Source: a virus. From it: DNA of 64,000 bases. The DNA is taken from the IMG/VR virus record IMGVR_UViG_3300021963_000034, positions 89,556-153,555 of that record; one strand, given 5' to 3'. The notes under the pieces were generated by a model that did no database searches, was not told the DNA's origin, and saw only the letters and a list, made by a program, of their open reading frames with translations. Shown here one piece after another: positions 1 to 64,000 of the stretch; within the stretch, counting starts at the first letter, position 1, and the number at the start of each line of letters is the position of its first letter. Position numbers and translations under genes: made by a program.

Positions 1-555
1 TATACAATCATCTTTGATGAGTGTTATGGAAAGCAGAAAGATACATTTCTCAAAAATGAGAATGCAGTAACTATTAATTGTGGTAAAGAAAGTGAAAGTT
101 TCTGTAAGACACTGGACCACATTCTTTCACAAGACTTTGATGATGATACAATCATTTATTTCCTTGAAGATGATTATGTACATCGTCCAAACTGGGATAG
201 AGCCCTCATAGATGGATTTACTCTACCTGTTCAGTATGTAACCTTATATGATCACGGAGATAAGTATCAGGAGATGTATAAGGACTTTATGACGAAAGTT
301 CTTGCAACAAAATATTCTCACTGGATGCCAACTCCATCAACTACAAATACCTTTGCAATGAAGTTCAAGACACTCAAAGAAGATAAAGAAGTTCATAAAC
401 ACTTCTCAACTGGTTTTGAACCTTCCGCAGATCACGGTAAATTTTTAGAACTACATAAGAGAGGAAGAAATTTAATTTCAAGTATTCCTGGTTATTCTAC
501 ACACGCACATAAAGACTTTTTATCACCTTGTATTGATTGGAGCACATATCTATGA
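1..555 (+). CDS. Glycosyltransferase, C-terminal part (gene starts before the window)
   Basis: The frame is open from base 1, leaving 184 visible residues. The segment IYFLEDDYVHRPNW has an acidic EDDY motif of the kind that binds the metal-nucleotide in GT-A glycosyltransferases, and the C-terminus STHAHKDFLSPCIDW resembles the end of small phage and bacterial sugar transferases. The stop overlaps the next gene's start by ATGA, so the two are probably translationally coupled. It is the first visible member of a sugar cassette placed just before the fibre genes. The sugar donor and acceptor cannot be read from the sequence. Confidence 0.6.
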   Translation, partial: YTIIFDECYGKQKDTFLKNENAVTINCGKESESFCKTLDHILSQDFDDDTIIYFLEDDYVHRPNWDRALIDGFTLPVQYVTLYDHGDKYQEMYKDFMTKVLATKYSHWMPTPSTTNTFAMKFKTLKEDKEVHKHFSTGFEPSADHGKFLELHKRGRNLISSIPGYSTHAHKDFLSPCIDWSTYL

Positions 556-1517
556 GAGTAACACTATATGCTATTGCAAAGAACGAAGAAAAGAATATTA
601 AAAAATTTCTTAAAAACTCAAAGAAGTTTGACGATGTAGTTGTAGTTGATACTGGAAGCACAGACAACACCGTTCAACTACTCAAAGATGCTGGCATTAA
701 AGTCTATGAGCATCCACAAACAAGAGAAGAGTTTGATTTTTCAGTAGCACGAAATCAGGCACTTTCTTATGTAGAAACTGATTGGGCTTTTGCACTTGAC
801 TTTAATGAAGATGTAGATGAGTTTTATCCAGAAGGATTTGGTGTAATTGCGGATGAGTTCACTACTTTTAATCATTTGAGATTTGATGATAATGGAAAGG
901 ATGAACCAGTCCAATCAAATGAGGTTCACACAAGGTTTCATAGGACAAAGAATTATACTTGGATCAATGCAGTTCACGAAGTTCCAAACTTTGTTCCAAC
1001 AGAAGAATATTTAAATCCATCAAGTGTAGATACAACGATTAAGATTACTAAAAAAATTCATAAGACCATAGACAAAGAACTTTTTTACTTCTCAATTTGT
1101 GAAAGAGAACACAAGAAAGATCCATCCAACTGGTATTGGATTTGGTTTATTTTCAATCATTATTTTAATGTGAATAATACAGAGAAAGCACTTGAATATG
1201 GTCAAGAATTTTTGAATGTTTCTAAACCATATTTTGATAGTTTTAGAATCATTGCTTTTATTCGTTGCAGTCAAATTCTACTTTCTATCGGAGATACTCA
1301 AAGAGGAATGAATTATGCTTTCCATGCATTGAGTGAAGCAATGAATATGGGAGGACATCATTTAACCCAAGCCTTTAGTTATTTCTTTGAACTTTCTAAA
1401 ATGATGAATAATTCAGATTTAATTGTTTTTGCAACTGCATTCAATCCAGAAACTTTAACATCTGAAGAAAGAATAAAAGCAATTAAAAATTTATATAATA
1501 ATATTGAAAGGGATTGA
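552..1517 (+). CDS. Family 2-like glycosyltransferase
   Basis: 321 residues. The N-terminus has the classic GT2 opening: a beta strand, AKNEEKNI, then VVVDTGSTDNT for nucleotide binding, and an acidic DFNEDVDE where the DXD metal site is expected. The C-terminal half, after about residue 180, is helical and may be TPR-like. The ATG at 552 is preferred over an in-frame ATG at 537 because it makes an ATGA overlap with the preceding stop. It probably transfers a sugar to a phage or host glycan; the substrate is unknown. Confidence 0.8.
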   Translation: MRVTLYAIAKNEEKNIKKFLKNSKKFDDVVVVDTGSTDNTVQLLKDAGIKVYEHPQTREEFDFSVARNQALSYVETDWAFALDFNEDVDEFYPEGFGVIADEFTTFNHLRFDDNGKDEPVQSNEVHTRFHRTKNYTWINAVHEVPNFVPTEEYLNPSSVDTTIKITKKIHKTIDKELFYFSICEREHKKDPSNWYWIWFIFNHYFNVNNTEKALEYGQEFLNVSKPYFDSFRIIAFIRCSQILLSIGDTQRGMNYAFHALSEAMNMGGHHLTQAFSYFFELSKMMNNSDLIVFATAFNPETLTSEERIKAIKNLYNNIERD

Positions 1518-1519
1518 AT

Positions 1520-2389
1520 ATGAAATCAATATGTTTTTTCACAAATGGTCATAATGGAGATATTGTTCACAGCAAATCTTTCATTCAAGAAATAACAAAA
1601 CAACTTGATATACCTTGTCTCTATCATCATCATAATAATTTTAAAGTTAGTCAAGATCTTTTAGCGATTTCAACACAAATTGCTCCAAATAATTATTATG
1701 ATAAGTTCATAGAAACTCCAAGTATTTTTTTCGTTAACACTTGGTTATGGCCATATCTGCTTGATAAATCTTTTGAAGATGTAAATCTCGAAACCAACTA
1801 TGCGATTTATAAAAATATTTGTGAGGTTATAAATTCTAAGTTTAATACAAATATAAAATTAAAAGAAATTGAAAATTACTTTCCTTTTATAAATTTTGAT
1901 TTAGTTCAAAGAGAAAATATAAATGACTATGTTTTAAATAATAAAAATAAGAAAGTTTTATTGTGTAATGGTCCTTGTTTATCTGGACAATCTTCTTATA
2001 ATGAAGATATGTCATCTATTATTGAAAATCTATCTCTGGAATATAAAAATATTACATTTATAGCAACTCAAAAATTTAATACTACCACAAATAATATTCA
2101 TTTTACTGATGATATTATTAAAATAAAAGGGTGTGACTTGAATGAAATTGGATATCTATCTACTTTTTGTAGTTTGATTGTTGGTAAAAATTCAGGACCA
2201 TTTTGTTATTCTACAACCAAAGATAATTATAATGATCCCGATAAAATTTTTTATGCATTTGGGCAAAGGAAGGGTGATTGTTTTCATGGAAATATCAAAA
2301 TAAAAGCAAAATTTTATTTTGATGGAGCATCTAATGATGTTATGTTGTATAATTCTATAAATTCTATTATCGAAAAAAATTTAATATGA
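1520..2389 (+). CDS. Putative GT-B-like glycosyltransferase (GT9-like)
   Basis: 289 residues. The C-terminal segment LSTFCSLIVGKNSGPFCYS resembles the donor-binding region of heptosyltransferase-type GT-B enzymes, whose usual form is VGPNSGP; the N-terminus NGHNGDIVHS could be the matching glycine-rich loop. The gene is markedly more AT-rich, and richer in Asn, Ile and Lys, than its neighbours, suggesting separate acquisition. An in-frame TTG at 1514 is also possible, but the ATG at 1520 has a GGGA-like ribosome site. The glycosyltransferase call is by motif only. Confidence 0.5.
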   Translation: MKSICFFTNGHNGDIVHSKSFIQEITKQLDIPCLYHHHNNFKVSQDLLAISTQIAPNNYYDKFIETPSIFFVNTWLWPYLLDKSFEDVNLETNYAIYKNICEVINSKFNTNIKLKEIENYFPFINFDLVQRENINDYVLNNKNKKVLLCNGPCLSGQSSYNEDMSSIIENLSLEYKNITFIATQKFNTTTNNIHFTDDIIKIKGCDLNEIGYLSTFCSLIVGKNSGPFCYSTTKDNYNDPDKIFYAFGQRKGDCFHGNIKIKAKFYFDGASNDVMLYNSINSIIEKNLI

Positions 2390-2745
2390 AAATTTCAATC
2401 CCAGTATCAGTAGGTGAACTGTTTGATAAGATTTCTATTTTAGAAATCAAAGCATTTCTCACAGACGATGAATATGTTCATAAGGAACTTGAAGACCTAA
2501 ATCAAATCAAAATATTGGCAAGCACTCAATATACTTTGGAGTACGAAGTTCAATTGAAAAAGGTCAACGAAAAATTATGGAAGATTGAGGACAAACTCAG
2601 AAAACTGGAAAAAGAACAACGGTTTGATGATGAATTTATAGAACTTGCTCGTAGTGTTTATATTACAAATGATGAGCGGGCAAGGATTAAATCAAAAATT
2701 AATGAAATAACTAACTCACCTTATAGAGAAATTAAATTGTATTGA
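2386..2745 (+). CDS. DUF6165-like protein
   Basis: 119 residues with ATGA overlap to the upstream gene. The N-terminus KISIPVSVGELFDKISILEI matches the DUF6165 pattern (VSIGELxDKxxILEIK). The remainder is highly charged and helical, with LKKVNEKLWKIEDKLRKLEK likely coiled. The family often sits in polysaccharide or glycosyltransferase neighbourhoods, which fits here, but its biochemical role is not known. Confidence 0.7.
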   Translation: MKISIPVSVGELFDKISILEIKAFLTDDEYVHKELEDLNQIKILASTQYTLEYEVQLKKVNEKLWKIEDKLRKLEKEQRFDDEFIELARSVYITNDERARIKSKINEITNSPYREIKLY

Positions 2746-2747
2746 TT

Positions 2748-2915
2748 ATGAAACGTGCTCTTATTACTGGTGGTGCTGGATTTATTGCACATCACTTAAA
2801 TGGTGACAAAATGAAGCAACTGGGTTGGGTTCCTGCAAAATCTGTAAGAGAACGCATCACCAAAGTCGTAAAGTGGACTCTTGAAAATGAAAGGTGGATT
2901 ACAAACTTAAGTTAA
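2748..2915 (+). pseudogene. Internally deleted NAD-dependent sugar epimerase/dehydratase remnant
   Basis: An intact 55-codon frame. It begins MKRALITGGAGFIAHHL, the first strand and glycine-rich NAD loop of SDR-type nucleotide-sugar epimerases, and then jumps after codon 18-20 to KQLGWVPAKSVRERITKVV, which looks like the extreme C-terminal helix region of the same enzymes (normally about 300 residues later). The catalytic Ser and YxxxK are absent. The in-frame junction suggests a single internal deletion. It is probably inactive and marks a formerly larger sugar cassette. Confidence 0.7.
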
Positions 2916-2918
2916 AAG

Positions 2919-2925
2919 ATAAATA
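2919..2925 (+). promoter_or_regulatory. T4-type late promoter, ATAAATA
   Basis: ATAAATA lies 20 bases before the ATG at 2946, within GATAAATACTT. In T4 the late sigma gp55 recognises TATAAATA. It would drive the first fibre-region genes. Confidence 0.65.
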
Positions 2926-2945
2926 CTTAAAAATACCCAAGAAAA

Positions 2946-3281
2946 ATGGCAGTTGCTGAGATTACAAATATAGTCATTGAGAAGGGAACTCACTTTGAGG
3001 CAACTTTTAATCTTTTTGATCCTGACCAATCTGCTTCAGTTTTAACTGGACTCACAACAACTTATGCATCTATTCGTAAACACGTAACATCCACTTCTTA
3101 TGAAGAATTTGCAAAAACAATTACTTCTGGTAATGGAACCATAAAATTAACATTAACACCAGAACAAACTGCTAACCTGAGTCAGGGAAGAAATTATTTT
3201 GATGTTGTGCTTACTTTGAATGGAAAGAGAATTAAAGTTATAAAAGGTACTGCCATGGTAGAGGAGAGTGTATCAGTATGA
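2946..3281 (+). CDS. Virion-associated beta-sandwich protein, putative
   Basis: 111 residues rich in beta-strand-forming and Thr/Ser residues. The pattern of a small Ig-like or baseplate-upper-protein-like domain (EKGTHFEATFNLFDPD at the start, alternating strands after) fits a baseplate or fibre-connector component. It follows a late promoter and overlaps the next gene by ATGA, placing it at the head of the late fibre operon. No catalytic motif is seen. Confidence 0.55.
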   Translation: MAVAEITNIVIEKGTHFEATFNLFDPDQSASVLTGLTTTYASIRKHVTSTSYEEFAKTITSGNGTIKLTLTPEQTANLSQGRNYFDVVLTLNGKRIKVIKGTAMVEESVSV

Positions 3282-3583
3282 CTTATAACGTCAAGTTATC
3301 TCAACAAAATTACAAAGTAAGTCTTTCATCTAAGATAGAGATCATGCCACAAAATTTAAACGAATTAACCGATGTAGAAATTAGTGGTAATAAAGATAAG
3401 TATGTTCTAATGTATGATGCTGCTTCTGGTAAGTGGAAGGATGTAAATCCAGATGAGGTCTTTAATGCAGCAGCATCTACAGAAACAACACAACCAGGTT
3501 TTGTTGGTTATGCAACTGCCTTCCTAGATCGTGTAGATGTTGACCTAGATAATAAAATTAATCTTGATGGTGGAACATTTTAA
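3278..3583 (+). CDS. Small virion structural protein, putative
   Basis: 101 residues, coupled to the preceding gene by ATGA. The central KDKYVLMYDAASGKWKDVNP is a motif also common in larger cyanophage fibre proteins (a trimeric-fibre segment with an aromatic repeat). It is probably a fibre or neck component. There is a spacer with a weak CTAAATAATA late-promoter-like box (about 3589-3598) after the stop. Confidence 0.5.
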   Translation: MTYNVKLSQQNYKVSLSSKIEIMPQNLNELTDVEISGNKDKYVLMYDAASGKWKDVNPDEVFNAAASTETTQPGFVGYATAFLDRVDVDLDNKINLDGGTF

Positions 3584-3628
3584 GTATTCTAAATAATATT
3601 AATTAGGAAACTGCATAAAGGTATTCGG

Positions 3629-6457
3629 ATGGCTTCACCAATCTTACAGTTTAAGCGTGGTAATATTGGGGCAGCGGCAACTATTCCTGCTCTTCGTCCA
3701 GGTGAACCTGCATTAACACTTGACAAATATGATTTATTCGTAGGACTTAATACTTCTGTTCAAGGAAATAAATTCTTCGGTTCTCATCGTTATTGGGGAA
3801 GAGAAGATTCAAGCACTTCCCTCCGTTTAAATCTTGTCGATAAAGACGGAACAAATCACATTTCTTTCAAAGCACCAAATACACTTTCTGGAATTACAAC
3901 TTATACATTTCCAGAAAATCCTCTTGGTTCATATTTTTTAAAAACAAATCCAAACGGCGAACTTAGTTGGTCTAATCAATTTCCAAGCGTATCTGTATCT
4001 GGAGTTGTAACAGCATCAAACTATTATGGCGAAGGTGGTGCATTAACTCTAGGAACTCCAACTGATTCGAGTATTACTAATAGTGGAGCACTTAATACAT
4101 TCACTACATCAACAAAAATAGTTGATAGTATTGATGACTTGAATGAACTTGCGTTCAATATTATAAAAAATACTGCAGTTACAAATGTAGATTTTTCTGC
4201 TAATACTGTCGCAGGAGGTTCTCCACTGGCAGTTACATTAACTGTTACTAGTTCTGGAAATCCTAATCGCTATGATGTTGATTGGGGAGATGGAACTACA
4301 ACTTCAGACTATAATTCTTCTTCTATTCCACATACATATAGCAATTCCAGTGGTGGATTATATTCAATTACACTGACTGCAAAAAATAACACAGGTGTAG
4401 GCGCAGGAAGTTCATTTACAACCTCCAAGTCCGACTACATTACTTTATATACACCAAATCCTGTAGTTGGATTTTCGTTGTATAGAAATTCTAGTGGTGG
4501 AAGTGCTCTCTCAGGAAATGACCTATATGTGGTTGAGGGGCAATCTTTATACTTAGATAACAATACAACAAATACAAACGGCGCAACTGTCAACTATACG
4601 ATGAGTTGGGGCGATGGATCATCAAATGATTCAATTGCAAATGATTCCGCTTCTGGTGGTGCGGGAGCGGGAGCAGCAAGACTTCAGCATACTTGGAGTC
4701 AAGGAACAAATAGTTCAACTACTACAGATACACTTACACTAACTCTAAACGCACATAATACTGCAAATCCAGGTGTTATTCCTGCTACAGGTACAGTAGC
4801 ACTCAAAGTTTATGATGATGCTCCAGCAGCACCTAATGGATTAAGCAGCAAAACTCTACCAAATGTTACTAGCGTAGGTACAAGTCCAAAACTTGCTTAT
4901 GGGTTTACCGATAATACTGGTGGTGCAGTTTTAAGTGCAGGAAATGATGTCAATCGTGTAACAAGTGGAAGTGCAGAAGCAGGTCCAATTAGTACATTTG
5001 CTTATAATGCAAATAGTGGAACTCTTACTGCAAATGTAAATGGTTCTTCAGATGGTTCAACAACATTAACAAGTGGCGATGATTCTGGAACTTATACAAG
5101 TCTGGTAATTACATCTGAAAGCGATTATCAGTTACTAGATTCAACAGGAGCAACAACTACCTTTGCTGCAAGTACCTACTATCCCGGATTATACAAAGGA
5201 TTTAAAGCAAAAGTTTCTAAGTTGGTTTCAAATCTGAATACTGGTTTAAACAGTATGCAGTTACTTCATAGTGTTACTGGTAACACTAACACTGTAGAAT
5301 TTGTTAAAGATGATATAACAGCAACACCTACGGTTAGTGTTGCTAGTGCTACTTTATCCGAAAACGTTGCTGGTACTTATCGTTATATTTCAGGTGTTCC
5401 ATATTATAATACAGGATCTCCAAGTTTAACACTCTCTGGAGTAACAGTTACAAATCTAGTTGGGCAAACTTATACCAATCAGTTAAATATTGTAGAAGTT
5501 GATAGTGGTACAAATCAAGAAGGAACTTCTAGTGCTGGCACAACTGATAGTGATTACACCTACTCGCAGATAAATGGTTCTTCGAGTATGCTGACTGGTG
5601 GAATTCCAAATGCAAATACTGGAACTTCATCTGCATATACATTAGGTAACTTAACTGTTCCTATCACATCTTCAAGTGTGAGAACAATTGACAGAGTGAA
5701 AGTTCGTGCTAGAAATGTAAACGGAATTAGTGGATATGCCAGCGATGTTGCTACTAATATTCAAGTTCACACTGCAGCACAGAGTGGAATTAGTGAAATT
5801 GCAATTTCCGTTTCTAGTAGTCTAGGTAATGGAACTTATACTGACAACGGTAAGAGAATTTATGATTTTGGACCTGGAATTACTACGGATACTCCGTCAT
5901 ATAATAGTTCAACTAATTTCTATACCAATAACCCATACTCTGAAGGTTCTGCACCTACAGGAATTACTACAACTAGAGAAGCAGTTGTAAGACTTGGAAA
6001 TATTACTCACAACCAGGTAAATTATTCAACTGGATATCTACCCATTGGTCCAAATTTTTCATCTAACAGAAGTGGAACCCAATATTTTACTTTTGCATTT
6101 AGAAGACAAGCAGTTGCTAACATTAATGTTAATATTACATCTTCTGGTATTACTGGACTTTGGATTGCTGCACCTGGTACAAGTATAGATAGTACTAGCA
6201 CTCTTAATGGTTGGTTAAGAGCGGATACGGTTTATGCAGGTTCGGGTGTACCTGGCGCAAATACTGGAGCAGGTGGTAATGGTAGTAATGGTTGTGCGGA
6301 TACCCCTGGTGATGTTATATCTTCTGGAACCTCTTTGAGTGGAAGTTATACTTTAACCCTTGGTAGTGAAAACTTAAGTAATGCTACTGGTAATGTTCTT
6401 TTAGTCAGAATCGCACTCGCTTCTGGTCAATCAGTAACAAGCCTTAGCATAACATAA
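3629..6457 (+). CDS. Large fibre protein with PKD domains
   Basis: 942 residues. The N-terminus (SPILQFKRGNIGAAATIPAL) is the baseplate/fibre-attachment type seen at the start of cyanophage fibres. Two PKD/Ig-like domains are visible: YDVDWGDGTTT at about residue 215, and MSWGDGSSND at about 325, each with the WGDG turn. The rest is Ser/Thr/Gly-rich beta repeats, ending in a glycine-rich tip around residue 885. PKD domains mediate protein or glycan contact, so a receptor-binding or virion-surface role is likely. Confidence 0.75.
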   Translation: MASPILQFKRGNIGAAATIPALRPGEPALTLDKYDLFVGLNTSVQGNKFFGSHRYWGREDSSTSLRLNLVDKDGTNHISFKAPNTLSGITTYTFPENPLGSYFLKTNPNGELSWSNQFPSVSVSGVVTASNYYGEGGALTLGTPTDSSITNSGALNTFTTSTKIVDSIDDLNELAFNIIKNTAVTNVDFSANTVAGGSPLAVTLTVTSSGNPNRYDVDWGDGTTTSDYNSSSIPHTYSNSSGGLYSITLTAKNNTGVGAGSSFTTSKSDYITLYTPNPVVGFSLYRNSSGGSALSGNDLYVVEGQSLYLDNNTTNTNGATVNYTMSWGDGSSNDSIANDSASGGAGAGAARLQHTWSQGTNSSTTTDTLTLTLNAHNTANPGVIPATGTVALKVYDDAPAAPNGLSSKTLPNVTSVGTSPKLAYGFTDNTGGAVLSAGNDVNRVTSGSAEAGPISTFAYNANSGTLTANVNGSSDGSTTLTSGDDSGTYTSLVITSESDYQLLDSTGATTTFAASTYYPGLYKGFKAKVSKLVSNLNTGLNSMQLLHSVTGNTNTVEFVKDDITATPTVSVASATLSENVAGTYRYISGVPYYNTGSPSLTLSGVTVTNLVGQTYTNQLNIVEVDSGTNQEGTSSAGTTDSDYTYSQINGSSSMLTGGIPNANTGTSSAYTLGNLTVPITSSSVRTIDRVKVRARNVNGISGYASDVATNIQVHTAAQSGISEIAISVSSSLGNGTYTDNGKRIYDFGPGITTDTPSYNSSTNFYTNNPYSEGSAPTGITTTREAVVRLGNITHNQVNYSTGYLPIGPNFSSNRSGTQYFTFAFRRQAVANINVNITSSGITGLWIAAPGTSIDSTSTLNGWLRADTVYAGSGVPGANTGAGGNGSNGCADTPGDVISSGTSLSGSYTLTLGSENLSNATGNVLLVRIALASGQSVTSLSIT

Positions 6458-6473
6458 GGAGAATTTAGACAAA

Positions 6474-9400
6474 ATGGCAATCACAGACACTCAAAAGGTT
6501 GATTATCTCTGGAAGAAAATTGGTTATGGTAGGGCAAAAACTGATACCGGCACCCTAAAACCAGCAACTAACGAATCCATAGCGAGTCCACTACTTCTCC
6601 GTGGAGATAAAATTTGGGCTCAATCGGATTTAGTGCCTGGAGTAATTCCGGGAAGTACTTCTGGAGTTGTTACAGTATATCCTACAACAAATCCAGTAGA
6701 ATGTACTGTAGATATTACTTCATCCGTTAATAGAACCTGGAAAACAAATATTACGGATTGGATTCCACCAGAAATTGGTTCTACTTACTTAGTAAAAGTA
6801 TATTTACACACTCCAGGTAATGCTGCAACTGCTGCTTCTAGTGGAACTCAAATATATGGCGCAGGCTCTGGAAATGATGATGAATGGTTCTTTGATTATC
6901 AGTCAGGAACACTAAACTTTATCGGCGCAAACTTACCAAGTGGAATTTCTGGTAAGAGTGTCTATGTTAGTGGTGCAGTTTATACTGGTATTTTAGGTGT
7001 TTCTGTTCCCGGTTCTCAAGCATCATTTACGGATTTATTTGTAACTGGGATCTCAACACTTACTGGATTACTTGATGCTAATGGTGGCGCAGAGATTAAA
7101 AATATAAGAATTGGCGTATCTACAAATAATGAAATTGATACTTCTGTCGGAAATCTGATATTAGATTCTGCCACAGGATTTACTGCAATTGATGATGCAT
7201 TAAATGTATCAGGAATCTCCACATTTGTTGGAGTTGGTACATTCTTAAGTGACCTTTATGTTGGAGGAAACTTCGGAGTACAAGGTTACAGTGAATTTGT
7301 TGGTGTTGTAACCTTTAAGAGTGGATTAATTAATCTTGGAGATGACACTGGAGATAATATTAATGTTGGTGGTGAGTTTACTTCAGGGTTATATCCAAAT
7401 GCATCAAATACTTATGATTTAGGTGATGGTACAAGGCAGTGGAGACATACAAGTTTTGCTGGTATAGGTACATTTGATGGTGGAATAGACGCAAGTAATA
7501 TAAGAATTGGCGCTGATGATACAAATAAGATTACAACCTCATCAGGAAATCTTATTCTTGACCCTGCAGGTAGCGTAATTATTCAAGATAATACTATCAT
7601 TCAGAATGATTTAACGGTAAATGGTAATGTAACTATTGGCGGAACTACCGTTACATTGTTGGGACAAGATGTTTATATTGAAAACAAAGATATTGTTCTC
7701 GGATATACAACTTCAATCACACCATCCGATACCACAGCAAATCATGCTGGTGTATCTATTGCATCAACAGTAGGAACTCCACTTGCTTCATTTGCTGCTT
7801 CTGGAATCAACACACTTCCAGATACTTATAAGCAAATGATGTGGTTCAAGAGTGGAACTCTTGGATTCTCAACTGATGCATTTGCCTTTAACTATGGTGT
7901 TGCGATTGGCACCACTCAAATGGCAAATGGTGTCCGTCTTGCTGTTGGTTCAGGTGTTACCGTAAGTGATACTTCAGTAAGTGCAACAACTTTCTATGGT
8001 TCTTTAGTTGGTAACGTATCCTCTGCAGACCAGATTAAGACTATTACTGCATCAAATAATAATGCAAATTATTATTTGACATTCGTAGATGCAAATAATG
8101 GTTCTGCAACAAATGAATCAATTTATACTGATGATGCAATTTATTATAATCCAAACACCAATAAACTCACTACACAACATGCTGAGTTCACTGGTAATGT
8201 ATTGGTAAGTGGAATTACTACCCTTGCAGGAAATATAAACTTAGGTGATGCTGGAGGAGATGTAATAACTGTTGTTGGAGTTACAACATTTACAACATCC
8301 AATGTTTATATTAATAATCAACTCAATGTTGGCACCATCCAAATGGGTGGAAGTGCCACAATTACTGGAGATGATGTATCTGCAAGACATTTAAATCTTT
8401 CAGGTATTACTACGGTTGCTGGTTTAATTGATGGTAATGGTGGCGCAAATATTTCTGGTGGAGAAGCAATACTTTCATCTGCAACAGTTTCGGATTTAAC
8501 TTCTGGAAGAGTTATTCTTGCAGGAACTTCTGGATCACTTGAAGATAGTTCAAATCTCACCTTCAGTTCAGGTGGTTTAATCGTTGGTTCTGGTGGAATT
8601 AATGTAACAGGAGTTTCAACATTCTCCACTGATTTAGTTGTTGGTGGTGATATTCGTCTTAATGGAAATGATATTAAAGCAAGTGACGGAAGTACAAATA
8701 TTACATTAACTTCCAATACATTAACTACATTTGCTGGTGATATTAAAGTTACTGGTATTGCAACAATTGGAACTGGAGTTGGTGTTACTCAATTCTCATC
8801 TGCAGTTGGTTCTGGAACTTCAACTTCATCAGTTCCCACATCATCTGCAATCATTGATTATGTTGATGCAGAAATTGGAGCAATTAATCTAACTCTTGGA
8901 CTAAATGCTGATAGTGGTGGTCCAAGCACACTCAATACATCACAAACTTTAGTTATCAGTGGAACTGCTAATGAAGTTGAAACCTCAGTATCTTCACAAA
9001 CAATTACTGTTGGTCTTCCCAACGCAGTTGTTGTTGGAACTTCTTTAAGTGCTCCAACTATAAAAACTACCACTATTCAGTCGTCTAATACAGGTGCAAC
9101 TGCAATTACCATTGCTGCGAATGATGTTACGATTGCCGATGACTTAACAGTTCAGGGTAACTTATATGTAAATGGAAGTACAACCCAAGTTAATACTGCT
9201 TCCCTTACTGTAGAAGATCGTACCATTCAACTTGGTATTGTTGATGGTGCAGCACCATCAACTGCAACAACTTGGGACCTTGGAGTTCTCTTCAACTATT
9301 ATACTGATAGCGCAAAGCAATCTGCAGTTGTATGGGAACACGGAGACGGAAGATTTAAGTTTGGTTCTGTAATCAGTGATGGTGGTGGAACTGGAGTTAA

Positions 9401-9548
9401 TAATCCACAAATCACAGTTTCTACTTTTGCTCCTATTGAAATCGGTTCACTTTGGGTAAATGATTGTGCTGGACAATCTCAAGTTATTTCTTGTACTGGT
9501 TCCACAAGATACTTAGAGAACATTACTATTGATGCTGGTGTCTTTTAA
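6474..9548 (+). CDS. Repetitive trimeric tail-fibre protein
   Basis: 1024 residues with a good AAGGAGA ribosome site. The protein is built of degenerate repeats of the type GISTFxGxGTFxxxLxVGGN and NIRIGxxxxNxIxTSxGNLxLD, typical of trimeric beta-helical phage fibres. A segment encoded at about 7590-8000 (ITIGGT.., PSDTTANHAGVSIAST, YKQMMWFKSG) is closely matched in the next large fibre gene, so the two share a module. The C-terminus has Cys-containing strands rather than a chaperone domain. Probably a tail or side fibre subunit. Confidence 0.75.
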   Translation: MAITDTQKVDYLWKKIGYGRAKTDTGTLKPATNESIASPLLLRGDKIWAQSDLVPGVIPGSTSGVVTVYPTTNPVECTVDITSSVNRTWKTNITDWIPPEIGSTYLVKVYLHTPGNAATAASSGTQIYGAGSGNDDEWFFDYQSGTLNFIGANLPSGISGKSVYVSGAVYTGILGVSVPGSQASFTDLFVTGISTLTGLLDANGGAEIKNIRIGVSTNNEIDTSVGNLILDSATGFTAIDDALNVSGISTFVGVGTFLSDLYVGGNFGVQGYSEFVGVVTFKSGLINLGDDTGDNINVGGEFTSGLYPNASNTYDLGDGTRQWRHTSFAGIGTFDGGIDASNIRIGADDTNKITTSSGNLILDPAGSVIIQDNTIIQNDLTVNGNVTIGGTTVTLLGQDVYIENKDIVLGYTTSITPSDTTANHAGVSIASTVGTPLASFAASGINTLPDTYKQMMWFKSGTLGFSTDAFAFNYGVAIGTTQMANGVRLAVGSGVTVSDTSVSATTFYGSLVGNVSSADQIKTITASNNNANYYLTFVDANNGSATNESIYTDDAIYYNPNTNKLTTQHAEFTGNVLVSGITTLAGNINLGDAGGDVITVVGVTTFTTSNVYINNQLNVGTIQMGGSATITGDDVSARHLNLSGITTVAGLIDGNGGANISGGEAILSSATVSDLTSGRVILAGTSGSLEDSSNLTFSSGGLIVGSGGINVTGVSTFSTDLVVGGDIRLNGNDIKASDGSTNITLTSNTLTTFAGDIKVTGIATIGTGVGVTQFSSAVGSGTSTSSVPTSSAIIDYVDAEIGAINLTLGLNADSGGPSTLNTSQTLVISGTANEVETSVSSQTITVGLPNAVVVGTSLSAPTIKTTTIQSSNTGATAITIAANDVTIADDLTVQGNLYVNGSTTQVNTASLTVEDRTIQLGIVDGAAPSTATTWDLGVLFNYYTDSAKQSAVVWEHGDGRFKFGSVISDGGGTGVNNPQITVSTFAPIEIGSLWVNDCAGQSQVISCTGSTRYLENITIDAGVF

Positions 9549-9566
9549 AGAATAATTTTATAATTC

Positions 9567-9600
9567 ATAAATACACCCAGGAAACTGGGTGTATTTTTTT
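9567..9600 (+). promoter_or_regulatory. Late promoter overlapping an intrinsic terminator
   Basis: ATAAATA occupies 9567-9573. A hairpin with arms 9573-9580 (ACACCCAG) and 9585-9592 (CTGGGTGT), a GAAA tetraloop and a run of T at 9594-9600 abuts the ATG at 9601. Read-through transcripts from the upstream fibre gene would terminate here. Transcripts starting from the late promoter would begin inside the hairpin, lack the left arm and escape termination. Confidence 0.65.
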
Positions 9601-9789
9601 ATGTCTGAAGATGACTTAAAAGCAGTACTTGCAAAATATCAACAAAAGGCATTTGATTTGTTTAATCGAAATATTGTATTGGAAACTCAAGTAGAAACAC
9701 TTACAGCAACTGTTAATGCTTTAAGTATTGAATTAGAAAAATTAAGAAAACCAAAAAGAAGTTCAAAAGTAGAGGCAGATTTTTCATAA
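9601..9789 (+). CDS. Small coiled-coil protein
   Basis: 62 residues. Heptad-like spacing runs through residues 20-50 (LETQVETLTATVNALSIELE), followed by a basic tail KPKRSSK. The start at 9601 is chosen because the upstream in-frame GTG at 9589 lies inside the terminator hairpin. The start lacks a clear Shine-Dalgarno site. It lies between two fibre genes and under a late promoter, so it may be a fibre chaperone or assembly factor, by position only. Confidence 0.55.
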   Translation: MSEDDLKAVLAKYQQKAFDLFNRNIVLETQVETLTATVNALSIELEKLRKPKRSSKVEADFS

Positions 9790-9792
9790 ATA
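9786..9792 (+). promoter_or_regulatory. T4-type late promoter, ATAAATA
   Basis: CATAAATA overlaps the stop codon of the coiled-coil gene and precedes the collagen-like fibre gene (start 9844). Confidence 0.55.
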
Positions 9793-9795
9793 CCT

Positions 9796-9817
9796 AAGAT
9801 TCTTATATAAGAATCTT
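9796..9817. repeat. Perfect 22-base palindrome in a leader
   Basis: AAGATTCTTAT followed by its exact reverse complement ATAAGAATCTT. It lies 4-25 bases after a late-promoter box and about 26 bases before the collagen-fibre start, so it would form a 5' leader hairpin in late mRNA. There is no following T-run, so it is more likely a stability or protein-binding structure than a terminator. Confidence 0.6.
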
Positions 9818-9843
9818 TAAGGTCCCTACCAGTATGCGAATAA

Positions 9844-12800
9844 ATGGCTGATCCTATCATAAAAGTTAAAAGGTCTACAGTTCAGGGTAAAACACCCACG
9901 ATTGAACAGTTAGGTCTTGGAGAAATAGCCATTAACCATTATGATGCAAAACTGTTTATTCGCCAAGATACTTTAGGTGTAGGAATAGGAACCACTGTAG
10001 TTCAAATTGGAGTTCAAGGACTACAGGGTATTCAAGGTACTACTGGACCTCAAGGAACTACAGGATCTCAGGGTATTACTGGAACTCAAGGATCTACAGG
10101 TATTCAAGGTGCTACTGGGGCTCAGGGCACTATAGGATCTCAAGGCACTACAGGAACTCAAGGGTCTACAGGTACTCAAGGGACAACTGGTTCTCAGGGC
10201 ACTACTGGTTCACAAGGAACCACTGGAACTCAAGGAACCACCGGAACTCAAGGAACTACTGGAACTCAAGGAACTACAGGAAGTCAAGGTGCCACAGGAG
10301 CACAAGGGACATCAGCAGCAACTTCTATTACAAACAATACCGACAATTATGTAGTTACTGCAACAGGAAATGGTTCAACGCCATTTAATGGAGAAGCAAA
10401 CTTTACATTTGATGGAACAACGGTAAAAGCACCGATTTTAGAATCAACTCAATCTTCTGGTGATGAGGGTGGAGAACTTAAATTAAATAAGGCATCTACT
10501 AACACCACATTAAATACTGGAATTACCCTTGATGTTTATCAAAATAAACTTAGATTATTTGAAACTGGAGGAACTAATAGAGGTGGTTATTGGGATATAG
10601 CATCATTAGGTGCTGGTGTTGCAACTAATCTTTTAGCAGGAGGTGCTCAAGGTGCTACTGGTTCACAAGGAACCATAGGATCTCAGGGCACTACCGGAAC
10701 TCAAGGATCTACAGGTACTCAAGGTGCTATTGGTTCGCAAGGAACTACAGGTGCTCAAGGCGCTACAGGTTCTCAAGGAACCACAGGATCTCAGGGCACT
10801 ACTGGATCACAAGGATCTACAGGTGCTCAAGGCGCTACTGGATCACAAGGAACTACAGGATCTCAGGGCACTACCGGAACTCAAGGATCTACAGGTACTC
10901 AAGGATCTACAGGTGCTCAAGGCGCTACTGGATCACAAGGAACTACAGGATCTCAGGGCACTACCGGAACTCAAGGAACTACTGGAGCACAAGGTACTGA
11001 AGGATCTCAAGGTATTCAAGGCACTACCGGCCCAGTAGCAGGTTCTGCAAATCAAGTTGTTTATAAAGATGGGTCAAATAATCCAACAGGTTCTACCAAT
11101 CTGACTTTTAACGGAACAGAATTAGTTACTCATACATTAACTGTTCTCAACAATACGGATATCAATGGAAATTTAAATGTTGATGGAACAATTACTATTG
11201 GTGGAACATCAGCACAACTCAACACTCAACAACTTACAGTAGTTGATGCTGACATTGTTCTTGGTATTGGTACTTCATTCTCACCAAGCGATGCAACAGC
11301 GAGTCATGGTGGCATTGCAATTGCATCCACAGAAGGAACTCCACTTGTAAGTCTTGCTATTGGTGGAGAAACCAACCCAGACACATATAAGAAAATTATG
11401 TGGTTTAGGGGTGGCGATATTGGTGCCGGATATACTGATGCTTGGTTAAGTAACTATGCAATTGGCATTGGTTCAACACAATTGCCAAATGGTGTAAGAC
11501 TTGCTGCTGGTGGAATGCAAGTAACCGACACAACTTTAAGTATTCCACAACTAAATGTAACAAATTCATCTACTTTCCAAGGAAATGTATTTTTTGGTGA
11601 TAATGATAGGGCATATTTTGGTGACAGTTCCGATCTTGCTATTTTCCACAATCCAGTCAGCGGTAATAGTGTAATTTCTGCACTTAATGATGGAATACTA
11701 AGCATTAACGCCATAACACATACATTCAGGAGTCAGACTGGATCCGAAACTAAAGCAGTATTTTATTCTGATAGTTCAGTAGATCTTTACTATGATAATG
11801 TAAAAAGATTTGCAACGGCTGGAACTGGTGCAACTGTCTTTGGTACTTTGCATTCTCAGCAACTAAATTTATCTGGAGTTTCCACTTTTAGTGGAACTTT
11901 AGAACTTAATGCCGGATTAAGAGATATCTATAATAATGTAGGTGTTGCTGGTTCTATTCTAGTTTCTACTGGTGTTGGAGTGAGTTGGACTACTCCATTT
12001 GCTGCAGGTATTCAGGGACTTCAAGGAACCACTGGAACTCAAGGTGCTACAGGAACTCAAGGAACCACAGGTACTCAAGGTACAACAGGAACTCAAGGAA
12101 CCACAGGTACTCAAGGTGCTACAGGTGCTCAAGGCACTACAGGATCTCAAGGTACGGAAGGAACTCAAGGAACCACAGGTACTCAAGGTGCTACAGGTAC
12201 TCAAGGTACAACAGGAACTCAAGGAACCACAGGTACTCAAGGTGCTACAGGTACTCAAGGTACAACAGGAACTCAAGGAACCACAGGTACTCAAGGAACC
12301 ACAGGTACTCAAGGTGCTACAGGATCTCAGGGTACTACTGGAACTCAAGGAACCACAGGTACTCAAGGTGCTACAGGATCTCAGGGTACTACTGGAACTC
12401 AGGGTACTACTGGAACTCAAGGTGCTACAGGTTCTCAAGGAACCACAGGGGCAGGAACTCAAGGAACTACAGGAACTCAAGGAACTACAGGAACTCAAGG
12501 AACTGCAGGAACTCAAGGAACTTCAGGTGTTAATTATGACAAGTCAATTGCGTCATATACCGCAACATCTGGACAGACTAATTTTTCAGTAACTTATACG
12601 GTTGGATTTATTGACGTATTTTTAAATGGTGTCAGACTTTCAGAATCGGAATACACTGCATCAAATGGAACTTCTGTGGTATTGGCAGTAGGTGCAGTAT
12701 TAGGTGATGTTATTGATATTATTTCATACAATGGTGGAACCTTAGGTGCTCAAGGTACTCAGGGCGTCCAAGGTGCTGCAGGATCAGGTGCTCAAGGAAC

Positions 12801-14166
12801 AACAGGAAGTGGTGGAAGCGGTGGTGCTCCATATGCATTTAGTTCAACAACTACTGATGCGGATCCCGGAAATGGAATTTTAAGGTATGATAGTGGAACA
12901 ATTGGGTCTGTCAGTTTTATATACATTGATAATAATGACAGCAACTCAAATGTTCAGACAACTTGGTATGATACTTGGGATGATTCAACATCTTCATCCC
13001 AAAAAGGTTACTTAATTGTACAAGGAGCAACTTCAGGAAGCACTCTTATTAATATCTGGAGTATTACAGGTTCAGTCATTGCAGCATCTGGATACTATAA
13101 AATTCCAGTATCGCATATATCAGGTTCTTTACCTTCAAATGGTGCATCTGTAGCAGTTCAATTCTCAAGAACTGGTAATCAAGGAGTACAGGGAACCACA
13201 GGAACGCAAGGCACCACTGGAGCACAAGGAACTACAGGTGCTCAAGGCACCACTGGAGCACAAGGAACTGCAGGTGCTCAAGGCACTACTGGAACACAAG
13301 GAACCACAGGTACTCAAGGTACTACTGGAGCGCAAGTAACTGCTAAAACATATACAATCACTGTTCCATCAGGGACAGGCGGAGGTTTTTATATTGATAG
13401 TGTACAAAAGGATACAATCTATCTAATTCGCGGACAGAAGTATATTTTCGACCAGTCTGCTGCTAGCAACTCAGGACATCCAATTCTTTTAGCAACAACG
13501 GTTGATGGAACATCTTATAGCACTGGATGGTCTTACTCGGGAACTGCTGGTTCAAATGGATTAGGGACATTTACTGTTCCATATGATGCACCAAATACAC
13601 TTTATTATAAGTGCCAAAACCATAGCGGAATGGGTGGAACGATTATAATTAAAGATTTAACTGCAAATTCTCTTCAAGGTATTCAGGGTGCATCAGGAAG
13701 TTCTGGTAGTTCATCCATCACCAATGATACTACTACAAATAGCACAAGATATCCACTATTTTCCGATGTTTCCACAGGAACACCTACAGCAACTTATGCT
13801 TCAAGTACTAAATTAAACTTCAATCCGTCCACAGGAACATTATCAGCAACCGTATTTACTTCACTATCTGATAGAACACAAAAAACTGATATTCAATTAA
13901 TTGAAAACGCACTTGATTTGGTATCACAAATGGAAGGTGTAAGGTATAAGTGGAAGGATAATCACAATCAACCATCAATTGGTGTGATTGCACAAGATAT
14001 TGAAAAAGTAATTCCAGAAGTCGTTGTTGAAAATGAAAATGGTCTTAAGTCAGTTTCTTATGGGAATATTGTTGGAGTTTTGATTGAAGCAATTAAAGAG
14101 CAGCAGAAGTCGATTAAAAATTTACAAGAAAAAATTAATTATCTTGAAGATAATCTAAATACTTAA
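9844..14166 (+). CDS. Collagen-like tail fibre with cupredoxin domain and S74 chaperone
   Basis: 1440 residues. An N-terminal attachment domain (about 1-57, DPIIKVKRSTVQGKTPTIEQ) is followed by Gly-X-Y collagen-like blocks at roughly 58-159, 266-399, 721-896, 969-994 and 1113-1164, mostly GTTGTQ or GATGSQ with no proline. Globular domains lie between them. At about 1165-1272 is a cupredoxin-like domain with the type-1 copper ligand pattern (SGHPI, then YYKCQNHSGMGG: H, C, H, M). The last about 100 residues are an intramolecular chaperone/peptidase S74 domain, beginning LSDRTQKTDI with the Ser-Lys pair, and ending in a coiled coil. It is expected to trimerise, then self-cleave the chaperone. 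Confidence 0.85.
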   Translation: MADPIIKVKRSTVQGKTPTIEQLGLGEIAINHYDAKLFIRQDTLGVGIGTTVVQIGVQGLQGIQGTTGPQGTTGSQGITGTQGSTGIQGATGAQGTIGSQGTTGTQGSTGTQGTTGSQGTTGSQGTTGTQGTTGTQGTTGTQGTTGSQGATGAQGTSAATSITNNTDNYVVTATGNGSTPFNGEANFTFDGTTVKAPILESTQSSGDEGGELKLNKASTNTTLNTGITLDVYQNKLRLFETGGTNRGGYWDIASLGAGVATNLLAGGAQGATGSQGTIGSQGTTGTQGSTGTQGAIGSQGTTGAQGATGSQGTTGSQGTTGSQGSTGAQGATGSQGTTGSQGTTGTQGSTGTQGSTGAQGATGSQGTTGSQGTTGTQGTTGAQGTEGSQGIQGTTGPVAGSANQVVYKDGSNNPTGSTNLTFNGTELVTHTLTVLNNTDINGNLNVDGTITIGGTSAQLNTQQLTVVDADIVLGIGTSFSPSDATASHGGIAIASTEGTPLVSLAIGGETNPDTYKKIMWFRGGDIGAGYTDAWLSNYAIGIGSTQLPNGVRLAAGGMQVTDTTLSIPQLNVTNSSTFQGNVFFGDNDRAYFGDSSDLAIFHNPVSGNSVISALNDGILSINAITHTFRSQTGSETKAVFYSDSSVDLYYDNVKRFATAGTGATVFGTLHSQQLNLSGVSTFSGTLELNAGLRDIYNNVGVAGSILVSTGVGVSWTTPFAAGIQGLQGTTGTQGATGTQGTTGTQGTTGTQGTTGTQGATGAQGTTGSQGTEGTQGTTGTQGATGTQGTTGTQGTTGTQGATGTQGTTGTQGTTGTQGTTGTQGATGSQGTTGTQGTTGTQGATGSQGTTGTQGTTGTQGATGSQGTTGAGTQGTTGTQGTTGTQGTAGTQGTSGVNYDKSIASYTATSGQTNFSVTYTVGFIDVFLNGVRLSESEYTASNGTSVVLAVGAVLGDVIDIISYNGGTLGAQGTQGVQGAAGSGAQGTTGSGGSGGAPYAFSSTTTDADPGNGILRYDSGTIGSVSFIYIDNNDSNSNVQTTWYDTWDDSTSSSQKGYLIVQGATSGSTLINIWSITGSVIAASGYYKIPVSHISGSLPSNGASVAVQFSRTGNQGVQGTTGTQGTTGAQGTTGAQGTTGAQGTAGAQGTTGTQGTTGTQGTTGAQVTAKTYTITVPSGTGGGFYIDSVQKDTIYLIRGQKYIFDQSAASNSGHPILLATTVDGTSYSTGWSYSGTAGSNGLGTFTVPYDAPNTLYYKCQNHSGMGGTIIIKDLTANSLQGIQGASGSSGSSSITNDTTTNSTRYPLFSDVSTGTPTATYASSTKLNFNPSTGTLSATVFTSLSDRTQKTDIQLIENALDLVSQMEGVRYKWKDNHNQPSIGVIAQDIEKVIPEVVVENENGLKSVSYGNIVGVLIEAIKEQQKSIKNLQEKINYLEDNLNT

Positions 14167-14180
14167 AACTATAGAAAATA

Positions 14181-14627
14181 ATGGGAAAGTCAAGACAAAC
14201 ATCTAGTTTAGTTTCCAACGAACATATTTCTATAGATATAGTTAATAGTAGAGTTGGCATAGGAACCACAAATCCAACATCTAAGTTGACAGTTATTGGT
14301 GATACTAGAATAACTGGAATATTAACTGTAGGGTCAAGTTCGATTACGCTTGATGGGAATAATAATCAAGTTAATGTAGGAACTGGTATTACTTTACACC
14401 ATACAAATGGTATTCAGGTAGGTTCTAGTAGAATACATTCAACCGGAATTGAATCTCAAAATTTGATCATTAATGGTGAAACATTATCTGGTGCTGGTGT
14501 TACTTATATTACTGCCGGAAGTGGTATTTCTATCGACCAATCTACAGGAAATGTTACAATAACTGCTGCTGGTGGTGGCGGCATTTCAGAATCACAAGCA
14601 ATTGCATATGCAATTGCACTTGGTTAG
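14181..14627 (+). CDS. Small fibre protein
   Basis: 148 residues. It contains SRVGIGTTNPTSKLTVIGDT, a motif characteristic of trimeric phage fibres just before a beta-helix, and ends GGGISESQAIAYAIALG. It lies between two large virion genes and is preceded by a CTAAATA late-promoter variant (about 14155-14161). It may be a tip or an adaptor; it has no chaperone domain. Confidence 0.6.
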   Translation: MGKSRQTSSLVSNEHISIDIVNSRVGIGTTNPTSKLTVIGDTRITGILTVGSSSITLDGNNNQVNVGTGITLHHTNGIQVGSSRIHSTGIESQNLIINGETLSGAGVTYITAGSGISIDQSTGNVTITAAGGGGISESQAIAYAIALG

Positions 14628-14644
14628 TTTATTCTAATCAAAAC

Positions 14645-14652
14645 TATAAATA
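14645..14652 (+). promoter_or_regulatory. Perfect T4 late promoter TATAAATA
   Basis: Exact T4 consensus, 25 bases before the ATG at 14678 of the 1874-residue virion gene. Confidence 0.8.
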
Positions 14653-14677
14653 CTAAAAAGATAAGAACTATAAAATA

Positions 14678-17600
14678 ATGGCAAAGAAGCTTGTTTATAA
14701 TTATACATTTAATCCAGGTGCTTCTGGTGTTGGTAATATTGTAATTGAAGGAAATTATCCTGAGAGAACATTCCTTGTAATTACAAACACTACCGATAAT
14801 ATTATTATTTACAACTTTGCAGCTGCTGGATATGGTGGAACAACTACCTACAGTACTGTTACAGACCATACGACATTATATTTTGATTATAATACTTCTG
14901 CAATGGATTCTACGGACTCCCTGCAAATTTTCTTAGATGTTCAAGAAGACAGAATAGATTTCTCAGAAACTTATATAGACCCGGTAAGCAAACTTAGAGT
15001 TTCTGAACCACAGAACCTCATTGATACTGACTTTGAATATGGATTACAACCCACAAAGTGGGAAACTGTTGAGTTAGTAAATAATATTCCATCTTTTTAT
15101 GCCAATAGCGCGGACTATACGATTGCAAATATTGTAAAAGTAGAAACTGTTGCAGGATCAGAGAACGTAACAGTAACTACTGGAGATGCTCATAATTTAG
15201 TTGTTGGTGCTCCAATTGATGTTCAGGGTGTATCATCAAGAACTGCCGAAGGTAAGTTTTTGATTACTGCTGTCCCTACGACAACCACTTTTGTTTACAA
15301 GTCTAAGGGAATACAGGCATCCACTGGTGTAATTAATGGTGCTTATACCACTATTACTCCTGGTCAGTTTTATGCTGGGTCGGAAATTAATATTGACGAA
15401 TCAAAAGGTGTTGCGACTGATGGATTAACAAATTCATCACTTTCAATAGAGACTGCATATTCACACGGATTTGATCCTGGAACAAGTGTTTATATCACAA
15501 ATACTCTTGGTAGAGAAAGATATAATCTAACAGTTGGATTAGGATCTACTGCACCTGATGGTAGACCTTATGTGGATTATGATGAAACACTTCCAATTAA
15601 TTTATCTATAGATCCAAGTTTAACAGAAACAAAGGAGATGACCGGAACTTATGCATTTAAGTTCTCATCATCTGCGGTTAATACAACTGATAATACCATC
15701 ACCTGGACAAATCACCAACTTCAAGCAGGTGATGTTCTTCTTTATGTTCCACCATCAGGCGATACTCATATTGGAGGTCTACAAAGATTCCAGATTTATT
15801 ATGTGAAGTCTGCACCAACTGCAAATACAATTACTTTATGCGAAACGACAAATGGAGATTATACTAATAATGCTACTATTGACATAACATCACAAGGAAC
15901 TTCTAATTATGGAAGACATCAATTAATTCTTGGTTATGAAATTAGTTATGCAACAAAGAATGCTAATAATTATGAGTCATTTTTTTATACAAGAAGATGG
16001 TGGAATGGATCTGGTTCTGGAAGAGATTTATACACTTATGAATTAGATCCAGTAAGTGGTAGATATGGATATCACGGTCTTGGAAAAGCATATCCTTCAA
16101 GAATAATCACTGCCCAAAAAAGCGGTGGAACTACTATAAGTAATACTATTCACGCTGCTCCAACATATTCAACTCGTGATAATGCAAACTTCACTTTTGG
16201 AAAATCTGGAACAACTCCTGATGGATATGATTTCATAGAAGATTTTCAAAGATTTGAAACTTATTATTATCAAAATAATTATTATAATTATTGGTATTTC
16301 TATAATCCGGGATATTTTGTTGCTCCATATGTGAATGGATTTGATTATAGCAATTCTGCATCACAAACTTATACTGCGGGTACTACCTTCATTTTCTTAT
16401 TGAAAAAAGATACCGAATCTGATAGTTTTTACATTTCTAATCACGGATTAGCAAACAATTCATTAGCAACTTTAACAACTAGTAGTGGAAGTTCTCCATC
16501 ATATAGAACTGAAACTGGTACATTTTATGGTACAACTCCAACAACAGCAACTTTGGCAGGAGTATCGACATCAACTATTAGCGTATTAAATTCAAACAGA
16601 ATTAGATTTGCTGGAACTTCTAGATTAGATTCTGCAGCAGGTTCTTATACTTTGACCGGAAGTTTAAATAATCCAACCGCAAATAGTATTTACTTAGGTG
16701 TTAATAATTTCACTAATAATCAAACTGTTTTTATATCTGCTGGTTCTGGCGGTGGATTACCAACCACTACAAGTGGAGTTGCTCAACCAAGTTTAAGCAC
16801 TATTGATGTGGTTTATAATTCCGTTAAAACTGCACTGAATAGTATTAAAACTACAATGGGTGCCGATACTTGGGATATGATTTTAACTGGAAGTAATCAT
16901 CAAAATCCAATAACGCCAAATTACAATATAGTCAGTAATGGTATTCAATATTTTAACTATCAAAGAAGTTCTTTATATTTGACTAGGTATTCTCCTTCGA
17001 CTGGATATAATTCTACTACTTTAAATTTACCAATAAGTGGTTTTGCAAATGGTCAATCATATGATTTTGCAACTGGTAGTGCAATTGCCGGACGTGGATA
17101 TAATATGATTGCAACTCCTTTTGTTTCAAATACCACAGTACCATATTTGATTGATTTGTTTCAAATTCCTTATGAAGCAGGAGTTCAATTTAGTGAGTTA
17201 TATTATAATAATTGGTTTATATACAATTATGCATTATCTGGAACCCAAGATAATAGAAATGATTCTTATACAAATTGGATTTCTTTATCAAATGGTTGGA
17301 GATATCATTATGACACCAATTATATTGCACCACAGAGTCTTAATGGTTTTCATGGTCATATTTGTATGGTTGTCATTATTGATAACTCTAATTGGTCTGG
17401 ATATTATTCCACGCCAAGTCCCAACATCTACTTCCCAGGAGGTCAATATATGGCTCCATATACTTTTGGGTATATGGGACAAAGATATGTTGCCAATGTT
17501 ATTATTCCAGTAAAAGCGGGAACTACTACAACCAAATATGGTGCTTCTGGTTCTACATTAACCAATGCACAAATCGCGTCTAACATTGCAACAGAAATTT

Positions 17601-20302
17601 CAAATGCTCTTGTAAATCCTTCTTTCTCTGGACAAACAAACCAACAAGCAAAAGTTGATGTTGTTAATGGAAATAGAATTAGATTAAAATCTTCTACAAA
17701 TACCGTATATGATTTTACAGGATTTGGAACTGCACCAATAAGTTTAGAGACCGATGAAATTATCGGTGCATTAGATGGGTATTATAATGTAACTTCAACG
17801 ACACCAACCACTGCAAATATTCTCTTGAATAGAGAAGTTCCTAAGAGAGTTCTTGGTCTTACAAGTTCTAATTTTACTTCTGTTGGTGGTGTTGTTTATA
17901 TCAATTACTCCGGACATAAACTTAAATTAACACAACAAGTTGTATTTAATCAAACTACCTCACAAAATACTATTTCCGGATTAACAAGTGGAACAACATA
18001 TTATGCTGTTCCTGCAGGACCAAGTTATTTTTCTCTTGCATCAACTAAGCAGGATGCGGCAGGTGGAAATGTTATTAGTATTGGAACTACAACGACAGGA
18101 ACCTTTAATTTTACAGTTCCTTCAGTTTCTGGAATTGCATCTGGACCAGGAACAGTTGGTATCACATCTGATCTTAGAACTATTACTGGAACTGGAACTT
18201 TATTCAAGAGATTTTTCAAGTCCGGTGATACAATCCAAATAGAAGATACTACAACCACACCATCTTCTTATAAAAATCTTATAGTTTCTTCTGTCATTGA
18301 TGACACTATTATTACAGTGCAAGATACTCCTGGTATTACACTTGCTTCTACGCCACATTTTATTAGTACTAAAGTTAATGTAAGACCTGATGGAACAAAC
18401 TTACATCGTCCTTTTGATGGTGGTGTTGAAATTACGGCAGGTACTTCGCCAAATAGTGTTATTACTAGACAAACTCGTAAGTATTTCCGTTATCAGTCTG
18501 GTAAAGGTATTCAGTGTTCTCTTGCAATTAACTTTAACCCATCAAGAGTTGCAACTTCTGCTGTTGGCGTGGGTACAACTGCAACTATCACAACAAAATA
18601 TCCTCACGGACTATCCACTAGTAATAGAGTGACTATTAAGGGATCTACTGATACCGCTTATAATGGAACATTCAATATTATTTCTAGCACTCCTTTTACA
18701 TTCAAATATAATATGTTATCAACTCCCGCATCATCGGTTGCTGATGGTATTATTGAATATAATATTGACAGTTGGGCAAATAGTGTTATTCGTGCTGGAT
18801 TATTTGACTATCAGAATGGTTTCTTCTTTGAGTTTGATGGATCTACTTTATATGCAGTAAGGAGATCTTCTGTTCAACAATTACCAGGAACAGCATCAGT
18901 TCAAAAAGGTTCTAATATTGTTTATGGTACGGACACAAACTTTGATGGTCAACTTTCGGTTGGAGGATATGTTGTTATTCGTGGTGGGTCTTATAAGATA
19001 ACCAGACTGGTAAGTAATAGTGAAATGCACATTCAACCAGCATATAGAGGTTTGAGTGCAAGCGATATCATTATCACCAAAACTATTGATACAAGAGTTC
19101 CACAAACACAGTGGAATATTGATAAGGCAGATGGAACCGGACCATCAGGATTTGTTCTGGACAAAACTAAAATTCAGATGGCATATCTTGACTATTCTTG
19201 GTACGGTGCTGGTAAGATCCGTTTTGGATTTAAGGATACTTATGGTCATGTTAAGTATATGCACGAGTTTAGACACAATAACCGTCTAGAAGAAGCATAT
19301 ATGAGATCTGGTAATATTCCTGGTCGTTATGAGATTGAAAACATTGGAACACCAACTTATATTCCATCACTATTCCACTGGGGAACCTCTGTTATTATGG
19401 ATGGTAGATTTGACGATGATAAAGCATATCTCTTTACTGCATCTTCAAATTCTTTGATCTTCACGAACGGTGCATCAGTTACTGCAACCACAAATGCAAG
19501 TTCTGCTTTAACCAGTCAATACAACTTTCAATTTAGAAATTATGATTGGTATGTGAGACTTGCTTTCCCTATTGCTGATGCTGCTAAGTTTAGTACGGGA
19601 ACTAAACTTTATGCAACAGGATCTTTAAATGGTCAAGAAGTTGCATATACCCAATATTCTGGATCCACTTTTTATGTGTTTATCTTTATCCAAAGATCTT
19701 CCTCTGCACCAGCGGTTTATCCAACTGTAAATACTTCAACTGTTGTTAATATTGGTGCTCCTTCAACTGGCGGAACAGTGGTTGATCTTACAAAGGATAT
19801 TCCTCTAATTAGTATTCGTCTTGCACCTTCTGTTGATAATAACCTTACTGGTGCTGTTGGACAAAGGGAGATTATTAACCGAATGCAGTTGCAGTTGAAG
19901 TCACTGGGTATGACACTTTCTCACGATTGTGAAGTTGATCTTATTCTGAATGGATCTATTAGTAACTTAGATTTTACTTCGGTAAACAATCCTTCGCTTT
20001 CTCAACTTATTAAACACAGTACAGGTGATAAAGTTATTGGTGGAACCACTATTTTCTCTCTGAGAGCTTCTGGTGGTTCTGCGGGTATTAGCACTTCATC
20101 AAAGAGATTATCTAATACTACGGACTTTGATCTTTCCCAGATTACTGACTTGGGCAATTGTATACTTGGTGGTGATGGTGTATATCCAAATGGACCCGAC
20201 CTTCTTACTATTGCAATTAAACCAGTTGATACCTCGGAAATTAACGCAACTTCACCGCTTACAGTTTCTTCTAGAATTACCTGGACAGAATCTCAGGCAT
20301 AA
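14678..20302 (+). CDS. Very large virion structural protein (1874 residues)
   Basis: The longest gene in the window. The sequence is beta-rich, with Asn/Thr/Ser/Tyr and repeated strand-turn motifs such as EGKFLITAVPTTTTFVY, which recurs as YNGTFNIISSTPFTFKY. A Tyr/Asn-rich central stretch (about 520-560 and 850-920) is unusual. The C-terminus VSSRITWTESQA resembles large cyanophage structural proteins of unknown detailed function. It has a perfect late promoter. Likely a fibre, baseplate or whisker component; no enzymatic motif was found. Confidence 0.7.
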   Translation: MAKKLVYNYTFNPGASGVGNIVIEGNYPERTFLVITNTTDNIIIYNFAAAGYGGTTTYSTVTDHTTLYFDYNTSAMDSTDSLQIFLDVQEDRIDFSETYIDPVSKLRVSEPQNLIDTDFEYGLQPTKWETVELVNNIPSFYANSADYTIANIVKVETVAGSENVTVTTGDAHNLVVGAPIDVQGVSSRTAEGKFLITAVPTTTTFVYKSKGIQASTGVINGAYTTITPGQFYAGSEINIDESKGVATDGLTNSSLSIETAYSHGFDPGTSVYITNTLGRERYNLTVGLGSTAPDGRPYVDYDETLPINLSIDPSLTETKEMTGTYAFKFSSSAVNTTDNTITWTNHQLQAGDVLLYVPPSGDTHIGGLQRFQIYYVKSAPTANTITLCETTNGDYTNNATIDITSQGTSNYGRHQLILGYEISYATKNANNYESFFYTRRWWNGSGSGRDLYTYELDPVSGRYGYHGLGKAYPSRIITAQKSGGTTISNTIHAAPTYSTRDNANFTFGKSGTTPDGYDFIEDFQRFETYYYQNNYYNYWYFYNPGYFVAPYVNGFDYSNSASQTYTAGTTFIFLLKKDTESDSFYISNHGLANNSLATLTTSSGSSPSYRTETGTFYGTTPTTATLAGVSTSTISVLNSNRIRFAGTSRLDSAAGSYTLTGSLNNPTANSIYLGVNNFTNNQTVFISAGSGGGLPTTTSGVAQPSLSTIDVVYNSVKTALNSIKTTMGADTWDMILTGSNHQNPITPNYNIVSNGIQYFNYQRSSLYLTRYSPSTGYNSTTLNLPISGFANGQSYDFATGSAIAGRGYNMIATPFVSNTTVPYLIDLFQIPYEAGVQFSELYYNNWFIYNYALSGTQDNRNDSYTNWISLSNGWRYHYDTNYIAPQSLNGFHGHICMVVIIDNSNWSGYYSTPSPNIYFPGGQYMAPYTFGYMGQRYVANVIIPVKAGTTTTKYGASGSTLTNAQIASNIATEISNALVNPSFSGQTNQQAKVDVVNGNRIRLKSSTNTVYDFTGFGTAPISLETDEIIGALDGYYNVTSTTPTTANILLNREVPKRVLGLTSSNFTSVGGVVYINYSGHKLKLTQQVVFNQTTSQNTISGLTSGTTYYAVPAGPSYFSLASTKQDAAGGNVISIGTTTTGTFNFTVPSVSGIASGPGTVGITSDLRTITGTGTLFKRFFKSGDTIQIEDTTTTPSSYKNLIVSSVIDDTIITVQDTPGITLASTPHFISTKVNVRPDGTNLHRPFDGGVEITAGTSPNSVITRQTRKYFRYQSGKGIQCSLAINFNPSRVATSAVGVGTTATITTKYPHGLSTSNRVTIKGSTDTAYNGTFNIISSTPFTFKYNMLSTPASSVADGIIEYNIDSWANSVIRAGLFDYQNGFFFEFDGSTLYAVRRSSVQQLPGTASVQKGSNIVYGTDTNFDGQLSVGGYVVIRGGSYKITRLVSNSEMHIQPAYRGLSASDIIITKTIDTRVPQTQWNIDKADGTGPSGFVLDKTKIQMAYLDYSWYGAGKIRFGFKDTYGHVKYMHEFRHNNRLEEAYMRSGNIPGRYEIENIGTPTYIPSLFHWGTSVIMDGRFDDDKAYLFTASSNSLIFTNGASVTATTNASSALTSQYNFQFRNYDWYVRLAFPIADAAKFSTGTKLYATGSLNGQEVAYTQYSGSTFYVFIFIQRSSSAPAVYPTVNTSTVVNIGAPSTGGTVVDLTKDIPLISIRLAPSVDNNLTGAVGQREIINRMQLQLKSLGMTLSHDCEVDLILNGSISNLDFTSVNNPSLSQLIKHSTGDKVIGGTTIFSLRASGGSAGISTSSKRLSNTTDFDLSQITDLGNCILGGDGVYPNGPDLLTIAIKPVDTSEINATSPLTVSSRITWTESQA

Positions 20303-20312
20303 TAAAGGCAAA

Positions 20313-20319
20313 ATAAATA
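20313..20319 (+). promoter_or_regulatory. T4-type late promoter, ATAAATA
   Basis: AAATAAATACTAAAAAG precedes the ATG at 20351 and has the same CTAAAAAG downstream flank as the box at 14645. Confidence 0.7.
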
Positions 20320-20350
20320 CTAAAAAGATTAGTGTGATTTGATTAATTAA

Positions 20351-21325
20351 ATGAACTTTGTAAAACTTGCCCTTGAAAATGGTGGGAAAGTAAAACCATT
20401 ACTTATAAACCCACAAGATTTATCGGGACCATCTCTCACAAACCCATCAGTCCTTGTAGTAAACGGCAAGATAATAGTAAATATCAGAAATGTCAACTAT
20501 ACGCTTTATCATGCAGAATTGAATAGATTTGAACATCTTTGGGGTCCATTGTCATATATTCATCCAGAGAATGATATGCACTTAAGGACCACAAATTATA
20601 TTGCGGAACTTGATGAAAATTTAGAGGTAGTTTATTCTACTAAAATAGATACCTCCAAATTTGATACATATAAACCACAATGGGAATTTGTTGGTTTAGA
20701 AGACTGCAGATTAATTAACTGGGATGATCGTATTTACATTTGCGGAGTAAGGAGAGATTTAGATACAAAAGGAACTGGAAGGATGGAACTTTCGGAACTT
20801 GAATTTACAGATTCAGAAGTCAAAGAAGTATCTAGATACCGTATTCCAGGACCACCACCAGATAATGAATACTGTATGAAAAATTGCACTCCTATCGAGG
20901 GCAAACCATTCCATCTAATGAAATGGACAAATCCAACATGTTTAATGAAGTTTGATCCTAATGGTGGAGAAACTAAAGTTTTTGAGACTAATTCAAAAAC
21001 TGAAGGAATGAATGATATGAGGGGCGGATCTCAAGTTATTAAATGGAAAAATGGATATCTAACATTAATTCACGAGACTGAATTATATAATAGTGAGCAA
21101 GGAAGAAAAAACGCAACATATCGTCACCGATTTGTTTACTGGGATAAAGACTTTAAAAATCAAAAGTTTTCAAAGTTATTTTCATTTTTGAATATGAAAA
21201 TAGAATTCTGTTGTGGTCTTGCAGCATATCAAGATGATTTTTTAATTACCTTTGGAGCACAAGATAACGCCGCATATATTTTAAAAGTTTCTCAATCTTT
21301 GGTGGAGGATTTTATCAATGAATGA
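20351..21325 (+). CDS. GH130-like five-bladed propeller protein
   Basis: 324 residues. WEFVGLEDCRLI at about residues 111-122 matches the conserved catalytic-site motif of GH130 mannoside phosphorylases and related glycosidases (GxEDPR), with Cys in place of Pro. Repeated blade-like segments (RIYICGVRRD, FHLMKWTNPTCLMKF, GYLTLIHETELY) fit a five-bladed beta-propeller. It may bind or process mannose-type or other glycans. Its late promoter and position after the fibre genes suggest a virion or glycan-decorating role; activity is unproven. Confidence 0.6.
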   Translation: MNFVKLALENGGKVKPLLINPQDLSGPSLTNPSVLVVNGKIIVNIRNVNYTLYHAELNRFEHLWGPLSYIHPENDMHLRTTNYIAELDENLEVVYSTKIDTSKFDTYKPQWEFVGLEDCRLINWDDRIYICGVRRDLDTKGTGRMELSELEFTDSEVKEVSRYRIPGPPPDNEYCMKNCTPIEGKPFHLMKWTNPTCLMKFDPNGGETKVFETNSKTEGMNDMRGGSQVIKWKNGYLTLIHETELYNSEQGRKNATYRHRFVYWDKDFKNQKFSKLFSFLNMKIEFCCGLAAYQDDFLITFGAQDNAAYILKVSQSLVEDFINE

Positions 21326-23159
21326 ACTACTTGAATTTAGTTTAGATACCGAGAACGCAGAAAAAAATTATATTCTTGCTAAGTGGTATGAAAACGAAGG
21401 TCATACTGCTCCTGCTCATACTTATTATTTGAGGGCAGCAGAAAGAGCAGAAAATGATAATCTTGCATATCAAGCACTCATAAGAGCATCATTCTGTTAT
21501 AAATCACAGGGTTCAAGAGATGGTACAGAAAAAGTTCTTCTTGAGAACGCACTCAATCTTCTTCCACAAAGACCAGAAGCATATTATTTTCTTTCTTTGT
21601 TATATGAAAGAAAACAAGAATGGCAAAATTCTTACACATATGCAAATCTAGGTCTTCAACAAACTATAGACGATGTACTAGATCTTCCAGAGTTCAAAGG
21701 AAAATATCTACTCATCTTCCAGAAAGCAGTTTCTGCTTGGTGGTGGGGAAGAGGAATGGAATCCAGAAAACTTTTTCATTCTTTAGTTGACGATTATTGG
21801 AATGAAATGGATGAAACTCACAAAAGATCAGTAGAAGATAATATAACTCGTCTTGGTTCAGGTCCAGAATCTCAAGCATTTCATACTTACACAAAAGAAG
21901 ATTACTCAAAACTAAGATTTAAGTTTGATAACTCATCCATCATTGAGAGAAACTATTCTCAAGTTTATCAAGATATGTTTATTCTTTCAATGCTCAATGG
22001 AAAAAAGAATGGAACATTCCTTGAGATTGGTGGTGCCGATCCATTTAAGGGTAATAATACTGCTCTACTTGAAAAGACTTTTGGTTGGACTGGTGTTTCT
22101 ATTGAGTATGATGAAAAATTTATAAACAACTATAGAAATAATAGAACTGCAAAACTACTTCATGATAATGCACTGACAATTAATTATGAAAAACTACTAG
22201 AAGAAAACTTTGAAGGAAATATTATTGATTATCTGCAGTTAGATATCGAACCAGCAAAAAATACTTATGAGTGTATGTTGAGAGTTCCTTTTGACAAATA
22301 CAAATTTGCAGTGATTACTTATGAACATGATTATTATGTAGATGTCACAAGATCTTTTCGAGAAAAATCAAGAGAATTTCTAACAAGTAAAGGTTATATT
22401 TTAGTGGCGAATGATTTGTCACCAGATGGAAAGTCTAATTTTGAAGATTGGTGGGTACATCCAGATCTAGTTGATGAAAATATTATCAATAAGATGAAAT
22501 CAATTATTGAAGGGACTCATCATGCAAAAGAATATATTTTAAGTTCATCGGGAGAAGAACCAGATTTTTTTAAATTAAGTGTAAACTCCAAACCAACTTC
22601 TTGGATTGTAGATAATTTTTACGAAAATCCCAATCAAGTTAGAGAGTTTGCACTTAACCAAGATTATGTTGAAGGTGGATTTGGTAGAGGATTTATTGGT
22701 AGGCGCACAGAACAGCAATTTTTATTTCCAGGTCTCAAAGAAAGATTTGAAGAGATTATGGGAAGAAAAATTATTAAGTGGGAAGACTATGGAATGAATG
22801 GTCGTTTTCAAATTGCTTGGTCTGGCGAACCATTAGTATATCACTGCGATAGTCAAAAATGGGGAGGGATGATATATCTTACTCCAGATGCTCCGTATGA
22901 ATGTGGGACTACACTATATGCCCACAAGCAAACAAGAGCAAGAACTTATTTTGATGAAGGATGGGATGCTTCTTGGAAAGATGTTCCTGGAGATTGTCAC
23001 TTAGATGGAACACCATTTGAACCAGTTGATGTTCTTGGAAATGTTTATAACCGTTTAGTTATTTTTGACGCAAGCGCAATTCATTCAGCATCGAAATATT
23101 TTGGAACTGTCAAAGAAAATGCAAGATTTTGGCAAATGTTCTTTTTTGACACTGAGTAG
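21318..23159 (+). CDS. Fusion: TPR + FkbM-type methyltransferase + DUF6445/2OG-oxygenase-like
   Basis: 613 residues. Residues about 5-110 are helical repeats of TPR type (ANLAYQALIRA.., RPEAYYFLSLLYERK). The middle, about 210-360, is an FkbM-type SAM methyltransferase: SQVYQDMFILSML, then TFLEIGGADPFKGNN as the SAM loop (about 233) and IDYLQLDIEPA. The C-terminal about 180 residues (SWIVDNFYENPNQVREFAL, YHCDSQKWGGMIYLTP near 507, IHSASKYFG near 587) match a DUF6445-like double-stranded beta-helix with an HxD...H metal triad. It probably modifies a sugar or protein side chain. It overlaps the GH130-like gene by 8 bases. Confidence 0.7.
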   Translation: MNELLEFSLDTENAEKNYILAKWYENEGHTAPAHTYYLRAAERAENDNLAYQALIRASFCYKSQGSRDGTEKVLLENALNLLPQRPEAYYFLSLLYERKQEWQNSYTYANLGLQQTIDDVLDLPEFKGKYLLIFQKAVSAWWWGRGMESRKLFHSLVDDYWNEMDETHKRSVEDNITRLGSGPESQAFHTYTKEDYSKLRFKFDNSSIIERNYSQVYQDMFILSMLNGKKNGTFLEIGGADPFKGNNTALLEKTFGWTGVSIEYDEKFINNYRNNRTAKLLHDNALTINYEKLLEENFEGNIIDYLQLDIEPAKNTYECMLRVPFDKYKFAVITYEHDYYVDVTRSFREKSREFLTSKGYILVANDLSPDGKSNFEDWWVHPDLVDENIINKMKSIIEGTHHAKEYILSSSGEEPDFFKLSVNSKPTSWIVDNFYENPNQVREFALNQDYVEGGFGRGFIGRRTEQQFLFPGLKERFEEIMGRKIIKWEDYGMNGRFQIAWSGEPLVYHCDSQKWGGMIYLTPDAPYECGTTLYAHKQTRARTYFDEGWDASWKDVPGDCHLDGTPFEPVDVLGNVYNRLVIFDASAIHSASKYFGTVKENARFWQMFFFDTE

Positions 23160-23214
23160 ACACTTCAGAAACTGTCCTAAGACCCTCCAGAATCGCTCTG
23201 GAGGGTCTTATAGT
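23159..23214 (+). promoter_or_regulatory. Operon boundary unit: stem-loop, terminator hairpin, -10 box
   Basis: A stem-loop GACACTT/AACTGTC spans 23159-23176 and overlaps the upstream stop. A 14-bp hairpin follows, with arms 23178-23191 and 23197-23210 (GACCCTCCAGA core). A TATAGT -10 box lies at 23209-23214, 22 bases before the start at 23237. It marks the switch from late virion genes to the small-gene block. Confidence 0.7.
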
Positions 23215-23236
23215 ATGCACATACCGCTCAAGACTA

Positions 23237-23341
23237 ATGAGGTATTCCAATTTAGACCGACTTATTTTTGTTGGTTCTTTTTTATGGTTTATTCACTGGA
23301 TTACAAAAGTATCTGAGGTAACACTAAACGCACTATTCTGA
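23237..23341 (+). CDS. 34-residue predicted membrane peptide
   Basis: The frame MRYSNLDRLIFVGSFLWFIHWITKV... has a hydrophobic stretch from about residue 9 to 22. It starts 22 bases after the boundary-unit -10 box, the same spacing as at other operons, and its TGA overlaps the next ATG as TGATG. These position cues are the main support. Function unknown. Confidence 0.5.
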   Translation: MRYSNLDRLIFVGSFLWFIHWITKVSEVTLNALF

Positions 23342-23796
23342 TGTTTACATTATACACCAGTGGTTACAACTATAGCAAGCGTCGTTGTACTGATGCTACA
23401 AATTGGTTCATTCAAAAGTATCTTCCACGACACAAAATTGAAATCACTGTAAATCATCGTGGTCTCGCAAGAGAAGGAGTTTATGGTTGGTGTAGTGTGG
23501 TTGATTGTAACTATCGCCCTCGTGAGTTTGAGATTGAACTACATAATCAAATGAACTCCGATCTTTATCTCCAGACCCTCTTCCACGAACTCTATCACGT
23601 TTATCAACACGTTATGGGTAATCTGAAGGATAAGCACGGCAAACGTCTCTGGAAGGGCATAGACCATACGGAGACGGACTATTCTGAACAACCTTGGGAA
23701 GTAGAAGCACATCAAGTTGAAGAACAACTCTACAATGAATACCTAGGACTGAATGACTTTGTATATTCTTTCCCTAACCGCTTGACACAACCCTGA
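23341..23796 (+). CDS. SprT/zincin-like metalloprotease
   Basis: 151 residues. FHELYHVYQHVMG contains HExxH (H82, E83, H86), and QPWEVEAHQVEEQLY downstream supplies a candidate third ligand. This arrangement resembles SprT-like and ImmA/IrrE-like gluzincins. Several Cys residues (C16, C51, C56) lie before the active site. It starts by TGATG coupling from the 34-residue peptide. Likely an early intracellular protease; the substrate is unknown. Confidence 0.6.
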   Translation: MFTLYTSGYNYSKRRCTDATNWFIQKYLPRHKIEITVNHRGLAREGVYGWCSVVDCNYRPREFEIELHNQMNSDLYLQTLFHELYHVYQHVMGNLKDKHGKRLWKGIDHTETDYSEQPWEVEAHQVEEQLYNEYLGLNDFVYSFPNRLTQP

Positions 23797-23810
23797 AAAC
23801 TCTGTACAAT
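23782..23810 (+). promoter_or_regulatory. Sigma-70 promoter, TTGACA-17-TACAAT
   Basis: TTGACA at 23782-23787 and TACAAT at 23805-23810 are separated by exactly 17 bases, and the -10 is preceded by TG. It starts inside the zincin gene and lies 24 bases before the ATG at 23835, which also has a GGAGG ribosome site. This is the clearest host-type promoter in the window. Confidence 0.8.
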
Positions 23811-23834
23811 GACCTTTGTGGAGGTTGAAAACCT

Positions 23835-24053
23835 ATGAACTCTATGAAAACATCGAAAACTAAAAAACAATTTGTGAATGTGACTCCATTGAGTTCTAAA
23901 GCAAAGAATCGTTTTATAAATCAAATGGATTCTCTACATGCTATGGAAGTAGAGCAGGAAACTGATACTCAACTTTTTGTTGTTTCTATCAATCGTCGCT
24001 ACTGCTTTTGGATTCCAAAAGTTGGTAATGAACATTGGGATATTGTAAAATGA
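23835..24053 (+). CDS. Small conserved protein, KAKNRF family
   Basis: 72 residues, basic N-terminus. The core SSKAKNRFINQMDSLHAMEV and the end CFWIPKVGNEHWDI are clearly related to a second copy at 59226-59414 (KKAKNRFCNLMQSESECIV, FFWVNLNNDSDWSI). It has its own sigma-70 promoter and a strong GGAGG site, so it is probably highly expressed early. Function unknown. Confidence 0.7.
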   Translation: MNSMKTSKTKKQFVNVTPLSSKAKNRFINQMDSLHAMEVEQETDTQLFVVSINRRYCFWIPKVGNEHWDIVK

Positions 24054-24361
24054 TTGGATTGATTGCTGGTCTTACATGTGGAATCAGCACTTTTTATGGT
24101 GTTGGTGATGGTTTTCATGGTCAACGTACTGCTAATGGAGAACGTTTTGATGCTTATCGTTGGACTGCTGCTCACCCTTACCTTCCCATGGGAAGTAAAA
24201 TTAGAGTCACAAACCAAGATAACGGAAAACAAGTCATTGTTCGTGTAAATGATCGTGGACCTTATTCTCATGCTGACTTAGATCTATCTTATGCTGCTTT
24301 TGCTCATATTGAATCTGTAAAAAAAGGAAACGCTGTCGTTTGTTGGAGGGTTGTTGGATGA
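24050..24361 (+). CDS. RlpA-like double-psi beta-barrel protein
   Basis: 103 residues with ATGA overlap. A hydrophobic N-terminus (MIGLIAGLTCGIS) precedes STFYGVGDGFHGQRTANGERF, AAHPYLPMGSKIRVTN and VRVNDRGPY, the three conserved segments of RlpA-like lytic transglycosylase and expansin-type barrels, including the Asp of the NDRGP motif. It probably acts in the periplasm on peptidoglycan. A role in lysis or wall remodelling is inferred. Confidence 0.75.
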   Translation: MIGLIAGLTCGISTFYGVGDGFHGQRTANGERFDAYRWTAAHPYLPMGSKIRVTNQDNGKQVIVRVNDRGPYSHADLDLSYAAFAHIESVKKGNAVVCWRVVG

Positions 24362-24732
24362 AAAAACTGATTATTCTTGCTACACTTATTTTCTCTTCTC
24401 CCGTATTTGCGCAGGAAACATATCGTCCATTTCGATATGAAACTCCATGTATGATTGAACAAGGTATTCAAACCTACCCCGATGTATGTGTTGTGATTGA
24501 AACCCGTGAAAAGGGTGGAGCACTTCGAACTCGCAACATTTATTCTAATAAACATAGTCTGACTATCAAAGGACGATTTGATAAAGAAAAAGGATACCTG
24601 ACATGGGATTCTTATAATAAATTTGAATACAAGTGGGACTATAAAGTTGGTGGTTCTGGTGGTGTTGATGGTCTTGGTGCATGGACTTATGTAATGCCTG
24701 GATTCCTTGTTCAAAATGTAAGTTGGGATTAA
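24358..24732 (+). CDS. Secreted protein of unknown function
   Basis: 124 residues. A textbook signal peptide (KKLIILATLIFSSPVFAQ, predicted cut after VFA) is followed by a beta-rich domain with a single Cys pair (C33, C45). It is coupled by ATGA to the RlpA-like gene, so both products may act together in the periplasm. Not recognised as a known family. Confidence 0.65.
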   Translation: MKKLIILATLIFSSPVFAQETYRPFRYETPCMIEQGIQTYPDVCVVIETREKGGALRTRNIYSNKHSLTIKGRFDKEKGYLTWDSYNKFEYKWDYKVGGSGGVDGLGAWTYVMPGFLVQNVSWD

Positions 24733-24739
24733 TTTTTAT

Positions 24740-25129
24740 ATGAAAACTGTGTTTAAAAATAAACTATACAAAAACTCCGCTATTGAAATCCGAAGATCTG
24801 ATAAAGATGAAGGAGGGTGGGGAGTTTTTGCTCGCAGAAACATTAAAAAACATTCTATTTTGGAGCAATCTCCTGTGATTGTTGTTGACATTGAAAGAAT
24901 ATCTCAAATCTCACAATGTTACAAATATTCCTATGGATTTGATCAAGAAAATGTAATGATTGGAATGGGATTTGCTGGATTTTATAATCATTCTCCTAAT
25001 CCAAATGCAGAATGGAGAGATGATCGTGTTAATATGATCATGGAACATTATGCTTGCAGAGATATTCTCGCTGGAGAAGAAATTTGTATTAACTATGGTG
25101 AAGAGAACGTTGACTTTGAGGTTAAATAG
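24740..25129 (+). CDS. SET-domain protein, putative lysine methyltransferase
   Basis: 129 residues, a compact SET domain. GGWGVFARRNIKKHSILEQ is the first SET motif (GxG plus strand), GFYNHSPNPNAEW (about 80-92) gives the NHS/NxxP cofactor and lysine-channel motif, and ILAGEEICINYGEE (about 109-122) is the ELxxxYG-type motif with its conserved Tyr. There are no pre- or post-SET Cys clusters. Such a protein could methylate a host or phage protein lysine; the target is unknown. Confidence 0.75.
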   Translation: MKTVFKNKLYKNSAIEIRRSDKDEGGWGVFARRNIKKHSILEQSPVIVVDIERISQISQCYKYSYGFDQENVMIGMGFAGFYNHSPNPNAEWRDDRVNMIMEHYACRDILAGEEICINYGEENVDFEVK

Positions 25130-25150
25130 TAAATAGAATAGGAGAAAACT

Positions 25151-25315
25151 ATGGTTGTTCTATTTGCATCAACCATTATTTCTTGTAGTGATGCATTGAC
25201 ACTTATCAATCGTCTCACCAGAGTTGTGGGATTAACTGAAGTTCAAAGAACTGAAATAGTACAAGAAATCCGCAAAGTTGTTCCTTCCTGTCCCGTTAAA
25301 GTGGTGAAAAAATGA
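25151..25315 (+). CDS. Small protein with possible signal sequence
   Basis: 54 residues with an AGGAGA ribosome site. The N-terminus MVVLFASTIISCSDA is short and hydrophobic with a Cys in a weak lipobox-like context, followed by a helical charged region. ATGA overlap couples it to the next gene. Function unknown. Confidence 0.55.
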   Translation: MVVLFASTIISCSDALTLINRLTRVVGLTEVQRTEIVQEIRKVVPSCPVKVVKK

Positions 25316-25485
25316 ACGAAGAATCTCAAGTTGAAAAGTGGAATCGCGGATTGACCCTTTTTGAAGAAAGTGTTCTCAAACCAGATCCTGAACTTCGTAA
25401 CTGTGCTCATAACCAAAAGTGCTATAATGAGCTTATGGCAGTTCGTGAGCAGGTCCTACAATATATCAAGACTCTAAGACAATGA
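25312..25485 (+). CDS. Small helical protein
   Basis: 57 residues, mostly helical, with a Cys pair in ELRNCAHNQKCYNELM. ATGA overlaps on both sides place it in a tight run of 25151-25721. No family recognised. Confidence 0.5.
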   Translation: MNEESQVEKWNRGLTLFEESVLKPDPELRNCAHNQKCYNELMAVREQVLQYIKTLRQ

Positions 25486-25721
25486 GTTCTACATACATAT
25501 ACTTTATTATTTTCTTTTGTATTGCTTACTTGATCATTACTGATCAATCAGTAGCAAGAGGATTTTATATGCTAACTCAACTTGCAAGAGTACAATACGA
25601 AAAGACAAAGTGGTGGATTCTACATAATCCAGCAAATCCGATTGTAAAGTATTTGATGTGGAGACGCTCAAATCAACTTGCAAAGGAGTTGATGAAAGAG
25701 TTAGAATCAAGAAATAAATAA
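25482..25721 (+). CDS. Small membrane protein
   Basis: 79 residues. One membrane segment near the N-terminus (YIYFIIFFCIAYLIITD) is followed by a basic, amphipathic cytoplasmic tail (WRRSNQLAKELMKELESRNK). The stop overlaps an AATAAATA late-promoter-like box. Confidence 0.6.
   Translation: MSSTYIYFIIFFCIAYLIITDQSVARGFYMLTQLARVQYEKTKWWILHNPANPIVKYLMWRRSNQLAKELMKELESRNK
25714..25720 (+). promoter_or_regulatory. Possible late promoter, ATAAATA
   Basis: GAAATAAATAATC overlaps the upstream stop and lies 21 bases before the ATG at 25742. Stop-codon composition could produce this by chance. Confidence 0.4.
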
Positions 25722-25741
25722 TCATTATCTGAATAATACAT

Positions 25742-26059
25742 ATGCTCTCCACGCAGTATCGGTTGAGATTAGAAGAGATTTGCAATAAAATTGTAAGTGG
25801 CGAATCAGTAGAACTATCAGAAATGATATGGGCAGAAAAACTTGCAAAGGCAAATCGTTCTGCTGCAACAATGCTGAGACAAGCAAGACGCCGTGCTGCA
25901 AATCCAGAAATGACCGAAGACAGTTTGGATGGATTCTTAAATGCTTTAGATTTAGGTGATCCAGACCCATCAAATCATCGTAGTAGATTTGCGGGCGCTG
26001 ATGATATTATTGATTTCTTTACTGGAGACAAACCTGAAGATTGGAAACAAAGAGACTGA
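25742..26059 (+). CDS. Conserved cyanophage-type small protein
   Basis: 105 residues, helical N-terminus (EEICNKIVSGESVELSEM) and an Arg-rich patch (RQARRRAAN), acidic C-terminus. It looks like a conserved cyanophage protein of unknown function. TGATG coupling links it to the following secreted protein. Confidence 0.6.
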   Translation: MLSTQYRLRLEEICNKIVSGESVELSEMIWAEKLAKANRSAATMLRQARRRAANPEMTEDSLDGFLNALDLGDPDPSNHRSRFAGADDIIDFFTGDKPEDWKQRD

Positions 26060-26280
26060 TGAAATACTTATTTTTGCTTTTGCCATTTGCAACTCTTCCC
26101 GCAAGTGCTATTACTTGGAAAGAGTTTTGGGAACCTTTTGAACCAAGAGTTTATTATAGAGAACCAATCTGCACTGAGGTTGTTTATCGTGAAGAATATG
26201 TACCAGGAAATAGGTGGAGACCTGGATATGTAAGGTACTGGCAAGAAAGAGTAAGAGTTCCCTGTTCAATCTATAATTAA
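26059..26280 (+). CDS. Small secreted protein
   Basis: 73 residues. Signal peptide KYLFLLLPFATLPASA, then an aromatic/Arg-rich mature part (VYYREPICTEVVYREEYVPG) with two Cys that could form a disulphide. It is the last gene of its run. Function unknown. Confidence 0.6.
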   Translation: MKYLFLLLPFATLPASAITWKEFWEPFEPRVYYREPICTEVVYREEYVPGNRWRPGYVRYWQERVRVPCSIYN

Positions 26281-26296
26281 GTTGTATTAAGCAATC

Positions 26297-26366
26297 CACA
26301 TAAACCTCCTAGATAGTGGTAGAATAGTAAGGTCATAAAAATGAACTGAAAACTCTTTATTATGAT
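26297..26366 (+). promoter_or_regulatory. Tandem promoters with conserved ACCTCCT element
   Basis: The stretch from 26297 (ATAAACCTCCT, then ATAGTG, then -10 TAGAAT at 26320-26325) is closely matched by one at 41852-41886 upstream of another small gene. A second box, TATGAT at 26361-26366, lies 23 bases before the ATG at 26390, with CTGAAAACTCT upstream as at 23790. Confidence 0.55.
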
Positions 26367-26389
26367 ATTCTTTGTGCGTGGAGGTCATT

Positions 26390-26563
26390 ATGCACAATTT
26401 AATTTCTTACAATCAACTTGCTGGGTGGAAAAAAATAGGGAATACGTTAGATGAGTTTATAGACCAGCACGAAATTATGAATTCCTACTTTGAATGTCTG
26501 ACTGAATGTGATGAGGATACACAGAGTTGTAGAAAAATATGTAGAAAACTTTTGACTACATAG
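26390..26563 (+). CDS. Small Cys-rich protein
   Basis: 57 residues with a strong GGAGG ribosome site. The C-terminal half has four Cys (FECLTECDEDTQSCRKICRK) and may bind metal or form disulphides. Single-gene transcription unit between two boundary elements. No family recognised. Confidence 0.6.
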   Translation: MHNLISYNQLAGWKKIGNTLDEFIDQHEIMNSYFECLTECDEDTQSCRKICRKLLTT

Positions 26564-26619
26564 ACTAGTTGAAAATCTGTCCACCTGCCCTTGACTTTCG
26601 CGGTCAAGGGTTTTATAGT
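26563..26619 (+). promoter_or_regulatory. Operon boundary unit: stem-loop, terminator, -10 box
   Basis: A degenerate stem-loop (GACTAGTTGAAAATCTGTC) overlaps the stop. A hairpin CCCTTGAC (26588-26595) / GTCAAGGG (26603-26610) with a TTTT tail follows, and TATAGT at 26614-26619 lies 23 bases before the start at 26643. The tail of the terminator runs directly into the -10. Confidence 0.7.
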
Positions 26620-26642
26620 ATGTACATACAAATCCAAAAGCA

Positions 26643-27197
26643 ATGACCTACACTGCAAAACTCAAAGTTTCTTTTGATACTGAATGGACTCCAAGTTATT
26701 CGTCTGGAATTTATGACGATGAAACTCTTCCTGAGGAGCATTATACCTTTGAGATTCCTTGCGAAGACATTAACACCATTCAACTCTTCCGTTTCTTTGG
26801 AACTGTTGCCCGCACGATGGGACATAATGAAATTGGTATTATGAAAGGTGCTTGTTCACTTGCATTTAATGATATGCGAAGTGAAGAAGATATGCGTAAG
26901 ATTTCGGAAGAGTTTGAACTGATGATGGCAGAGGATTATTCTAAAGAACTCCGTAGGTTGGAAGATGAGATTTATGATCTGAAAGCAAAACTGTCACGCT
27001 GTCAGCAACCTGATAATCCTCAATATACTGAAGAAGAAATGGATGCGATGACCTATCAAGAATGGAATGGTCTAACTCCTGGTTCTCCTGAAGCAGTTGA
27101 GAAGGGTTGTAAGTGTCCTGTAATGGATAATGAAGAAATGCCCGAAGAGAGGAAATGGGTAAATGCTGATTGTCCTATTCACGGTAAAGCAAAATGA
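26643..27197 (+). CDS. Coiled-coil protein with C-terminal Cys/His motif
   Basis: 184 residues. Beta-rich N-terminus, central coiled coil (SKELRRLEDEIYDLKAKLSR), then KGCKCPVMDN and NADCPIHG, which give a CxC...CxxH zinc-ribbon-like pair. It leads a seven-gene or longer overlapping operon to 30056. Role unknown; the zinc motif suggests a nucleic-acid or protein contact. Confidence 0.65.
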   Translation: MTYTAKLKVSFDTEWTPSYSSGIYDDETLPEEHYTFEIPCEDINTIQLFRFFGTVARTMGHNEIGIMKGACSLAFNDMRSEEDMRKISEEFELMMAEDYSKELRRLEDEIYDLKAKLSRCQQPDNPQYTEEEMDAMTYQEWNGLTPGSPEAVEKGCKCPVMDNEEMPEERKWVNADCPIHGKAK

Positions 27198-27388
27198 CTG
27201 AACGAGCACAAGAGTTTATGAACGCAGTATGGGAGCACCGAAACAATGGTGCTGATACTGAAGAAAAGTTAGTTGCTGCTATTCTTTGTCTTGCTGCAGA
27301 AAAAGTGCAGTTCTTTACGGCTCAAGATGGCAGAATTGTTTTGGATAAAAATGATATGTTGCAACTTGCAGAGGAACTTAATCAATGA
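27194..27388 (+). CDS. Small helical protein
   Basis: 64 residues, helical, acidic. ATGA overlaps on both sides. FFTAQDGRIVLDKNDMLQLAEEL near the end looks like a short beta-hairpin plus helix. Not recognised. Confidence 0.55.
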   Translation: MTERAQEFMNAVWEHRNNGADTEEKLVAAILCLAAEKVQFFTAQDGRIVLDKNDMLQLAEELNQ

Positions 27389-27654
27389 ACCTGATTAATT
27401 TTAAGCATCGTGAAGACTTTGGACATGAGTGGTATGTCCAAGTTCTCACTGTGAAGGATTGGACTTTGCTTCAAGCATCCGTAAGTTGGAATGATTATCC
27501 TGGTTGGCCTTATATTCAAATCAAATCAGGTACTGGTTCCACATTGAGTATTATGTTCTGGGCATATAAGTTTGGTTTTGATATTGGTATTATTGAACGC
27601 ACTTGGAGGTGGGATAGGTGTGATGACTGGCAAGAAACTGGAGATGGAGTATGA
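27385..27654 (+). CDS. Trp-rich small protein
   Basis: 89 residues with nine Trp, many in paired strands (DWTLLQASVSWNDYPGWPYI). The pattern suggests a compact beta-sheet. ATGA coupling on both sides. Function unknown. Confidence 0.6.
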   Translation: MNLINFKHREDFGHEWYVQVLTVKDWTLLQASVSWNDYPGWPYIQIKSGTGSTLSIMFWAYKFGFDIGIIERTWRWDRCDDWQETGDGV

Positions 27655-27839
27655 GTGTGGAAAAAGTAAAGTTTGTAAGTATCACCAGAACTATTGATGA
27701 CCGCAAAGGTATTCATTATCTTGATGCTATTGATGAGAATGGACATCACTGGGTAGCAGAAATGGATAATAAACAAGAGAAATGGTTAGTGTATACTAAA
27801 CTGTGGACTAGAGACCCCCAACATCCTTATGACTTATGA
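27651..27839 (+). CDS. Small beta-rich protein
   Basis: 62 residues, alternating strands (KVKFVSITRTIDD, HHWVAEMDNKQEKWLVY), no Cys. Overlaps both neighbours by four bases. Not recognised. Confidence 0.55.
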   Translation: MSVEKVKFVSITRTIDDRKGIHYLDAIDENGHHWVAEMDNKQEKWLVYTKLWTRDPQHPYDL

Positions 27840-28054
27840 AAAACTACCGCATCAAAAAAGTAACAGACGGACACTCAACCAGATATTACCCACAGCACAA
27901 AAGATTTGGATTGTTTTGGTGTAATCTATTTGTAGACGAATATAGGGATGGTGATTATTCTACATTTGAAGAAGCACAGTGGCACCTTTGTAACTATTTG
28001 AGAGAACCTGTGATAGAATATTTGTCCTTTGATTGTGATTGTGGAGAAAACTGA
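27836..28054 (+). CDS. Small protein, YRI/EPVxxY family
   Basis: 72 residues. KNYRIKKVTDGHSTRYYPQ, TFEEAQWHLCNYLREPVIEY and a final CDCG. The same scheme (VYDYRIVED..., TLQEAQEAIRLL..., EPVYHY) recurs in the gene at 28728, so the two are probable paralogues. Confidence 0.6.
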   Translation: MKNYRIKKVTDGHSTRYYPQHKRFGLFWCNLFVDEYRDGDYSTFEEAQWHLCNYLREPVIEYLSFDCDCGEN

Positions 28055-28155
28055 TGACTGAATGTGTGTCTGACCCTACAACTTGGATTGATGTTGCCCA
28101 ACTTGCAGTTTTTATGGTTCCTGTTTCTATTTTTCTTTGGAGAGTATCACAATAA
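28054..28155 (+). CDS. 33-residue membrane peptide
   Basis: MTECVSDPTT then a single hydrophobic segment AQLAVFMVPVSIFLW. TGATG coupling upstream and TAATG downstream support translation. Function unknown. Confidence 0.55.
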   Translation: MTECVSDPTTWIDVAQLAVFMVPVSIFLWRVSQ

Positions 28156-28370
28156 TGACCGACCTTAAACTCTGTAAGGATTGTAAGCACTACAAGAAAG
28201 ATTGGAATGCTCGTTTTACTGGATTTGGAGATACTCTTGATACTTGCCATAATCCAGTATTGAGTGAAAATCTGGTGACTGGAAAAGTCAAAGGTGGTCG
28301 TTTTTGTGATATGATGAGAAAGGAATGGGGTAAATGTGGTCCTGATGGTAAGTATTGGGAGGCACGATAA
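28155..28370 (+). CDS. Small zinc-binding-type protein
   Basis: 71 residues. LCKDCKHYKKDW, DTCHNP, RFCDMM and GKCGPDG supply five Cys plus His, a spacing seen in many phage single-zinc proteins. TAATG coupling at both ends. Nucleic-acid binding is possible but not shown. Confidence 0.65.
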   Translation: MTDLKLCKDCKHYKKDWNARFTGFGDTLDTCHNPVLSENLVTGKVKGGRFCDMMRKEWGKCGPDGKYWEAR

Positions 28371-28564
28371 TGTATAATGACGACGATAGCACACCATCAT
28401 TTTTTATTCTTATTGCTATCACTGCTATATTCTTTGTGGGTTATGGTATTGGATTTACTATGGGAGAACAATTCTCACAACAAGAAACAATCAATTTTTG
28501 TGTAGAAAAACCTGCTGATTGTAAAACCAAGTATGATTATTTCAAACTGGAGGCACGGAAATGA
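28370..28564 (+). CDS. Small membrane protein, FCVExPxxCK family
   Basis: 64 residues. One membrane segment (FFILIAITAIFFVGYGIGF), then NFCVEKPADCKTKYDYFKLEARK. The tail matches the 58-residue protein at 34461 (VFCVENPTKCKTEYLKLR), including both Cys. Probably a membrane-anchored small protein with a disulphide or metal hook. Confidence 0.65.
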   Translation: MYNDDDSTPSFFILIAITAIFFVGYGIGFTMGEQFSQQETINFCVEKPADCKTKYDYFKLEARK

Positions 28565-28728
28565 GTTCTTATATTTCGTGTTATAATCAGGAAACAAGAG
28601 AACTGGAACACTACAAGGTTTCTTATGATGTTTCTGTGTATATCCAACAACTGGAAAATGAAATCAAGTATGGTTCTGGTGGTGTGAAACGACTTTATCC
28701 TTTTAGATTTGGAGATGCACGGAAATAA
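28561..28728 (+). CDS. Small protein of unknown function
   Basis: 55 residues; Tyr-rich, with a short helix VYIQQLENEIKYG and basic end. ATGA and TAATG overlaps with both neighbours are the main evidence that it is translated. Confidence 0.55.
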   Translation: MSSYISCYNQETRELEHYKVSYDVSVYIQQLENEIKYGSGGVKRLYPFRFGDARK

Positions 28729-28931
28729 TGAAAGTTTATGATTACCGAATTGTAGAAGACCTTAATTTAAAAACTTTGAAACCTTATTTTTACATTCAAT
28801 CTTATAGTATTAAGGACCAAAAGTATTTCCTTTATTCAGATGCTACATTCCAAACACTTCAAGAAGCACAAGAAGCAATACGACTACTGAGAAAATACAA
28901 CGAACCTGTGTATCATTATGTTGAGGATTGA
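28728..28931 (+). CDS. Small protein, YRI/EPVxxY family (second copy)
   Basis: 67 residues. Paralogue of the gene at 27836: YRIVEDLNLKTLKPYF, FQTLQEAQEAIRLLRKY and NEPVYHYVED align without large gaps. Both lie in the same operon, suggesting a tandem duplication that has since diverged. Confidence 0.6.
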   Translation: MKVYDYRIVEDLNLKTLKPYFYIQSYSIKDQKYFLYSDATFQTLQEAQEAIRLLRKYNEPVYHYVED

Positions 28932-28932
28932 A

Positions 28933-29106
28933 ATGATTGAAACTAAACCAATTACGAACAGAAGACCAACAAAAGAAGATGCTAATGGATTTGGGTTAGT
29001 TCAGTATTATCGTAATGATTTTGGTGTGTGGGGATATGATTACTGGTATAATGTAAAAACGGATGGTTGGGCACACACATCAAATTGGAGACCTCAAAAT
29101 GATTGA
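28933..29106 (+). CDS. Trp/Tyr-rich small protein
   Basis: 57 residues. GLVQYYRNDFGVWGYDYWYN is a dense aromatic stretch. The start at 28933 is preferred over an in-frame ATG at 28918 because a GAGG site at 28924-28927 is correctly spaced. Function unknown. Confidence 0.55.
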   Translation: MIETKPITNRRPTKEDANGFGLVQYYRNDFGVWGYDYWYNVKTDGWAHTSNWRPQND

Positions 29107-29275
29107 AATTGAAAAGCAGTATAAACTCACACTCACAGAAGACCAAGCACGACAACTTTATGAACTTTTACGAACTGAAAAAGATTGTGGTGGATTGGGA
29201 AGTGATGGAAGATTGTCTGATTTGAGAACAATACATAATGAACTGAGAGTACTCTTTGATAATGGAATACGATGA
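29099..29275 (+). CDS. Small helical protein
   Basis: 58 residues. KQYKLTLTEDQARQLYELLRTE is strand then helix, ending in an acidic/basic helix. It overlaps the upstream gene by 8 bases and has a GGAG site (29088-29091). Not recognised. Confidence 0.55.
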   Translation: MIEIEKQYKLTLTEDQARQLYELLRTEKDCGGLGSDGRLSDLRTIHNELRVLFDNGIR

Positions 29276-29829
29276 TTGAACCACAAGGAACGCTAAAAAT
29301 AGGACCATCAGGGTATAAACTGGACCCAAAGAAACTTGCGAAAGCACCTCAACACATTACTCCTTATTTGTTTCTTGGTGCATTTTATTACACCGAAGAT
29401 TATGAGTATTTTGATAAAATCAAACCATACTTGGATATTCCAGAGAAACCTAAAACTTTGGATGAAATCAAACAAGAGTTTGATGAGAAGATTGATAAAC
29501 TGATTGAGACAACAAAGTGGAATTTTGCCGTATCCAAAGAGAGATCTGAATATCATTACGACAAAAAGTTTAGTAGGATTATTCAGGACTTTGAGTATGC
29601 AAAAGAGAATGGAAACTTTCCACTCAAACTAAAACTTACTTATGGAACTGGATTGAGTGCTGGTTCTTATGTAGAAAACTCTTTTGTAATCAAACAGGGA
29701 AATACTCATAAAGGTTATTATACGATTGGAAACCAACGATATTTCAGGTATTATATGAATGATAAACCGAATGTGATTGTTCGTTTCTTTATGAAAACTT
29801 GTCTTGGTTTTGTGTGGGTTGATGAATGA
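29272..29829 (+). CDS. Conserved protein of unknown function
   Basis: 185 residues. Lys-rich helical middle (EIKQEFDEKIDKLIETTK) and a beta-rich C-terminal half. No motif recognised. It is the largest late member of the 26643-30056 operon and shares ATGA overlaps with both neighbours. Confidence 0.6.
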   Translation: MIEPQGTLKIGPSGYKLDPKKLAKAPQHITPYLFLGAFYYTEDYEYFDKIKPYLDIPEKPKTLDEIKQEFDEKIDKLIETTKWNFAVSKERSEYHYDKKFSRIIQDFEYAKENGNFPLKLKLTYGTGLSAGSYVENSFVIKQGNTHKGYYTIGNQRYFRYYMNDKPNVIVRFFMKTCLGFVWVDE

Positions 29830-30056
29830 TGAAACTCACTAAACTAATTTTTGATTACTGGAAAATCTGGATGAGAGTTCCAGTAGAAACTAATATCTTT
29901 GGTTCTTATGATGAAGGACTTGGATTTTATGATTGGTATTGTATGACCTTCTGGTATGCTCTCAATCACGATTGGTATAAGATGAATAATAAAATGTATG
30001 CTTATACTGGTTGTGAAGACCCTTATGTAGAACCCAGAGATTTTGAGGACACTTGA
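29826..30056 (+). CDS. Aromatic-rich small protein
   Basis: 76 residues, very rich in Trp, Tyr and Phe (GFYDWYCMTFWYALNHDWYKM). The start could be the ATG at 29826 or the adjacent one at 29829. The stop lies at the boundary stem-loop. Function unknown; the pattern may indicate a membrane-surface or compact aromatic core protein. Confidence 0.55.
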   Translation: MMKLTKLIFDYWKIWMRVPVETNIFGSYDEGLGFYDWYCMTFWYALNHDWYKMNNKMYAYTGCEDPYVEPRDFEDT

Positions 30057-30104
30057 AGAACTGGCACACTCCTCCTTGTGGTGGGGTGTGTTTGGTTGTA
30101 TAAT
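30048..30104 (+). promoter_or_regulatory. Operon boundary unit: stem-loop, hairpin, -10 box
   Basis: GACACTT-GAAG-AACTGGC (30048-30065) overlaps the upstream stop. A second hairpin CACACTCC/GGGGTGTG follows (about 30065-30090), then TATAAT at 30099-30104, 21 bases before the start at 30126. Confidence 0.7.
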
Positions 30105-30125
30105 AATCTTGTAAGCAACCAACCG

Positions 30126-30344
30126 ATGAATTACAAACTAATTCTTCACAGAGCAAAAATCGTTGTCTATGTGAGCATTACTCTTGTTCTACTCGCAATT
30201 GACTCAGTTTGGAAGGGTATTCGTTGGTTCTTTGAGTATCAAGTTTATGCCTTCACAGGTCTGTTTTATGAACCTTATCAGAACACAAGGTATTATTGTC
30301 GCAAGTATCTGAACCCTAAAACTTTGAAGTGGAATGACCGATGA
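30126..30344 (+). CDS. Small membrane protein
   Basis: 72 residues with a central membrane segment (IVVYVSITLVLLAIDSVW) flanked by basic residues, then an aromatic tail. The ATG at 30126 is set by the -10 box 21 bases upstream. First gene of an operon to 31527. Confidence 0.6.
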   Translation: MNYKLILHRAKIVVYVSITLVLLAIDSVWKGIRWFFEYQVYAFTGLFYEPYQNTRYYCRKYLNPKTLKWNDR

Positions 30345-30526
30345 CCTACACAATCACAAAGCAAATTACAATTCACAACGACAAGGATGGTTGGGAATTT
30401 GTCTTCACAACTGATGAATATGGAACTGTAGGTGTTCAGGGCACTAATGGACCAACATTTCAAACCACACACATTCCCAAAGATTGTATTCCATACTTTA
30501 TTCATGCTCTGGAGCAACTGAAATGA
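30341..30526 (+). CDS. MTYTITK family small protein
   Basis: 61 residues. TYTITKQITIHNDKDGWEF, TTDEYGTVGVQG and HIPKDCIPYFIHALEQ are nearly repeated in a gene at 57930, so these are clear paralogues located 27 kb apart. Beta-rich with one conserved Cys. Function unknown. Confidence 0.7.
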   Translation: MTYTITKQITIHNDKDGWEFVFTTDEYGTVGVQGTNGPTFQTTHIPKDCIPYFIHALEQLK

Positions 30527-30732
30527 CTAACAAGGAACAACTACATCAAAATTTCCTAAAAGATTTCAAAGAACTTCTGGAGAAGTATGACGCAATCTTT
30601 CAAGTTTCTGATATTATTGATGGTTGTGTTCCCAGTATTGTCTTTCCTTCTTATTATGATTATGAGAATGATAGATTAGCAAGAGAATACAGCATTCTTG
30701 AAATTCCTAATTACATCAATTCACACCGATGA
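30523..30732 (+). CDS. Small acidic protein
   Basis: 69 residues. Helical start (LHQNFLKDFKELLEKY) then a Tyr/Asp-rich part (FPSYYDYENDRL). The ATG at 30523 makes an ATGA overlap. Not recognised. Confidence 0.55.
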   Translation: MTNKEQLHQNFLKDFKELLEKYDAIFQVSDIIDGCVPSIVFPSYYDYENDRLAREYSILEIPNYINSHR

Positions 30733-31058
30733 TTACCGCAACCGAACTGCTAGAGTTTCTCACCAAAGCACAGAAAGTTTCTCCTTGTGGAGCAACCTTT
30801 CGTCAAATAGATGGAGGTTATTACATCACTCTCTATTGTGATTGGTATGATGATGGTATATATCACAAACAAAGTGTTTTTATTGATAACAAAGGTAATT
30901 CCACTTGGGATACTGGGGATTATGATTTTGGGACGATGAGTGGTATTTTAGATGAGATGGTTGAGAGAGAAAAACAGAAAGAAATCAAAGAACAAAAACG
31001 ACAAGAACTGATTGCTCGTTTGACTGATGAAGAAAAGGATTTGTTAGGTGTAAAATGA
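30729..31058 (+). CDS. Small protein with charged helical tail
   Basis: 109 residues. Beta-rich domain (GGYYITLYCDWYDDGIYH) followed by a long Lys/Glu helix (EREKQKEIKEQKRQELIAR). Coupled at both ends. Function unknown. Confidence 0.55.
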   Translation: MITATELLEFLTKAQKVSPCGATFRQIDGGYYITLYCDWYDDGIYHKQSVFIDNKGNSTWDTGDYDFGTMSGILDEMVEREKQKEIKEQKRQELIARLTDEEKDLLGVK

Positions 31059-31228
31059 CTAAAATCAAATCTAAATTCAAAGAAAATCCATTTCATATTG
31101 TAAGTAAAGAGCATTTGGTTGAAGTGTGGTTAGGAGAACCTAATGATGCTGAGAGTGATTACATTCTCTCTATTGATAAATTTTGGTTGCCTGAATTGAT
31201 TACCAAACTTAAAGAAGTAAGATTATGA
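31055..31228 (+). CDS. Small protein of unknown function
   Basis: 57 residues, basic N-terminus and helical end (LPELITKLKEVRL). ATGA overlaps at both ends support translation. Confidence 0.55.
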   Translation: MTKIKSKFKENPFHIVSKEHLVEVWLGEPNDAESDYILSIDKFWLPELITKLKEVRL

Positions 31229-31527
31229 CTGACCGAATTCAAGTAAAAGAAACCAAAAGAGTTTATTGGGAATTTGAAGGTTCCCTTGAAGATATTATTT
31301 CCAAACTTCAATCTGCATTAGATGAAGGTTGGGAAGGTATTGATATGGAATACGAACAATATGACGGTTATCAAGAGTATTATCTCTACAAGCATCGTCC
31401 CGAAACCGACAAAGAGTATGCGAAACGAATGAAAGAACGGGAAAAGAAAAAAGCAGCAGAACTCAAAGCAAAAGAACGCAGACGCAAAGAGTATGAGAAA
31501 CTGAAAAAGGAGTTTGGGGACACTTGA
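31225..31527 (+). CDS. Conserved small protein with charged coiled tail
   Basis: 100 residues. RVYWEFEGSLEDIISKLQSAL then a tail of alternating Lys/Glu/Arg (AKRMKEREKKKAAELKAKER). Its stop codon sits inside the boundary stem-loop. It looks like a conserved cyanophage protein; no function known. Confidence 0.6.
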   Translation: MTDRIQVKETKRVYWEFEGSLEDIISKLQSALDEGWEGIDMEYEQYDGYQEYYLYKHRPETDKEYAKRMKEREKKKAAELKAKERRRKEYEKLKKEFGDT

Positions 31528-31575
31528 TGAACTGGCACACAGAGGGTTCCACCACCCTCTGTTTCGTTGTATAAT
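31519..31575 (+). promoter_or_regulatory. Operon boundary unit: stem-loop, terminator, -10 box
   Basis: GACACTT-GATG-AACTGGC (31519-31536) contains the TGA stop. Hairpin CAGAGGGT (31540-31547) / ACCCTCTG (31554-31561) with a TTT tail follows; TATAAT is at 31570-31575, 29 bases before the start at 31605. Confidence 0.7.
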
Positions 31576-31604
31576 AACCTCATACACAACAGAGGTTCTT
31601 CCAA

Positions 31605-31823
31605 ATGGGTCTTGATATGTTCCTTTATGCTGACCTTTCTCCACAAGCACAAGTAATTGTAGATGCTTATGAGAACACTACTGATAAGTATAAAGCACTT
31701 GCTGATGTTCTTCGTGCTCTTGCAAAACAAAGCACTTTTGCCGACACTAGAGTTGGTGTAACGGAAAAGGTGGTTCTTGTTGATGACATTCTCAAAATCG
31801 CAACTGAACTGGAGCAAATCTGA
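31605..31823 (+). CDS. Small helical protein
   Basis: 72 residues, largely helical (DKYKALADVLRALAKQS). First gene of an operon to 33569; its TGA overlaps the next ATG. Not recognised. Confidence 0.6.
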   Translation: MGLDMFLYADLSPQAQVIVDAYENTTDKYKALADVLRALAKQSTFADTRVGVTEKVVLVDDILKIATELEQI

Positions 31824-32086
31824 TGGACTACGAAACTGAAATCATAGATGGACGCAAAGCAGTTGTCCGTCATTTCTTCAAGGCACACGAAATCCAAGTT
31901 GGTTCTCGTTGGGCACGAGCAGATGGTTCCAAAGGTTATGTGACTGTTGAAGGTTTCAATACTTATGGATCTACAAACCCTTGGATTGAAGTTGTGTATT
32001 CTTGGGAACTAAATGGAGAGAAATTTATTCACGAAAAGGATGTTTTTATCTTTCAGTCAAAGTATTGTTTGATTGTGGAGGACTGA
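31823..32086 (+). CDS. Small beta-barrel-like protein
   Basis: 87 residues. HEIQVGSRWARADGSKGYVTV and IEVVYSWELNGEKF are alternating strands, with KDVFIFQSKYCLIVED at the end, reminiscent of small SH3-like barrels. TGATG coupling on both sides. Function unknown. Confidence 0.6.
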   Translation: MDYETEIIDGRKAVVRHFFKAHEIQVGSRWARADGSKGYVTVEGFNTYGSTNPWIEVVYSWELNGEKFIHEKDVFIFQSKYCLIVED

Positions 32087-32292
32087 TGCCTGACGACCAT
32101 TATCAATCAGAAAAACTGATTACTAAATCACTTCTATCATACAAAGGTCTTATTCCATCAATCAATTTCAACGAGGATGAATACTCTCTCTATCTCCAAT
32201 ATGCTTCTGTTGTTGAGTTAGAGAGGGATGTTATATGTGAGGCAACTTATGTGGAGATTATGAAAACTCTTATTTACGAGAAAGTGAAATGA
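32086..32292 (+). CDS. Small protein of unknown function
   Basis: 68 residues with a helical C-terminus (VVELERDVICEATYVEIMKT). The start at 32086 is fixed by TGATG overlap with the upstream stop. Confidence 0.55.
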   Translation: MPDDHYQSEKLITKSLLSYKGLIPSINFNEDEYSLYLQYASVVELERDVICEATYVEIMKTLIYEKVK

Positions 32293-32510
32293 CTGACGAA
32301 CAAATCCTAAAACTTGCTGAAACCTGTGAGTTTGACAGACACCACAGCAAAATAACACTTACAACTTACTGGGAATGTGATGAAATAGACCTCTTGAAGT
32401 TTGCCCAAGAAATTCGTAAGAAAACGATTGATGAAATCCTCACTACATTAGAAGAAGTTCCTAATCCAGAAGCAAACCGAACAGCAATCAATCGTATTAG
32501 GAGTATTTGA
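32289..32510 (+). CDS. Small helical protein
   Basis: 73 residues. MTDEQILKLAETCEFDRHH resembles the openings of several neighbours (MTDEQKL at 32510), and LKFAQEIRKKTIDEILTTLE is helical. It is possibly a diverged member of a small helical family. Function unknown. Confidence 0.55.
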   Translation: MTDEQILKLAETCEFDRHHSKITLTTYWECDEIDLLKFAQEIRKKTIDEILTTLEEVPNPEANRTAINRIRSI

Positions 32511-32740
32511 TGATGACTGACGAACAAAAACTCACACTTCTTCTCAAAGTTCTCAAAGAATACGCAGAGAAGGAACACTGCTACAATAGGTATGGTGATG
32601 ATTTCAATCCAAATGATTATACTAGTGGTGATGTTGCCTTTGAGGTAGGTGCTGATTATGGTGAGATTACCTTTGCCCGCACACTTTTAGAACAGATTGG
32701 TGTAGAATTTGAACATCCTGTGATGAAAGAAAATGACTGA
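32510..32740 (+). CDS. Small helical protein
   Basis: 76 residues. The ATG at 32510 gives a TGATG overlap; an upstream TTG at 32507 is less likely. The middle (YGEITFARTLLEQIGVEFEH) is helical. Overlaps the next gene by 8 bases. Confidence 0.55.
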   Translation: MMTDEQKLTLLLKVLKEYAEKEHCYNRYGDDFNPNDYTSGDVAFEVGADYGEITFARTLLEQIGVEFEHPVMKEND

Positions 32741-33569
32741 CCTTAAATTCACATCACCAAGTGGAGAAACTACCCTAAAAGTTGAAGATACTGGTAGAAT
32801 AGGAACAGTAGCACCTAAAACACAACTACACATTAAAATGGATGAACCTGTGAAATACGAAACTCCTATGACTGCGATTGAAGATATTGAGGCACAAATC
32901 AAAGTGCTTCAAAGTAAGTTGGAATTTTATAAGGAGTTGGAACGAACAAAAACTCCTTGCGAAGAAGCATATAAAAGAGTTTATGGTAATTATCCTACGA
33001 CTCATATTACTGATGGATGTTGGGACAGTCCAACTTGGATGCACTTTGTGAATGGATATAAGTCCGCACAAAAGGATTATAAGGTGGGAGAGTTTCAAGA
33101 AACTGTACAAGAACGAGGAGAACGACTTCATAAGGATGTGGAAAGAACTGTTCGTGAGAGTGTGAAATGGTGTGAAGAGCATCCAGATACAGACCCATTA
33201 GATTGGTTGAAACCACAGACACCAGAGCAAACCGAACAATCACTCAAAGAGGCATTTAGAGAGGCACAACAAACGGAAAAGTGGAAAGAACTTCAAAGAA
33301 AGATTGATGAAGAAGATAATGATAAGAACTTCAAGAACTCTCTTGACCTTATCAAAGAATGGGGTGAGAAGAATAAACCACCCACTCTAAAAGAACTCTT
33401 GTGGGAATGGTGGGAAGACATCTTTACTGTGGATGCTGATTTAGATGCTGATGCTTCTATTGATGTTCTTGTAGATATTATTGATAAAAAGTTTATTCCA
33501 CCTTCAAGTGAAAAGAATGGGTATGAATGGGAAAAGTGCTTGAAAATTATGAGGGATAAATTGAGGTAG
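32733..33569 (+). CDS. Conserved protein of unknown function, 278 residues
   Basis: The largest gene in this operon. The N-terminal part may be beta-rich (TSPSGETTLKVEDTGRIG); a coiled segment EDIEAQIKVLQSKLEFYKEL follows, then Cys-containing YPTTHITDGCWDSPTW, and long charged helices up to the end. No catalytic motif recognised. Late-promoter-like TATAAATA starts right after its stop (33570). Confidence 0.6.
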   Translation: MTDLKFTSPSGETTLKVEDTGRIGTVAPKTQLHIKMDEPVKYETPMTAIEDIEAQIKVLQSKLEFYKELERTKTPCEEAYKRVYGNYPTTHITDGCWDSPTWMHFVNGYKSAQKDYKVGEFQETVQERGERLHKDVERTVRESVKWCEEHPDTDPLDWLKPQTPEQTEQSLKEAFREAQQTEKWKELQRKIDEEDNDKNFKNSLDLIKEWGEKNKPPTLKELLWEWWEDIFTVDADLDADASIDVLVDIIDKKFIPPSSEKNGYEWEKCLKIMRDKLR

Positions 33570-33661
33570 TATAAATACAAATGTCTATAGAACCCGCAAT
33601 CTCTACAGATAAGATTAGGTGCTTTAGGGCACCTTTTCTATTATAAATAGAAGTGCGGGTT
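33570..33661 (+). promoter_or_regulatory. Nested control region of the HNH endonuclease gene
   Basis: TATAAATA at 33570-33577 (P1). Inverted-repeat left arm AACCCGCA at 33591-33598. Terminator hairpin AGGTGC (33617-33622) / GCACCT (33629-33634) plus T-run. Second late promoter TATAAATA at 33642-33649 (P2). Right arm TGCGGGTT at 33654-33661, 13 bases before the ATG at 33675. Read-through RNA would carry both arms and pair near the start; P2 RNA would lack the left arm. Confidence 0.75.
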
Positions 33662-33674
33662 TAATAGAATAGAA

Positions 33675-34379
33675 ATGAACTATCTAAAGGTTTATTGTAA
33701 TCTTATCAGGAAAGCAGAGAACAGAACTCCTCCTGAAGGTTATACAGAAAATCACCATACATTTCCAAAAAGTATTTTTGGAAAGAATAATAGAATTGTC
33801 GTGCTTACTGGAAGAGAACATTACATAGCACACGCATTACTTGAAAAAGCATTTATAAAGAGATATGGATTGAATAATATAAAAACGCAAAAAATGATAA
33901 AAGCATTTTGGTGTATGAATAATCAAAAGACAAAAAATACATATTTGAATTCTCATTTATATGAAAGTTCAAGAATAAGATTTATTGAAAATATAAAAGG
34001 AGAAAATCACTACTGGTATGGAAAAAAACATTCCCAAAAAACAAGAGAAAGAATGAAAGAAGCACAAAAAGGTGAAAATCATCCAATGTATGGTAAAACT
34101 CATACTGAAGAGACAAGAGAAAAAATGAGTAAATCTCATTTAGGAAAACCATCATCAAAGGGAATGTTGGGTAAAAAACAAACTGAAGAAGCAAAACAAA
34201 AAATAAGAGAAAGTAAAGAAGTCAAATCTTTTTCAGTAATAAGTCCTACTGGTGAAATAATTCATTCTAAAAATACTAAACAATTTTGTAGAGATAATAA
34301 TTTAGATAAAGGGCACTTTTCTCAAGTTTTGAACGGAAAACGACCAATTCATAAAGGATTTCGTCTCTATACTGGATAA
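33675..34379 (+). CDS. HNH homing endonuclease with NUMOD3-type repeats
   Basis: 234 residues. The N-terminal HNH-like region reads GYTENHHTFPKSIFGKNN then LTGREHYIAHALLEKAF. The middle carries NUMOD3-like DNA-binding repeats (NHYWYGKKHSQKTRERMKEA, NHPMYGKTHTEETREKMSKS, GMLGKKQTEEAKQKIRES). The C-terminus FCRDNNLDKGHFSQVLNGKR is a helix-turn-helix/NUMOD1-type end. Free-standing, flanked by unrelated small genes. It would cut phage DNA and promote its own spread. Lys/Ile-rich composition differs from its neighbours. Confidence 0.8.
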   Translation: MNYLKVYCNLIRKAENRTPPEGYTENHHTFPKSIFGKNNRIVVLTGREHYIAHALLEKAFIKRYGLNNIKTQKMIKAFWCMNNQKTKNTYLNSHLYESSRIRFIENIKGENHYWYGKKHSQKTRERMKEAQKGENHPMYGKTHTEETREKMSKSHLGKPSSKGMLGKKQTEEAKQKIRESKEVKSFSVISPTGEIIHSKNTKQFCRDNNLDKGHFSQVLNGKRPIHKGFRLYTG

Positions 34380-34380
34380 G

Positions 34381-34437
34381 GACACTTGAAGAACCGTCAC
34401 AGAGGCACTTGAAAACGGGTGCTCTTTCTGGTATGAT
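34381..34437 (+). promoter_or_regulatory. Operon boundary unit: stem-loop, hairpin, -10 box
   Basis: GACACTT-GAAG-AACCGTC (34381-34398) directly follows the stop of the HNH gene. A weak hairpin GAGGCAC/GTGCTC follows, then TATGAT at 34432-34437, 23 bases before the start at 34461. Confidence 0.65.
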
Positions 34438-34460
34438 ACTCTTATACACAAAGACATCTC

Positions 34461-34637
34461 ATGTCCGAAAACCTTTTAGTGTTTTGTTTTGGTTGTTTGC
34501 TTACCTCAAATGGGTTATTATTAATGTCATCAGACCATTGTAAAAAAGAGAAAATCAAACAAGAACGAAATGATGCTATTGTTTTTTGTGTAGAAAATCC
34601 AACCAAGTGTAAGACCGAATACCTGAAATTACGATAA
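34461..34637 (+). CDS. Small membrane protein, FCVExPxxCK family (second copy)
   Basis: 58 residues. Hydrophobic start (NLLVFCFGCLLTSNGLLLM) and end VFCVENPTKCKTEYLKLR matching the gene at 28370. Start set by the -10 box; stop/start TAATG coupling with the next gene. The paralogue pair flanks the HNH gene at a distance of about 6 kb. Confidence 0.65.
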   Translation: MSENLLVFCFGCLLTSNGLLLMSSDHCKKEKIKQERNDAIVFCVENPTKCKTEYLKLR

Positions 34638-34831
34638 TGCCATTCTTTCCAGATTGCTATGATGAGTGGGGTCTTTATAAGATTACTTATGATGGAGACC
34701 ACAAACTATATGAAATGCTATTTGAGGGCACAGAAGAAGAGTGCCGTCAATATGCTTATGACAACTACACAGATAAAGAACAGGGTGATATGTGTTTGAT
34801 GGACTGGGAAGCAAGGGAGTGGAGTGTATGA
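34637..34831 (+). CDS. Small acidic protein
   Basis: 64 residues; CYDEWGLYKITYDGDHKLYEM then EECRQYAYDNYTDKEQGD. Beta-then-helix pattern, coupled at both ends. Not recognised. Confidence 0.55.
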   Translation: MPFFPDCYDEWGLYKITYDGDHKLYEMLFEGTEEECRQYAYDNYTDKEQGDMCLMDWEAREWSV

Positions 34832-35016
34832 CTGACCGAAACTTCAAGAAAGAACTGAATTACTATGTCTATAATGACCCAGAGTATAGTGAAGATATTG
34901 AAACAATTGATTATGATTGTCTGATTGGTATTATCACCGAGTTGTGTGATAGAATTGAAAAACTTGAGGACAAAGTAGATGAACTTAACCCTAACCCGAG
35001 ATGGAGTTTGGATTGA
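34828..35016 (+). CDS. Small acidic coiled-coil protein
   Basis: 62 residues ending in a short coiled coil (GIITELCDRIEKLEDKVDEL). ATGA upstream, TGATG downstream. Function unknown. Confidence 0.55.
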   Translation: MTDRNFKKELNYYVYNDPEYSEDIETIDYDCLIGIITELCDRIEKLEDKVDELNPNPRWSLD

Positions 35017-35750
35017 TGACTGAACACAATCTGCCAGACAAGGATGATGCTCCTTGGTTAAATACACAATACGATGGTTTTATGACTCACGAGGAAATGT
35101 TGGAACTTGCTGCACAACGAGAAGCAGATAATAAAGCATTAGAAGCATTAGACAAACTCTATGATGAGAATGGTGATGCTCTTCAACAACTTGCTGCGAT
35201 TGAAAGAGAGGAACTACTTGAAAAAATGAATTCACAAGCAATTCAAACTGCTATTGCTGGTATTGATAAGTATTCCGATGCTCTCAAAGAACTTCGTAAG
35301 ATTGAACATGAAGAACTGATTGAAGAACTGCAAGCAAAGAAGAAAGAAAACTTTCAACTAGTTGCTGATGCTTGTATGAAAGAATATGAGCAAAAGTATC
35401 ATCGTGATGTATTCCCAGTAGATGAATATTGGGTGTATATGGTTGCTGAATACTTTGGCACTGGTGAAGGTCAAACTGTGTGTATTATGATGACACAGGC
35501 AGTTCCTAGTCATGCGGAAGATTTTGAAACCTCTAACAATAGGTATGTTCCTTGTACAACCAAAGAATATCGTGCAGTGCGTGAGTTTCATGAACAATTT
35601 GGTACTTGGTATCTTCATGGTCTCAGATTTCTCACTAAAGAAGATTTCTTTAGTGAATATTCATACTACATTCCTCCAGCAATGATGAAACTTCTCAATA
35701 GGAGTTGCTTCAAAGACTTCTACACCCGTGTTCATTACAATTTCTCATAA
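35016..35750 (+). CDS. Conserved protein, 244 residues, unknown function
   Basis: N-terminal half is a long acidic helix with two similar segments (GDALQQLAAIEREELLEKM and SDALKELRKIEHEELIEEL), which look like an internal duplication of about 40 residues. C-terminal half is mixed, with a Cys and aromatic residues (NNRYVPCTTKEYRAVREFH). No enzymatic motif recognised. Confidence 0.6.
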   Translation: MTEHNLPDKDDAPWLNTQYDGFMTHEEMLELAAQREADNKALEALDKLYDENGDALQQLAAIEREELLEKMNSQAIQTAIAGIDKYSDALKELRKIEHEELIEELQAKKKENFQLVADACMKEYEQKYHRDVFPVDEYWVYMVAEYFGTGEGQTVCIMMTQAVPSHAEDFETSNNRYVPCTTKEYRAVREFHEQFGTWYLHGLRFLTKEDFFSEYSYYIPPAMMKLLNRSCFKDFYTRVHYNFS

Positions 35751-35899
35751 TGGATTTCACAAAACGCCAACTGGTTCTATTGACAACGGCACTTACTCTG
35801 TTCTATGATGAGATTGCAAAGACCGCAAAACCAGAGTTCAAAGCAGAAGTAATGGAACTTGCACAGATGGTTCAGGATGCTTATGAGAACGCAGAATGA
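35750..35899 (+). CDS. Small helical protein
   Basis: 49 residues, single helical hairpin (RQLVLLTTALTLFYDEIA, then EFKAEVMELAQMVQDAY). TAATG coupling upstream and ATGA downstream. Confidence 0.55.
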   Translation: MDFTKRQLVLLTTALTLFYDEIAKTAKPEFKAEVMELAQMVQDAYENAE

Positions 35900-36081
35900 G
35901 TAGATTTCAAGAAAATCCAGACGAAATTGTACTTCAAGACATTCAAATGTTTCATCTTGAAAGTATGAATGAACGCACCTTATGGGTTGGTGTGTATACT
36001 GAAGACGATAAAATCTATCACTTGAATATTTCTGCGGATGGTGATAAACTGAGGTACTATTGGAGTGATGAGACGCCATGA
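35896..36081 (+). CDS. Small beta-rich protein
   Basis: 61 residues with strands LWVGVYTEDDKIYHLNIS and a final YYWSDETP. ATGA overlaps at both ends. Not recognised. Confidence 0.55.
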   Translation: MSRFQENPDEIVLQDIQMFHLESMNERTLWVGVYTEDDKIYHLNISADGDKLRYYWSDETP

Positions 36082-36302
36082 GGTTTGAAAATCCAACAAA
36101 ATGGGAAATCTTCCTTGATGGTTTCCATAACTTCTGGAACTGCCTGGATTGTTATAATGATGGTGATACTTGGGGATACGATGAGTTCTGGGAAGGATTA
36201 AATCTTGGGTTTTATATGATGGAAATTTATGACTATGATGACCCATTTAATCCATCTGTTTTGAGTAAGCAAAGGAAAAGGTTGTATGGAATTTATGAAT
36301 AA
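36078..36302 (+). CDS. Aromatic-rich small protein
   Basis: 74 residues. FLDGFHNFWNCLDCYNDGDT carries a CxxC and many aromatics; the end is basic (SKQRKRLYGIYE). The stop overlaps an AATAAATA box. Composition resembles the gene at 29826 but no alignment is convincing. Confidence 0.55.
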   Translation: MRFENPTKWEIFLDGFHNFWNCLDCYNDGDTWGYDEFWEGLNLGFYMMEIYDYDDPFNPSVLSKQRKRLYGIYE

Positions 36303-36394
36303 ATAGTCGTACCTAATTTGGTGGTTCTTTTTAGGTTGGGATAAAGCACCTTCGGGTGCTTTTCCTGTATAAATACTAATAACCACCAAATTAG
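36298..36394 (+). promoter_or_regulatory. Nested control region of the GIY-YIG endonuclease gene
   Basis: AATAAATA at 36298-36305 (P1) overlaps the upstream stop. A 14-base inverted-repeat arm CTAATTTGGTGGTT lies at 36313-36326. Terminator AAAGCACC (36343-36350), TTCG loop, GGTGCTTT (36355-36362). Late promoter TATAAATA at 36368-36375 (P2). Exact complementary arm AACCACCAAATTAG at 36381-36394, ten bases before the ATG at 36404. Same order of parts as before the HNH gene, with different sequences. Confidence 0.8.
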
Positions 36395-36403
36395 AGTAGA
36401 TCT

Positions 36404-37123
36404 ATGAAAGACCCTAACAGGTTTTATACTTACGCATACCTGCGAGAAGATAGAACACCTTACTATGTTGGTAAAGGTGAAGGAAGAAGATTGTATAAAA
36501 AAGGAAAGTGTGAAGTTAAACCTCCAAAAGATAAATCAAGAGTAATCTTTTTAAAAGAAAATCTAACAGAAGAAGAAGCATTTAAGCACGAAATCTATAT
36601 GATTGATGTGCTTGGTAGAAAAGATGTTGGAACTGGAATATTAAGAAATAGAACTAATGGTGGTGATGGATTAAGTGGATATGTTCCCACACCAGAAACT
36701 ATTCTAAAATTAAAAAATAGAGAGTGTAGTGAAAAAACAAGAGAAAAAATAAGAAAATCAAACAAAAAAGTTTGGGAAAATGAAGAATTAAGAAAAAGAA
36801 TGAGTGATATGAAGAAAGGAATACCTATTCCAGAAGAAAGAAAGAAAAAGATTTCTCTGGGGCATATGGGTAAAGTTGTGAGTGAAGAAACAAAACAAAA
36901 ATTGAGAGAGTATAATGTAAAATATTTGTATGAAATAAAAGACACACAAGGGAACATTTACACAACAGATAATCTCAATTATTTCTGTAAAATGAATGGA
37001 CTTGATACTGCTGCGATGCAGAGAGTTTGTTATGGAAAACAAAAATCACACACTCCAAAAAGAAAAGATAGAGTTCCTAATGTAGTGGGGTGGACGGTTC
37101 GCATACTGGAACATATCACTTGA
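36404..37123 (+). CDS. GIY-YIG homing endonuclease with NUMOD3-type repeats
   Basis: 239 residues. The GIY-YIG nuclease module has RFYTYAYLRE then YYVGKGEGRR, with the downstream catalytic Glu region EAFKHEIYMIDVLG. A linker GGDGLSGYVPTPET and NUMOD3-like segments (RECSEKTREKIRKSNKK, GIPIPEERKKKISLGHMGK, SEETKQKLREYN) follow, then a C-terminal helix-turn-helix. Similar architecture to segD/I-TevI-like free-standing enzymes. Very Lys-rich compared with its neighbours, as expected of a mobile gene. Confidence 0.85.
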   Translation: MKDPNRFYTYAYLREDRTPYYVGKGEGRRLYKKGKCEVKPPKDKSRVIFLKENLTEEEAFKHEIYMIDVLGRKDVGTGILRNRTNGGDGLSGYVPTPETILKLKNRECSEKTREKIRKSNKKVWENEELRKRMSDMKKGIPIPEERKKKISLGHMGKVVSEETKQKLREYNVKYLYEIKDTQGNIYTTDNLNYFCKMNGLDTAAMQRVCYGKQKSHTPKRKDRVPNVVGWTVRILEHIT

Positions 37124-37148
37124 TTATGTGTTCTGCCTGTGTTATGAT
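37109..37148 (+). promoter_or_regulatory. Degenerate boundary stem-loop and -10 box
   Basis: An imperfect hairpin (GAACATA ... TATGTGTTC) spans the stop of the endonuclease gene, with CACTTGA in its loop. TATGAT at 37143-37148 lies 22 bases before the start at 37171. Confidence 0.55.
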
Positions 37149-37170
37149 ACTTTCATAGATAAAAACAAAA

Positions 37171-37395
37171 ATGAACTTTCTACGGTCATTATGGTACAAG
37201 TTTCAAGAGTGGAGATATGAAAGAAAATGTCTCAAACATCTTGGTATAAAACCTACAAAAATGTATGTAAGTAAAGAAGCATATGATGCTCTTGTAGAAG
37301 CAATCAACAATCCACCAGACCCTGAGAAAGTAGAAAGACTTAGGGAAATTATGAATAAAAAAGCACCTTGGGATGAACTTTGGGATGAAAAATGA
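37171..37395 (+). CDS. Small basic-then-acidic protein
   Basis: 74 residues. SLWYKFQEWRYERKCLKHLG is basic and amphipathic; the C-terminal half is helical (PEKVERLREIMNKKAPWDEL). First gene of the run 37171-41815. Function unknown. Confidence 0.6.
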   Translation: MNFLRSLWYKFQEWRYERKCLKHLGIKPTKMYVSKEAYDALVEAINNPPDPEKVERLREIMNKKAPWDELWDEK

Positions 37396-37592
37396 ATAAA
37401 GGTATTTTTATTTTTGTTATTGGCATTTCCATAGTTATGTTTGGTTTGAATGTTGGTATGAGTCACATAGAATCACGACCATCACCACCAGAGACAAGGT
37501 TTGAAGTGATTGATACTTACAAAGGTTGTGATGTAGTACAATATCTTCCTGAATATTCTGGTAGATATTATTTCTTTCTGCACTGCAAATGA
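37392..37592 (+). CDS. Membrane-anchored small protein
   Basis: 66 residues. N-terminal membrane helix (GIFIFVIGISIVMFGLNVGM), then a small domain FEVIDTYKGCDVVQYLPEY and RYYFFLHCK with two Cys. A common cyanophage-type design; function unknown. Confidence 0.65.
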   Translation: MNKGIFIFVIGISIVMFGLNVGMSHIESRPSPPETRFEVIDTYKGCDVVQYLPEYSGRYYFFLHCK

Positions 37593-37762
37593 ACGAGAAA
37601 TCTAAAATATACTATAATGTCTGGTGTTGTGCATATCAACGCAGAGGACTATATAAAGGAACTGATAGGGAACACAGAGAGCACGAAACTGTGCGTATGT
37701 GTCTTGATATGAAAGATGTAAAGTTTCATCAGTTTGATACAGAAAAACCGCATTATCTCTAA
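37589..37762 (+). CDS. Small protein of unknown function
   Basis: 57 residues. KIYYNVWCCAYQRRGLYKG and His-rich EHREHETVRMCLDMK; Cys and His might bind metal. ATGA and TAATG overlaps at its ends. Confidence 0.55.
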   Translation: MNEKSKIYYNVWCCAYQRRGLYKGTDREHREHETVRMCLDMKDVKFHQFDTEKPHYL

Positions 37763-38115
37763 TGACTTGGATCGATTACTACATTAACCACTGCTGGTTT
37801 ACTGGTTGGCAAAACATTCGCGGATCATTTCGTATCTGGCGTGATTTGATGACTGGAAACTATAAGGACTATGCACTAATGTGGTATGACGACCCTTATG
37901 AAGAATGTTTGTCTTGGTTCTGGTCGCAACTGGGCGAAGATGATACTCTATCTAAAGAGTTCTTAGAACATTTGCAACAAATGGCAGAAGATGTAAAGAC
38001 TGGTAAAGTTAAAACAATTCCATTTACTCAAGAAATGATTGATAAACTTGATGACCTTGTTGGTGATATTGAAGTGGATTTAAATAAAAAGTTACCTAAT
38101 GAAGACATTACCTGA
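37762..38115 (+). CDS. Small Trp-rich protein
   Basis: 117 residues. The N-terminal half is Trp/Tyr-rich (HCWFTGWQNIRGSFRIWRD), the C-terminal half acidic and helical. Not recognised. Confidence 0.55.
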   Translation: MTWIDYYINHCWFTGWQNIRGSFRIWRDLMTGNYKDYALMWYDDPYEECLSWFWSQLGEDDTLSKEFLEHLQQMAEDVKTGKVKTIPFTQEMIDKLDDLVGDIEVDLNKKLPNEDIT

Positions 38116-38257
38116 TAAAAACGAATTGCGTATTATGTGGACTGTTGCTACTTCATCCGCAATTGAATCTAGACAACCTGCATACGAAATCTTTGCTAAT
38201 CTATTGTATAATGACCTAAGCGATAAAGAATTTCCTATTAAACTTGGAGAAGGATGA
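38099..38257 (+). CDS. Small helical protein
   Basis: 52 residues (ELRIMWTVATSSAIESRQPA). It overlaps the upstream gene by 17 bases in another frame and ends with ATGA overlap to the next ATG at 38254. It fills what would otherwise be a 138-base gap. Confidence 0.5.
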   Translation: MKTLPDKNELRIMWTVATSSAIESRQPAYEIFANLLYNDLSDKEFPIKLGEG

Positions 38258-38649
38258 TGGGCATGTTTGACTATTTGAGGTCTTCCTATGATCTTGGAGA
38301 ACAATTCACAAATGTAGAACTACACACCAAAGATATTGAAGACGAAATAGGTGGCACAATGTCTCACTATTGGTTAGACCCTCACGGATATTTGTATTGT
38401 ATTGATTATTCATATACTGCAGACTTTGTTGAGATTAAGGAGGGTGATGATGAATATAATCCTACACACTTGTGGTGTAACTTTAAATGGGTTCCTAACG
38501 GCAATCACGGAAAAATCAGTCCTTGTATGCTTACCAAATATGTTGAGGTTTATCCTCCAACTTGGGATGGACAGTGGGAAGATTGGCCCCGTTGCAAAAT
38601 CCACTTCAAGTATGGTAGACTTATGGACTATGAGTTTGGAACACGATGA
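38254..38649 (+). CDS. Conserved protein of unknown function
   Basis: 131 residues. FDYLRSSYDLGEQFTNVELH, a Tyr-rich middle (HYWLDPHGYLYCIDYSY) and KWVPNGNHGKISPCMLTKYV. It looks like a conserved phage protein with a mixed alpha/beta fold. Coupled by ATGA on both sides. Confidence 0.6.
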   Translation: MMGMFDYLRSSYDLGEQFTNVELHTKDIEDEIGGTMSHYWLDPHGYLYCIDYSYTADFVEIKEGDDEYNPTHLWCNFKWVPNGNHGKISPCMLTKYVEVYPPTWDGQWEDWPRCKIHFKYGRLMDYEFGTR

Positions 38650-38960
38650 TTTCTACTGAACTATTTCCTTATGATAAGTTTGGATTTAGACTAGAGTTTG
38701 GTGAGAAAAAGAACCCTACCGTCTGTTGGTTTGAGTGCCAAGAACACCTTGACAAATACCTAGAAAGGTATAAAATGGATATGAGAACTATTAAGATTGA
38801 TTATCGTGATGAACCCGTTGTCGTCAGTAAAAAACACAAGAGAAGTGTGGAACAAAAACCTAAACCAAAAGGTGACGGAGGTGCAAGTCCAGTTCGCAAA
38901 AGAAAACCCCGCGTGGATTCCACTAGAAACACTACTCGCTCTACAAAGTCTAAAAAATGA
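38646..38960 (+). CDS. Small protein with a very basic tail
   Basis: 104 residues. The first 65 form a folded-looking domain. The last about 40 are unstructured and basic (KKHKRSVEQKPKPKGDGG, then RKRKPRVDSTRNTTRSTKSK), typical of nucleic-acid contact tails. Function unknown. Confidence 0.6.
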   Translation: MISTELFPYDKFGFRLEFGEKKNPTVCWFECQEHLDKYLERYKMDMRTIKIDYRDEPVVVSKKHKRSVEQKPKPKGDGGASPVRKRKPRVDSTRNTTRSTKSKK

Positions 38961-39106
38961 TACAGGTAACTGAAAATGAAGACAAATCATTCACCATCAG
39001 TTGGGACGAAACTTCTCCTACGGAAAGTATTCTCAACACCTGGACTGAAGAAGACTTCATCAAAGTCATTATGGAACATCTTCAAAAACTGAAAGATAAT
39101 GAATGA
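38957..39106 (+). CDS. Small protein of unknown function
   Basis: 49 residues. SFTISWDETSPTESILNTW then a helix (EEDFIKVIMEHLQKLK). ATGA start; overlaps the next gene by 8 bases. Confidence 0.55.
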   Translation: MIQVTENEDKSFTISWDETSPTESILNTWTEEDFIKVIMEHLQKLKDNE

Positions 39107-39248
39107 TAAAACAAAACTCATTCTTGCTCTAATGCAAATTGATAATCTTACTGAACTGCTAAAAGGAAATCAGTATCAAGACTTTCTATACAGTAAACTA
39201 ATCTCCACACGAATTGAACTACAAAGGCAACTGAATCATTATGAGTAA
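39099..39248 (+). CDS. Small helical protein
   Basis: 49 residues, fully helical (KLILALMQIDNLTELLKG). It is shifted by one frame from its neighbours, overlapping each by 8 bases. The overlap pattern is the main evidence. Confidence 0.5.
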   Translation: MNDKTKLILALMQIDNLTELLKGNQYQDFLYSKLISTRIELQRQLNHYE

Positions 39249-39459
39249 ACAGTTTTATGACGACGATGCTTTTTATGTGGAGCAAAAAAGTTGGGGTACT
39301 TGGCAATCACATTATCCAGATGGAAAAGGTATTATCACATCACTAACTGAAGACCAATGCGTAACTGCTACTCGTTGGTATTTGAAAGCAAAACAAGAAG
39401 GTGAGTTTGACAAATCACCCGATAAAACTTATGATTCAACTGTTGGAGGAAAACTATGA
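39241..39459 (+). CDS. Small protein of unknown function
   Basis: 72 residues. FYVEQKSWGTWQSHYPDGKG then TEDQCVTATRWYLKAKQEG. Mixed fold. Ends with ATGA overlap to the next gene. Confidence 0.55.
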   Translation: MSKQFYDDDAFYVEQKSWGTWQSHYPDGKGIITSLTEDQCVTATRWYLKAKQEGEFDKSPDKTYDSTVGGKL

Positions 39460-39611
39460 CTATTCGCAATTTTGTAGATAAAAATGGAAACTCTTGGGAG
39501 TGGGAAGAGACTGCAGAAACTGTAAAAGCAGTTCAAGAACTTGCAAAGTTTGCAGGGAATTACAACGGACCTCTTTATGCACCACACCCAGACTTGAAAA
39601 ATGAACAATAA
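39456..39611 (+). CDS. Small protein of unknown function
   Basis: 51 residues. RNFVDKNGNSWEWEETAETV, then a helix and a Pro/His-rich end (GPLYAPHPDLKNEQ). It runs 11 bases into the next gene. Confidence 0.55.
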   Translation: MTIRNFVDKNGNSWEWEETAETVKAVQELAKFAGNYNGPLYAPHPDLKNEQ

Positions 39612-39819
39612 ACCACTGACGCCTGAAGAAGTGCAGCAAGCAGCAGAACAATTCTTTCCTTTGTTTCGCATTGTTAATAGTCGTATGCCTACAAATGCCA
39701 CAACAGAAGACACGCTCAAGGTAATGGAGACTGTCTGTAATCTTGCACACAAACTTCGTGCAGAAGAAGAGAAGATTAAGTTTGGATTTAATAAAAATGA
39801 AAGTAAGATTGAATCCTAA
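39601..39819 (+). CDS. Small helical protein
   Basis: 72 residues, helical (TPEEVQQAAEQFFPLFRIV) and ending in a charged helix EEKIKFGFNKNESKIES. Overlaps the next gene by 23 bases. Confidence 0.55.
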   Translation: MNNKPLTPEEVQQAAEQFFPLFRIVNSRMPTNATTEDTLKVMETVCNLAHKLRAEEEKIKFGFNKNESKIES

Positions 39820-39970
39820 TCAACAATTTTGGGCAAATATCTTTCGCTGTGCTGTAGAAAGGTCTAACATTTACTTCCAAGAAAAAGACCTTGGCAGACA
39901 CGCAAGAGAGCACACAACTGTTGTATTGGCATTGCAAAAAGGAGAACAATTTTGGAAAGAACTACTGTAG
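39797..39970 (+). CDS. Small basic protein
   Basis: 57 residues. QFWANIFRCAVERSNIYFQEK is helical and basic, with REHTTVVLALQKGEQFWKEL at the end. The start at 39797 lies inside the previous gene. Confidence 0.5.
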   Translation: MKVRLNPNQQFWANIFRCAVERSNIYFQEKDLGRHAREHTTVVLALQKGEQFWKELL

Positions 39971-40122
39971 AATATCCTTACCACGTTCTTGATAAAACTA
40001 CTCCCTGGTATGAGTGGTTATGTTATTGTGAGATTTGTCACAGTTTGCAAATAAAACCCAGCATGAATAGATTTCTTACATACAATAGATACTATAAATC
40101 TATTGTAAAAAATGAAACTTAA
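39952..40122 (+). CDS. Small CxC/CxxC protein with a TTG start
   Basis: 56 residues. The frame has no ATG before its middle, but a TTG at 39952 has GGAG at 39941-39944 at proper spacing. It contains EWLCYCEICHSL (CxCxxC), a metal-type motif. It overlaps both neighbours (19 and 11 bases) and fills an otherwise 140-base gap. Moderately supported. Confidence 0.45.
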   Translation: MERTTVEYPYHVLDKTTPWYEWLCYCEICHSLQIKPSMNRFLTYNRYYKSIVKNET

Positions 40123-40342
40123 TTTTTTTAAGTGGGTGTTTCAACCTACAGAAAAAGAAATTTATCAAGATATCAATCTATATTCAATCATTCTTGATAT
40201 GCAAGAACGCATTGAAAAACTAGAATCTGAAAATATAGAGTTGACAAATAGTTTGTATGAATTTGAAAACAGACTACAAGCACAGATTGACAACATACAC
40301 CCTGTCGTTTACAATTTACAAGACTTTACACTAGACAAATGA
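40112..40342 (+). CDS. Coiled-coil small protein
   Basis: 76 residues with a long heptad-type helix ([20 protein letters not shown], then [12 protein letters not shown]). Placed directly before ferredoxin with ATGA overlap; a partnership is possible only by position. Confidence 0.6.
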
Positions 40343-40629
40343 CCTACTCTGTTACTCTTCAATCCCCTGATGGCACCAAAAATACTTTTGAATGTGCCGA
40401 AGATCAATATATCCTTGAAGCAGCTGAAGAAGCTGGTATTGATCTACCTTCCAGTTGCCGTGCTGGCGCTTGCTCTGCTTGTGCGGGCAAACTTCTTAGC
40501 GGCACCGTAGATAACGAGGAGCAGTCGTTCCTTGATGATGATCAAGTTTCTGAAGGTTGGGTACTGACTTGTGTTGCATATCCAACCAGTGATTGTGTAA
40601 TTTTAACTGAGCAAGAGGAAAATCTTTGA
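40339..40629 (+). CDS. petF: Plant-type [2Fe-2S] ferredoxin
   Basis: 96 residues, the full length of a photosynthetic ferredoxin. The cluster ligands are C40, C45, C48 ([13 protein letters not shown]) and C78 (WVLTCVAYP). The N-terminal [10 protein letters not shown] and C-terminal LTEQEENL also match the cyanobacterial family. It is an auxiliary metabolic gene that can feed electrons from photosystem I to host or phage reductases. Higher GC in its core than its neighbours hints at host origin. Coupled by ATGA and TGATG. Confidence 0.95.
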
Positions 40630-40802
40630 TGTATGAACTTGATGATTTTGAAAGAGCACTCGCACACTTTGGTACGAGGGTTGACATCATTATTGCACTT
40701 GAAATGGGTGGAAAAATTGATGCTCCTTCTGCATATAAAGAAATCAAAGCAGAACTCAAAGACCTCAAACGAGCAAAAAAACAGTACGCTAAGGATATGT
40801 GA
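40629..40802 (+). CDS. Small helical protein after ferredoxin
   Basis: 57 residues. LDDFERALAHFGTRVDIIIA then SAYKEIKAELKDLKRAKKQY. Starts by TGATG coupling to ferredoxin. The same DNA is open in the next frame as part of a frame that ends in a zinc ribbon (see 40795). Function unknown. Confidence 0.6.
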   Translation: MYELDDFERALAHFGTRVDIIIALEMGGKIDAPSAYKEIKAELKDLKRAKKQYAKDM

Positions 40803-40917
40803 TAAGTGTGGTGTTAAAAAACCTCTTAATGCTCACTATTTTCAACAAGTAAAATATTTTCGTGACGGTTTCTCTTATTACTGTCATGATTGTTCTAAAA
40901 CTAAACCAAGAGATTGA
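40795..40917 (+). pseudogene. Zinc-ribbon fragment without its own start
   Basis: The frame reads ICDKCGVKKPLNAHYFQQVK then DGFSYYCHDCSKTKPRD, a standard CxxCGxxKPL...DGxxxxCxxC zinc ribbon found in phage HNH-type and related proteins. No ATG, GTG or TTG lies near its beginning; the frame is open back to an ATG at 40633 inside the previous gene, but that upstream translation (MNLMILKEHSHTLVRG) looks like an out-of-frame shadow. It may be a remnant joined by deletion, or expressed by frameshift from the gene at 40629. Confidence 0.5.
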
Positions 40918-40919
40918 TT

Positions 40920-41420
40920 ATGGATTTTGATTATAAAAAATATTCTCTTGAGAACCTTGAGAATTGGATGCACGATGCAATGTCTGCAGGTGAAGCAACT
41001 CCATATGAAATCTATGATGTTATTGTTAGTGTAGTGAAAGAAAATTATTACACATACAAACAAAAAGCATCTCAAGCATATGAACTTCTTGGACTTTTGA
41101 ATAGTGGTGTTGATAATAACAAATATCAGGATTATCTAAGTGAAATCTTGAGTTGTGATAAAGATGATCGTTCTCCCGAATGTCAAAGTGCTTGGGATGA
41201 CTTTTGGCAATCAAGTCACCAGGAATATTTGAATACTGAAGAAGATAAAATTGTAAAGTGGCAACTTCCTGTTCAAGTTGATGGATTGACCGGTGACTGT
41301 TATGTTAATTTTCCTGACGATCTGTTAGAAATAGCTAATTTGAAAGAAGGTGATCAATTAGAATGGGTTGACAATTATGATGGATCTTACACTCTAAAAA
41401 AGCATAATGTACACAATTAA
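40920..41420 (+). CDS. Protein with C-terminal AbrB/MazE-like domain
   Basis: 166 residues. The N-terminal about 115 are helical and acidic. The last 50, KWQLPVQVDGLTGDCYVNFP, DDLLEIANLKEGDQLEWV and GSYTLKK, follow the swapped-hairpin AbrB/SpoVT/MazE pattern (PxDLLxxxxLKEGDxLEW). A DNA-binding or protein-dimer role is likely. The ATG at 40920 is preferred over a TTG at 40914. Confidence 0.65.
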   Translation: MDFDYKKYSLENLENWMHDAMSAGEATPYEIYDVIVSVVKENYYTYKQKASQAYELLGLLNSGVDNNKYQDYLSEILSCDKDDRSPECQSAWDDFWQSSHQEYLNTEEDKIVKWQLPVQVDGLTGDCYVNFPDDLLEIANLKEGDQLEWVDNYDGSYTLKKHNVHN

Positions 41421-41598
41421 ACTTCTTGCACCTGCTGCTTTAATGATGTGTGTAGAAAGTGCATTATCTAACCGTGGATACTGTGCTCTTGACCAACCCA
41501 AACCATCTGTAGTAAGATACTATGAACCTGGTAAGTCCTGTTATGTCAACGGAACTTTTTATATTAAATGTGAGGATAGATTAAATGGCTCTCTCTGA
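41407..41598 (+). CDS. Small secreted protein
   Basis: 63 residues. Signal-like N-terminus (YTIKLLAPAALMMCVESALS), then a short mature part with three Cys (GYCALDQ, KSCYVNGTFYIKCEDR). Overlaps both neighbours by 14 bases. Confidence 0.55.
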   Translation: MYTIKLLAPAALMMCVESALSNRGYCALDQPKPSVVRYYEPGKSCYVNGTFYIKCEDRLNGSL

Positions 41599-41815
41599 AA
41601 GTGTTGAAGAAAGTTTGAAAGAAGCAGAAGCAAATCTGAGAAATGCTCTTGCATACGCAGCGAGGCAGGAAAAACCTTTTATTTCTCGTGAGATTTCAGA
41701 AATCATTTGTCGTATTGATAGTATGATTAAGACTGATCAACTTCTTGATAAACTGGAAGATCGAATGAAAGGTTTTGGTGATGACAAAGGATCTTTTGGT
41801 TCTTTCTTTGGTTAA
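41585..41815 (+). CDS. Small helical protein
   Basis: 76 residues, nearly all helix (VEESLKEAEANLRNALAYAA) with a Gly/Phe-rich end (GDDKGSFGSFFG). Last gene of the 37171-41815 run. Confidence 0.6.
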   Translation: MALSESVEESLKEAEANLRNALAYAARQEKPFISREISEIICRIDSMIKTDQLLDKLEDRMKGFGDDKGSFGSFFG

Positions 41816-41851
41816 GAAATTTTAATCAATCCAAAAGAAAATATTAAAGAA

Positions 41852-41886
41852 CACGATAACCTCCTTAAATAGTGTTAGGATATAAG
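41852..41886 (+). promoter_or_regulatory. Promoter with conserved ACCTCCT element
   Basis: ATAACCTCCT, ATAGTG and -10 TAGGAT (41876-41881) match the element at 26297-26330 in order and spacing. It lies 26 bases before the ATG at 41908. Confidence 0.55.
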
Positions 41887-41907
41887 CATAATCACGGGAG
41901 CAAACCT

Positions 41908-42072
41908 ATGACCCTTCCTTCAAAGGGAAACAAAAAACTTACCGATGAAGAGTTTAAAGAGATGACTGCACTTAAAAATGTAATCAATCAACGCCCTGCT
42001 GCTGTAGTTCCTGAGAAGATGGAGCAATTTACTGAGTATCTTGTGCGAAGTTTGAGAGAGAAAGATGGATAA
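41908..42072 (+). CDS. Small helical protein
   Basis: 54 residues with GGGAG ribosome site. KKLTDEEFKEMTALKNVINQ and EKMEQFTEYLVRSLREK are helical. Stop overlaps an AATAAATA box. Function unknown. Confidence 0.6.
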   Translation: MTLPSKGNKKLTDEEFKEMTALKNVINQRPAAVVPEKMEQFTEYLVRSLREKDG

Positions 42073-42078
42073 TAAATA
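42071..42078 (+). promoter_or_regulatory. Late-promoter-like AATAAATA
   Basis: Lies 18 bases before the ATG at 42097, with ATTAAAAAC after it as at other late boxes. Confidence 0.5.
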
Positions 42079-42096
42079 ATTAAAAACTATATATCC

Positions 42097-42237
42097 ATGG
42101 CACAAGAAAAAACACTAAAAATTTCAGCAGTTGCTTATGAAATGTTGCAGGTGATTGCAGAAAAAAATAGACAAAGAGACCCTATAAAATACTTGGAACA
42201 ATTTATAAAACAACAATACAGTCGTATTAGAAACTGA
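42097..42237 (+). CDS. Ribbon-helix-helix-like small protein
   Basis: 46 residues. KTLKISAVAYEMLQVIAEKN then DPIKYLEQFIKQQYSRI has the beta strand, helix, helix plan of CopG/Arc-type repressors. Under a late-type box and just before the helicase island, so it could be a local DNA-binding regulator; weakly supported. Confidence 0.5.
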   Translation: MAQEKTLKISAVAYEMLQVIAEKNRQRDPIKYLEQFIKQQYSRIRN

Positions 42238-42238
42238 A

Positions 42239-42293
42239 GACACTTTAAAAACTGTCACATGATCCTGCCATTGAGCAGGATTTTTGCTATTCT
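42239..42293 (+). promoter_or_regulatory. Operon boundary unit opening the helicase island
   Basis: Stem-loop GACACTT-TAAA-AACTGTC at 42239-42256. Strong terminator ATCCTGC (42262-42268) / GCAGGAT (42275-42281) plus TTTT. -10 TATTCT at 42288-42293, 21 bases before the helicase start. Confidence 0.75.
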
Positions 42294-42314
42294 ACTTTCA
42301 TTGATTCCTACATC

Positions 42315-43535
42315 ATGGTTCTTTTTCGCCCACATCAAAATGAGTGTTTGGATCAAACCAAGATCCATTCTAAAGGCATTATCTGTGCTGCCACAGGTAC
42401 AGGCAAAACTCTTGTAGGTATTGGTGATACGATTCGTGAGTTTCTAAAAGAAACACCACAAACTGTTGTGGTTGTTGCTCCGCGACTTTTGCTAGCAAAT
42501 CAATTGTGTTCTGAGTATCTTGAGCATATCACTAATGCTTCTGTGTTTCATGTTCATTCAGGAGAAACACACCACTTTTCTTCTACAAAACCTGATGTTT
42601 TGTATAAGTGGTGGTTTCATACTAAGACTCATAAACTAATCTTTACCACCTATCATTCTCTTCATCGAGTGGTGGAATCAGGTATCAAAGTAGATACAAT
42701 TCACTTTGATGAAGCACATAATTCTGTGCAGAAGAACTTTTATCCTGCAACAGAACATTTCAGTCAGAAAGCAGATCGTTGCTACTTCTATACTGCAACA
42801 CCTAAGTATTCTTCAACACCAAAGAAACCTGGGATGAACAATACTCAAGTTTATGGTAACATCATTGCAAATGTTCCTGCTCCACGAATGGTGCGAGAAG
42901 GATACATTATTCCTCCTAAGATTGTTGCCAAGCAAGTATCTTTGGACAGCACTAATGTGTTTGAGCGTGACTGCAATCATCTACTAGAGAGTATTGATGA
43001 GGCAAATGTTTCTAAAGTTCTTGTTTGTGCCAAAGCAACCAAACAAATCACTAATCTGATCTCTCAAACTGGTTTCTGTCAAGAACTAGAGGATCGTGGA
43101 TATTCTTGGATGGTGATTACATCAAAGACTGGTGCAATTATTGATGGTAAAAAAGTAAATCGTGAAGATTTCTTTGATACTCTTCACAAATGGAGTGTTG
43201 ATGACTCTAAAAAGTTTGTTCTTCTCCATTATTCTATTCTTTCTGAAGGTATCAATGTATCTGGACTTGAAGCGGTAATTTTTATGCGATCTATGGACGC
43301 GATAGGAGTGTGCCAAACTATTGGGCGAGTTGTGCGACTCCATCATAAGGATTCTGCACGTCTTCGCTCTGGAGACTTGACACCTGGAAAGTTGGAAGAC
43401 TATCATAAGTCCTATGGTCTTGTGATCATTCCAACTTTCAACTCCGTGGGAATCTCTACAGTAAAGAAAATCCAAAACGTCGTTGACACTGTGTTTCAAC
43501 AAGGCGAACCTTGCATCTCTACTATTAAACGCTGA
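42315..43535 (+). CDS. SF2 DEAH-box helicase (restriction-type)
   Basis: 406 residues. FRPHQNECLD is a Q-like motif, CAATGTGKT (about 24-32) Walker A, HFDEAHN (about 131-136) motif II, TATPK (about 160) motif III, and QTIGRVVRLHHKD (about 333) motif VI. Its compact size and motifs resemble the helicase part of type I/III restriction subunits more than replicative helicases; T4 UvsW is about 100 residues longer. Only two bases separate it from the nuclease-like gene that follows, so the two products probably work together. Confidence 0.85.
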   Translation: MVLFRPHQNECLDQTKIHSKGIICAATGTGKTLVGIGDTIREFLKETPQTVVVVAPRLLLANQLCSEYLEHITNASVFHVHSGETHHFSSTKPDVLYKWWFHTKTHKLIFTTYHSLHRVVESGIKVDTIHFDEAHNSVQKNFYPATEHFSQKADRCYFYTATPKYSSTPKKPGMNNTQVYGNIIANVPAPRMVREGYIIPPKIVAKQVSLDSTNVFERDCNHLLESIDEANVSKVLVCAKATKQITNLISQTGFCQELEDRGYSWMVITSKTGAIIDGKKVNREDFFDTLHKWSVDDSKKFVLLHYSILSEGINVSGLEAVIFMRSMDAIGVCQTIGRVVRLHHKDSARLRSGDLTPGKLEDYHKSYGLVIIPTFNSVGISTVKKIQNVVDTVFQQGEPCISTIKR

Positions 43536-43537
43536 TC

Positions 43538-44050
43538 ATGATTGACTTCAGAACTTTTGAACTGAATCGTCTGTCTAAACTTTTGTATAGTCTTCGTGAT
43601 TATACATCAAACAATTTACGCTTTCCAAAAGCAGGAGAACTTGTAGAAATTGCCTATGATGTCTATAGTAAAGGACAACTCAATCGCGTTAATCTTCCTG
43701 GTGTAGATTTGATTGGAACTGATGGTCACACTTATGAATCTAAGGTGACTCAGTTCAAGAATAAATCACAAATGGCAGTGCGCGATGTCATTCTTAAGAA
43801 CAGTCGTGCAAGTAGTTCTGTCAACGAAAAACTTGCAGACTTCTTTATTTTCACTGACATCAAACTTGGAAAAGCATGTTGCGTTCCTTCTAGTTTGATC
43901 TATAATGTGAAGTTCACGGGTGCTGTTCTTACAGGACATTGTGATCCTCATCCAGAATTCTTTTTTCTTGATAGTTATGCCAAAAAGTACAAAACAGACT
44001 ACTTCGCAGAAGCAGAAAAGTTCGACCACACCTACGTCGAAAGTTTCTGA
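43538..44050 (+). CDS. PD-(D/E)XK-like nuclease, putative
   Basis: 170 residues. LPGVDLIGTDGHTYESKVTQ gives D57...E67-x-K69, with E34/E37 upstream in KAGELVEIAY; this E...D...ExK spacing is typical of restriction-endonuclease-fold nucleases. The following basic stretch FKNKSQMAVRDVILKNSR could contact DNA. It sits two bases after the helicase gene. Alternative: a non-catalytic REase-fold specificity protein. Confidence 0.55.
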   Translation: MIDFRTFELNRLSKLLYSLRDYTSNNLRFPKAGELVEIAYDVYSKGQLNRVNLPGVDLIGTDGHTYESKVTQFKNKSQMAVRDVILKNSRASSSVNEKLADFFIFTDIKLGKACCVPSSLIYNVKFTGAVLTGHCDPHPEFFFLDSYAKKYKTDYFAEAEKFDHTYVESF

Positions 44051-44213
44051 AGGATTTATAACTCAAGATAATTATGCTGTAGTGCCCTGGGGAAAAAGAT
44101 TTGTCATTATTTACAATGGAGAACAACTTACTGATGTAAGCACAAAACTCCAAGCAGAGAGGTTCATCAAACAGCACCGTGACAGTCCTCAAACTGGCAC
44201 AGTGTTTGTTTGA
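43977..44213 (+). CDS. Small protein, basic N-terminus
   Basis: 78 residues. PKSTKQTTSQKQKSSTTPTS is a low-complexity basic start, then DNYAVVPWGKRFVIIYNGEQ and LQAERFIKQHRDSPQTG form a small beta/helix unit. It overlaps the nuclease-like gene by 74 bases, the longest overlap in the region; a later, non-ATG start cannot be excluded. Confidence 0.5.
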   Translation: MPKSTKQTTSQKQKSSTTPTSKVSEGFITQDNYAVVPWGKRFVIIYNGEQLTDVSTKLQAERFIKQHRDSPQTGTVFV

Positions 44214-44229
44214 TGGACCTTTTTTGATC

Positions 44230-44235
44230 TATAGT
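44230..44235 (+). promoter_or_regulatory. -10 box TATAGT
   Basis: Lies 22 bases before the ATG at 44258, the spacing used throughout the early-type operons. No boundary stem-loop is seen here. Confidence 0.45.
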
Positions 44236-44257
44236 TACTTTGTTGTCAATCAATCAC

Positions 44258-46540
44258 ATGACCAACCTCGCAAACGACATCCTCATCTGGAATCGAATGG
44301 TATCTCATGCGATTCCATCGCATAAGAAGGGTGTTTTGTATTTGAATCAAGAAATCAAGGATATTGCTGAACAGTATCCTTGTGGATTTTATCAATTCAC
44401 AAAACTCAGTGCTTTTCTTAAAAAAGAACACAAGTGCGGTCAGACAGAAAAATATGCTGCTGATCGAGTTCATGAACAGCGCACTGCATCTGAACGCGAA
44501 GATTATTTGATTGTTGGTTGGATTCCTTCTGACCTTGCTAAGAATAAGTCTGAAGATCAACGTATTCTTCTTGAACTTCACAAACAGAAGAAATGCACCC
44601 TTGCTACAATCCTTGAATCTAGGACTTCAAAAGAGTGGGCAATTTTTCCTGAAAATAATCCCGAAGAAGTTTGGCGCGATTATCTTGGTAATAACGTCAA
44701 AAAGTTGGATCTTGGTCTGACTATTTGGCAACTTGAGGCAATGGATAATATCTTCTCTTTCCTTACGGAAAATAAGAGAAAAATCATGGCAGAACTTGCT
44801 GCGCGATTTGGTAAGACTCTTGAATATCTTGCCATGTTTCTTGCAGTTAAGCACAAGGTCATGGTTGTTGGAACTTATTATCTAACTGCTCTTACCTCTT
44901 TCAAAAAAGAAGTGCATCGTTACAATGAGTTTTCCAATTTTATTATTCTAGAACTCAATTCTGACACTTTCCAAGCAGACTTTAATCAAGGTCTGAAAGA
45001 AAATAAGAAGATTGTTGTTCTTGCTTCTCTCTGTGGCAATAAGGAAGTTGACCACACTGTGCGTAATCAAAATGCACAGTTTATTGAAACTTTTACTGAC
45101 AAAATTACTGTCATTGATGAAGCAGATTATGGAGCACACACTAAGAGTTGTGTACCCTTTGTCAATCGCATTGGTCACGGCGCACCTGTGATTCTTACCA
45201 CAGGAACCAATAGCGAACGTGCAAAAGGTGAGCACGATGACGTTGATGCTTTCTTCAAGATTACTTATCTTGACATGCTGATGAAAGCAGGTACAAAGGC
45301 AAAGATTAAGAATGATATTGTTAAGCAATTCAAGCGAGCATTTGAATATGAAAAGTGTCTGGCAAAGGTTAAATTTTATCGCTATGATTGGAGTCGTTTT
45401 GTTTCCAGTCTTACCGAACATGAAATGAAGTTCAATCCTTCATTCTCTAAAGCATCTGGGAGTGTCAAAAAAAATCAAGGATTCTGGACCGGACTTTATA
45501 AGTCATTTGTTGGCAGCAGTTCTATCATGGATGCCAATGATTACAGTCTCGCTAACTGTATTGAAGGTGATGCTAAGTCTGTCATTCAGTTTGTTAGTAT
45601 GGAAAACAAACAAATGAAACATCTTGAATCTATTGCGAAGGCAATTCTTGGAGAGTTTTATGATGTTCATATTATCAATGGTGATGTTGTTAAGGGTGAA
45701 GATGCTGAACAATTTGTAAATGATAAGATTCGCATTGCCGAACAAAATAACAAACAAGTATGGATCATCGCGTCTCAAATGTGTCAGCGGTCCTTCAGTG
45801 TTCCCGAGATCAATGTTGTTCTTCTCACTTATGATAACGGAGATGCTGGCGCTACCGTTCAGAAAATGAGTCGTGCTCTGACTGCTGGTAACAGCGAAAA
45901 AGTCGGTCACATTATCTCGATTTCGATTGATGGCACTAGGGACGACAAGATTTCTCCAATGATTCTGGATGCTGCACGACAAGTTGCAGACCATGAGGAT
46001 ATTGATATTCTCTCTGCTCTTCGCAAAGTCATCAAAACTCTTCCTATCTTTGAGATGGGTGAGGATGGATACAACATTCAACTGGAGGCAGACGATTATT
46101 CTAAGGAGATCTTTTCTTCCAGCAGTTCTCATCGGATTGTCATCAATAATGATCGTCTGATGTATGAAGGTTGTCTTGATTTCATTGATTTTGATGCTTC
46201 TACCGCAGAAAAAATGAAAGCAGTATCTGATTTCAAAAAGGGCAAAACTAACCTTGAACCATTGAACAAATCAAAGGGCAAACTGACTTCTGAGGAAAAT
46301 CAACTCATTGCTCAGCGACGCAACAAACTTACAAACATTCTTGATCGCACTTCCTATTGCATCAAAGAAGTTCGCAAGAACAAGGGTAAGATCAGTTACC
46401 AATCTTTTGTTGATATTCTCAACACAAACCGTTTTGTTGCTGATTCTATTGGTGTGACCGCTCAGGAGTTCGATATGTTGGTTCAAGATCGTTATATTGA
46501 TCTTTCTCTGTTCTCCATGTACGTTGAGTGTGACAGTTGA
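44258..46540 (+). CDS. Large SF2 DEAD-box helicase (restriction-associated type)
   Basis: 760 residues. After a 165-residue N-terminal domain, LTIWQLEAMDNI is a Q-like motif, MAELAARFGKTLEYLA (about 181-187) an ARFGKT-type Walker A, VIDEADYGAHT (about 285) motif II, and LTTGTNSERA (about 313) motif III; IASQMCQRSFSVPEINVVLL and GATVQKMSRAL lie in the second RecA domain. The ARFGKT/DEAD form occurs in helicases linked to restriction-like systems. The C-terminal 250 residues are unique. The ATG at 44258 is chosen over upstream TTG by the -10 spacing. Confidence 0.75.
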   Translation: MTNLANDILIWNRMVSHAIPSHKKGVLYLNQEIKDIAEQYPCGFYQFTKLSAFLKKEHKCGQTEKYAADRVHEQRTASEREDYLIVGWIPSDLAKNKSEDQRILLELHKQKKCTLATILESRTSKEWAIFPENNPEEVWRDYLGNNVKKLDLGLTIWQLEAMDNIFSFLTENKRKIMAELAARFGKTLEYLAMFLAVKHKVMVVGTYYLTALTSFKKEVHRYNEFSNFIILELNSDTFQADFNQGLKENKKIVVLASLCGNKEVDHTVRNQNAQFIETFTDKITVIDEADYGAHTKSCVPFVNRIGHGAPVILTTGTNSERAKGEHDDVDAFFKITYLDMLMKAGTKAKIKNDIVKQFKRAFEYEKCLAKVKFYRYDWSRFVSSLTEHEMKFNPSFSKASGSVKKNQGFWTGLYKSFVGSSSIMDANDYSLANCIEGDAKSVIQFVSMENKQMKHLESIAKAILGEFYDVHIINGDVVKGEDAEQFVNDKIRIAEQNNKQVWIIASQMCQRSFSVPEINVVLLTYDNGDAGATVQKMSRALTAGNSEKVGHIISISIDGTRDDKISPMILDAARQVADHEDIDILSALRKVIKTLPIFEMGEDGYNIQLEADDYSKEIFSSSSSHRIVINNDRLMYEGCLDFIDFDASTAEKMKAVSDFKKGKTNLEPLNKSKGKLTSEENQLIAQRRNKLTNILDRTSYCIKEVRKNKGKISYQSFVDILNTNRFVADSIGVTAQEFDMLVQDRYIDLSLFSMYVECDS

Positions 46541-46588
46541 GTAGGTGACACATCATGTCTCAGGTTTCGATCTGAGGCATGATATTCT
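46533..46588 (+). promoter_or_regulatory. Boundary unit: terminator hairpin and -10 box
   Basis: A degenerate boundary motif (GACAGTTGAG) overlaps the helicase stop. Hairpin arms CATGTCTCAG (46554-46563) and CTGAGGCATG (46572-46581). -10 TATTCT at 46583-46588 lies 21 bases before the start at 46610. It splits the island into two transcription units. Confidence 0.65.
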
Positions 46589-46609
46589 TTTTTAGTAATC
46601 AACTTCATC

Positions 46610-47494
46610 ATGACTGCCCTCACTACAGAACAATTCAAAGATTACTTTCAAATCAAAGGTAATACAGTCATTCTTTCTCCACAGGTTGCAATGATTGCAA
46701 GTCTTTGTGGGTATGGCGATTTTGATTATCAACCACCATCTAAAGATCAAACCACAGTATCATCCACTCAGTATGACACTGTTTTGATTGATGTTGTAGA
46801 TAAAGACAAGTTTCCAGGTTTTGCTGGTGGGATGCTTCATTCATTTCGATACTTGACTTATGCACTCGACTTCTTGGGTGGCAATGGGACTTTGATTGGC
46901 AAATTTCCATCATTGCTACTCAATAAGGCAATAAATTTTCCAAACTCCGCACATCTCAATTCCAAGGGTCATACAGAATCAATACACCTTTTTGAAGATC
47001 ACTTTTTTATAAAGATTGTAAAAAATACCAGTAACAGAAAGACTACAGTTTTCTATGAAAATGGAAATGAGGTAGAAGTTCAGACTAAGTACCCTATTCT
47101 TCATCACTACAATCAAGAATACTATGATTATCTCCGTAGCGTAGACTTGACAACATCATGTGCCCGAACCACTATTGACGGTAAGGGTGATAAAGTAGCA
47201 GAACAACTTGCTATTCGATCAAAACGAACTGATTTCGATAAAGTTTTGTTTGTTCCCTCCAACGGAAACAAACCTAAAGCATATACTTTTGATGAGGTAA
47301 AAGACAAAAACAGCGGTGGTGATGCTTTCTTTGCGGAATCTGCAGAGCAGCGCGACCAGTACATTAAAATCCTTCAAAATCCTAAAGTTGTAGATCTGAT
47401 CAAGGAAATGTGCTATAATAACTATACTAGCATGAAACTAGATCATAAAAAGTACATCTTCAATGAGCGCATCTTCTCCTTCGCAAATGCTTAA
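46610..47494 (+). CDS. Degenerate N6-adenine-methylase-like / target-recognition protein
   Basis: 294 residues. YDTVLIDVVDKDKF followed by SFRYLTYALDFLGGNGTLIG has the layout of the NPPY strand and following helix-strand of Eco57I/type I adenine methylases, but the catalytic NPP[YF] is replaced and no SAM-binding FxGxG is present. The C-terminal half, ending FFAESAEQRDQYIKILQNPK and a final FNERIF, resembles methylase target-recognition ends. It may be a catalytically dead specificity or anti-restriction factor. The methylase relation is inferred from pattern, not search. Confidence 0.45.
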   Translation: MTALTTEQFKDYFQIKGNTVILSPQVAMIASLCGYGDFDYQPPSKDQTTVSSTQYDTVLIDVVDKDKFPGFAGGMLHSFRYLTYALDFLGGNGTLIGKFPSLLLNKAINFPNSAHLNSKGHTESIHLFEDHFFIKIVKNTSNRKTTVFYENGNEVEVQTKYPILHHYNQEYYDYLRSVDLTTSCARTTIDGKGDKVAEQLAIRSKRTDFDKVLFVPSNGNKPKAYTFDEVKDKNSGGDAFFAESAEQRDQYIKILQNPKVVDLIKEMCYNNYTSMKLDHKKYIFNERIFSFANA

Positions 47495-48137
47495 TCCTCT
47501 TCTGAATTTGTTTGTCTCCAGTGATCTTGATGTATCTAATGCTAATGTAAAAGATTTCATTGTTCAACCATGCACAATGAGAGAAATCAAAGAGTTTGTT
47601 GTGCATTGGCATTACTCTCATAATCTTAGAGGTATGATGTGTTCTCATGCCTTCAAGATGACATATCAAGATTCAATCATTGGTGCCATGATTTATGGTA
47701 GACCAGCGATGGCAAACGCATGGAAAAAATATGCGGATGAACAAGACGATTTGTTAGAACTTCGTAGACTTTGTTGTATTGATAATACTCCAAGAAATAC
47801 AGAGTCTTATTTTATTGGTAAGACTTTGCGATGGTTGAAAAAGAATACTAATCTTAAAGTTATTGTATCATATGCAGATCCTCATTATGGACATGCGGGT
47901 ACAATTTATAAAGCATCAAACTTTGAATATCGAGGACAAACTTCTTCAGGAAAGGTAATTTCATACAAAGGAAGACTCTTTCATGATAAGTGTATTCGTG
48001 ATGGAAAGAAAAAAGATGAGAATGGTAATCAAATACTTGATAAGTATGCTATTGAATTGAGAGAAGCATTAAAAACTGGAGAGGCGCAATGGATTGAAAC
48101 TCCAGGTAAGCACATTTATGTTTATGAACTGCGGTGA
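47463..48137 (+). CDS. Mom-like DNA adenine-modification acyltransferase-fold protein
   Basis: 224 residues. LELRRLCCIDNTPRNTESYF (98-117), then VSYADPHYGHAGTIYKASNF (135-154) and EYRGQTSSG are the hallmark segments of the phage Mu Mom family (GNAT-like fold), which converts adenine in DNA to a carbamoylmethyl form and blocks many restriction enzymes. The N-terminal part (HWHYSHNLRGMM, SIIGAMIYGRPAM) also fits. Starts at 47463 or the in-frame ATG 47487; both lie inside the preceding gene, implying coupling. Likely protects phage DNA. Confidence 0.8.
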   Translation: MSASSPSQMLNPLLNLFVSSDLDVSNANVKDFIVQPCTMREIKEFVVHWHYSHNLRGMMCSHAFKMTYQDSIIGAMIYGRPAMANAWKKYADEQDDLLELRRLCCIDNTPRNTESYFIGKTLRWLKKNTNLKVIVSYADPHYGHAGTIYKASNFEYRGQTSSGKVISYKGRLFHDKCIRDGKKKDENGNQILDKYAIELREALKTGEAQWIETPGKHIYVYELR

Positions 48138-48219
48138 CACTTGAGGAACTGGCACACTGACCCGCACGAGGGACGCCAGATGCAGTATCTTATGTTCATG
48201 AGGCACACAGGTTGCCTCA
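48134..48219 (+). promoter_or_regulatory. Boundary unit closing the island: stem-loop, -10 box, leader hairpin
   Basis: GTGACACTT-GAGG-AACTGGCAC (48134-48155) contains the TGA of the Mom-like gene. -10-like TATCTT at 48186-48191. A leader hairpin TGAGGCA (48199-48205) / TGCCTCA (48213-48219) without T-run follows, and the next ATG is at 48250, a longer leader than elsewhere. Confidence 0.6.
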
Positions 48220-48249
48220 AAACCACACAACCCACTTTTAAGTAGACTC

Positions 48250-48678
48250 ATGGCAACCCGAGCACGAATCGGTATCGAACTCAAAAACGGTTCTGTACTC
48301 TCTGTGTATCACCACTGGAATGGTTATCCCGAATGGTTGGGTCGTATTCTGAATACTCATTACAACACTCGTGCCCTTGCTGCCGAACTGATTGATGGTG
48401 GTGATATGAGTTCCTGCTGGACTGAAGACCGCTGGAACTATGATGAATCATCTTTTAAAGTTGAAGAGTATGGTCCTCAGTATTATGTGCGCGAGAGTGA
48501 TGGAGAGTGTCCTCCTCGCCTTGATGTTGACCTTGCAGAGTATCTGCTCCATGAGAATGGTCAAGAGTATCATTATCTCTTCCGCAATGGTGAATGGGTG
48601 TGCTACAATATGCACGAGTTTGATGATAGCAAACTCCCTGAAGTTGTTGAAATTCCCTCTGCTGCCCTTGCTGTTTGA
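48250..48678 (+). CDS. Conserved cyanophage protein, 142 residues
   Basis: TRARIGIELKNGSVLSVYHH and WNGYPEWLGRIL start a beta-rich domain; GGDMSSCWTED, a Tyr-rich middle and LLHENGQEYHYLFRNGEWVCY follow. It resembles a widespread phage protein of unknown function with a GxxIxxxxHWDGYP-like motif. Likely single-domain, no catalytic residues evident. Confidence 0.65.
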   Translation: MATRARIGIELKNGSVLSVYHHWNGYPEWLGRILNTHYNTRALAAELIDGGDMSSCWTEDRWNYDESSFKVEEYGPQYYVRESDGECPPRLDVDLAEYLLHENGQEYHYLFRNGEWVCYNMHEFDDSKLPEVVEIPSAALAV

Positions 48679-48683
48679 TTATT

Positions 48684-48923
48684 ATGGAAACTACTGAACT
48701 GATTAAAGACTATTACGACACGCAACCTGTCATGATGGAATTCACAGTTGAAGAGCATGATCTACTGAATTCTATTCTATGCCATGCTATTGATGCAATG
48801 GATCTTGCAATTTCTTGTGTTTATGACCTTCCGAAAGATTCTGAGGTCCGTCAACGTTATGAAATGCTTGAACATATGAAAAACCATTCTTATTCACTTT
48901 GGGCACAACGATTCGGTAACTGA
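48684..48923 (+). CDS. Small acidic helical protein
   Basis: 79 residues. EFTVEEHDLLNSILCHAIDA and RQRYEMLEHMKNHSY are helical. The start at 48684 follows the TGATTATG junction used repeatedly in this block (stop, two or three bases, ATG). Function unknown. Confidence 0.55.
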   Translation: METTELIKDYYDTQPVMMEFTVEEHDLLNSILCHAIDAMDLAISCVYDLPKDSEVRQRYEMLEHMKNHSYSLWAQRFGN

Positions 48924-48926
48924 TTT

Positions 48927-49109
48927 ATGAAAATCTTCACTGTTGCCTTTTTTGTACTTGTCCTTGCTACTGCTGGTCTATTCTTTGAAGCGTGGTTGCT
49001 TGGACTGATTCTGTCTTGGTTCAACGTATCTTTGACCTTCTGGCAGAACTTTGCTATTATCTTTCTTGCTAACGCTATTTTCAAAAACACTGGAGTATCT
49101 GCAAAATGA
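48927..49109 (+). CDS. Small two-helix membrane protein
   Basis: 60 residues. Two membrane segments (FTVAFFVLVLATAGLFFEAW and TFWQNFAIIFLANAIF). The second half resembles that of the gene at 61149 (ITYWQVFGVILILHYIKNF), a probable paralogue. First of a run of membrane or envelope proteins. Confidence 0.65.
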   Translation: MKIFTVAFFVLVLATAGLFFEAWLLGLILSWFNVSLTFWQNFAIIFLANAIFKNTGVSAK

Positions 49110-49423
49110 AACCAATTCTTGCTATCGTGGGTAGTGTGATTGGGTTTGGTGCTCTTGTTTGGGGAGTTGCCTACCATGAACTCATCTTCACTTCATTCTT
49201 TGCTCCAAAGTTTGAGAATGTTCGCAGGAATACCTTTGAACAATCAAAGTCATTCCGAACTGGTGCAGTTCAAGAACTGCAGAATATGCAGTTTGAATAT
49301 ATTAAAGCATCACCCGAACATAAGGCAGCATTGGCAGATGTAATTCGGCATCGTGCTGTCGAAGTTCCTGCTGATGCTATGCCTTCTGACCTTCAATCTT
49401 TTATCTCTAATCTCCCTAACTGA
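49106..49423 (+). CDS. Membrane-anchored helical protein
   Basis: 105 residues. N-terminal membrane helix (ILAIVGSVIGFGALVWGVAY), then an amphipathic helical domain (RRNTFEQSKSFRTGAVQELQ, HKAALADVIRHRAVEV). ATGA start. It is part of the membrane run 48927-50690. Confidence 0.6.
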   Translation: MKPILAIVGSVIGFGALVWGVAYHELIFTSFFAPKFENVRRNTFEQSKSFRTGAVQELQNMQFEYIKASPEHKAALADVIRHRAVEVPADAMPSDLQSFISNLPN

Positions 49424-49425
49424 TT

Positions 49426-49911
49426 ATGAAATCCATTGTTTCTGTTGCTGCAATCGCACTTCTGGGTGTAACTCTTGTTGGTTGTGATGATTTTAGTAGT
49501 TCTGATGATAAACAACGTAGGCAACAAGAACAAATTCTTAAAGAAGGCACAGCACAAACTGGTATGCCTGCAATCAAGAACTTCCGTGAACGCAAACTGA
49601 TGAAACAAATCATTGAGATGCGTGACCAAGATGGTCTGGTGACTTATACTTACACTGTTCCCGAAACTACTGGTCGTCCAGTGTTCCTGTGTAATTCTAT
49701 TGGTTATGGTCTGCCTGCTGCTACTCAATATACCAATCCTCAAAAGTATGAGATGAGTGGTGCAACTCTACCACAAGCAGACCCTAATGGTTTGTTCTCT
49801 CCCAGTAGTGCTGAAGGAACTTGGGTGATGTGTACTGACCCTAGTGGTAGTGGTAAGACCCGTCCTGTGTATGTTGAACCTCGTATTATTGTTTCTCCCT
49901 TTAAACTCTGA
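49426..49911 (+). CDS. Lipoprotein of unknown function
   Basis: 161 residues. A clear lipoprotein signal (SVAAIALLGVTLVGCDDFSS) with lipobox LVGC. The mature part contains GLVTYTYTVPETTGRPVFLC, a Cys pair and IGYGLPAATQYTNP. The aspartates after the Cys suggest inner-membrane retention in typical Gram-negatives. Looks like a conserved phage lipoprotein. Separated by two bases from the SPFH-like gene. Confidence 0.65.
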   Translation: MKSIVSVAAIALLGVTLVGCDDFSSSDDKQRRQQEQILKEGTAQTGMPAIKNFRERKLMKQIIEMRDQDGLVTYTYTVPETTGRPVFLCNSIGYGLPAATQYTNPQKYEMSGATLPQADPNGLFSPSSAEGTWVMCTDPSGSGKTRPVYVEPRIIVSPFKL

Positions 49912-49913
49912 TT

Positions 49914-50333
49914 ATGACTAAACAAAACGGATTTATTGACCCTGCTGCAGTTGTTGTAGTTGGTGGTGTGATTTTGCTAGGTGCTATCATCTTTATTGGT
50001 GGTCCGCAGTATAATGTGTGGCAGCAATCTCTTGCTGGTAAGGCAGAACTACAAAAAGCAGAATATACTCGTCAGGTGGCAGTGTTGGAAGCACAAGCAA
50101 AGAAAGATTCTGCATCGCAACTTGCTGATGCTGAAATCATCCGTGCTCAGGGTGTTGCTAAGGCAAACCAAATCATTGGCGAGAGTTTGAGAGATAATCC
50201 TGCTTATCTACAATATCTCTGGATTACTGAGGGTGAAAAGGATTCAAACCGCACAGTTTATATGATTCCTAGTAATGGTGGTGCTCCTGTACCAACTTTT
50301 GATATTCAACAACCACCTCCTGTCAAAAAATGA
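49914..50333 (+). CDS. SPFH/prohibitin-like membrane protein, truncated type
   Basis: 139 residues. Membrane helix (AAVVVVGGVILLGAIIFIGG), then a coiled region (KAELQKAEYTRQVAVLEAQA) ending ADAEIIRAQGVAKANQIIGE, LRDNPAYLQYLWIT. The AEAxxIRAQGxAxANxxIxxSL pattern is the C-terminal signature of SPFH (stomatin/prohibitin) proteins; the SPFH core itself is missing. It may insert into or disrupt host membrane scaffolds, by inference. Confidence 0.65.
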   Translation: MTKQNGFIDPAAVVVVGGVILLGAIIFIGGPQYNVWQQSLAGKAELQKAEYTRQVAVLEAQAKKDSASQLADAEIIRAQGVAKANQIIGESLRDNPAYLQYLWITEGEKDSNRTVYMIPSNGGAPVPTFDIQQPPPVKK

Positions 50334-50464
50334 ACAAAAAACACATTATTGCTGGATTGATTGGTTTTGCAGTCATTCTTGGTTGGAATATCTTTCTAAT
50401 CCAGCGTGATGATGCACTCCATAAAGCATACTATCGTCAACAAGCAACTCAACACCTAAAATGA
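50330..50464 (+). CDS. 44-residue membrane protein
   Basis: Single membrane helix (IIAGLIGFAVILGWNIFLI) with basic ends. ATGA overlaps at both ends in the membrane-protein run. Confidence 0.6.
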   Translation: MNKKHIIAGLIGFAVILGWNIFLIQRDDALHKAYYRQQATQHLK

Positions 50465-50598
50465 TCCCAAAACGACTCCGCGACCTTATTAAACAAGCAG
50501 AAATGGACAAAGTGGCAGAAGAGTTCTGGAAAGAAGTTGAACGCGAAGCAGCAAAACTTGAGGTTCCTGTTGACTATTACTTAGCCGAATTTTACTGA
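50461..50598 (+). CDS. 45-residue charged helical protein
   Basis: PKRLRDLIKQAEMDKVAEEF then WKEVEREAAKLEV: one amphipathic helix pair. ATGA and TGATG overlaps with neighbours support it. Confidence 0.55.
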   Translation: MIPKRLRDLIKQAEMDKVAEEFWKEVEREAAKLEVPVDYYLAEFY

Positions 50599-50690
50599 TG
50601 ACTTTTATTCTTGGTATGGGACTTGGTATCCTTTTGACTATTGGCACTTCTCTTATAGTTGCTGCTGATATTGACAATGACGACGACTAA
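50598..50690 (+). CDS. 30-residue membrane peptide
   Basis: MTFILGMGLGILLTIGTSLI then VAADIDNDDD: one membrane helix and an acidic tail. TGATG start. A short inverted repeat TCTTAA/TTAAGA (50691-50704) follows the stop. Confidence 0.55.
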   Translation: MTFILGMGLGILLTIGTSLIVAADIDNDDD

Positions 50691-50722
50691 TCTTAAACTT
50701 AAGAGGTAACTTACACAAACAA

Positions 50723-50962
50723 ATGGCACAAAAATTTCTTTACATTCTTGACTACTTCGTACCAGTTTGGCAATCGGAGTATGGTGGTTTGCTCAATGTC
50801 ATTGCAGAAAATGACGATGAATGTTTTGATATTGTTGTAGAATGGGACAATGAAACCTGGACAGAACATTATAGCAAATTGCGAGAGAATGTAATCAAGG
50901 CACCACGATTTGCTCTAACAGAAAATGAACAATCCCGAGTGGTGGAGGCATTTACAACCTGA
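50723..50962 (+). CDS. Small acidic protein, conserved type
   Basis: 79 residues. KFLYILDYFVPVWQSEYGGL then NDDECFDIVVEW and a helical end (LTENEQSRVVEAF). Begins a new short run; an AAGAGG site lies 15-20 bases upstream of the start. Function unknown. Confidence 0.6.
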   Translation: MAQKFLYILDYFVPVWQSEYGGLLNVIAENDDECFDIVVEWDNETWTEHYSKLRENVIKAPRFALTENEQSRVVEAFTT

Positions 50963-51129
50963 TGACTCACCATGTTGCTCACACCAATAAAATGGTGTTT
51001 GATTTGAAGAAACAGTATCAAGATCGCATTGAACAACTGCAAAGTAAAATTGCAGAACAAGAACACGAAATCTCACAACTGCAAAAACAAATTGAGTATA
51101 TGTCGCGAGACAAGTTCTATGACTGTTGA
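50962..51129 (+). CDS. Small coiled-coil protein
   Basis: 55 residues dominated by a coiled coil (KKQYQDRIEQLQSKIAEQEH then EISQLQKQIEYM). TGATG start. Overlaps the next gene by 11 bases. Confidence 0.6.
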   Translation: MTHHVAHTNKMVFDLKKQYQDRIEQLQSKIAEQEHEISQLQKQIEYMSRDKFYDC

Positions 51130-51409
51130 AGTTCCACCTCTACCCTATTCTCCTCCCGAAGGTTATTACTATGAATGTGAAGACTTCAAGCGAAATGTGG
51201 TCAGTATTTGGTTATGCAACACTCGCAAGTTTGTCTATAATGGTGGCGCTGCTACTAGGACCATTCACTCCTTCTACAACACCAAAACCAGAGAGTATTT
51301 CGCCCCCATCAATAGTAAAACCATCGGTGCTCGTGTAGACATCAACGAGACAAGAAACTACACTTCAATGCCTATTAAATACCAAGGAGTCGAAAAGTTC
51401 TTTGTATGA
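51119..51409 (+). CDS. Small beta-rich protein
   Basis: 96 residues. VEVPPLPYSPPEGYYYECED is a Pro-rich start, followed by strands (SIWLCNTRKFVYNGGAATRT) and a basic end with KYQGVEKFFV. The ATG at 51119 overlaps the upstream gene. Not recognised. Confidence 0.55.
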   Translation: MTVEVPPLPYSPPEGYYYECEDFKRNVVSIWLCNTRKFVYNGGAATRTIHSFYNTKTREYFAPINSKTIGARVDINETRNYTSMPIKYQGVEKFFV

Positions 51410-51684
51410 TCTACGAACCCAAAGTCAATGACTATGTTTTTTGGAACGATGGCAAAGGTGTTGCAGGTTGGGTTTATTTTAAGTGTAAGGAATACATTAC
51501 CATTGAGATTTCAGTTAGACCAAAAGATGAAATAAACTATCAATGTTGTAGTTTGCACCGAAATGAGAGAGTATTGGTTCTGTGCTATAATAAACAATGG
51601 AAACAACTGGAGTATGTAACGTCGCGTGAATCTGTTTATGAAGAAGAAAACTGCTTGGAGATGGTGGGCGAAAGCGTTGGGTGA
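51406..51684 (+). CDS. Small barrel-like protein
   Basis: 92 residues. KVNDYVFWNDGKGVAGWVYF and KEYITIEISVR suggest a small SH3-like barrel, with CCSLHRNERVLVLCYNKQW contributing three Cys. ATGA start; 47-base overlap with the next gene. Confidence 0.55.
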   Translation: MIYEPKVNDYVFWNDGKGVAGWVYFKCKEYITIEISVRPKDEINYQCCSLHRNERVLVLCYNKQWKQLEYVTSRESVYEEENCLEMVGESVG

Positions 51685-51901
51685 AAAAGCAAGTAAATGT
51701 GATAAAGAATCGGATAAGGTAGCACTTATCCGAACTTTTATTTTTGCAACGTATTTGATTACTAATGCTTTTATTGTTGCTGGTGTGATTCGTCACTGGA
51801 ATGATGAGACTAAGATAGAAGTATATGTTGAAACTTCTAATATGCCAGAATATCAAACTCCACCTATGAAAGTATCAAATAGATCTTTTGAGTTTGAGTA
51901 A
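51638..51901 (+). CDS. Membrane protein, 87 residues
   Basis: KKKTAWRWWAKALGEKASKC is basic; one membrane helix (TFIFATYLITNAFIVAGVI) follows, then an external tail ending KVSNRSFEFE. The ATG at 51638 is used; an in-frame GTG lies at 51626. The DNA coding its last residues is repeated, in decayed form, at 52180-52245. Confidence 0.6.
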   Translation: MKKKTAWRWWAKALGEKASKCDKESDKVALIRTFIFATYLITNAFIVAGVIRHWNDETKIEVYVETSNMPEYQTPPMKVSNRSFEFE

Positions 51902-51903
51902 AA

Positions 51904-51910
51904 CTAAATA
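51904..51910 (+). promoter_or_regulatory. Late-promoter variant CTAAATA
   Basis: CTAAATATCTAAAAAAG, 20 bases before the ATG at 51931; the same downstream A-rich flank as the other late boxes. Confidence 0.5.
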
Positions 51911-51930
51911 TCTAAAAAAGTATAAGTAAA

Positions 51931-52179
51931 ATGCTAACATTTAGAGAGTTCTACGAAATCTGTGAAGGAAAGAAACCAGATACTCCACCCCAAGCAGTTC
52001 CTGGAACTTATAAGAGAGACAGTGAAGGAACTATTTCTTATACTCTTCAGAGTTATGATGGACCATTGGGTAAACCAAAAAAGAAAGAAATTGATAATCT
52101 AGTTGTAAAGCGTAGTGGTGGAAAAGCAGTTACGGATCGACTCAAAAAGTTAGCAAAATCATCTAAAAAGATTGAATAG
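51931..52179 (+). CDS. Putative internal head protein with capsid-targeting-like N-terminus
   Basis: 82 residues. The first 15 residues, MLTFREFYEICEGKK, match the plan of the T4 capsid targeting sequence (MKTYQEFIAEA in internal proteins), with ICE/G as a candidate gp21-type cleavage point ([LI]xE). The rest is basic (KPKKKEIDNLVVKRSGGK) as for DNA-packaged internal proteins. Under a late-type promoter. If correct, it is cleaved and ejected with DNA. Confidence 0.55.
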   Translation: MLTFREFYEICEGKKPDTPPQAVPGTYKRDSEGTISYTLQSYDGPLGKPKKKEIDNLVVKRSGGKAVTDRLKKLAKSSKKIE

Positions 52180-52245
52180 CAAACTCTACCTATGAGAGCA
52201 GTAAATAAACCTTTTGAATTTGAGTGATAATAAATAACTAAAAAG
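52180..52245 (+). repeat. Decayed direct repeat of 51854-51920
   Basis: AAACTCTACCTATGA, then CTTTTGAATTTGAGTGA, and AATAACTAAAAAG copy the end of the 51638 gene and its downstream late promoter (AAACTCCACCTATGA, CTTTTGAGTTTGAGTAA, AATATCTAAAAAAG). It appears to be a leftover of a tandem duplication of the unit membrane-gene end, late promoter and targeting-sequence gene. Confidence 0.7.
52229..52236 (+). promoter_or_regulatory. Late promoter AATAAATA
   Basis: Followed by ACTAAAAAGCATTTGTAGAG and the ATG at 52257. The promoter-plus-leader is very similar to that at 55312 (CTCAAAAAGTGTTTGTAGAA). Confidence 0.7.
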
Positions 52246-52256
52246 CATTTGTAGAG

Positions 52257-53864
52257 ATGAATTCGAGGGAATATAGGGAACTAATCCAGGCATGTCAAAA
52301 TGTCTATGAGCAAAAGATTGGTGTTCCTCTAGATAAACCAACTGATGATGCCGCAGCAAGAAAACTGCAGCAAATGATTCCTAAAGGTGAAAAGGTTTAT
52401 GTTCCTAAGAGTGGATTGCAAAAAGCACATTATGAACCAGAGGGTAATTTAGTTGATGAGCAACAAGATCTTTTTGACATTGTAAAAAGTTATCTTCTTG
52501 ATGAAGGTTATGTAACAACCGAAGAAGAAGCACTCTATATGATGTCAAATATGAGTGAAGAAACAATACGAAATATTATTGAAGCAGCGGTACAACCAAG
52601 TTTAATTACTTCAAAAGGAAAAGCGCAGAACTTTACCAAACCAAATAGAGTTCCTTTTACTTCTAGCACACCAGTTTCAACACGTTCAACCACACAAGCA
52701 AAACCACCAAATAGACCATCTGGAGGATTTGGCAATAAACCTGCTGGACAATTAAAACTAGATCTCAATAAACCATCAACAAAACCTGTTGCAATACAAC
52801 AAAGATCGCAACAGTTTAGAGATGTTCAAAGATTGAACAAAACAACTGGCGGTGGTGTGATGGGGACAACTAAACCAACAAATCTTGAACCAAGAGCACC
52901 AAAACCTGCTTGGAAACCAACAACAAAACCTGCAGCAACTTCTACAAAACCCACAACAACTGCAACGAAACCCGCAGCAAAACCCACAACAACTTCTACA
53001 AAACCAAATACTTATAGACCTGGTGCTACTGTTCGTGCAACTGGTCCTAATATGGATAAGTTCCCAGAACTTCAGAGATTTGCTAATCAAGCAAGAAAAG
53101 TTGCTGAACCAGTGTCTAAAGTTGCTGGTGCAGTTGCTGCATTAAGAAACATTACTCCTGCTGGTGTTGCTGCTGCTGTTATGGCACCAAGACCTACTGC
53201 AGATGGAACTTTAACAGCAGCATTAAAGAGAGGTGACTATAAACCAAAACAGGGTCCAGCAAATCCAGACCAAGGATTAACAAAATCACAATCATTTGAT
53301 AAAGCATTTGCTGCTGCCCGTAAATCAAATAAAACTGGATTCACTTGGAATAATAAAACATACAATACAAAGATGAAAGAATCAGTTGATGATTTTAATA
53401 TGATTCAAGATTATCTGATTTCTGAAGGATATGTTGATAATGCAAAAGCAGCAAGTGCTATTGTTGAAAATATGAGTGAAGATTGGTTAGATGTTGTTCT
53501 TGAAGATTTAGAAGAAAGAAGAAAGCAGTTGATGCAAAGACAAAGGCAACAAGTAACTGCATCACAAGAACGTGTCGCATCTTATCAACAAGCAAAAAGA
53601 AGAAAGCGTCAAAAAGCACAAGAAAAAGAGCAACTTAAGAATGAATTGAGAAAAGAATTGCGTCGTGAAGCAGTTGGTGATCCAATCAGTCCAAGCAGTG
53701 TATATAAGTTAAGTGATAAAGATGTTCAAAAAAATCTTCAATCTACGATGAAACCTGCTGGTCCTGCTCCAATGAAACCAGCAGCACCAAAACCAAAACA
53801 ACAATCATCTTCAGATAGATTTGTAAAAAGAATTGTAGGAAGCACTATGCTTTCTCCTCTCTGA
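52257..53864 (+). CDS. Large Pro/Lys/Thr-rich virion-type protein
   Basis: 535 residues. Starts MNSREYRELIQACQNVYEQK, loosely like the targeting N-termini nearby. Two copies of a conserved motif are seen: DIVKSYLLDEGYVTTEEEAL / YMMSNMSEETIRNIIE (about 75-107) and MIQDYLISEGYVDNAKAASA / IVENMSEDWLDVVLED (about 380-420). Between them is a disordered Lys/Pro/Thr/Ala stretch (KPTTTATKPAAKPTTTSTK). The C-terminal part is strongly basic and coiled. Likely an internal head or structural component under late control. Confidence 0.6.
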   Translation: MNSREYRELIQACQNVYEQKIGVPLDKPTDDAAARKLQQMIPKGEKVYVPKSGLQKAHYEPEGNLVDEQQDLFDIVKSYLLDEGYVTTEEEALYMMSNMSEETIRNIIEAAVQPSLITSKGKAQNFTKPNRVPFTSSTPVSTRSTTQAKPPNRPSGGFGNKPAGQLKLDLNKPSTKPVAIQQRSQQFRDVQRLNKTTGGGVMGTTKPTNLEPRAPKPAWKPTTKPAATSTKPTTTATKPAAKPTTTSTKPNTYRPGATVRATGPNMDKFPELQRFANQARKVAEPVSKVAGAVAALRNITPAGVAAAVMAPRPTADGTLTAALKRGDYKPKQGPANPDQGLTKSQSFDKAFAAARKSNKTGFTWNNKTYNTKMKESVDDFNMIQDYLISEGYVDNAKAASAIVENMSEDWLDVVLEDLEERRKQLMQRQRQQVTASQERVASYQQAKRRKRQKAQEKEQLKNELRKELRREAVGDPISPSSVYKLSDKDVQKNLQSTMKPAGPAPMKPAAPKPKQQSSSDRFVKRIVGSTMLSPL

Positions 53865-53881
53865 ATTAAAGTTACTTACTA

Positions 53882-53941
53882 AGTGGACACCTTGATAACT
53901 GTCCACTACCACTAAACAAGCACTCAAATCTCCTGTATATT
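53882..53941 (+). promoter_or_regulatory. Operon boundary unit: stem-loop and -10 box
   Basis: AGTGGACA (53882-53889) / TGTCCACT (53900-53907) is a perfect 8-bp stem around CCTTGATAAC. TGTATATT gives the -10 (TATATT 53936-53941), 25 bases before the ATG at 53967. Confidence 0.7.
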
Positions 53942-53966
53942 ACATTTGTTCAGTTGAAACACACCA

Positions 53967-54107
53967 ATGAACCACTTTGATGACATTCAAATTGAAGAGT
54001 CTGCTGGTTTTGACTTTGCAGAAGCATCCTATGAGGATCTCTTCGATGAAGTTGAAAATGAAGACAAAACCTTCAATGTTTTTCTGAACAGCAACTACGA
54101 TTATTGA
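53967..54107 (+). CDS. 46-residue acidic protein
   Basis: Very acidic (DFAEASYEDLFDEVENEDK), no Lys except one; could be a DNA mimic or a protein-binding peptide, but only composition supports that. Start set by the boundary-unit -10. Confidence 0.55.
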   Translation: MNHFDDIQIEESAGFDFAEASYEDLFDEVENEDKTFNVFLNSNYDY

Positions 54108-54109
54108 TC

Positions 54110-54316
54110 ATGACTGACACTGTAAATGTTCTGCCTCATCTGAACGAACTGAAAGAAACTTGGCGTCGTCAAGATTTTTCTTTCACTCGCCAACAACAGG
54201 AAGAATATGATCTTCTGCTTCAAGCACGGCGAGAAAGGGTAAAGTATTTCTATGACAATAATCTAGTCTGCAAAATTAGCAAATCTGCTCAAGATAAACT
54301 GAAAGAGGACAATTAA
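54110..54316 (+). CDS. Small helical protein
   Basis: 68 residues: HLNELKETWRRQDFSFTRQQ then EEYDLLLQARRERVKYFYD. Helical, charged. Starts three bases after the previous stop (TGATCATG). Function unknown. Confidence 0.55.
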   Translation: MTDTVNVLPHLNELKETWRRQDFSFTRQQQEEYDLLLQARRERVKYFYDNNLVCKISKSAQDKLKEDN

Positions 54317-54318
54317 AC

Positions 54319-54364
54319 AACTGTCACAAGGGAACTCACATGGTTCCCTTTTTTGCTTTATCAT
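54319..54364 (+). promoter_or_regulatory. Boundary unit: half stem-loop, terminator, -10 box
   Basis: AACTGTCAC at 54319-54327 is the right arm of the usual stem-loop. Terminator AAGGGAAC (54328-54335) / GTTCCCTT (54343-54350) with a T-run. TATCAT at 54359-54364 is 21 bases before the ATG at 54386. Confidence 0.7.
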
Positions 54365-54385
54365 GAACTTGTGAACAAAACACCA

Positions 54386-55282
54386 ATGCAAAACAAGCAC
54401 ATTGAGCATCCAGAAGACACAATCCTGACAGGTGATCTATCTGTGTTGGATTGGATGTATGAACCTGATAGTTTTATCAGCGTCAAGATGGATGGATCTC
54501 CTGCTATTGTGTGGGGTCGTAATCCTGCCAATGGTAAGTTCTTCGTTGGTACTAAATCTGTTTTCAACAAAGTAAAGATTAAGATCAATCATTCTCATGA
54601 AGAAATTGATGCGAACCATGAAGGCAAAGTTGCGACTATTCTTCATGCTTGCTTTGATAGTCTACCTCGCACAAATCGTATCTATCAAGGTGATTTTATT
54701 GGTACTGGCGGGAGTGATACTTATCTCCCCAATACGATCACTTACAAGTTCAATGAGGTGATCGAGCAAAGTGTAATCATTTGTCCTCACACTGAATATA
54801 TCTGTGAGGATGATCTTCGCAATGCTGTTGCATATCCTCTTACCAAACAGTTTGCTGATACTCTTGATGTGAAGTGGGTGCAACCAGAAGCATATATCTG
54901 CCCAGATCGTGAAGATATTGAAGACTTCTGTAAGTTTGCTAAGCAAATGAGCACTCTTTGCACTTTTGTGAATGACAAACAAGCAGCAGAATTGAAAAAA
55001 GTTATCAATTCCTACATTCGTGAGGATAAGGAGGTGGATGAGCATGAAATTGCAGAAAATTATGATGTTGACATTAACTTGATACGATTGTGGAAGTTAG
55101 TTGAGTCTATCAAGATGGATTTGTTTTTCTTCATTGAATCTGACACTGATGTTACTTGTGAGATTGATGGTAAGTTTAGCGATCACGAAGGGTATGTCAT
55201 GACAAACCAACATGGAACTTACAAGATTGTTGATCGCAGTGAGTTTAGTAGATTGAATTTTACAATTCCAAAATCTTGGTAA
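54386..55282 (+). CDS. Covalent nucleotidyltransferase, ligase-like (DUF6267-type)
   Basis: 298 residues. FISVKMDGSPAIVWG carries motif I KxDG (K34, D36, G37), the nucleotidyl-lysine site of ATP-dependent RNA/DNA ligases and capping enzymes. Near the C-terminus SDHEGYVM fits motif IV and TYKIVDR motif V. The middle region (IYQGDFIGTGGSD) fits motif III. There is no OB domain, as in short RNA-ligase-like enzymes. The ATG at 54386 is chosen because the -10 box is 21 bases away. Substrate (nick in RNA or DNA, or protein AMPylation) unknown. Confidence 0.65.
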   Translation: MQNKHIEHPEDTILTGDLSVLDWMYEPDSFISVKMDGSPAIVWGRNPANGKFFVGTKSVFNKVKIKINHSHEEIDANHEGKVATILHACFDSLPRTNRIYQGDFIGTGGSDTYLPNTITYKFNEVIEQSVIICPHTEYICEDDLRNAVAYPLTKQFADTLDVKWVQPEAYICPDREDIEDFCKFAKQMSTLCTFVNDKQAAELKKVINSYIREDKEVDEHEIAENYDVDINLIRLWKLVESIKMDLFFFIESDTDVTCEIDGKFSDHEGYVMTNQHGTYKIVDRSEFSRLNFTIPKSW

Positions 55283-55290
55283 CTCTAAAC

Positions 55291-55319
55291 ACCACCTTCG
55301 GGTGGTTTTTTAATAAATA
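55291..55319 (+). promoter_or_regulatory. Terminator followed by late promoter
   Basis: ACCACC-TTCG-GGTGGT (55291-55306) with a five-base T-run is an intrinsic terminator for the ligase-like gene. AATAAATA follows at 55312-55319, 20 bases before the ATG at 55340. Confidence 0.75.
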
Positions 55320-55339
55320 CTCAAAAAGTGTTTGTAGAA

Positions 55340-55753
55340 ATGGCAGCGAAGAAGAACCTTAAAACTTTCAGAGAGTTTATTGAGATCACAGAAGCAAAGA
55401 AACTAACACATAAGTTTCCTCTTTCTTCTGATGAACGTGAGACTGCAAGAAGAATTGGAAGAATGGCAGATTCTGATGCAAAACCAGAAAGACGACAGAC
55501 ATCAACACCAACCAGATCTGCAAGAAAAATAAGAAAATTTGATTTGTCTTCAATCGTAAAAGAAGGTGAAGAGCAAATCAATGAAATGCCCTATCAAATC
55601 TATGGTCCTGGTCCTCATGGTCCTAGTGATGCAGAACCACAACCATTAGGCAAACCATATAAGAACAAAAAGAGAGCAAAAACCAGAGCAGATAAGTTAG
55701 ATCAAGAAATTGGTGGTTATCGTCATTTTGTTCGCAAAGTGGATGAAAACTGA
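55340..55753 (+). CDS. Putative internal head protein with capsid-targeting-like segment
   Basis: 137 residues. LKTFREFIEITEAKK (residues 7-21) is close to the T4 capsid-targeting consensus MKTYQEFIAEA, with ITE/A as cleavage candidate; here six residues (MAAKKN) precede it. The remainder is basic (TRSARKIRKFDL, KNKKRAKTRADKLDQEIGGY). Late promoter upstream. The C-terminal YRHFVRKVDEN motif looks conserved. Likely packaged with DNA. Confidence 0.55.
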   Translation: MAAKKNLKTFREFIEITEAKKLTHKFPLSSDERETARRIGRMADSDAKPERRQTSTPTRSARKIRKFDLSSIVKEGEEQINEMPYQIYGPGPHGPSDAEPQPLGKPYKNKKRAKTRADKLDQEIGGYRHFVRKVDEN

Positions 55754-55773
55754 TGAAAACATTTAAGGAATGA
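55753..55773 (+). pseudogene. Six-codon stub of a targeting-sequence gene
   Basis: ATG at 55753 overlaps the previous stop and reads MKTFKE then TGA. MKTF[KR]EF is how the neighbouring targeting-sequence proteins begin, and the boundary stem-loop starts at 55771, exactly where the frame breaks. It looks like the 5' end of such a gene cut off by insertion of, or recombination at, the boundary unit. Confidence 0.5.
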
Positions 55774-55826
55774 CACTTTGAAAACTGTCACATTTCTCTT
55801 CATGACTTTGTGTTTTATGATATAAT
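55771..55826 (+). promoter_or_regulatory. Operon boundary unit: stem-loop and -10 box
   Basis: TGACACTT-TGAA-AACTGTCA at 55771-55790, then TATAAT at 55821-55826, 18 bases before the ATG at 55845. No terminator hairpin between them. Confidence 0.7.
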
Positions 55827-55844
55827 TGAGAAAATAATAAAATT

Positions 55845-56273
55845 ATGCAACTTAATCTCACTGCAATTAAAAAGGATTCTATCTGGGTTTTTGATCATGA
55901 ACATCAAAACACTGTAGAGGAACCATTATGCAATGGTACTGAACTTGTTTTGAATGAATACTTTGAGATTGATATGAGTCGATCTGCTAAAGAAGGAGAT
56001 CAACTCCGAATTAGTGTAAATACGGATCCTTTTGAACAATATGATACTGAACTTCAACTTCAAAAAATTGATGATGTGGGATCTGTTTATTTGGATACAG
56101 AACTCTATGAAGAAGTTTGGTTATGTCCTTGGTTACAATCTTATTTTGGAAATGTACCTGAAAAATTATATGTAAAGATTGATGCTGTTAATCCAGGTTT
56201 AGAACAATATAAGAAAACAATGCGAACAGGTGTAAATCCATTTTCTAAATACTTAAAAAAAGTATTTCAATGA
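55845..56273 (+). CDS. Conserved cyanophage protein, 142 residues
   Basis: LNLTAIKKDSIWVFDHEHQN, VEEPLCNGTELVLNEYF and DVGSVYLDTELYEEVWLCPW. Beta-rich, acidic. It resembles a family of phage proteins with the WVFDDExxxLxxEPF motif whose function is unknown. ATGA coupling to the following internal-head-like gene. Confidence 0.6.
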   Translation: MQLNLTAIKKDSIWVFDHEHQNTVEEPLCNGTELVLNEYFEIDMSRSAKEGDQLRISVNTDPFEQYDTELQLQKIDDVGSVYLDTELYEEVWLCPWLQSYFGNVPEKLYVKIDAVNPGLEQYKKTMRTGVNPFSKYLKKVFQ

Positions 56274-56998
56274 TTACCTTTAGAGAGTTCTTAGAATTAG
56301 CAGAAAGTTCTACTGGAGAACGTGGAAAGCGTAGATTAGCACCTAAAGGTCCAAAGGGAAGTAGATATGAAAGAACAGCACAAAGACATGATACTGTTGA
56401 TCGTGTTGCACTAAAAAAAGCAGGTTTTAAGCGTTCTTCTAATCAAGACTATTATCCACAAGATAATGTAACCTCTAGTTCTCCACATCATGACACTGTG
56501 ATTTCCACATATAAAAATCAAAGTGATTTTGCAAAGCATAATGTAAAAGGAAAACTCAAAAATGCAGGAAGAACTGCAACTGGAGCACCAAAGAAAAAAG
56601 TTGTTCCAACAGCAGAAAGAGTTAGACATCTTAAAGCATTAAGAAAACAGTTAGGTGGTGATAGAACATCAAGACAAGTTCATGATGTTTCGATTCATGC
56701 AAAAGATGATCAAGAACATCAAAAGAATGACCCAAAACAGTTAATTTCAAGAGGAAAAAGTTTTAAGAAAGAAGTTAAAGCAGTTCCATCTGCAACTAAA
56801 CAAGTTGGTGGAAAAGCAGGAGACAAAGTAGTAGGTAGACCTGCTGAAGTTCAATCAATGCCTGATAGTATGTCAGCGAGTCAAAAAGTTGCATTAAGAA
56901 AGAAAGGCGCAACAAAACGTGGAAAGATTTACAATAAAGAATTGGGTGGTTCTAAGACAAATCCTAAAACAGGATTAAACATTGGAAATCTTAAGTGA
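56270..56998 (+). CDS. Putative internal head protein, highly basic, targeting-like N-terminus
   Basis: 242 residues. MITFREFLELAESS is again capsid-targeting-like (LAE/S cleavage candidate). The rest is strongly basic and Gly/Ser/Thr-rich (RGKRRLAPKGPKGSRYERTA, KKEVKAVPSATKQVGGKAGD), fitting a DNA-associated packaged protein. It is coupled to the upstream non-basic gene, not to a late box of its own. The stop lies inside the next boundary stem-loop. Confidence 0.55.
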   Translation: MITFREFLELAESSTGERGKRRLAPKGPKGSRYERTAQRHDTVDRVALKKAGFKRSSNQDYYPQDNVTSSSPHHDTVISTYKNQSDFAKHNVKGKLKNAGRTATGAPKKKVVPTAERVRHLKALRKQLGGDRTSRQVHDVSIHAKDDQEHQKNDPKQLISRGKSFKKEVKAVPSATKQVGGKAGDKVVGRPAEVQSMPDSMSASQKVALRKKGATKRGKIYNKELGGSKTNPKTGLNIGNLK

Positions 56999-57051
56999 CA
57001 CTTGAAGAACTGTCACATGGTATGAGCACAGTGCTCTAAATCGTGTATTGT
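56995..57051 (+). promoter_or_regulatory. Operon boundary unit with GAGCACAGTGCTC palindrome
   Basis: GTGACACTT-GAAG-AACTGTCAC (56995-57016, includes the TGA stop) is a near-consensus stem-loop. The palindrome GAGCAC-A-GTGCTC is at 57024-57036. TATTGT (57046-57051) lies 24 bases before the ATG at 57076. Confidence 0.75.
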
Positions 57052-57075
57052 ATCTGTGTTGAGACAAATCACTTC

Positions 57076-57429
57076 ATGACTGCAACTCAAACCATGATTC
57101 TGTTCGAGACTGGCAATGATCTCTCTGATGATTTCATGAAAGTTTGTTATCGTCGCATGAAGTCTGACAGTTTTGATGTGTATGAAATGATTGGAAACCC
57201 TAAGGTTTCTATCAAGCATCGTGCTCGTCGTGGACCTTCTGAACTGATTAAAGAAGATCCTATCGAGGGTAACACTTACGTTGCAGGAATTGCTTATGAT
57301 TCTTTTGATGTTTGGGTAGATTTTCAAGATCCTGATTCTAGCACTGGTCGTCCTGGTTGTTCCAAATGTGTTGGAGAGGATATTCGTACCTTTGCTGATG
57401 CTATCTCGATTGCACAAGAATATATTTAA
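57076..57429 (+). CDS. Small conserved protein
   Basis: 117 residues. MTATQTMILFETGNDLSDDF, a basic middle (VSIKHRARRGPSELIKED) and GRPGCSKCVGEDI with a CxxC. Start at 57076 fixed by the -10. Function unknown. Confidence 0.6.
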   Translation: MTATQTMILFETGNDLSDDFMKVCYRRMKSDSFDVYEMIGNPKVSIKHRARRGPSELIKEDPIEGNTYVAGIAYDSFDVWVDFQDPDSSTGRPGCSKCVGEDIRTFADAISIAQEYI

Positions 57430-57438
57430 TGCGTAAAA

Positions 57439-57499
57439 GGTGGACAGTCTCTAAACTGTCCACCAGACCTTCCAGAATCGCCCACAGTGCCCTTATACT
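57439..57499 (+). promoter_or_regulatory. Boundary unit: strong stem-loop and -10 box
   Basis: GGTGGACAGT (57439-57448) / ACTGTCCACC (57455-57464) is a perfect 10-bp stem, the longest of the set. CACAGTGC recalls the GAGCACAGTGCTC element. TATACT is at 57494-57499; the next ATG is at 57537. Confidence 0.7.
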
Positions 57500-57536
57500 G
57501 TATCTGTTGAGTCAAACTACCATCTGCTAATTGATT

Positions 57537-57629
57537 ATGGCAACTGGTGTTTTCTTTCTGATTGGTTACTGTATGGGAGCAGGAAATGTTCTCCTGATTC
57601 AGTATTTGTCCCGTAAAGGTGTTATCTGA
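57537..57629 (+). CDS. 30-residue membrane peptide
   Basis: GVFFLIGYCMGAGNVLLIQY is a single membrane helix followed by LSRKGVI. Stop and next ATG are joined as TGATTATG. Function unknown. Confidence 0.5.
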   Translation: MATGVFFLIGYCMGAGNVLLIQYLSRKGVI

Positions 57630-57631
57630 TT

Positions 57632-57775
57632 ATGAAGTACGAAGTTCAACTCTACGTTGGTGGTAAAGTCTTTAAGGAAGAGGTTTATGCAAACTCTCCT
57701 AAAGATGCCCGCGAAACTGCGCAAGCACGAAACCCAACTGCAAAGATTGTCGGTGTAAATGGAGTGTTCAAATGA
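57632..57775 (+). CDS. Small beta-rich protein
   Basis: 47 residues. YEVQLYVGGKVFKEEVYANS then DARETAQARNPTAKIVGVNG. Strand-strand-helix-strand plan, like small phage regulatory proteins. ATGA overlap to the next gene. Confidence 0.55.
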   Translation: MKYEVQLYVGGKVFKEEVYANSPKDARETAQARNPTAKIVGVNGVFK

Positions 57776-57933
57776 TTAAACCGATTGACAAACAACACTG
57801 GGAAGATCTGTATGCTCGTCTCCACGATGCTTATGTGGAGTGTATGAAGCACAATAATCCAACATATGAACAGAAGATAGCACAGGTTCTGGACCACATG
57901 ATTATCAACAAAAAGTATCTCTACATACGATGA
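57772..57933 (+). CDS. Small helical protein
   Basis: 53 residues. KQHWEDLYARLHDAYVECMK then EQKIAQVLDHMIIN; helical. ATGA overlaps at both ends. Confidence 0.55.
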   Translation: MIKPIDKQHWEDLYARLHDAYVECMKHNNPTYEQKIAQVLDHMIINKKYLYIR

Positions 57934-58115
57934 CTTACACTATCACCAAACACATTAAAATTGAACACGATGAAGATGGTTTTAGTTTTGATTTCACTGC
58001 CGATGAGTATGGAACTGTGAGTGTGGAGGATGGTAATGGACCAGGATATCAAACTATTCACATTCCCAAAGATTGTATTCAACACTTTATTGATGTACTG
58101 GAGCAATTCAAATGA
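57930..58115 (+). CDS. MTYTITK family small protein (second copy)
   Basis: 61 residues, same length as the copy at 30341, with TYTITKHIKIEHDEDGFSF, TADEYGTVSVED, and HIPKDCIQHFIDVLEQ. Identity is high over the whole length. The conserved Cys and HIPKDC motif may be functional. Unknown role. Confidence 0.7.
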   Translation: MTYTITKHIKIEHDEDGFSFDFTADEYGTVSVEDGNGPGYQTIHIPKDCIQHFIDVLEQFK

Positions 58116-58288
58116 ACTACCTTTGCTTCGTTGATGGTTTGTTAGAGTTTGCCAGCACTGACCCTTCTTCTTTCGCACACTATCAGTTAGTGTATGCTGA
58201 AGAGCACAAGAACGCTAATGTTCAGTATCTTACTCTAACTGACGAAGAATACGATGAAATGTTCCCTTATGAGGAGGATGAAGAATGA
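58112..58288 (+). CDS. Small acidic protein
   Basis: 58 residues; YLCFVDGLLEFASTDPSSFA then DEEYDEMFPYEEDEE. Strongly acidic end. ATGA overlaps at both ends. Confidence 0.55.
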   Translation: MNYLCFVDGLLEFASTDPSSFAHYQLVYAEEHKNANVQYLTLTDEEYDEMFPYEEDEE

Positions 58289-58479
58289 CTTTACTTGAAA
58301 CTCTTGATTACTTTCTCACAGAAACAGCAGCAGATTTGGATGGTTTGTCTTGGGAAATCCGTGAGGAAACTAACTACGAAGACAATAATGTAGATGGTTT
58401 GAGTGAGATTTATGACTTCAATAAAGAACTTTATGATAATCTCAAACAAATCAAATCTATCATTGAGAATGTGAAATGA
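58285..58479 (+). CDS. Small acidic helical protein
   Basis: 64 residues (LLETLDYFLTETAADLDGLS, then LYDNLKQIKSIIENVK). Helical. Function unknown. Confidence 0.55.
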   Translation: MTLLETLDYFLTETAADLDGLSWEIREETNYEDNNVDGLSEIYDFNKELYDNLKQIKSIIENVK

Positions 58480-58736
58480 GTAGCACAATCCCTGACACTG
58501 AAATGACTTATGATGAACAAATCAAAGAAATGACTGTCACAAAGTCTCTCAAACTTCTGCGTGATGGGTTCAAGAATGAACTTGCCACTGCTCTATTCGC
58601 AGATGAGCGCACAACTGAACTCTTTGCCCAACTGATTAGTGAGTTTGTAGAGACAAACATTCCTGTGGTTGATGATGAGAACCAGATGGAACTTTCGATG
58701 ATGCTGTTGGAAACTCTTGACATTGTAGCACGATGA
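58476..58736 (+). CDS. Small helical protein
   Basis: 86 residues. KSLKLLRDGFKNELATALFA then QLISEFVETNIPVVDDENQM. Helical, acidic end. Part of the ATGA-linked run 57632-58987. Confidence 0.55.
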   Translation: MSSTIPDTEMTYDEQIKEMTVTKSLKLLRDGFKNELATALFADERTTELFAQLISEFVETNIPVVDDENQMELSMMLLETLDIVAR

Positions 58737-58987
58737 CTTACTCTAACCTCTCAAAGATTCGCCCGAAGTTGAGGACAACTGGGCGTGTGTCGGGTAACTT
58801 TGGAAAGAATCGTGTGCAGGCAGGTTCATCACTCAATGAAATCGGTGGTGATGGTAACATAGGTGCTACACAGAATGAGTATCTAAATCGACTGTATTAT
58901 GCTTTTGATAACACTACCGACCCTAAACTTCGTCACTTCATTTATACTGAAATCAAAAAGATTCTCATTCAGCAAGGTAAATGGTGA
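58733..58987 (+). CDS. Small basic protein
   Basis: 84 residues. Basic Gly/Ser-rich start (KIRPKLRTTGRVSGNFGKNR) then a helical end (NRLYYAFDNTTDPKLRHFIY). The TGA lies within the next boundary stem-loop. Function unknown. Confidence 0.55.
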   Translation: MTYSNLSKIRPKLRTTGRVSGNFGKNRVQAGSSLNEIGGDGNIGATQNEYLNRLYYAFDNTTDPKLRHFIYTEIKKILIQQGKW

Positions 58988-59040
58988 CAGTTGAGGAACT
59001 GGCACACTAAATCTCCACGGTGTCAGTTTTCCTGTATTCT
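58984..59040 (+). promoter_or_regulatory. Operon boundary unit: stem-loop and -10 box
   Basis: GTGACAGTT-GAGG-AACTGGCAC (58984-59005) includes the stop. TGTATTCT gives the -10 TATTCT at 59035-59040, 23 bases before the ATG at 59064, followed by ATAAGAGTCAAAGGATTTCA as at other 59-64 kb units. Confidence 0.75.
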
Positions 59041-59063
59041 ATAAGAGTCAAAGGATTTCAACC

Positions 59064-59222
59064 ATGATCACTGACACCACACAAGATGCACAGATGCGTC
59101 GATCAATCAAAAACGCAATTCTGAACACTGATCTTCAAACTCTTCAACGTGTTGCTTATGAACAACAGTGTGAAATGTTTGGTTTGAATCCTGATTCTTG
59201 GAAACTATTTCCTGAGGAATGA
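59064..59222 (+). CDS. Small helical protein
   Basis: 52 residues. QDAQMRRSIKNAILNTDLQT then LQRVAYEQQCEMFGL. Helical. First gene of its unit; three bases before the next start. Confidence 0.55.
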   Translation: MITDTTQDAQMRRSIKNAILNTDLQTLQRVAYEQQCEMFGLNPDSWKLFPEE

Positions 59223-59225
59223 ACA

Positions 59226-59414
59226 ATGAACACCGCATTTGTCTCTCCAAAATCTAAGAAAGCAAAAAACCGATTCTGTAACTTGATGCAATCCGAATCG
59301 GAGTGTATTGTTGAACAAAACAAAGGTGATCGTGTATTTTTGCGTTCACTGAATGGAAAAAACTTTTTCTGGGTTAATCTCAACAACGATTCTGATTGGA
59401 GCATTGAACTGTGA
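59226..59414 (+). CDS. Small conserved protein, KAKNRF family (second copy)
   Basis: 62 residues. KSKKAKNRFCNLMQSESECI, then FLRSLNGKNFFWVNLNNDSD and WSIEL align with the gene at 23835. GTGA overlap with the next gene. The pairing of this family with different neighbours in two places argues for an independently useful small protein. Confidence 0.7.
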   Translation: MNTAFVSPKSKKAKNRFCNLMQSESECIVEQNKGDRVFLRSLNGKNFFWVNLNNDSDWSIEL

Positions 59415-59875
59415 CTGAAACTCAAGAACAACTGATTCGCAACATTGAACAACAACTTGAAAATCTAATGTTGTTGGATGAAGATCTTGCATGGGAGTAT
59501 GAATCTGCATTGTATTATGATTGCAATGATGATGAAGAACCACAACCCATTGTAGAAAACTTCACTCCTGAACTTCTATCTGAACTTGAAAAAGTTGTTT
59601 ATGACCGCGACAGCACAACTAAAACCATGAAACTCTACATTCTCAAAGAAGTTCTTTACGATTACACTGACGGCATGTGTATCATTGCTGCAGAATCTAT
59701 GCCTCAATGTGAACAGATTTTTATGGAAGAGTTTGGGTATTTTACTGATTGTAATGGTGAGAGAATAAAGGATGAAAAAACACAAAAAGAGTTCAACAAT
59801 GCCAAGGTGACTATTATTGAAAGTGTAGGACTTGATGAAGCAGGTATTGTTGAATATGTGTACGGTGGAGGTTAA
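59411..59875 (+). CDS. Acidic protein, 154 residues, GTG start
   Basis: The start is a GTG overlapping the upstream TGA. LIRNIEQQLENLMLLDEDLA is helical. The second half opens with a second Met (MKLYILKEVLYDYTDGMCII) and has a beta-alpha plan (AESMPQCEQIFMEEFGYF), so it may be a fusion of two small domains. Function unknown. Confidence 0.55.
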   Translation: MTETQEQLIRNIEQQLENLMLLDEDLAWEYESALYYDCNDDEEPQPIVENFTPELLSELEKVVYDRDSTTKTMKLYILKEVLYDYTDGMCIIAAESMPQCEQIFMEEFGYFTDCNGERIKDEKTQKEFNNAKVTIIESVGLDEAGIVEYVYGGG

Positions 59876-59879
59876 TTCA

Positions 59880-60032
59880 ATGACTGATTATGGTTTTTAT
59901 TCTGTAGAAGAACTCACCGAACTTGATGATTCTGATTTATCTTTTGAGATTGCAGATACAGCACTGTTAAAGACACCAGAAGCAGATGAGTATTTGAATC
60001 AACTTATCAAAGAATTGCAGCGTCGAAACTGA
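59880..60032 (+). CDS. Small acidic protein
   Basis: 50 residues with a good GGAGG site. DYGFYSVEELTELDDSDLSF then EADEYLNQLIKELQRRN. Helical, acidic. Start at 59880 fits the ribosome site; upstream in-frame starts do not. Confidence 0.6.
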   Translation: MTDYGFYSVEELTELDDSDLSFEIADTALLKTPEADEYLNQLIKELQRRN

Positions 60033-60038
60033 TAGCAT

Positions 60039-60082
60039 GTGACACAAGTACAAGTGGCACAGTGCTCAAAATCCTGTATTCT
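60039..60082 (+). promoter_or_regulatory. Operon boundary unit: variant stem-loop and -10 box
   Basis: GTGACAC (60039-60045) / GTGGCAC (60054-60060) form the stem, continuing into CACAGTGCTCAAAATCC, half of the palindrome seen at 57024. TATTCT at 60077-60082 is 25 bases before the ATG at 60108. Confidence 0.65.
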
Positions 60083-60107
60083 TAAAGAGTCAAAGCAATT
60101 CAAGCAA

Positions 60108-60461
60108 ATGACTACCACTTTCGCTGATCAAGTTGCTCAACAAGATGCAAAGAACAGCATCCAACTTAACATTGTTAAGTATGGTCTGATGTTGTGTGAT
60201 GCACTGCAACAAGATGCTCCTAGTGGGTATCATTATTCTTTAGATTCTTCTGGTCGTAAGTATCACAAAGTGTTCATGCACATTGGTGATCGTCGTGACA
60301 GTATTCATGCTTTTATTGATAAGAAGACTGGTGGTGTGTATAAACCAGCAACTGTAAAAGCACCTGCAAAGATTGAAAGATTTAATCTTCTTCTGATTAA
60401 AGATCGTGAGTGGTTGTTTGAGAACGCAACTTGGCACGGTGGTTATCTCTATCTCCGCTGA
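60108..60461 (+). CDS. Conserved cyanophage-type protein, 117 residues
   Basis: TFADQVAQQDAKNSIQLNIV, GYHYSLDSSGRKYHKVFMHI and SIHAFIDKKTGGVYKPATVK. A compact alpha/beta protein of a kind found repeatedly in cyanophages; function unknown. The end is aromatic (FENATWHGGYLYLR). Confidence 0.65.
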   Translation: MTTTFADQVAQQDAKNSIQLNIVKYGLMLCDALQQDAPSGYHYSLDSSGRKYHKVFMHIGDRRDSIHAFIDKKTGGVYKPATVKAPAKIERFNLLLIKDREWLFENATWHGGYLYLR

Positions 60462-60469
60462 TGTCAAGT

Positions 60470-60532
60470 GACTGTGTGCCAGTTCGATTTCTGGCACACA
60501 GTCCTCCCAAAGCACTCAAAATCATGTATTCT
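60470..60532 (+). promoter_or_regulatory. Boundary unit: 13-bp hairpin and -10 box
   Basis: GACTGTGTGCCAG (60470-60482) / CTGGCACACAGTC (60491-60503) is a perfect 13-bp stem with an 8-base loop. AGCACTCAAAATC follows, then TATTCT at 60527-60532, 25 bases before the ATG at 60558. Confidence 0.7.
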
Positions 60533-60557
60533 TAAGAAGTTCAAGGGATCGCACCCA

Positions 60558-60806
60558 ATGATCGAGTTTCCTACACTTCAGTCAAAGGATGGAACAATGC
60601 TCGTGGGATTTTATCCCATTGAAGATTGCTCCACTCACATTCTCAAGATTCTTTCTTGGAAAGGTGTTGATACAATCTCTCAGAAGTGCATCAGCAAGAA
60701 AGATGCAATCCGCGAGATTGATGAGAGAATCGCACTTGATTATGTCATCACTGGTGACAACATTGGTCTGGTTCAAGAGTACAACTTTATGCAAGGTGCA
60801 GTTTGA
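60558..60806 (+). CDS. Small conserved protein
   Basis: 82 residues. IEFPTLQSKDGTMLVGFYPI, then SKKDAIREIDERIALDYVIT. Mixed alpha/beta. Coupled by TGATG to the next gene. Function unknown. Confidence 0.55.
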   Translation: MIEFPTLQSKDGTMLVGFYPIEDCSTHILKILSWKGVDTISQKCISKKDAIREIDERIALDYVITGDNIGLVQEYNFMQGAV

Positions 60807-60952
60807 TGACTAAAACCACTCTCACTTTTGAAGAACTGGATGCACTTCTGGCAGTTCTTGAATCTAGCGATTGGATTTACTTGACTGAACTTACAGAAGC
60901 AGACATTCCTGCTCTGTATGATAAACTCACTGAAATGAGGGATGAAGTCTGA
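60806..60952 (+). CDS. Small acidic helical protein
   Basis: 48 residues. TFEELDALLAVLESSDWIYL and LTEADIPALYDKLTEMRDEV. TGATG at both ends. Confidence 0.55.
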   Translation: MTKTTLTFEELDALLAVLESSDWIYLTELTEADIPALYDKLTEMRDEV

Positions 60953-61152
60953 TGCAATTCCAAGTTACTGACATTGAGTTTGATTTCACTGGTGCTGAAG
61001 ATGAAATCTCTGTAGAAGAGATGAACGCAATCACTGAAGAAACAATCGGTCAGATTGTAGAAGCAGATGATGAAGAAGATCTAGTCGAAGAGATTACATC
61101 TTGGACTGGTTGGTGCATTAAGTCCATTGATTTCCGTCACATTCTGAAATGA
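60952..61152 (+). CDS. GWCIKS family small acidic protein
   Basis: 66 residues. FQVTDIEFDFTGAEDEISVE and TSWTGWCIKSIDFRHI; a second copy is at 63236. About a third of the residues are Asp or Glu, and the WCIKS end is conserved. Could be a small regulatory or DNA-mimic-like protein; unproven. Confidence 0.65.
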   Translation: MQFQVTDIEFDFTGAEDEISVEEMNAITEETIGQIVEADDEEDLVEEITSWTGWCIKSIDFRHILK

Positions 61153-61367
61153 CTATTTCTCCTGAAAAGCAACGACAAATCGAAGAAAGTGTAGGGTTAA
61201 TTGGTGAAGCATTTGGTGCATTGATTGGTGGTCTAATTGCCGCTGCAATCATCGCAGGTGTGATGTATGCAATTCTCCACTTTTTGATTGGTTTGACGAT
61301 CACCTATTGGCAGGTATTTGGTGTGATTCTAATTCTTCATTACATCAAAAACTTTCTGAATAAATGA
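61149..61367 (+). CDS. Two-helix membrane protein
   Basis: 72 residues. A Gly/Ala-rich helix (GEAFGALIGGLIAAAIIAGV), then IGLTITYWQVFGVILILHYI. The second part parallels that of the gene at 48927. ATGA overlaps at both ends. Confidence 0.65.
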   Translation: MTISPEKQRQIEESVGLIGEAFGALIGGLIAAAIIAGVMYAILHFLIGLTITYWQVFGVILILHYIKNFLNK

Positions 61368-61621
61368 TTTCTCTTCCTAACTTCACAAACAAAATGGAAC
61401 TTACTCAAGACCAATACGATAAACTGCTTGCACTCTACATCGAGTCGATTGTTGATGGTATGGACCTCGACTGTTTGGTACAATTTGCAAGTGAAACGAT
61501 TGAAGAGAATCTCCGCGAAACTTGCTCTGCACCTGATGAATTGATTGAAGAGATTTCACGCTTTTATGATGAAGAATATGTGAACGATATGATTGAAAGT
61601 GTAGTAAATGTAGACAGTTGA
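61364..61621 (+). CDS. Small acidic helical protein
   Basis: 85 residues. MELTQDQYDKLLALYIESIV then LVQFASETIEENLRETCSAP. Helical. The stop sits in the next boundary stem-loop. Confidence 0.55.
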   Translation: MISLPNFTNKMELTQDQYDKLLALYIESIVDGMDLDCLVQFASETIEENLRETCSAPDELIEEISRFYDEEYVNDMIESVVNVDS

Positions 61622-61668
61622 GGAACTGGCACAAGGTCAGTAGCAACCACACCAAGATCCTGTATTCT
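61613..61668 (+). promoter_or_regulatory. Operon boundary unit: stem-loop and -10 box
   Basis: GACAGTT-GAGG-AACTGGC (61613-61630) contains the TGA. TATTCT at 61663-61668 is followed by TAAGAAGTTCAAGG and the ATG at 61694, 25 bases on. Confidence 0.75.
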
Positions 61669-61693
61669 TAAGAAGTTCAAGGAACACCACTCA

Positions 61694-61846
61694 ATGACTG
61701 ACATTACCAGCATCAAAGAGTTTTTCACAAATGAAGAATGGTATGCAATTTATGATGCAATGAGTGAGTTTCAAGATCATGGTGATGATGAAGCAGAATT
61801 GACTGATTCTGTGCAATCTAAAATCTCCAAACTGTTTCTGAACTGA
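61694..61846 (+). CDS. Small acidic protein
   Basis: 50 residues. TDITSIKEFFTNEEWYAIYD and LTDSVQSKISKLFLN. Helical, acidic. Function unknown. Confidence 0.55.
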   Translation: MTDITSIKEFFTNEEWYAIYDAMSEFQDHGDDEAELTDSVQSKISKLFLN

Positions 61847-61849
61847 ATC

Positions 61850-62023
61850 ATGCGTAGTTACTCTCCTGCTTGTGACATTGAAACGAAACAACTTGTTTGG
61901 AGTTGTTTTATGTTTGGTAAACAACTTGCACATAAGGACAAACCACAAGTTCATGATTCTGTGTTTCTTTCAGGTCTCTATTCAAGACGTTATGATGATG
62001 AAGTAAAGACTCCTACATTCTGA
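61850..62023 (+). CDS. Small protein of unknown function
   Basis: 57 residues. CDIETKQLVWSCFMFGKQLA, then HDSVFLSGLYSRRYDDEVKT. Three bases after the previous stop. Not recognised. Confidence 0.5.
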   Translation: MRSYSPACDIETKQLVWSCFMFGKQLAHKDKPQVHDSVFLSGLYSRRYDDEVKTPTF

Positions 62024-62087
62024 TTCTTTTGTCCTGAAGTATGACAATAAACTGCTTCATTCACTCTCTTACTTTTTCTTTTTGATT

Positions 62088-62228
62088 ATGTCTAAGTCCG
62101 TGATGATTTCGCTTCTCAAGCAAGGTCAAACTGGTGATCAGATTCTGTCGATTCTTGATACTCTTGTGAGTGATAAAGATGCTGATATTGAGGGTGGTTA
62201 TGCTGCTCTGAGTGATGATGATTTTTGA
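62088..62228 (+). CDS. 46-residue acidic protein
   Basis: VMISLLKQGQTGDQILSILD then a short acidic end ALSDDDF. It lies in a 64-base gap from the upstream gene and before a strong terminator. Function unknown. Confidence 0.5.
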   Translation: MSKSVMISLLKQGQTGDQILSILDTLVSDKDADIEGGYAALSDDDF

Positions 62229-62245
62229 TTGGTAGATAATTCGAT

Positions 62246-62276
62246 AAAAAGAGGAGTTTAATACTCCTCTTTTTTT
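62246..62276 (+). terminator. Strong intrinsic terminator
   Basis: AAAAAGAGGAGT / ACTCCTCTTTTTTT hairpin: arms AGAGGAGT (62250-62257) and ACTCCTCT (62263-62270), followed by six T. The clearest rho-independent terminator in the 57-64 kb block. Confidence 0.85.
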
Positions 62277-62524
62277 GTGTTTGTATGAAAAACAGTTTTT
62301 TCTGTAATTTCATTTGTGGTGCATGAGTCTTTTACATTACTGATGAAATGAAAGGTTTTTGAGGTTTTTGCTCTAGTGTCCATCAGGGTTCTCAGCGAGT
62401 CTCAAGTGCAACAGCAAAGCACACTACCACCACACTTCACCAATGTGCCAATTCAAGTTCTGTCACAATCAATCACCACATTGCACAAAATCATATATTG
62501 TATTGATGTATTGATCATTCTTTG
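62277..62524 (+). promoter_or_regulatory. Gene-free 248-base region with promoter
   Basis: No credible gene is seen. It contains the boundary-type half motif AAGTTCTGTCACA (about 62455-62467), CACAAAATCATATATTG, and a -10 TATTGT at 62496-62501, 23 bases before the ATG at 62525. The first 150 bases show no clear structure; they may be decayed coding DNA. Confidence 0.5.
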
Positions 62525-62992
62525 ATGATGACAAGAAGAAATGTTTGGTTAAAGTATGATGAATGGGAATCAATTTGTCAAGAACTTTCTCATGTAAAGT
62601 ATCATCCATTTGAACTTTCTAAAATGCAATTAAAAGAATGGAAGGATAGAATGAAGAAGTATCCCGAATCTTTTGATTCTTATTGTTTTGAGAGAGTGAG
62701 TATCTATTCTGTAGTTGAAGAATTGAAAAGTTCTAAACTGCAAAATGTTTTGTATAAAGAATACTATCGTTCTCAAGATATAATGGATGCAATGTCTTTT
62801 AATTGTACTTTTGCTGGATTTATTCTTAATCATGCAGAGAACGTGAATGAGAATACTACAACTGAAGAATGGGAGTCAAATAGAATTAAATTGGATAAAT
62901 GTATGAATGATAGTGATAAAAAAAGATGGTTTTGTGATGACATTGTAAAACTCTATGAAGAGCAGTGTGCCAATCATCAAACCGTCCACTAA
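62525..62992 (+). CDS. Protein of unknown function, 155 residues
   Basis: Tyr/Trp/Lys-rich helical protein (NVWLKYDEWESICQELSHVK, LQNVLYKEYYRSQDIMDAM, with five Cys). It differs from its acidic neighbours in Lys and Asn use, suggesting a separate origin. ATG at 62525 or the next codon 62528. Confidence 0.55.
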   Translation: MMTRRNVWLKYDEWESICQELSHVKYHPFELSKMQLKEWKDRMKKYPESFDSYCFERVSIYSVVEELKSSKLQNVLYKEYYRSQDIMDAMSFNCTFAGFILNHAENVNENTTTEEWESNRIKLDKCMNDSDKKRWFCDDIVKLYEEQCANHQTVH

Positions 62993-63017
62993 ATCAACCA
63001 CTGGTGTCTAGAACCTG

Positions 63018-63023
63018 TATTCT
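63018..63023 (+). promoter_or_regulatory. -10 box TATTCT with conserved leader
   Basis: CCTGTATTCTTAAGAAGTTC then AAGGGA, as at 60527 and 61663; 24 bases before the ATG at 63048. The stem-loop normally upstream is not recognisable here. Confidence 0.65.
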
Positions 63024-63047
63024 TAAGAAGTTCAAGGGATTCTTCAA

Positions 63048-63233
63048 ATGACTTTCCAAGACGCACTGATCGCAACAGGTTATTTCTTTCAACCTGAATG
63101 TGGTGCATTTTGCAAGGAAGATTGCAACTGGAATCTTCATTCTTATGTTGAACAAACTGAAGGTACTTGGTCGTATGAAAAGTATGATCAAGATGGTCAA
63201 TTTGTGACTTCCAAAGTATTCTCTCTGAACTGA
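63048..63233 (+). CDS. Small Cys-containing protein
   Basis: 61 residues. TGYFFQPECGAFCKEDCNWN gives three Cys; YVEQTEGTWSYEKYDQDG is beta-rich. Starts after the conserved leader. Function unknown. Confidence 0.6.
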   Translation: MTFQDALIATGYFFQPECGAFCKEDCNWNLHSYVEQTEGTWSYEKYDQDGQFVTSKVFSLN

Positions 63234-63235
63234 TT

Positions 63236-63433
63236 ATGAACTACTACAAAGTCACCCAAATTGAGTTTGATTTTGACTATGAAGATCTCACTGAAGAAGA
63301 ACAAAATGAGATCATTTCAGAAGCAACAAATTGTCTTTGGACTTCACCAACTGAAGAAGATCTAACAAATACAATTAGTGACAACATGGGTTGGTGCATT
63401 AAGTCTCTTCAATATGACATCATCCATGCTTAA
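63236..63433 (+). CDS. GWCIKS family small acidic protein (second copy)
   Basis: 65 residues. YYKVTQIEFDFDYEDLTEEE and SDNMGWCIKSLQYD pair with the gene at 60952 (same length, EEDL and GWCIKS in register). Strongly acidic. Two bases after the previous stop. Confidence 0.65.
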   Translation: MNYYKVTQIEFDFDYEDLTEEEQNEIISEATNCLWTSPTEEDLTNTISDNMGWCIKSLQYDIIHA

Positions 63434-63477
63434 TTTCTGTTTGTTTGCATCTATTGTTCTTCGTTTTCACTTTCATC

Positions 63478-63627
63478 ATGCTTGAACTTCTCATTGCTTC
63501 TACGATCATTGGTTCTACTGAAATTGCGCCAAATGTATTACAAATTGAGTATCTTACACCAAACAATTCAGTTGTAACTATTCTTGATAATGTTGAAATT
63601 AAAGGAGGACAAATAGACAATGATTGA
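63478..63627 (+). CDS. 49-residue protein with hydrophobic start
   Basis: MLELLIASTIIGSTEIAPNV may be a short signal or membrane sequence; the rest is beta-rich (VLQIEYLTPNNSVVTILD). Function unknown. Confidence 0.5.
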   Translation: MLELLIASTIIGSTEIAPNVLQIEYLTPNNSVVTILDNVEIKGGQIDND

Positions 63628-63633
63628 AACTAA

Positions 63634-63690
63634 GTGCCAGTTGAAGAACTGTCACAATAAATGAGCACAGTGCTCAAAATGATGTATTCT
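63634..63690 (+). promoter_or_regulatory. Boundary unit with GAGCACAGTGCTC palindrome
   Basis: GTGCCAGTT-GAAG-AACTGTCAC (63634-63655), then the palindrome GAGCACAGTGCTC at 63663-63675 exactly as at 57024, then TATTCT at 63685-63690, 27 bases before the ATG at 63718. Confidence 0.75.
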
Positions 63691-63717
63691 TAAAGAGTCG
63701 AAAACAACTCAACCGAC

Positions 63718-63891
63718 ATGTTTGCTGTTCTTCCTACTTCTCTGCCACAAGATGATGCAGAATGGTACACTGATTTAGAACAAGCGTATGATGTTGCATT
63801 TGATTGGAGTGTTGAACTTTCTGGTGAACGTGTCAACATTTATGAAGTTCGTGGTATGAACTTTATCAAACTAACTGAGGTGTTTGCATGA
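63718..63891 (+). CDS. Small acidic protein
   Basis: 57 residues. AEWYTDLEQAYDVAFDWSVE then RVNIYEVRGMNFIKLTEVF. ATGA overlap to the next gene. Confidence 0.55.
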   Translation: MFAVLPTSLPQDDAEWYTDLEQAYDVAFDWSVELSGERVNIYEVRGMNFIKLTEVFA

Positions 63892-64000
63892 ACACTTATC
63901 GTATGCTGATTGAGTATTGGGTTCCTGATGAAGATGAGAATCTTTATGAGGAAAAGATCATTCAATCGCGTTCATCATGTGGTAAGATTGCTGATGATTA
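63888..64000 (+). CDS. Small protein, cut by the window end
   Basis: The frame begins MNTYRMLIEYWVPDEDENLY and is open to the last base. Only 37 residues are visible. It resembles short acidic beta-alpha proteins of this block. Confidence 0.5.
   Translation, partial: MNTYRMLIEYWVPDEDENLYEEKIIQSRSSCGKIADD

What the first reader, a model, noticed from the sequence alone, without database searches (positions are those of the whole stretch)
42239..48137. Helicase/nuclease/methylase-like/Mom-like island that may be a phage modification or interference system
Between two boundary units lie, in order: an SF2 DEAH helicase, a PD-(D/E)XK-like nuclease two bases later, a small basic protein, a 760-residue DEAD helicase with the ARFGKT Walker A form, a methylase-like protein lacking catalytic motifs, and a Mom-like DNA modifier overlapping it. 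The combination looks like parts of a restriction-modification system with the classical methyltransferase replaced by Mom-type adenine modification. Possible roles: self-protection of phage DNA, attack on competing phages, or host-DNA degradation. I know of no described system with this exact gene set, but could not search.
Basis: partly seen in the sequence, partly recalled or inferred. Interest (0 to 1): 0.85.

Follow-up and report, generated by a model that had tools for sequence, protein, structure and literature searches.

The report
Phage restriction-like cassette marked by Mom
A virus of cyanobacteria carries a three-gene cassette that looks like a restriction-modification system whose DNA methylase has lost its catalytic signatures but kept its DNA-reading part, while a different DNA-marking enzyme (Mom) appears to have taken over the chemistry; if so, the self-mark of such a system can be exchanged in nature.

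Summary
The six genes are real but are not one system. The first helicase is UvsW, a core gene of T4-like cyanophages; the PD-(D/E)XK-motif protein behind it follows uvsW in all 19 viral loci found, most of which lack the rest. The actual unit is 44258-48137: hel2 (SF2 helicase) - mt (methylase-like) - Mom. hel2 belongs to a phage family (61 clusters here) that is nearly always followed by, or fused to, an adenine methylase; one clade (9 clusters, support 98) instead carries mt plus Mom (8) or a Dam methylase (1). mt folds like M.TaqI but lacks the SAM loop and NPPY/F, while sharing the methylases' C-terminal, recognition-like region. mt and Mom are exchanged as a pair: the window's hel2 is 80% identical to its nearest relative's, but mt 39% and Mom 29%. 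Best reading: a restriction-modification-like cassette in which a dead methylase reads sequence, Mom acylation marks self, and hel2 attacks unmarked DNA. hel2 relatives carry a T5orf172 (GIY-YIG superfamily) domain; in the window protein this is only suggestive. No activity was shown. Mom paired with nucleases was predicted before; replacement of a methylase by dead methylase plus Mom appears new.

The parts
44258..46540 (+). hel2: SF2 helicase/translocase, 760 aa (alternative TTG start at 44240); proposed restriction motor
   Evidence: Family alignment with intact SF2 motifs; Foldseek SF2 matches from a low-confidence model; downstream or fused methylases in relatives
44384..44668 (+). hel2 N-terminal domain, GIY-YIG/T5orf172-like pattern (GFY .. 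KCGQT .. R .. H .. EW); nuclease role inferred
   Evidence: T5orf172 above Pfam cut-off in relatives L116, L120, L123, L124; collinear but not significant for the window clade
44789..44818 (+). hel2 motif I (AELAARFGKT)
   Evidence: Invariant or nearly so in the family
45116..45127 (+). hel2 motif II (DEAD)
   Evidence: Invariant in the family
46552..46583 (+). Terminator-like hairpin between hel2 and mt (14-bp stem, T-rich tail)
   Evidence: z -3.5
46610..47494 (+). mt: TaqI-fold N6-adenine methylase relative without catalytic motifs; proposed sequence reader
   Evidence: AlphaFold pLDDT 86; M.TaqI top PDB matches; profile link to family methylases; motif loss
46790..46801 (+). Position in mt equivalent to the NPPY/F catalytic tetrapeptide (here DVVD)
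   Evidence: Alignment to family methylases by eye
47042..47494 (+). C-terminal, recognition-like region of mt shared with the family methylases
   Evidence: hhalign alignment
47463..48137 (+). Mom-family DNA modification protein, 224 aa
   Evidence: PF25680 126 bits, phrog_1384; residues shared with Mu Mom
42315..43535 (+). UvsW helicase: neighbour, not part of the cassette
43538..44050 (+). PD-(D/E)XK-motif protein, uvsW-associated: neighbour, not part of the cassette
43977..44213 (+). Small basic ORF of the uvsW neighbourhood (overlaps the preceding gene)
   Evidence: phrog_33194

Best explanation
hel2, mt and Mom form a phage-encoded, ATP-dependent, restriction-modification-like cassette. 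hel2 is the restriction side: an SF2 DNA translocase with an N-terminal GIY-YIG-like domain. mt is a former N6-adenine methylase of the TaqI/Eco57I type that lost its SAM loop and NPPY/F but kept its C-terminal recognition region, so it most likely supplies sequence recognition to hel2, to Mom, or to both. Mom acylates adenines of phage DNA and replaces methylation as the self-mark. During infection, unmarked host or rival-phage DNA would be recognised through mt and cut or remodelled by hel2. Shown here: the gene set and its recurrence, the methylase fold of mt without catalytic motifs, descent of hel2 within a methylase-linked family, and joint exchange of mt with Mom. Inferred: nuclease activity, recognition by mt, modification by Mom, and the biological target.
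For: (1) Of 61 hel2 clusters, 42 have a family methylase downstream (35 also with a short SAM-binding stub protein), 5 have the stub (two of them with the methylase fused into hel2, and a divergent or short methylase-like ORF in the other three), 8 have mt+Mom, 1 has mt+Dam; of the 5 scored none, L045 carries a fused methylase, L063, L090 and L105 end at the contig edge, and L058 is a real exception. No cluster has both a downstream family methylase and Mom. (2) mt-linked hel2 form one clade (SH-aLRT 98), sister L121 with NPPF methylase and stub. (3) mt: M.TaqI fold; profile match to family methylases P 1.2e-4 including the C-terminal region, controls P 0.067 or worse; no NPP[YFW] in 11 of 11. 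(4) mt and Mom swap together: window vs L006 hel2 80%, mt 39%, Mom 29%; L006's mt (53-56%) and Mom (88-93%) match L041/L042/L097/L101, whose hel2 is 59-62% identical to L006's. (5) mt is constrained: L041-L097 dN 0.085, dS 0.65. (6) In L008 mt+Mom sits behind a different nuclease-like ORF and SF2 helicase. (7) T5orf172 domains in hel2 relatives.
Against: The window hel2 N-terminus has no direct Pfam hit; nuclease activity is uncertain. The methylase-to-mt+Mom change is a single clade, not many independent events. About seven other family methylases also have an altered NPPY site (NFPF, NYPY, APPF, NPNF, NPAH, NPWY) without any Mom, so loss of the motif does not always come with Mom. The Dam gene of L040 also sits alone at the same site in other cyanophages, so that case may be positional. 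A second, divergent Mom stands alone in the same record. A terminator-like hairpin separates hel2 from mt in the window. No PADLOC model matches hel2, mt or Mom.
Confidence: 0.58

Rival explanations
1. Protection only: Mom, perhaps targeted by mt, marks phage DNA against host restriction; hel2 helps by moving or opening DNA and does not restrict anything.
For: Mom of phage Mu is an anti-restriction modification and works without linked nucleases; a lone second Mom exists in this record; mt and Mom travel as a pair; the window hel2 has no proven nuclease domain.
Against: hel2 is conserved in order with mt and Mom and its family is coupled or fused to methylases like restriction motors; relatives carry T5orf172 domains; in L008 the hel2 place is taken by a nuclease-like ORF plus another SF2 helicase.
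Confidence: 0.22
2. hel2 with methylase or mt is a DNA repair, recombination or replication module of phages; Mom is an unrelated neighbour placed in a gene-exchange hotspot.
For: The site next to uvsW exchanges modification genes freely, including Dam and a beta-class methylase without hel2; a role in recombination has been proposed for phage T5orf172 proteins (PMC7824862).
Against: mt+Mom exchange as a unit and the subtypes of mt and Mom match; Mom or a Mom relative in 8 of 9 mt clusters and in none of the methylase-linked clusters; L029 is in a different genomic context, next to a DNA ligase-like ORF, with the same three genes.
Confidence: 0.13
3. mt is still an active methyltransferase with unusual motifs, or completes an active site with another protein.
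For: Methylase fold retained and the gene is under constraint; in the wider family a separate SAM-binding stub protein exists.
Against: SAM-loop glycines and NPPY/F both absent; no stub at mt loci and none found in the window record (no positive control).
Confidence: 0.07

Closest known systems
Jumbo-phage Mom domains fused to REase-fold nucleases (PMC7824862)
   Same: Mom proposed as the protecting modification and a linked nuclease as the restriction component, predicted to attack host or superinfecting phage DNA
   Different: There the nuclease domain is fused to Mom; here an SF2 helicase of a methylase-linked family and a dead methylase are involved, and the methylase-to-Mom change can be placed on a tree
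Type ISP restriction enzymes (PMC4666363 abstract)
   Same: Nuclease-like domain, SF2 motor, methylase fold and recognition region; three hel2 relatives (L045, L109, L124) are fused single chains
   Different: Separate genes, GIY-YIG-like rather than Mrr N-terminus, methylase dead, Mom added
CglI/NgoAVII systems (PMC4267653 abstract)
   Same: Restriction-modification with a separately encoded DEAD-family helicase/ATPase
   Different: Active methylase, separate R endonuclease, no Mom
S-CAM7 isolate 0809CC03 hel2-methylase locus (MT586120, L002)
   Same: hel2 family followed by a gamma-class methylase in a cultured T4-like cyanophage
   Different: Methylase keeps DPAMGGG and NPPY; hel2 is split into two ORFs; no mt, no Mom
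Phage Mu Mom
   Same: Same protein family with shared conserved residues
   Different: Mu has com-mom without a linked helicase or methylase relative

Membership tests
Restriction-modification system (general) | Linked restriction-like and modification-like genes | tested here: met
   hel2-mt-Mom recurrence and methylase-linked family
Restriction-modification system (general) | Cleavage of unmodified DNA and protection by the paired modification | not testable with these tools
   needs biochemistry
Type ISP | Single chain with Mrr nuclease, SF2 motor, active methylase, recognition domain | tested here: not met
   separate genes, no Mrr hit in hel2, methylase motifs absent
Type III | Res subunit with PD-(D/E)XK nuclease plus active Mod methylase | tested here: not met
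   ResIII match of hel2 below cut-off; no active Mod; mt is TaqI-class
Gamma-class N6-adenine methylase (TaqI/Eco57I) | Methylase fold with C-terminal recognition region | tested here: met
Gamma-class N6-adenine methylase (TaqI/Eco57I) | SAM loop (motif I) and catalytic NPPY/F | tested here: not met
   absent in all 11 mt for NPPY/F; glycine-rich loop replaced in the alignment
Mom (PF25680) | Sequence family above curated cut-off | tested here: met
   126 bits versus 27.1
Mom (PF25680) | Acylation of adenine N6 in DNA | not testable with these tools
   needs mass spectrometry
T5orf172 (GIY-YIG superfamily) nuclease | Pfam model above cut-off at the hel2 N-terminus | tested here: inconclusive
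   met in relatives L116, L120, L123, L124; no hit in the window protein, motif collinear only
UvsW (gene 42315-43535) | Orthology to the cyanophage UvsW-type helicase | tested here: met
   full-length matches in 418 cyanophage records, up to 58% identity; phrog_16
PD-(D/E)XK nuclease (gene 43538-44050) | Nuclease fold | tested here: inconclusive
   D57, E67-x-K69 and E37 invariant; no Pfam or PDB-sequence match; fold not predicted
Known defence systems (PADLOC) | Match to a PADLOC model | tested here: not met
   none for hel2, mt or Mom

The most novel reading that the evidence does not exclude
An ATP-dependent restriction system in which a methylase has been reduced to a pure sequence reader and adenine acylation by Mom has replaced methylation as the self/non-self mark, so that recognition and marking chemistry, normally in one enzyme, are split and the chemistry is exchangeable (canonical Mom, divergent Mom, perhaps Dam).
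Probability: 0.4. Interest if true: 0.85.

Novelty: new variant of a known kind. Interest (0 to 1): 0.66.

Why it matters
If true, a restriction-modification-like system has replaced its methyl mark by a bulky acyl mark while keeping the methylase body as a reader. That would show that recognition and marking chemistry are separable, give a route to Mom specificities, and suggest how lytic cyanophages attack host or rival DNA while protecting their own. Relatives with intact methylases, including one in a cultured cyanophage (S-CAM7 0809CC03), offer a matched comparison that makes the idea testable.

Tried and rejected
Six-gene island: rejected, uvsW-nuc and hel2-mt-Mom are separable. Dam as a clean functional substitute for Mom in L040: kept only as a possibility, because Dam sits alone at the same site in relatives. 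Direct family annotation of mt, nuc and hel2: nothing above cut-off. PDB-sequence searches with hel2, mt and nuc profiles: nothing meaningful. DNA-level search in phage records: no match. Cellular relatives of hel2: none by one motif-based scan of 84,980 species genomes (limited sensitivity). A first profile comparison of mt with only two methylases was weak; with ten mt and eight methylases it became significant. The first mt search with a divergent alignment could not run; a later one found no mt locus without hel2; mt in L008 is behind another helicase. A search with the L008 helicase found only its own contig. hel2 structure prediction was poor (pLDDT 66), so only the SF2 assignment is used. 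Three papers on Mom and base-modification systems were not held.
Full report
What the window is. The window is part of a 153,555-base IMG/VR virus record of T4-like cyanophage character: its uvsW gene has its matches in Synechococcus and Prochlorococcus phages and a phage-type ferredoxin gene is nearby.

The observation. All six ORFs are present, but they fall into two groups. The 406-residue DEAH helicase is the UvsW orthologue, with matches in 418 phage records. The 170-residue protein two bases downstream has an invariant E37, D57, E67-x-K69 pattern of PD-(D/E)XK type but no Pfam or PDB-sequence match. It lies directly behind uvsW in all 19 viral loci found and in phage S-SM1, mostly without hel2, mt or Mom. 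The small basic ORF belongs to the same neighbourhood.

The real unit. hel2 (44258-46540), mt (46610-47494) and Mom (47463-48137) recur in this order in other viral contigs. A scan with a family alignment gave 79 loci; with those already held they reduce to 61 clusters at 90% identity. Forty-two have a family methylase downstream, usually followed by a short SAM-binding stub protein. Five more were scored by the stub alone: in L109 and L124 the methylase is fused into the hel2 ORF, L073 and L119 have short NPPY ORFs, and L108 has a divergent methylase-like ORF. Of five scored none, L045 is a 1255-residue fusion with a methylase, three end at a contig edge, and L058 is a real exception with a shortened hel2 and no methylase. 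Eight clusters have mt+Mom and one has mt+Dam. No cluster has both a downstream family methylase and Mom.

Identity of mt. AlphaFold gives a confident model (pLDDT 86, pTM 0.82) whose best PDB matches are M.TaqI structures (prob 1.00, E down to 2.9e-8), followed by M.BseCI, CamA and BrxX among others. A profile of ten mt proteins matches one of eight family methylases with P 1.2e-4 over 178 columns, including the C-terminal recognition region; unrelated profiles give 0.067 or worse and the reversed methylase profile 0.31. No mt (0 of 11) has NPP[YFW]; 57 of 63 methylases do, and the glycine-rich SAM loop is replaced in mt. mt loci have no stub. mt evolves under constraint (L041 versus L097: dN 0.085, dS 0.65), so it is kept rather than decaying.

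A caution on the methylases. Six family methylases, and the L108 protein, have altered NPPY sites (NFPF, NYPY, APPF, NPNF, NPAH, NPWY) and no Mom nearby. The methylase body may therefore be useful without catalysis more widely, and loss of the motif does not by itself predict Mom.

Evolution. On a tree of 57 hel2 proteins the mt-linked ones form one clade (SH-aLRT 98). Its sister L121 has an NPPF methylase and a stub; S-CAM7 comes next. The simplest reading is that the methylase died once and Mom was added. Within the clade the pair mt+Mom moves together: window and L006 share 80% in hel2 but 39% in mt and 29% in Mom, whereas L006's mt and Mom match L041, L042, L097 and L101 (53-56% and 88-93%), whose hel2 is only 59-62% identical to L006's. 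In L008 the pair sits behind another nuclease-like ORF (weak Mrr_cat_2 match) and another SF2 helicase. This is what one expects of a matched specificity-plus-marking module, though it does not prove the mechanism.

hel2. Helicase motifs are intact, and a low-confidence model still finds SF2 translocases. In four relatives the N-terminus is a T5orf172 domain (GIY-YIG superfamily) above the Pfam cut-off. The window clade keeps a collinear pattern (P 0.01, not significant) but has no direct hit, so nuclease activity is plausible by descent and unproven.

Mom. PF25680 at 126 bits. The alignment with Mu Mom keeps H58, Y59, E108, R111, S124, D149 and Y159. From memory, some of these (H48 and D139 in the shorter numbering) matter in Mu Mom; the paper was not held, so this was not checked. 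A second, divergent Mom lies alone elsewhere in the same record.

Mechanism. I infer that mt reads sequence, Mom marks phage adenines, and hel2 acts on unmarked DNA. The main rival is that Mom, possibly helped by mt, only protects phage DNA. The terminator-like hairpin between hel2 and mt means the window's copy may not be a single transcript.

The site. In related cyanophages the stretch between uvsW and the phrog_1987 gene holds alternative DNA-modification genes: Mom in the window and L008, a Dam-type methylase alone in L009, L011, L014 and L016, a beta-class-like methylase in L007. This is why the Dam of L040 may be positional rather than a true substitute for Mom.

Prior art. Iyer and colleagues predicted Mom plus REase-fold nuclease as restriction-like pairs in jumbo phages (PMC7824862). 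Two small examples were seen here: a restriction-endonuclease-like ORF overlapping Mom in DSL-LC03 (L003) and in L026. Type ISP and CglI-type systems give precedents for a motor with a methylase (abstracts). In the open papers I could search I did not find a dead methylase paired with Mom in a helicase-containing cassette.

Limits. No activity was measured; the mt+Mom clade is one origin; absence from cellular genomes rests on one motif scan; several contigs are metagenomic fragments.

Noticed in passing
L126:7092-7733 (G000:C1, outside the window): A second, divergent Mom gene in the same phage record, next to a homing-endonuclease-like ORF and without hel2 or mt.
   Followed up: partly
window 46552-46583: Strong terminator-like hairpin between hel2 and mt; other mt loci have gaps of -18 to +15 bases instead.
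   Followed up: partly
L053-L055, L066-L068, L073-L107 and others: hel2 is recurrently split into two ORFs between its two RecA-like domains (about 317 + 428 residues); in L106 the halves are 3.8 kb apart with three methylases between them.
   Followed up: no
L007-L016, downstream of uvsW: The stretch between uvsW and the phrog_1987 gene is a variable site holding alternative DNA-modification genes (Mom, Dam, a beta-class-like methylase).
   Followed up: partly
L068, L086, L098, L106, L107: Several tandem family methylases in one locus, possibly an expandable set of specificities.
   Followed up: no
L056, L060, L077, L083, L084, L108, L002:21252-22205: Family methylases with altered NPPY sites but no Mom nearby: possibly further methylase bodies kept as readers.
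   Followed up: partly
L003:6472-7642 and L026:5436-6654: Restriction-endonuclease-like ORF overlapping Mom by 38 bases: a minimal nuclease-Mom pair.
   Followed up: partly
window 33675-34379 and 36404-37123: Homing-endonuclease-like ORFs (HNH-like and GIY-YIG-like with repeated NUMOD-type motifs), judged by eye from the translations.
   Followed up: no
L002 (S-CAM7 0809CC03): Of several S-CAM7 records with uvsW hits only this one gave a hel2 hit, suggesting recent gain or loss.
   Followed up: no
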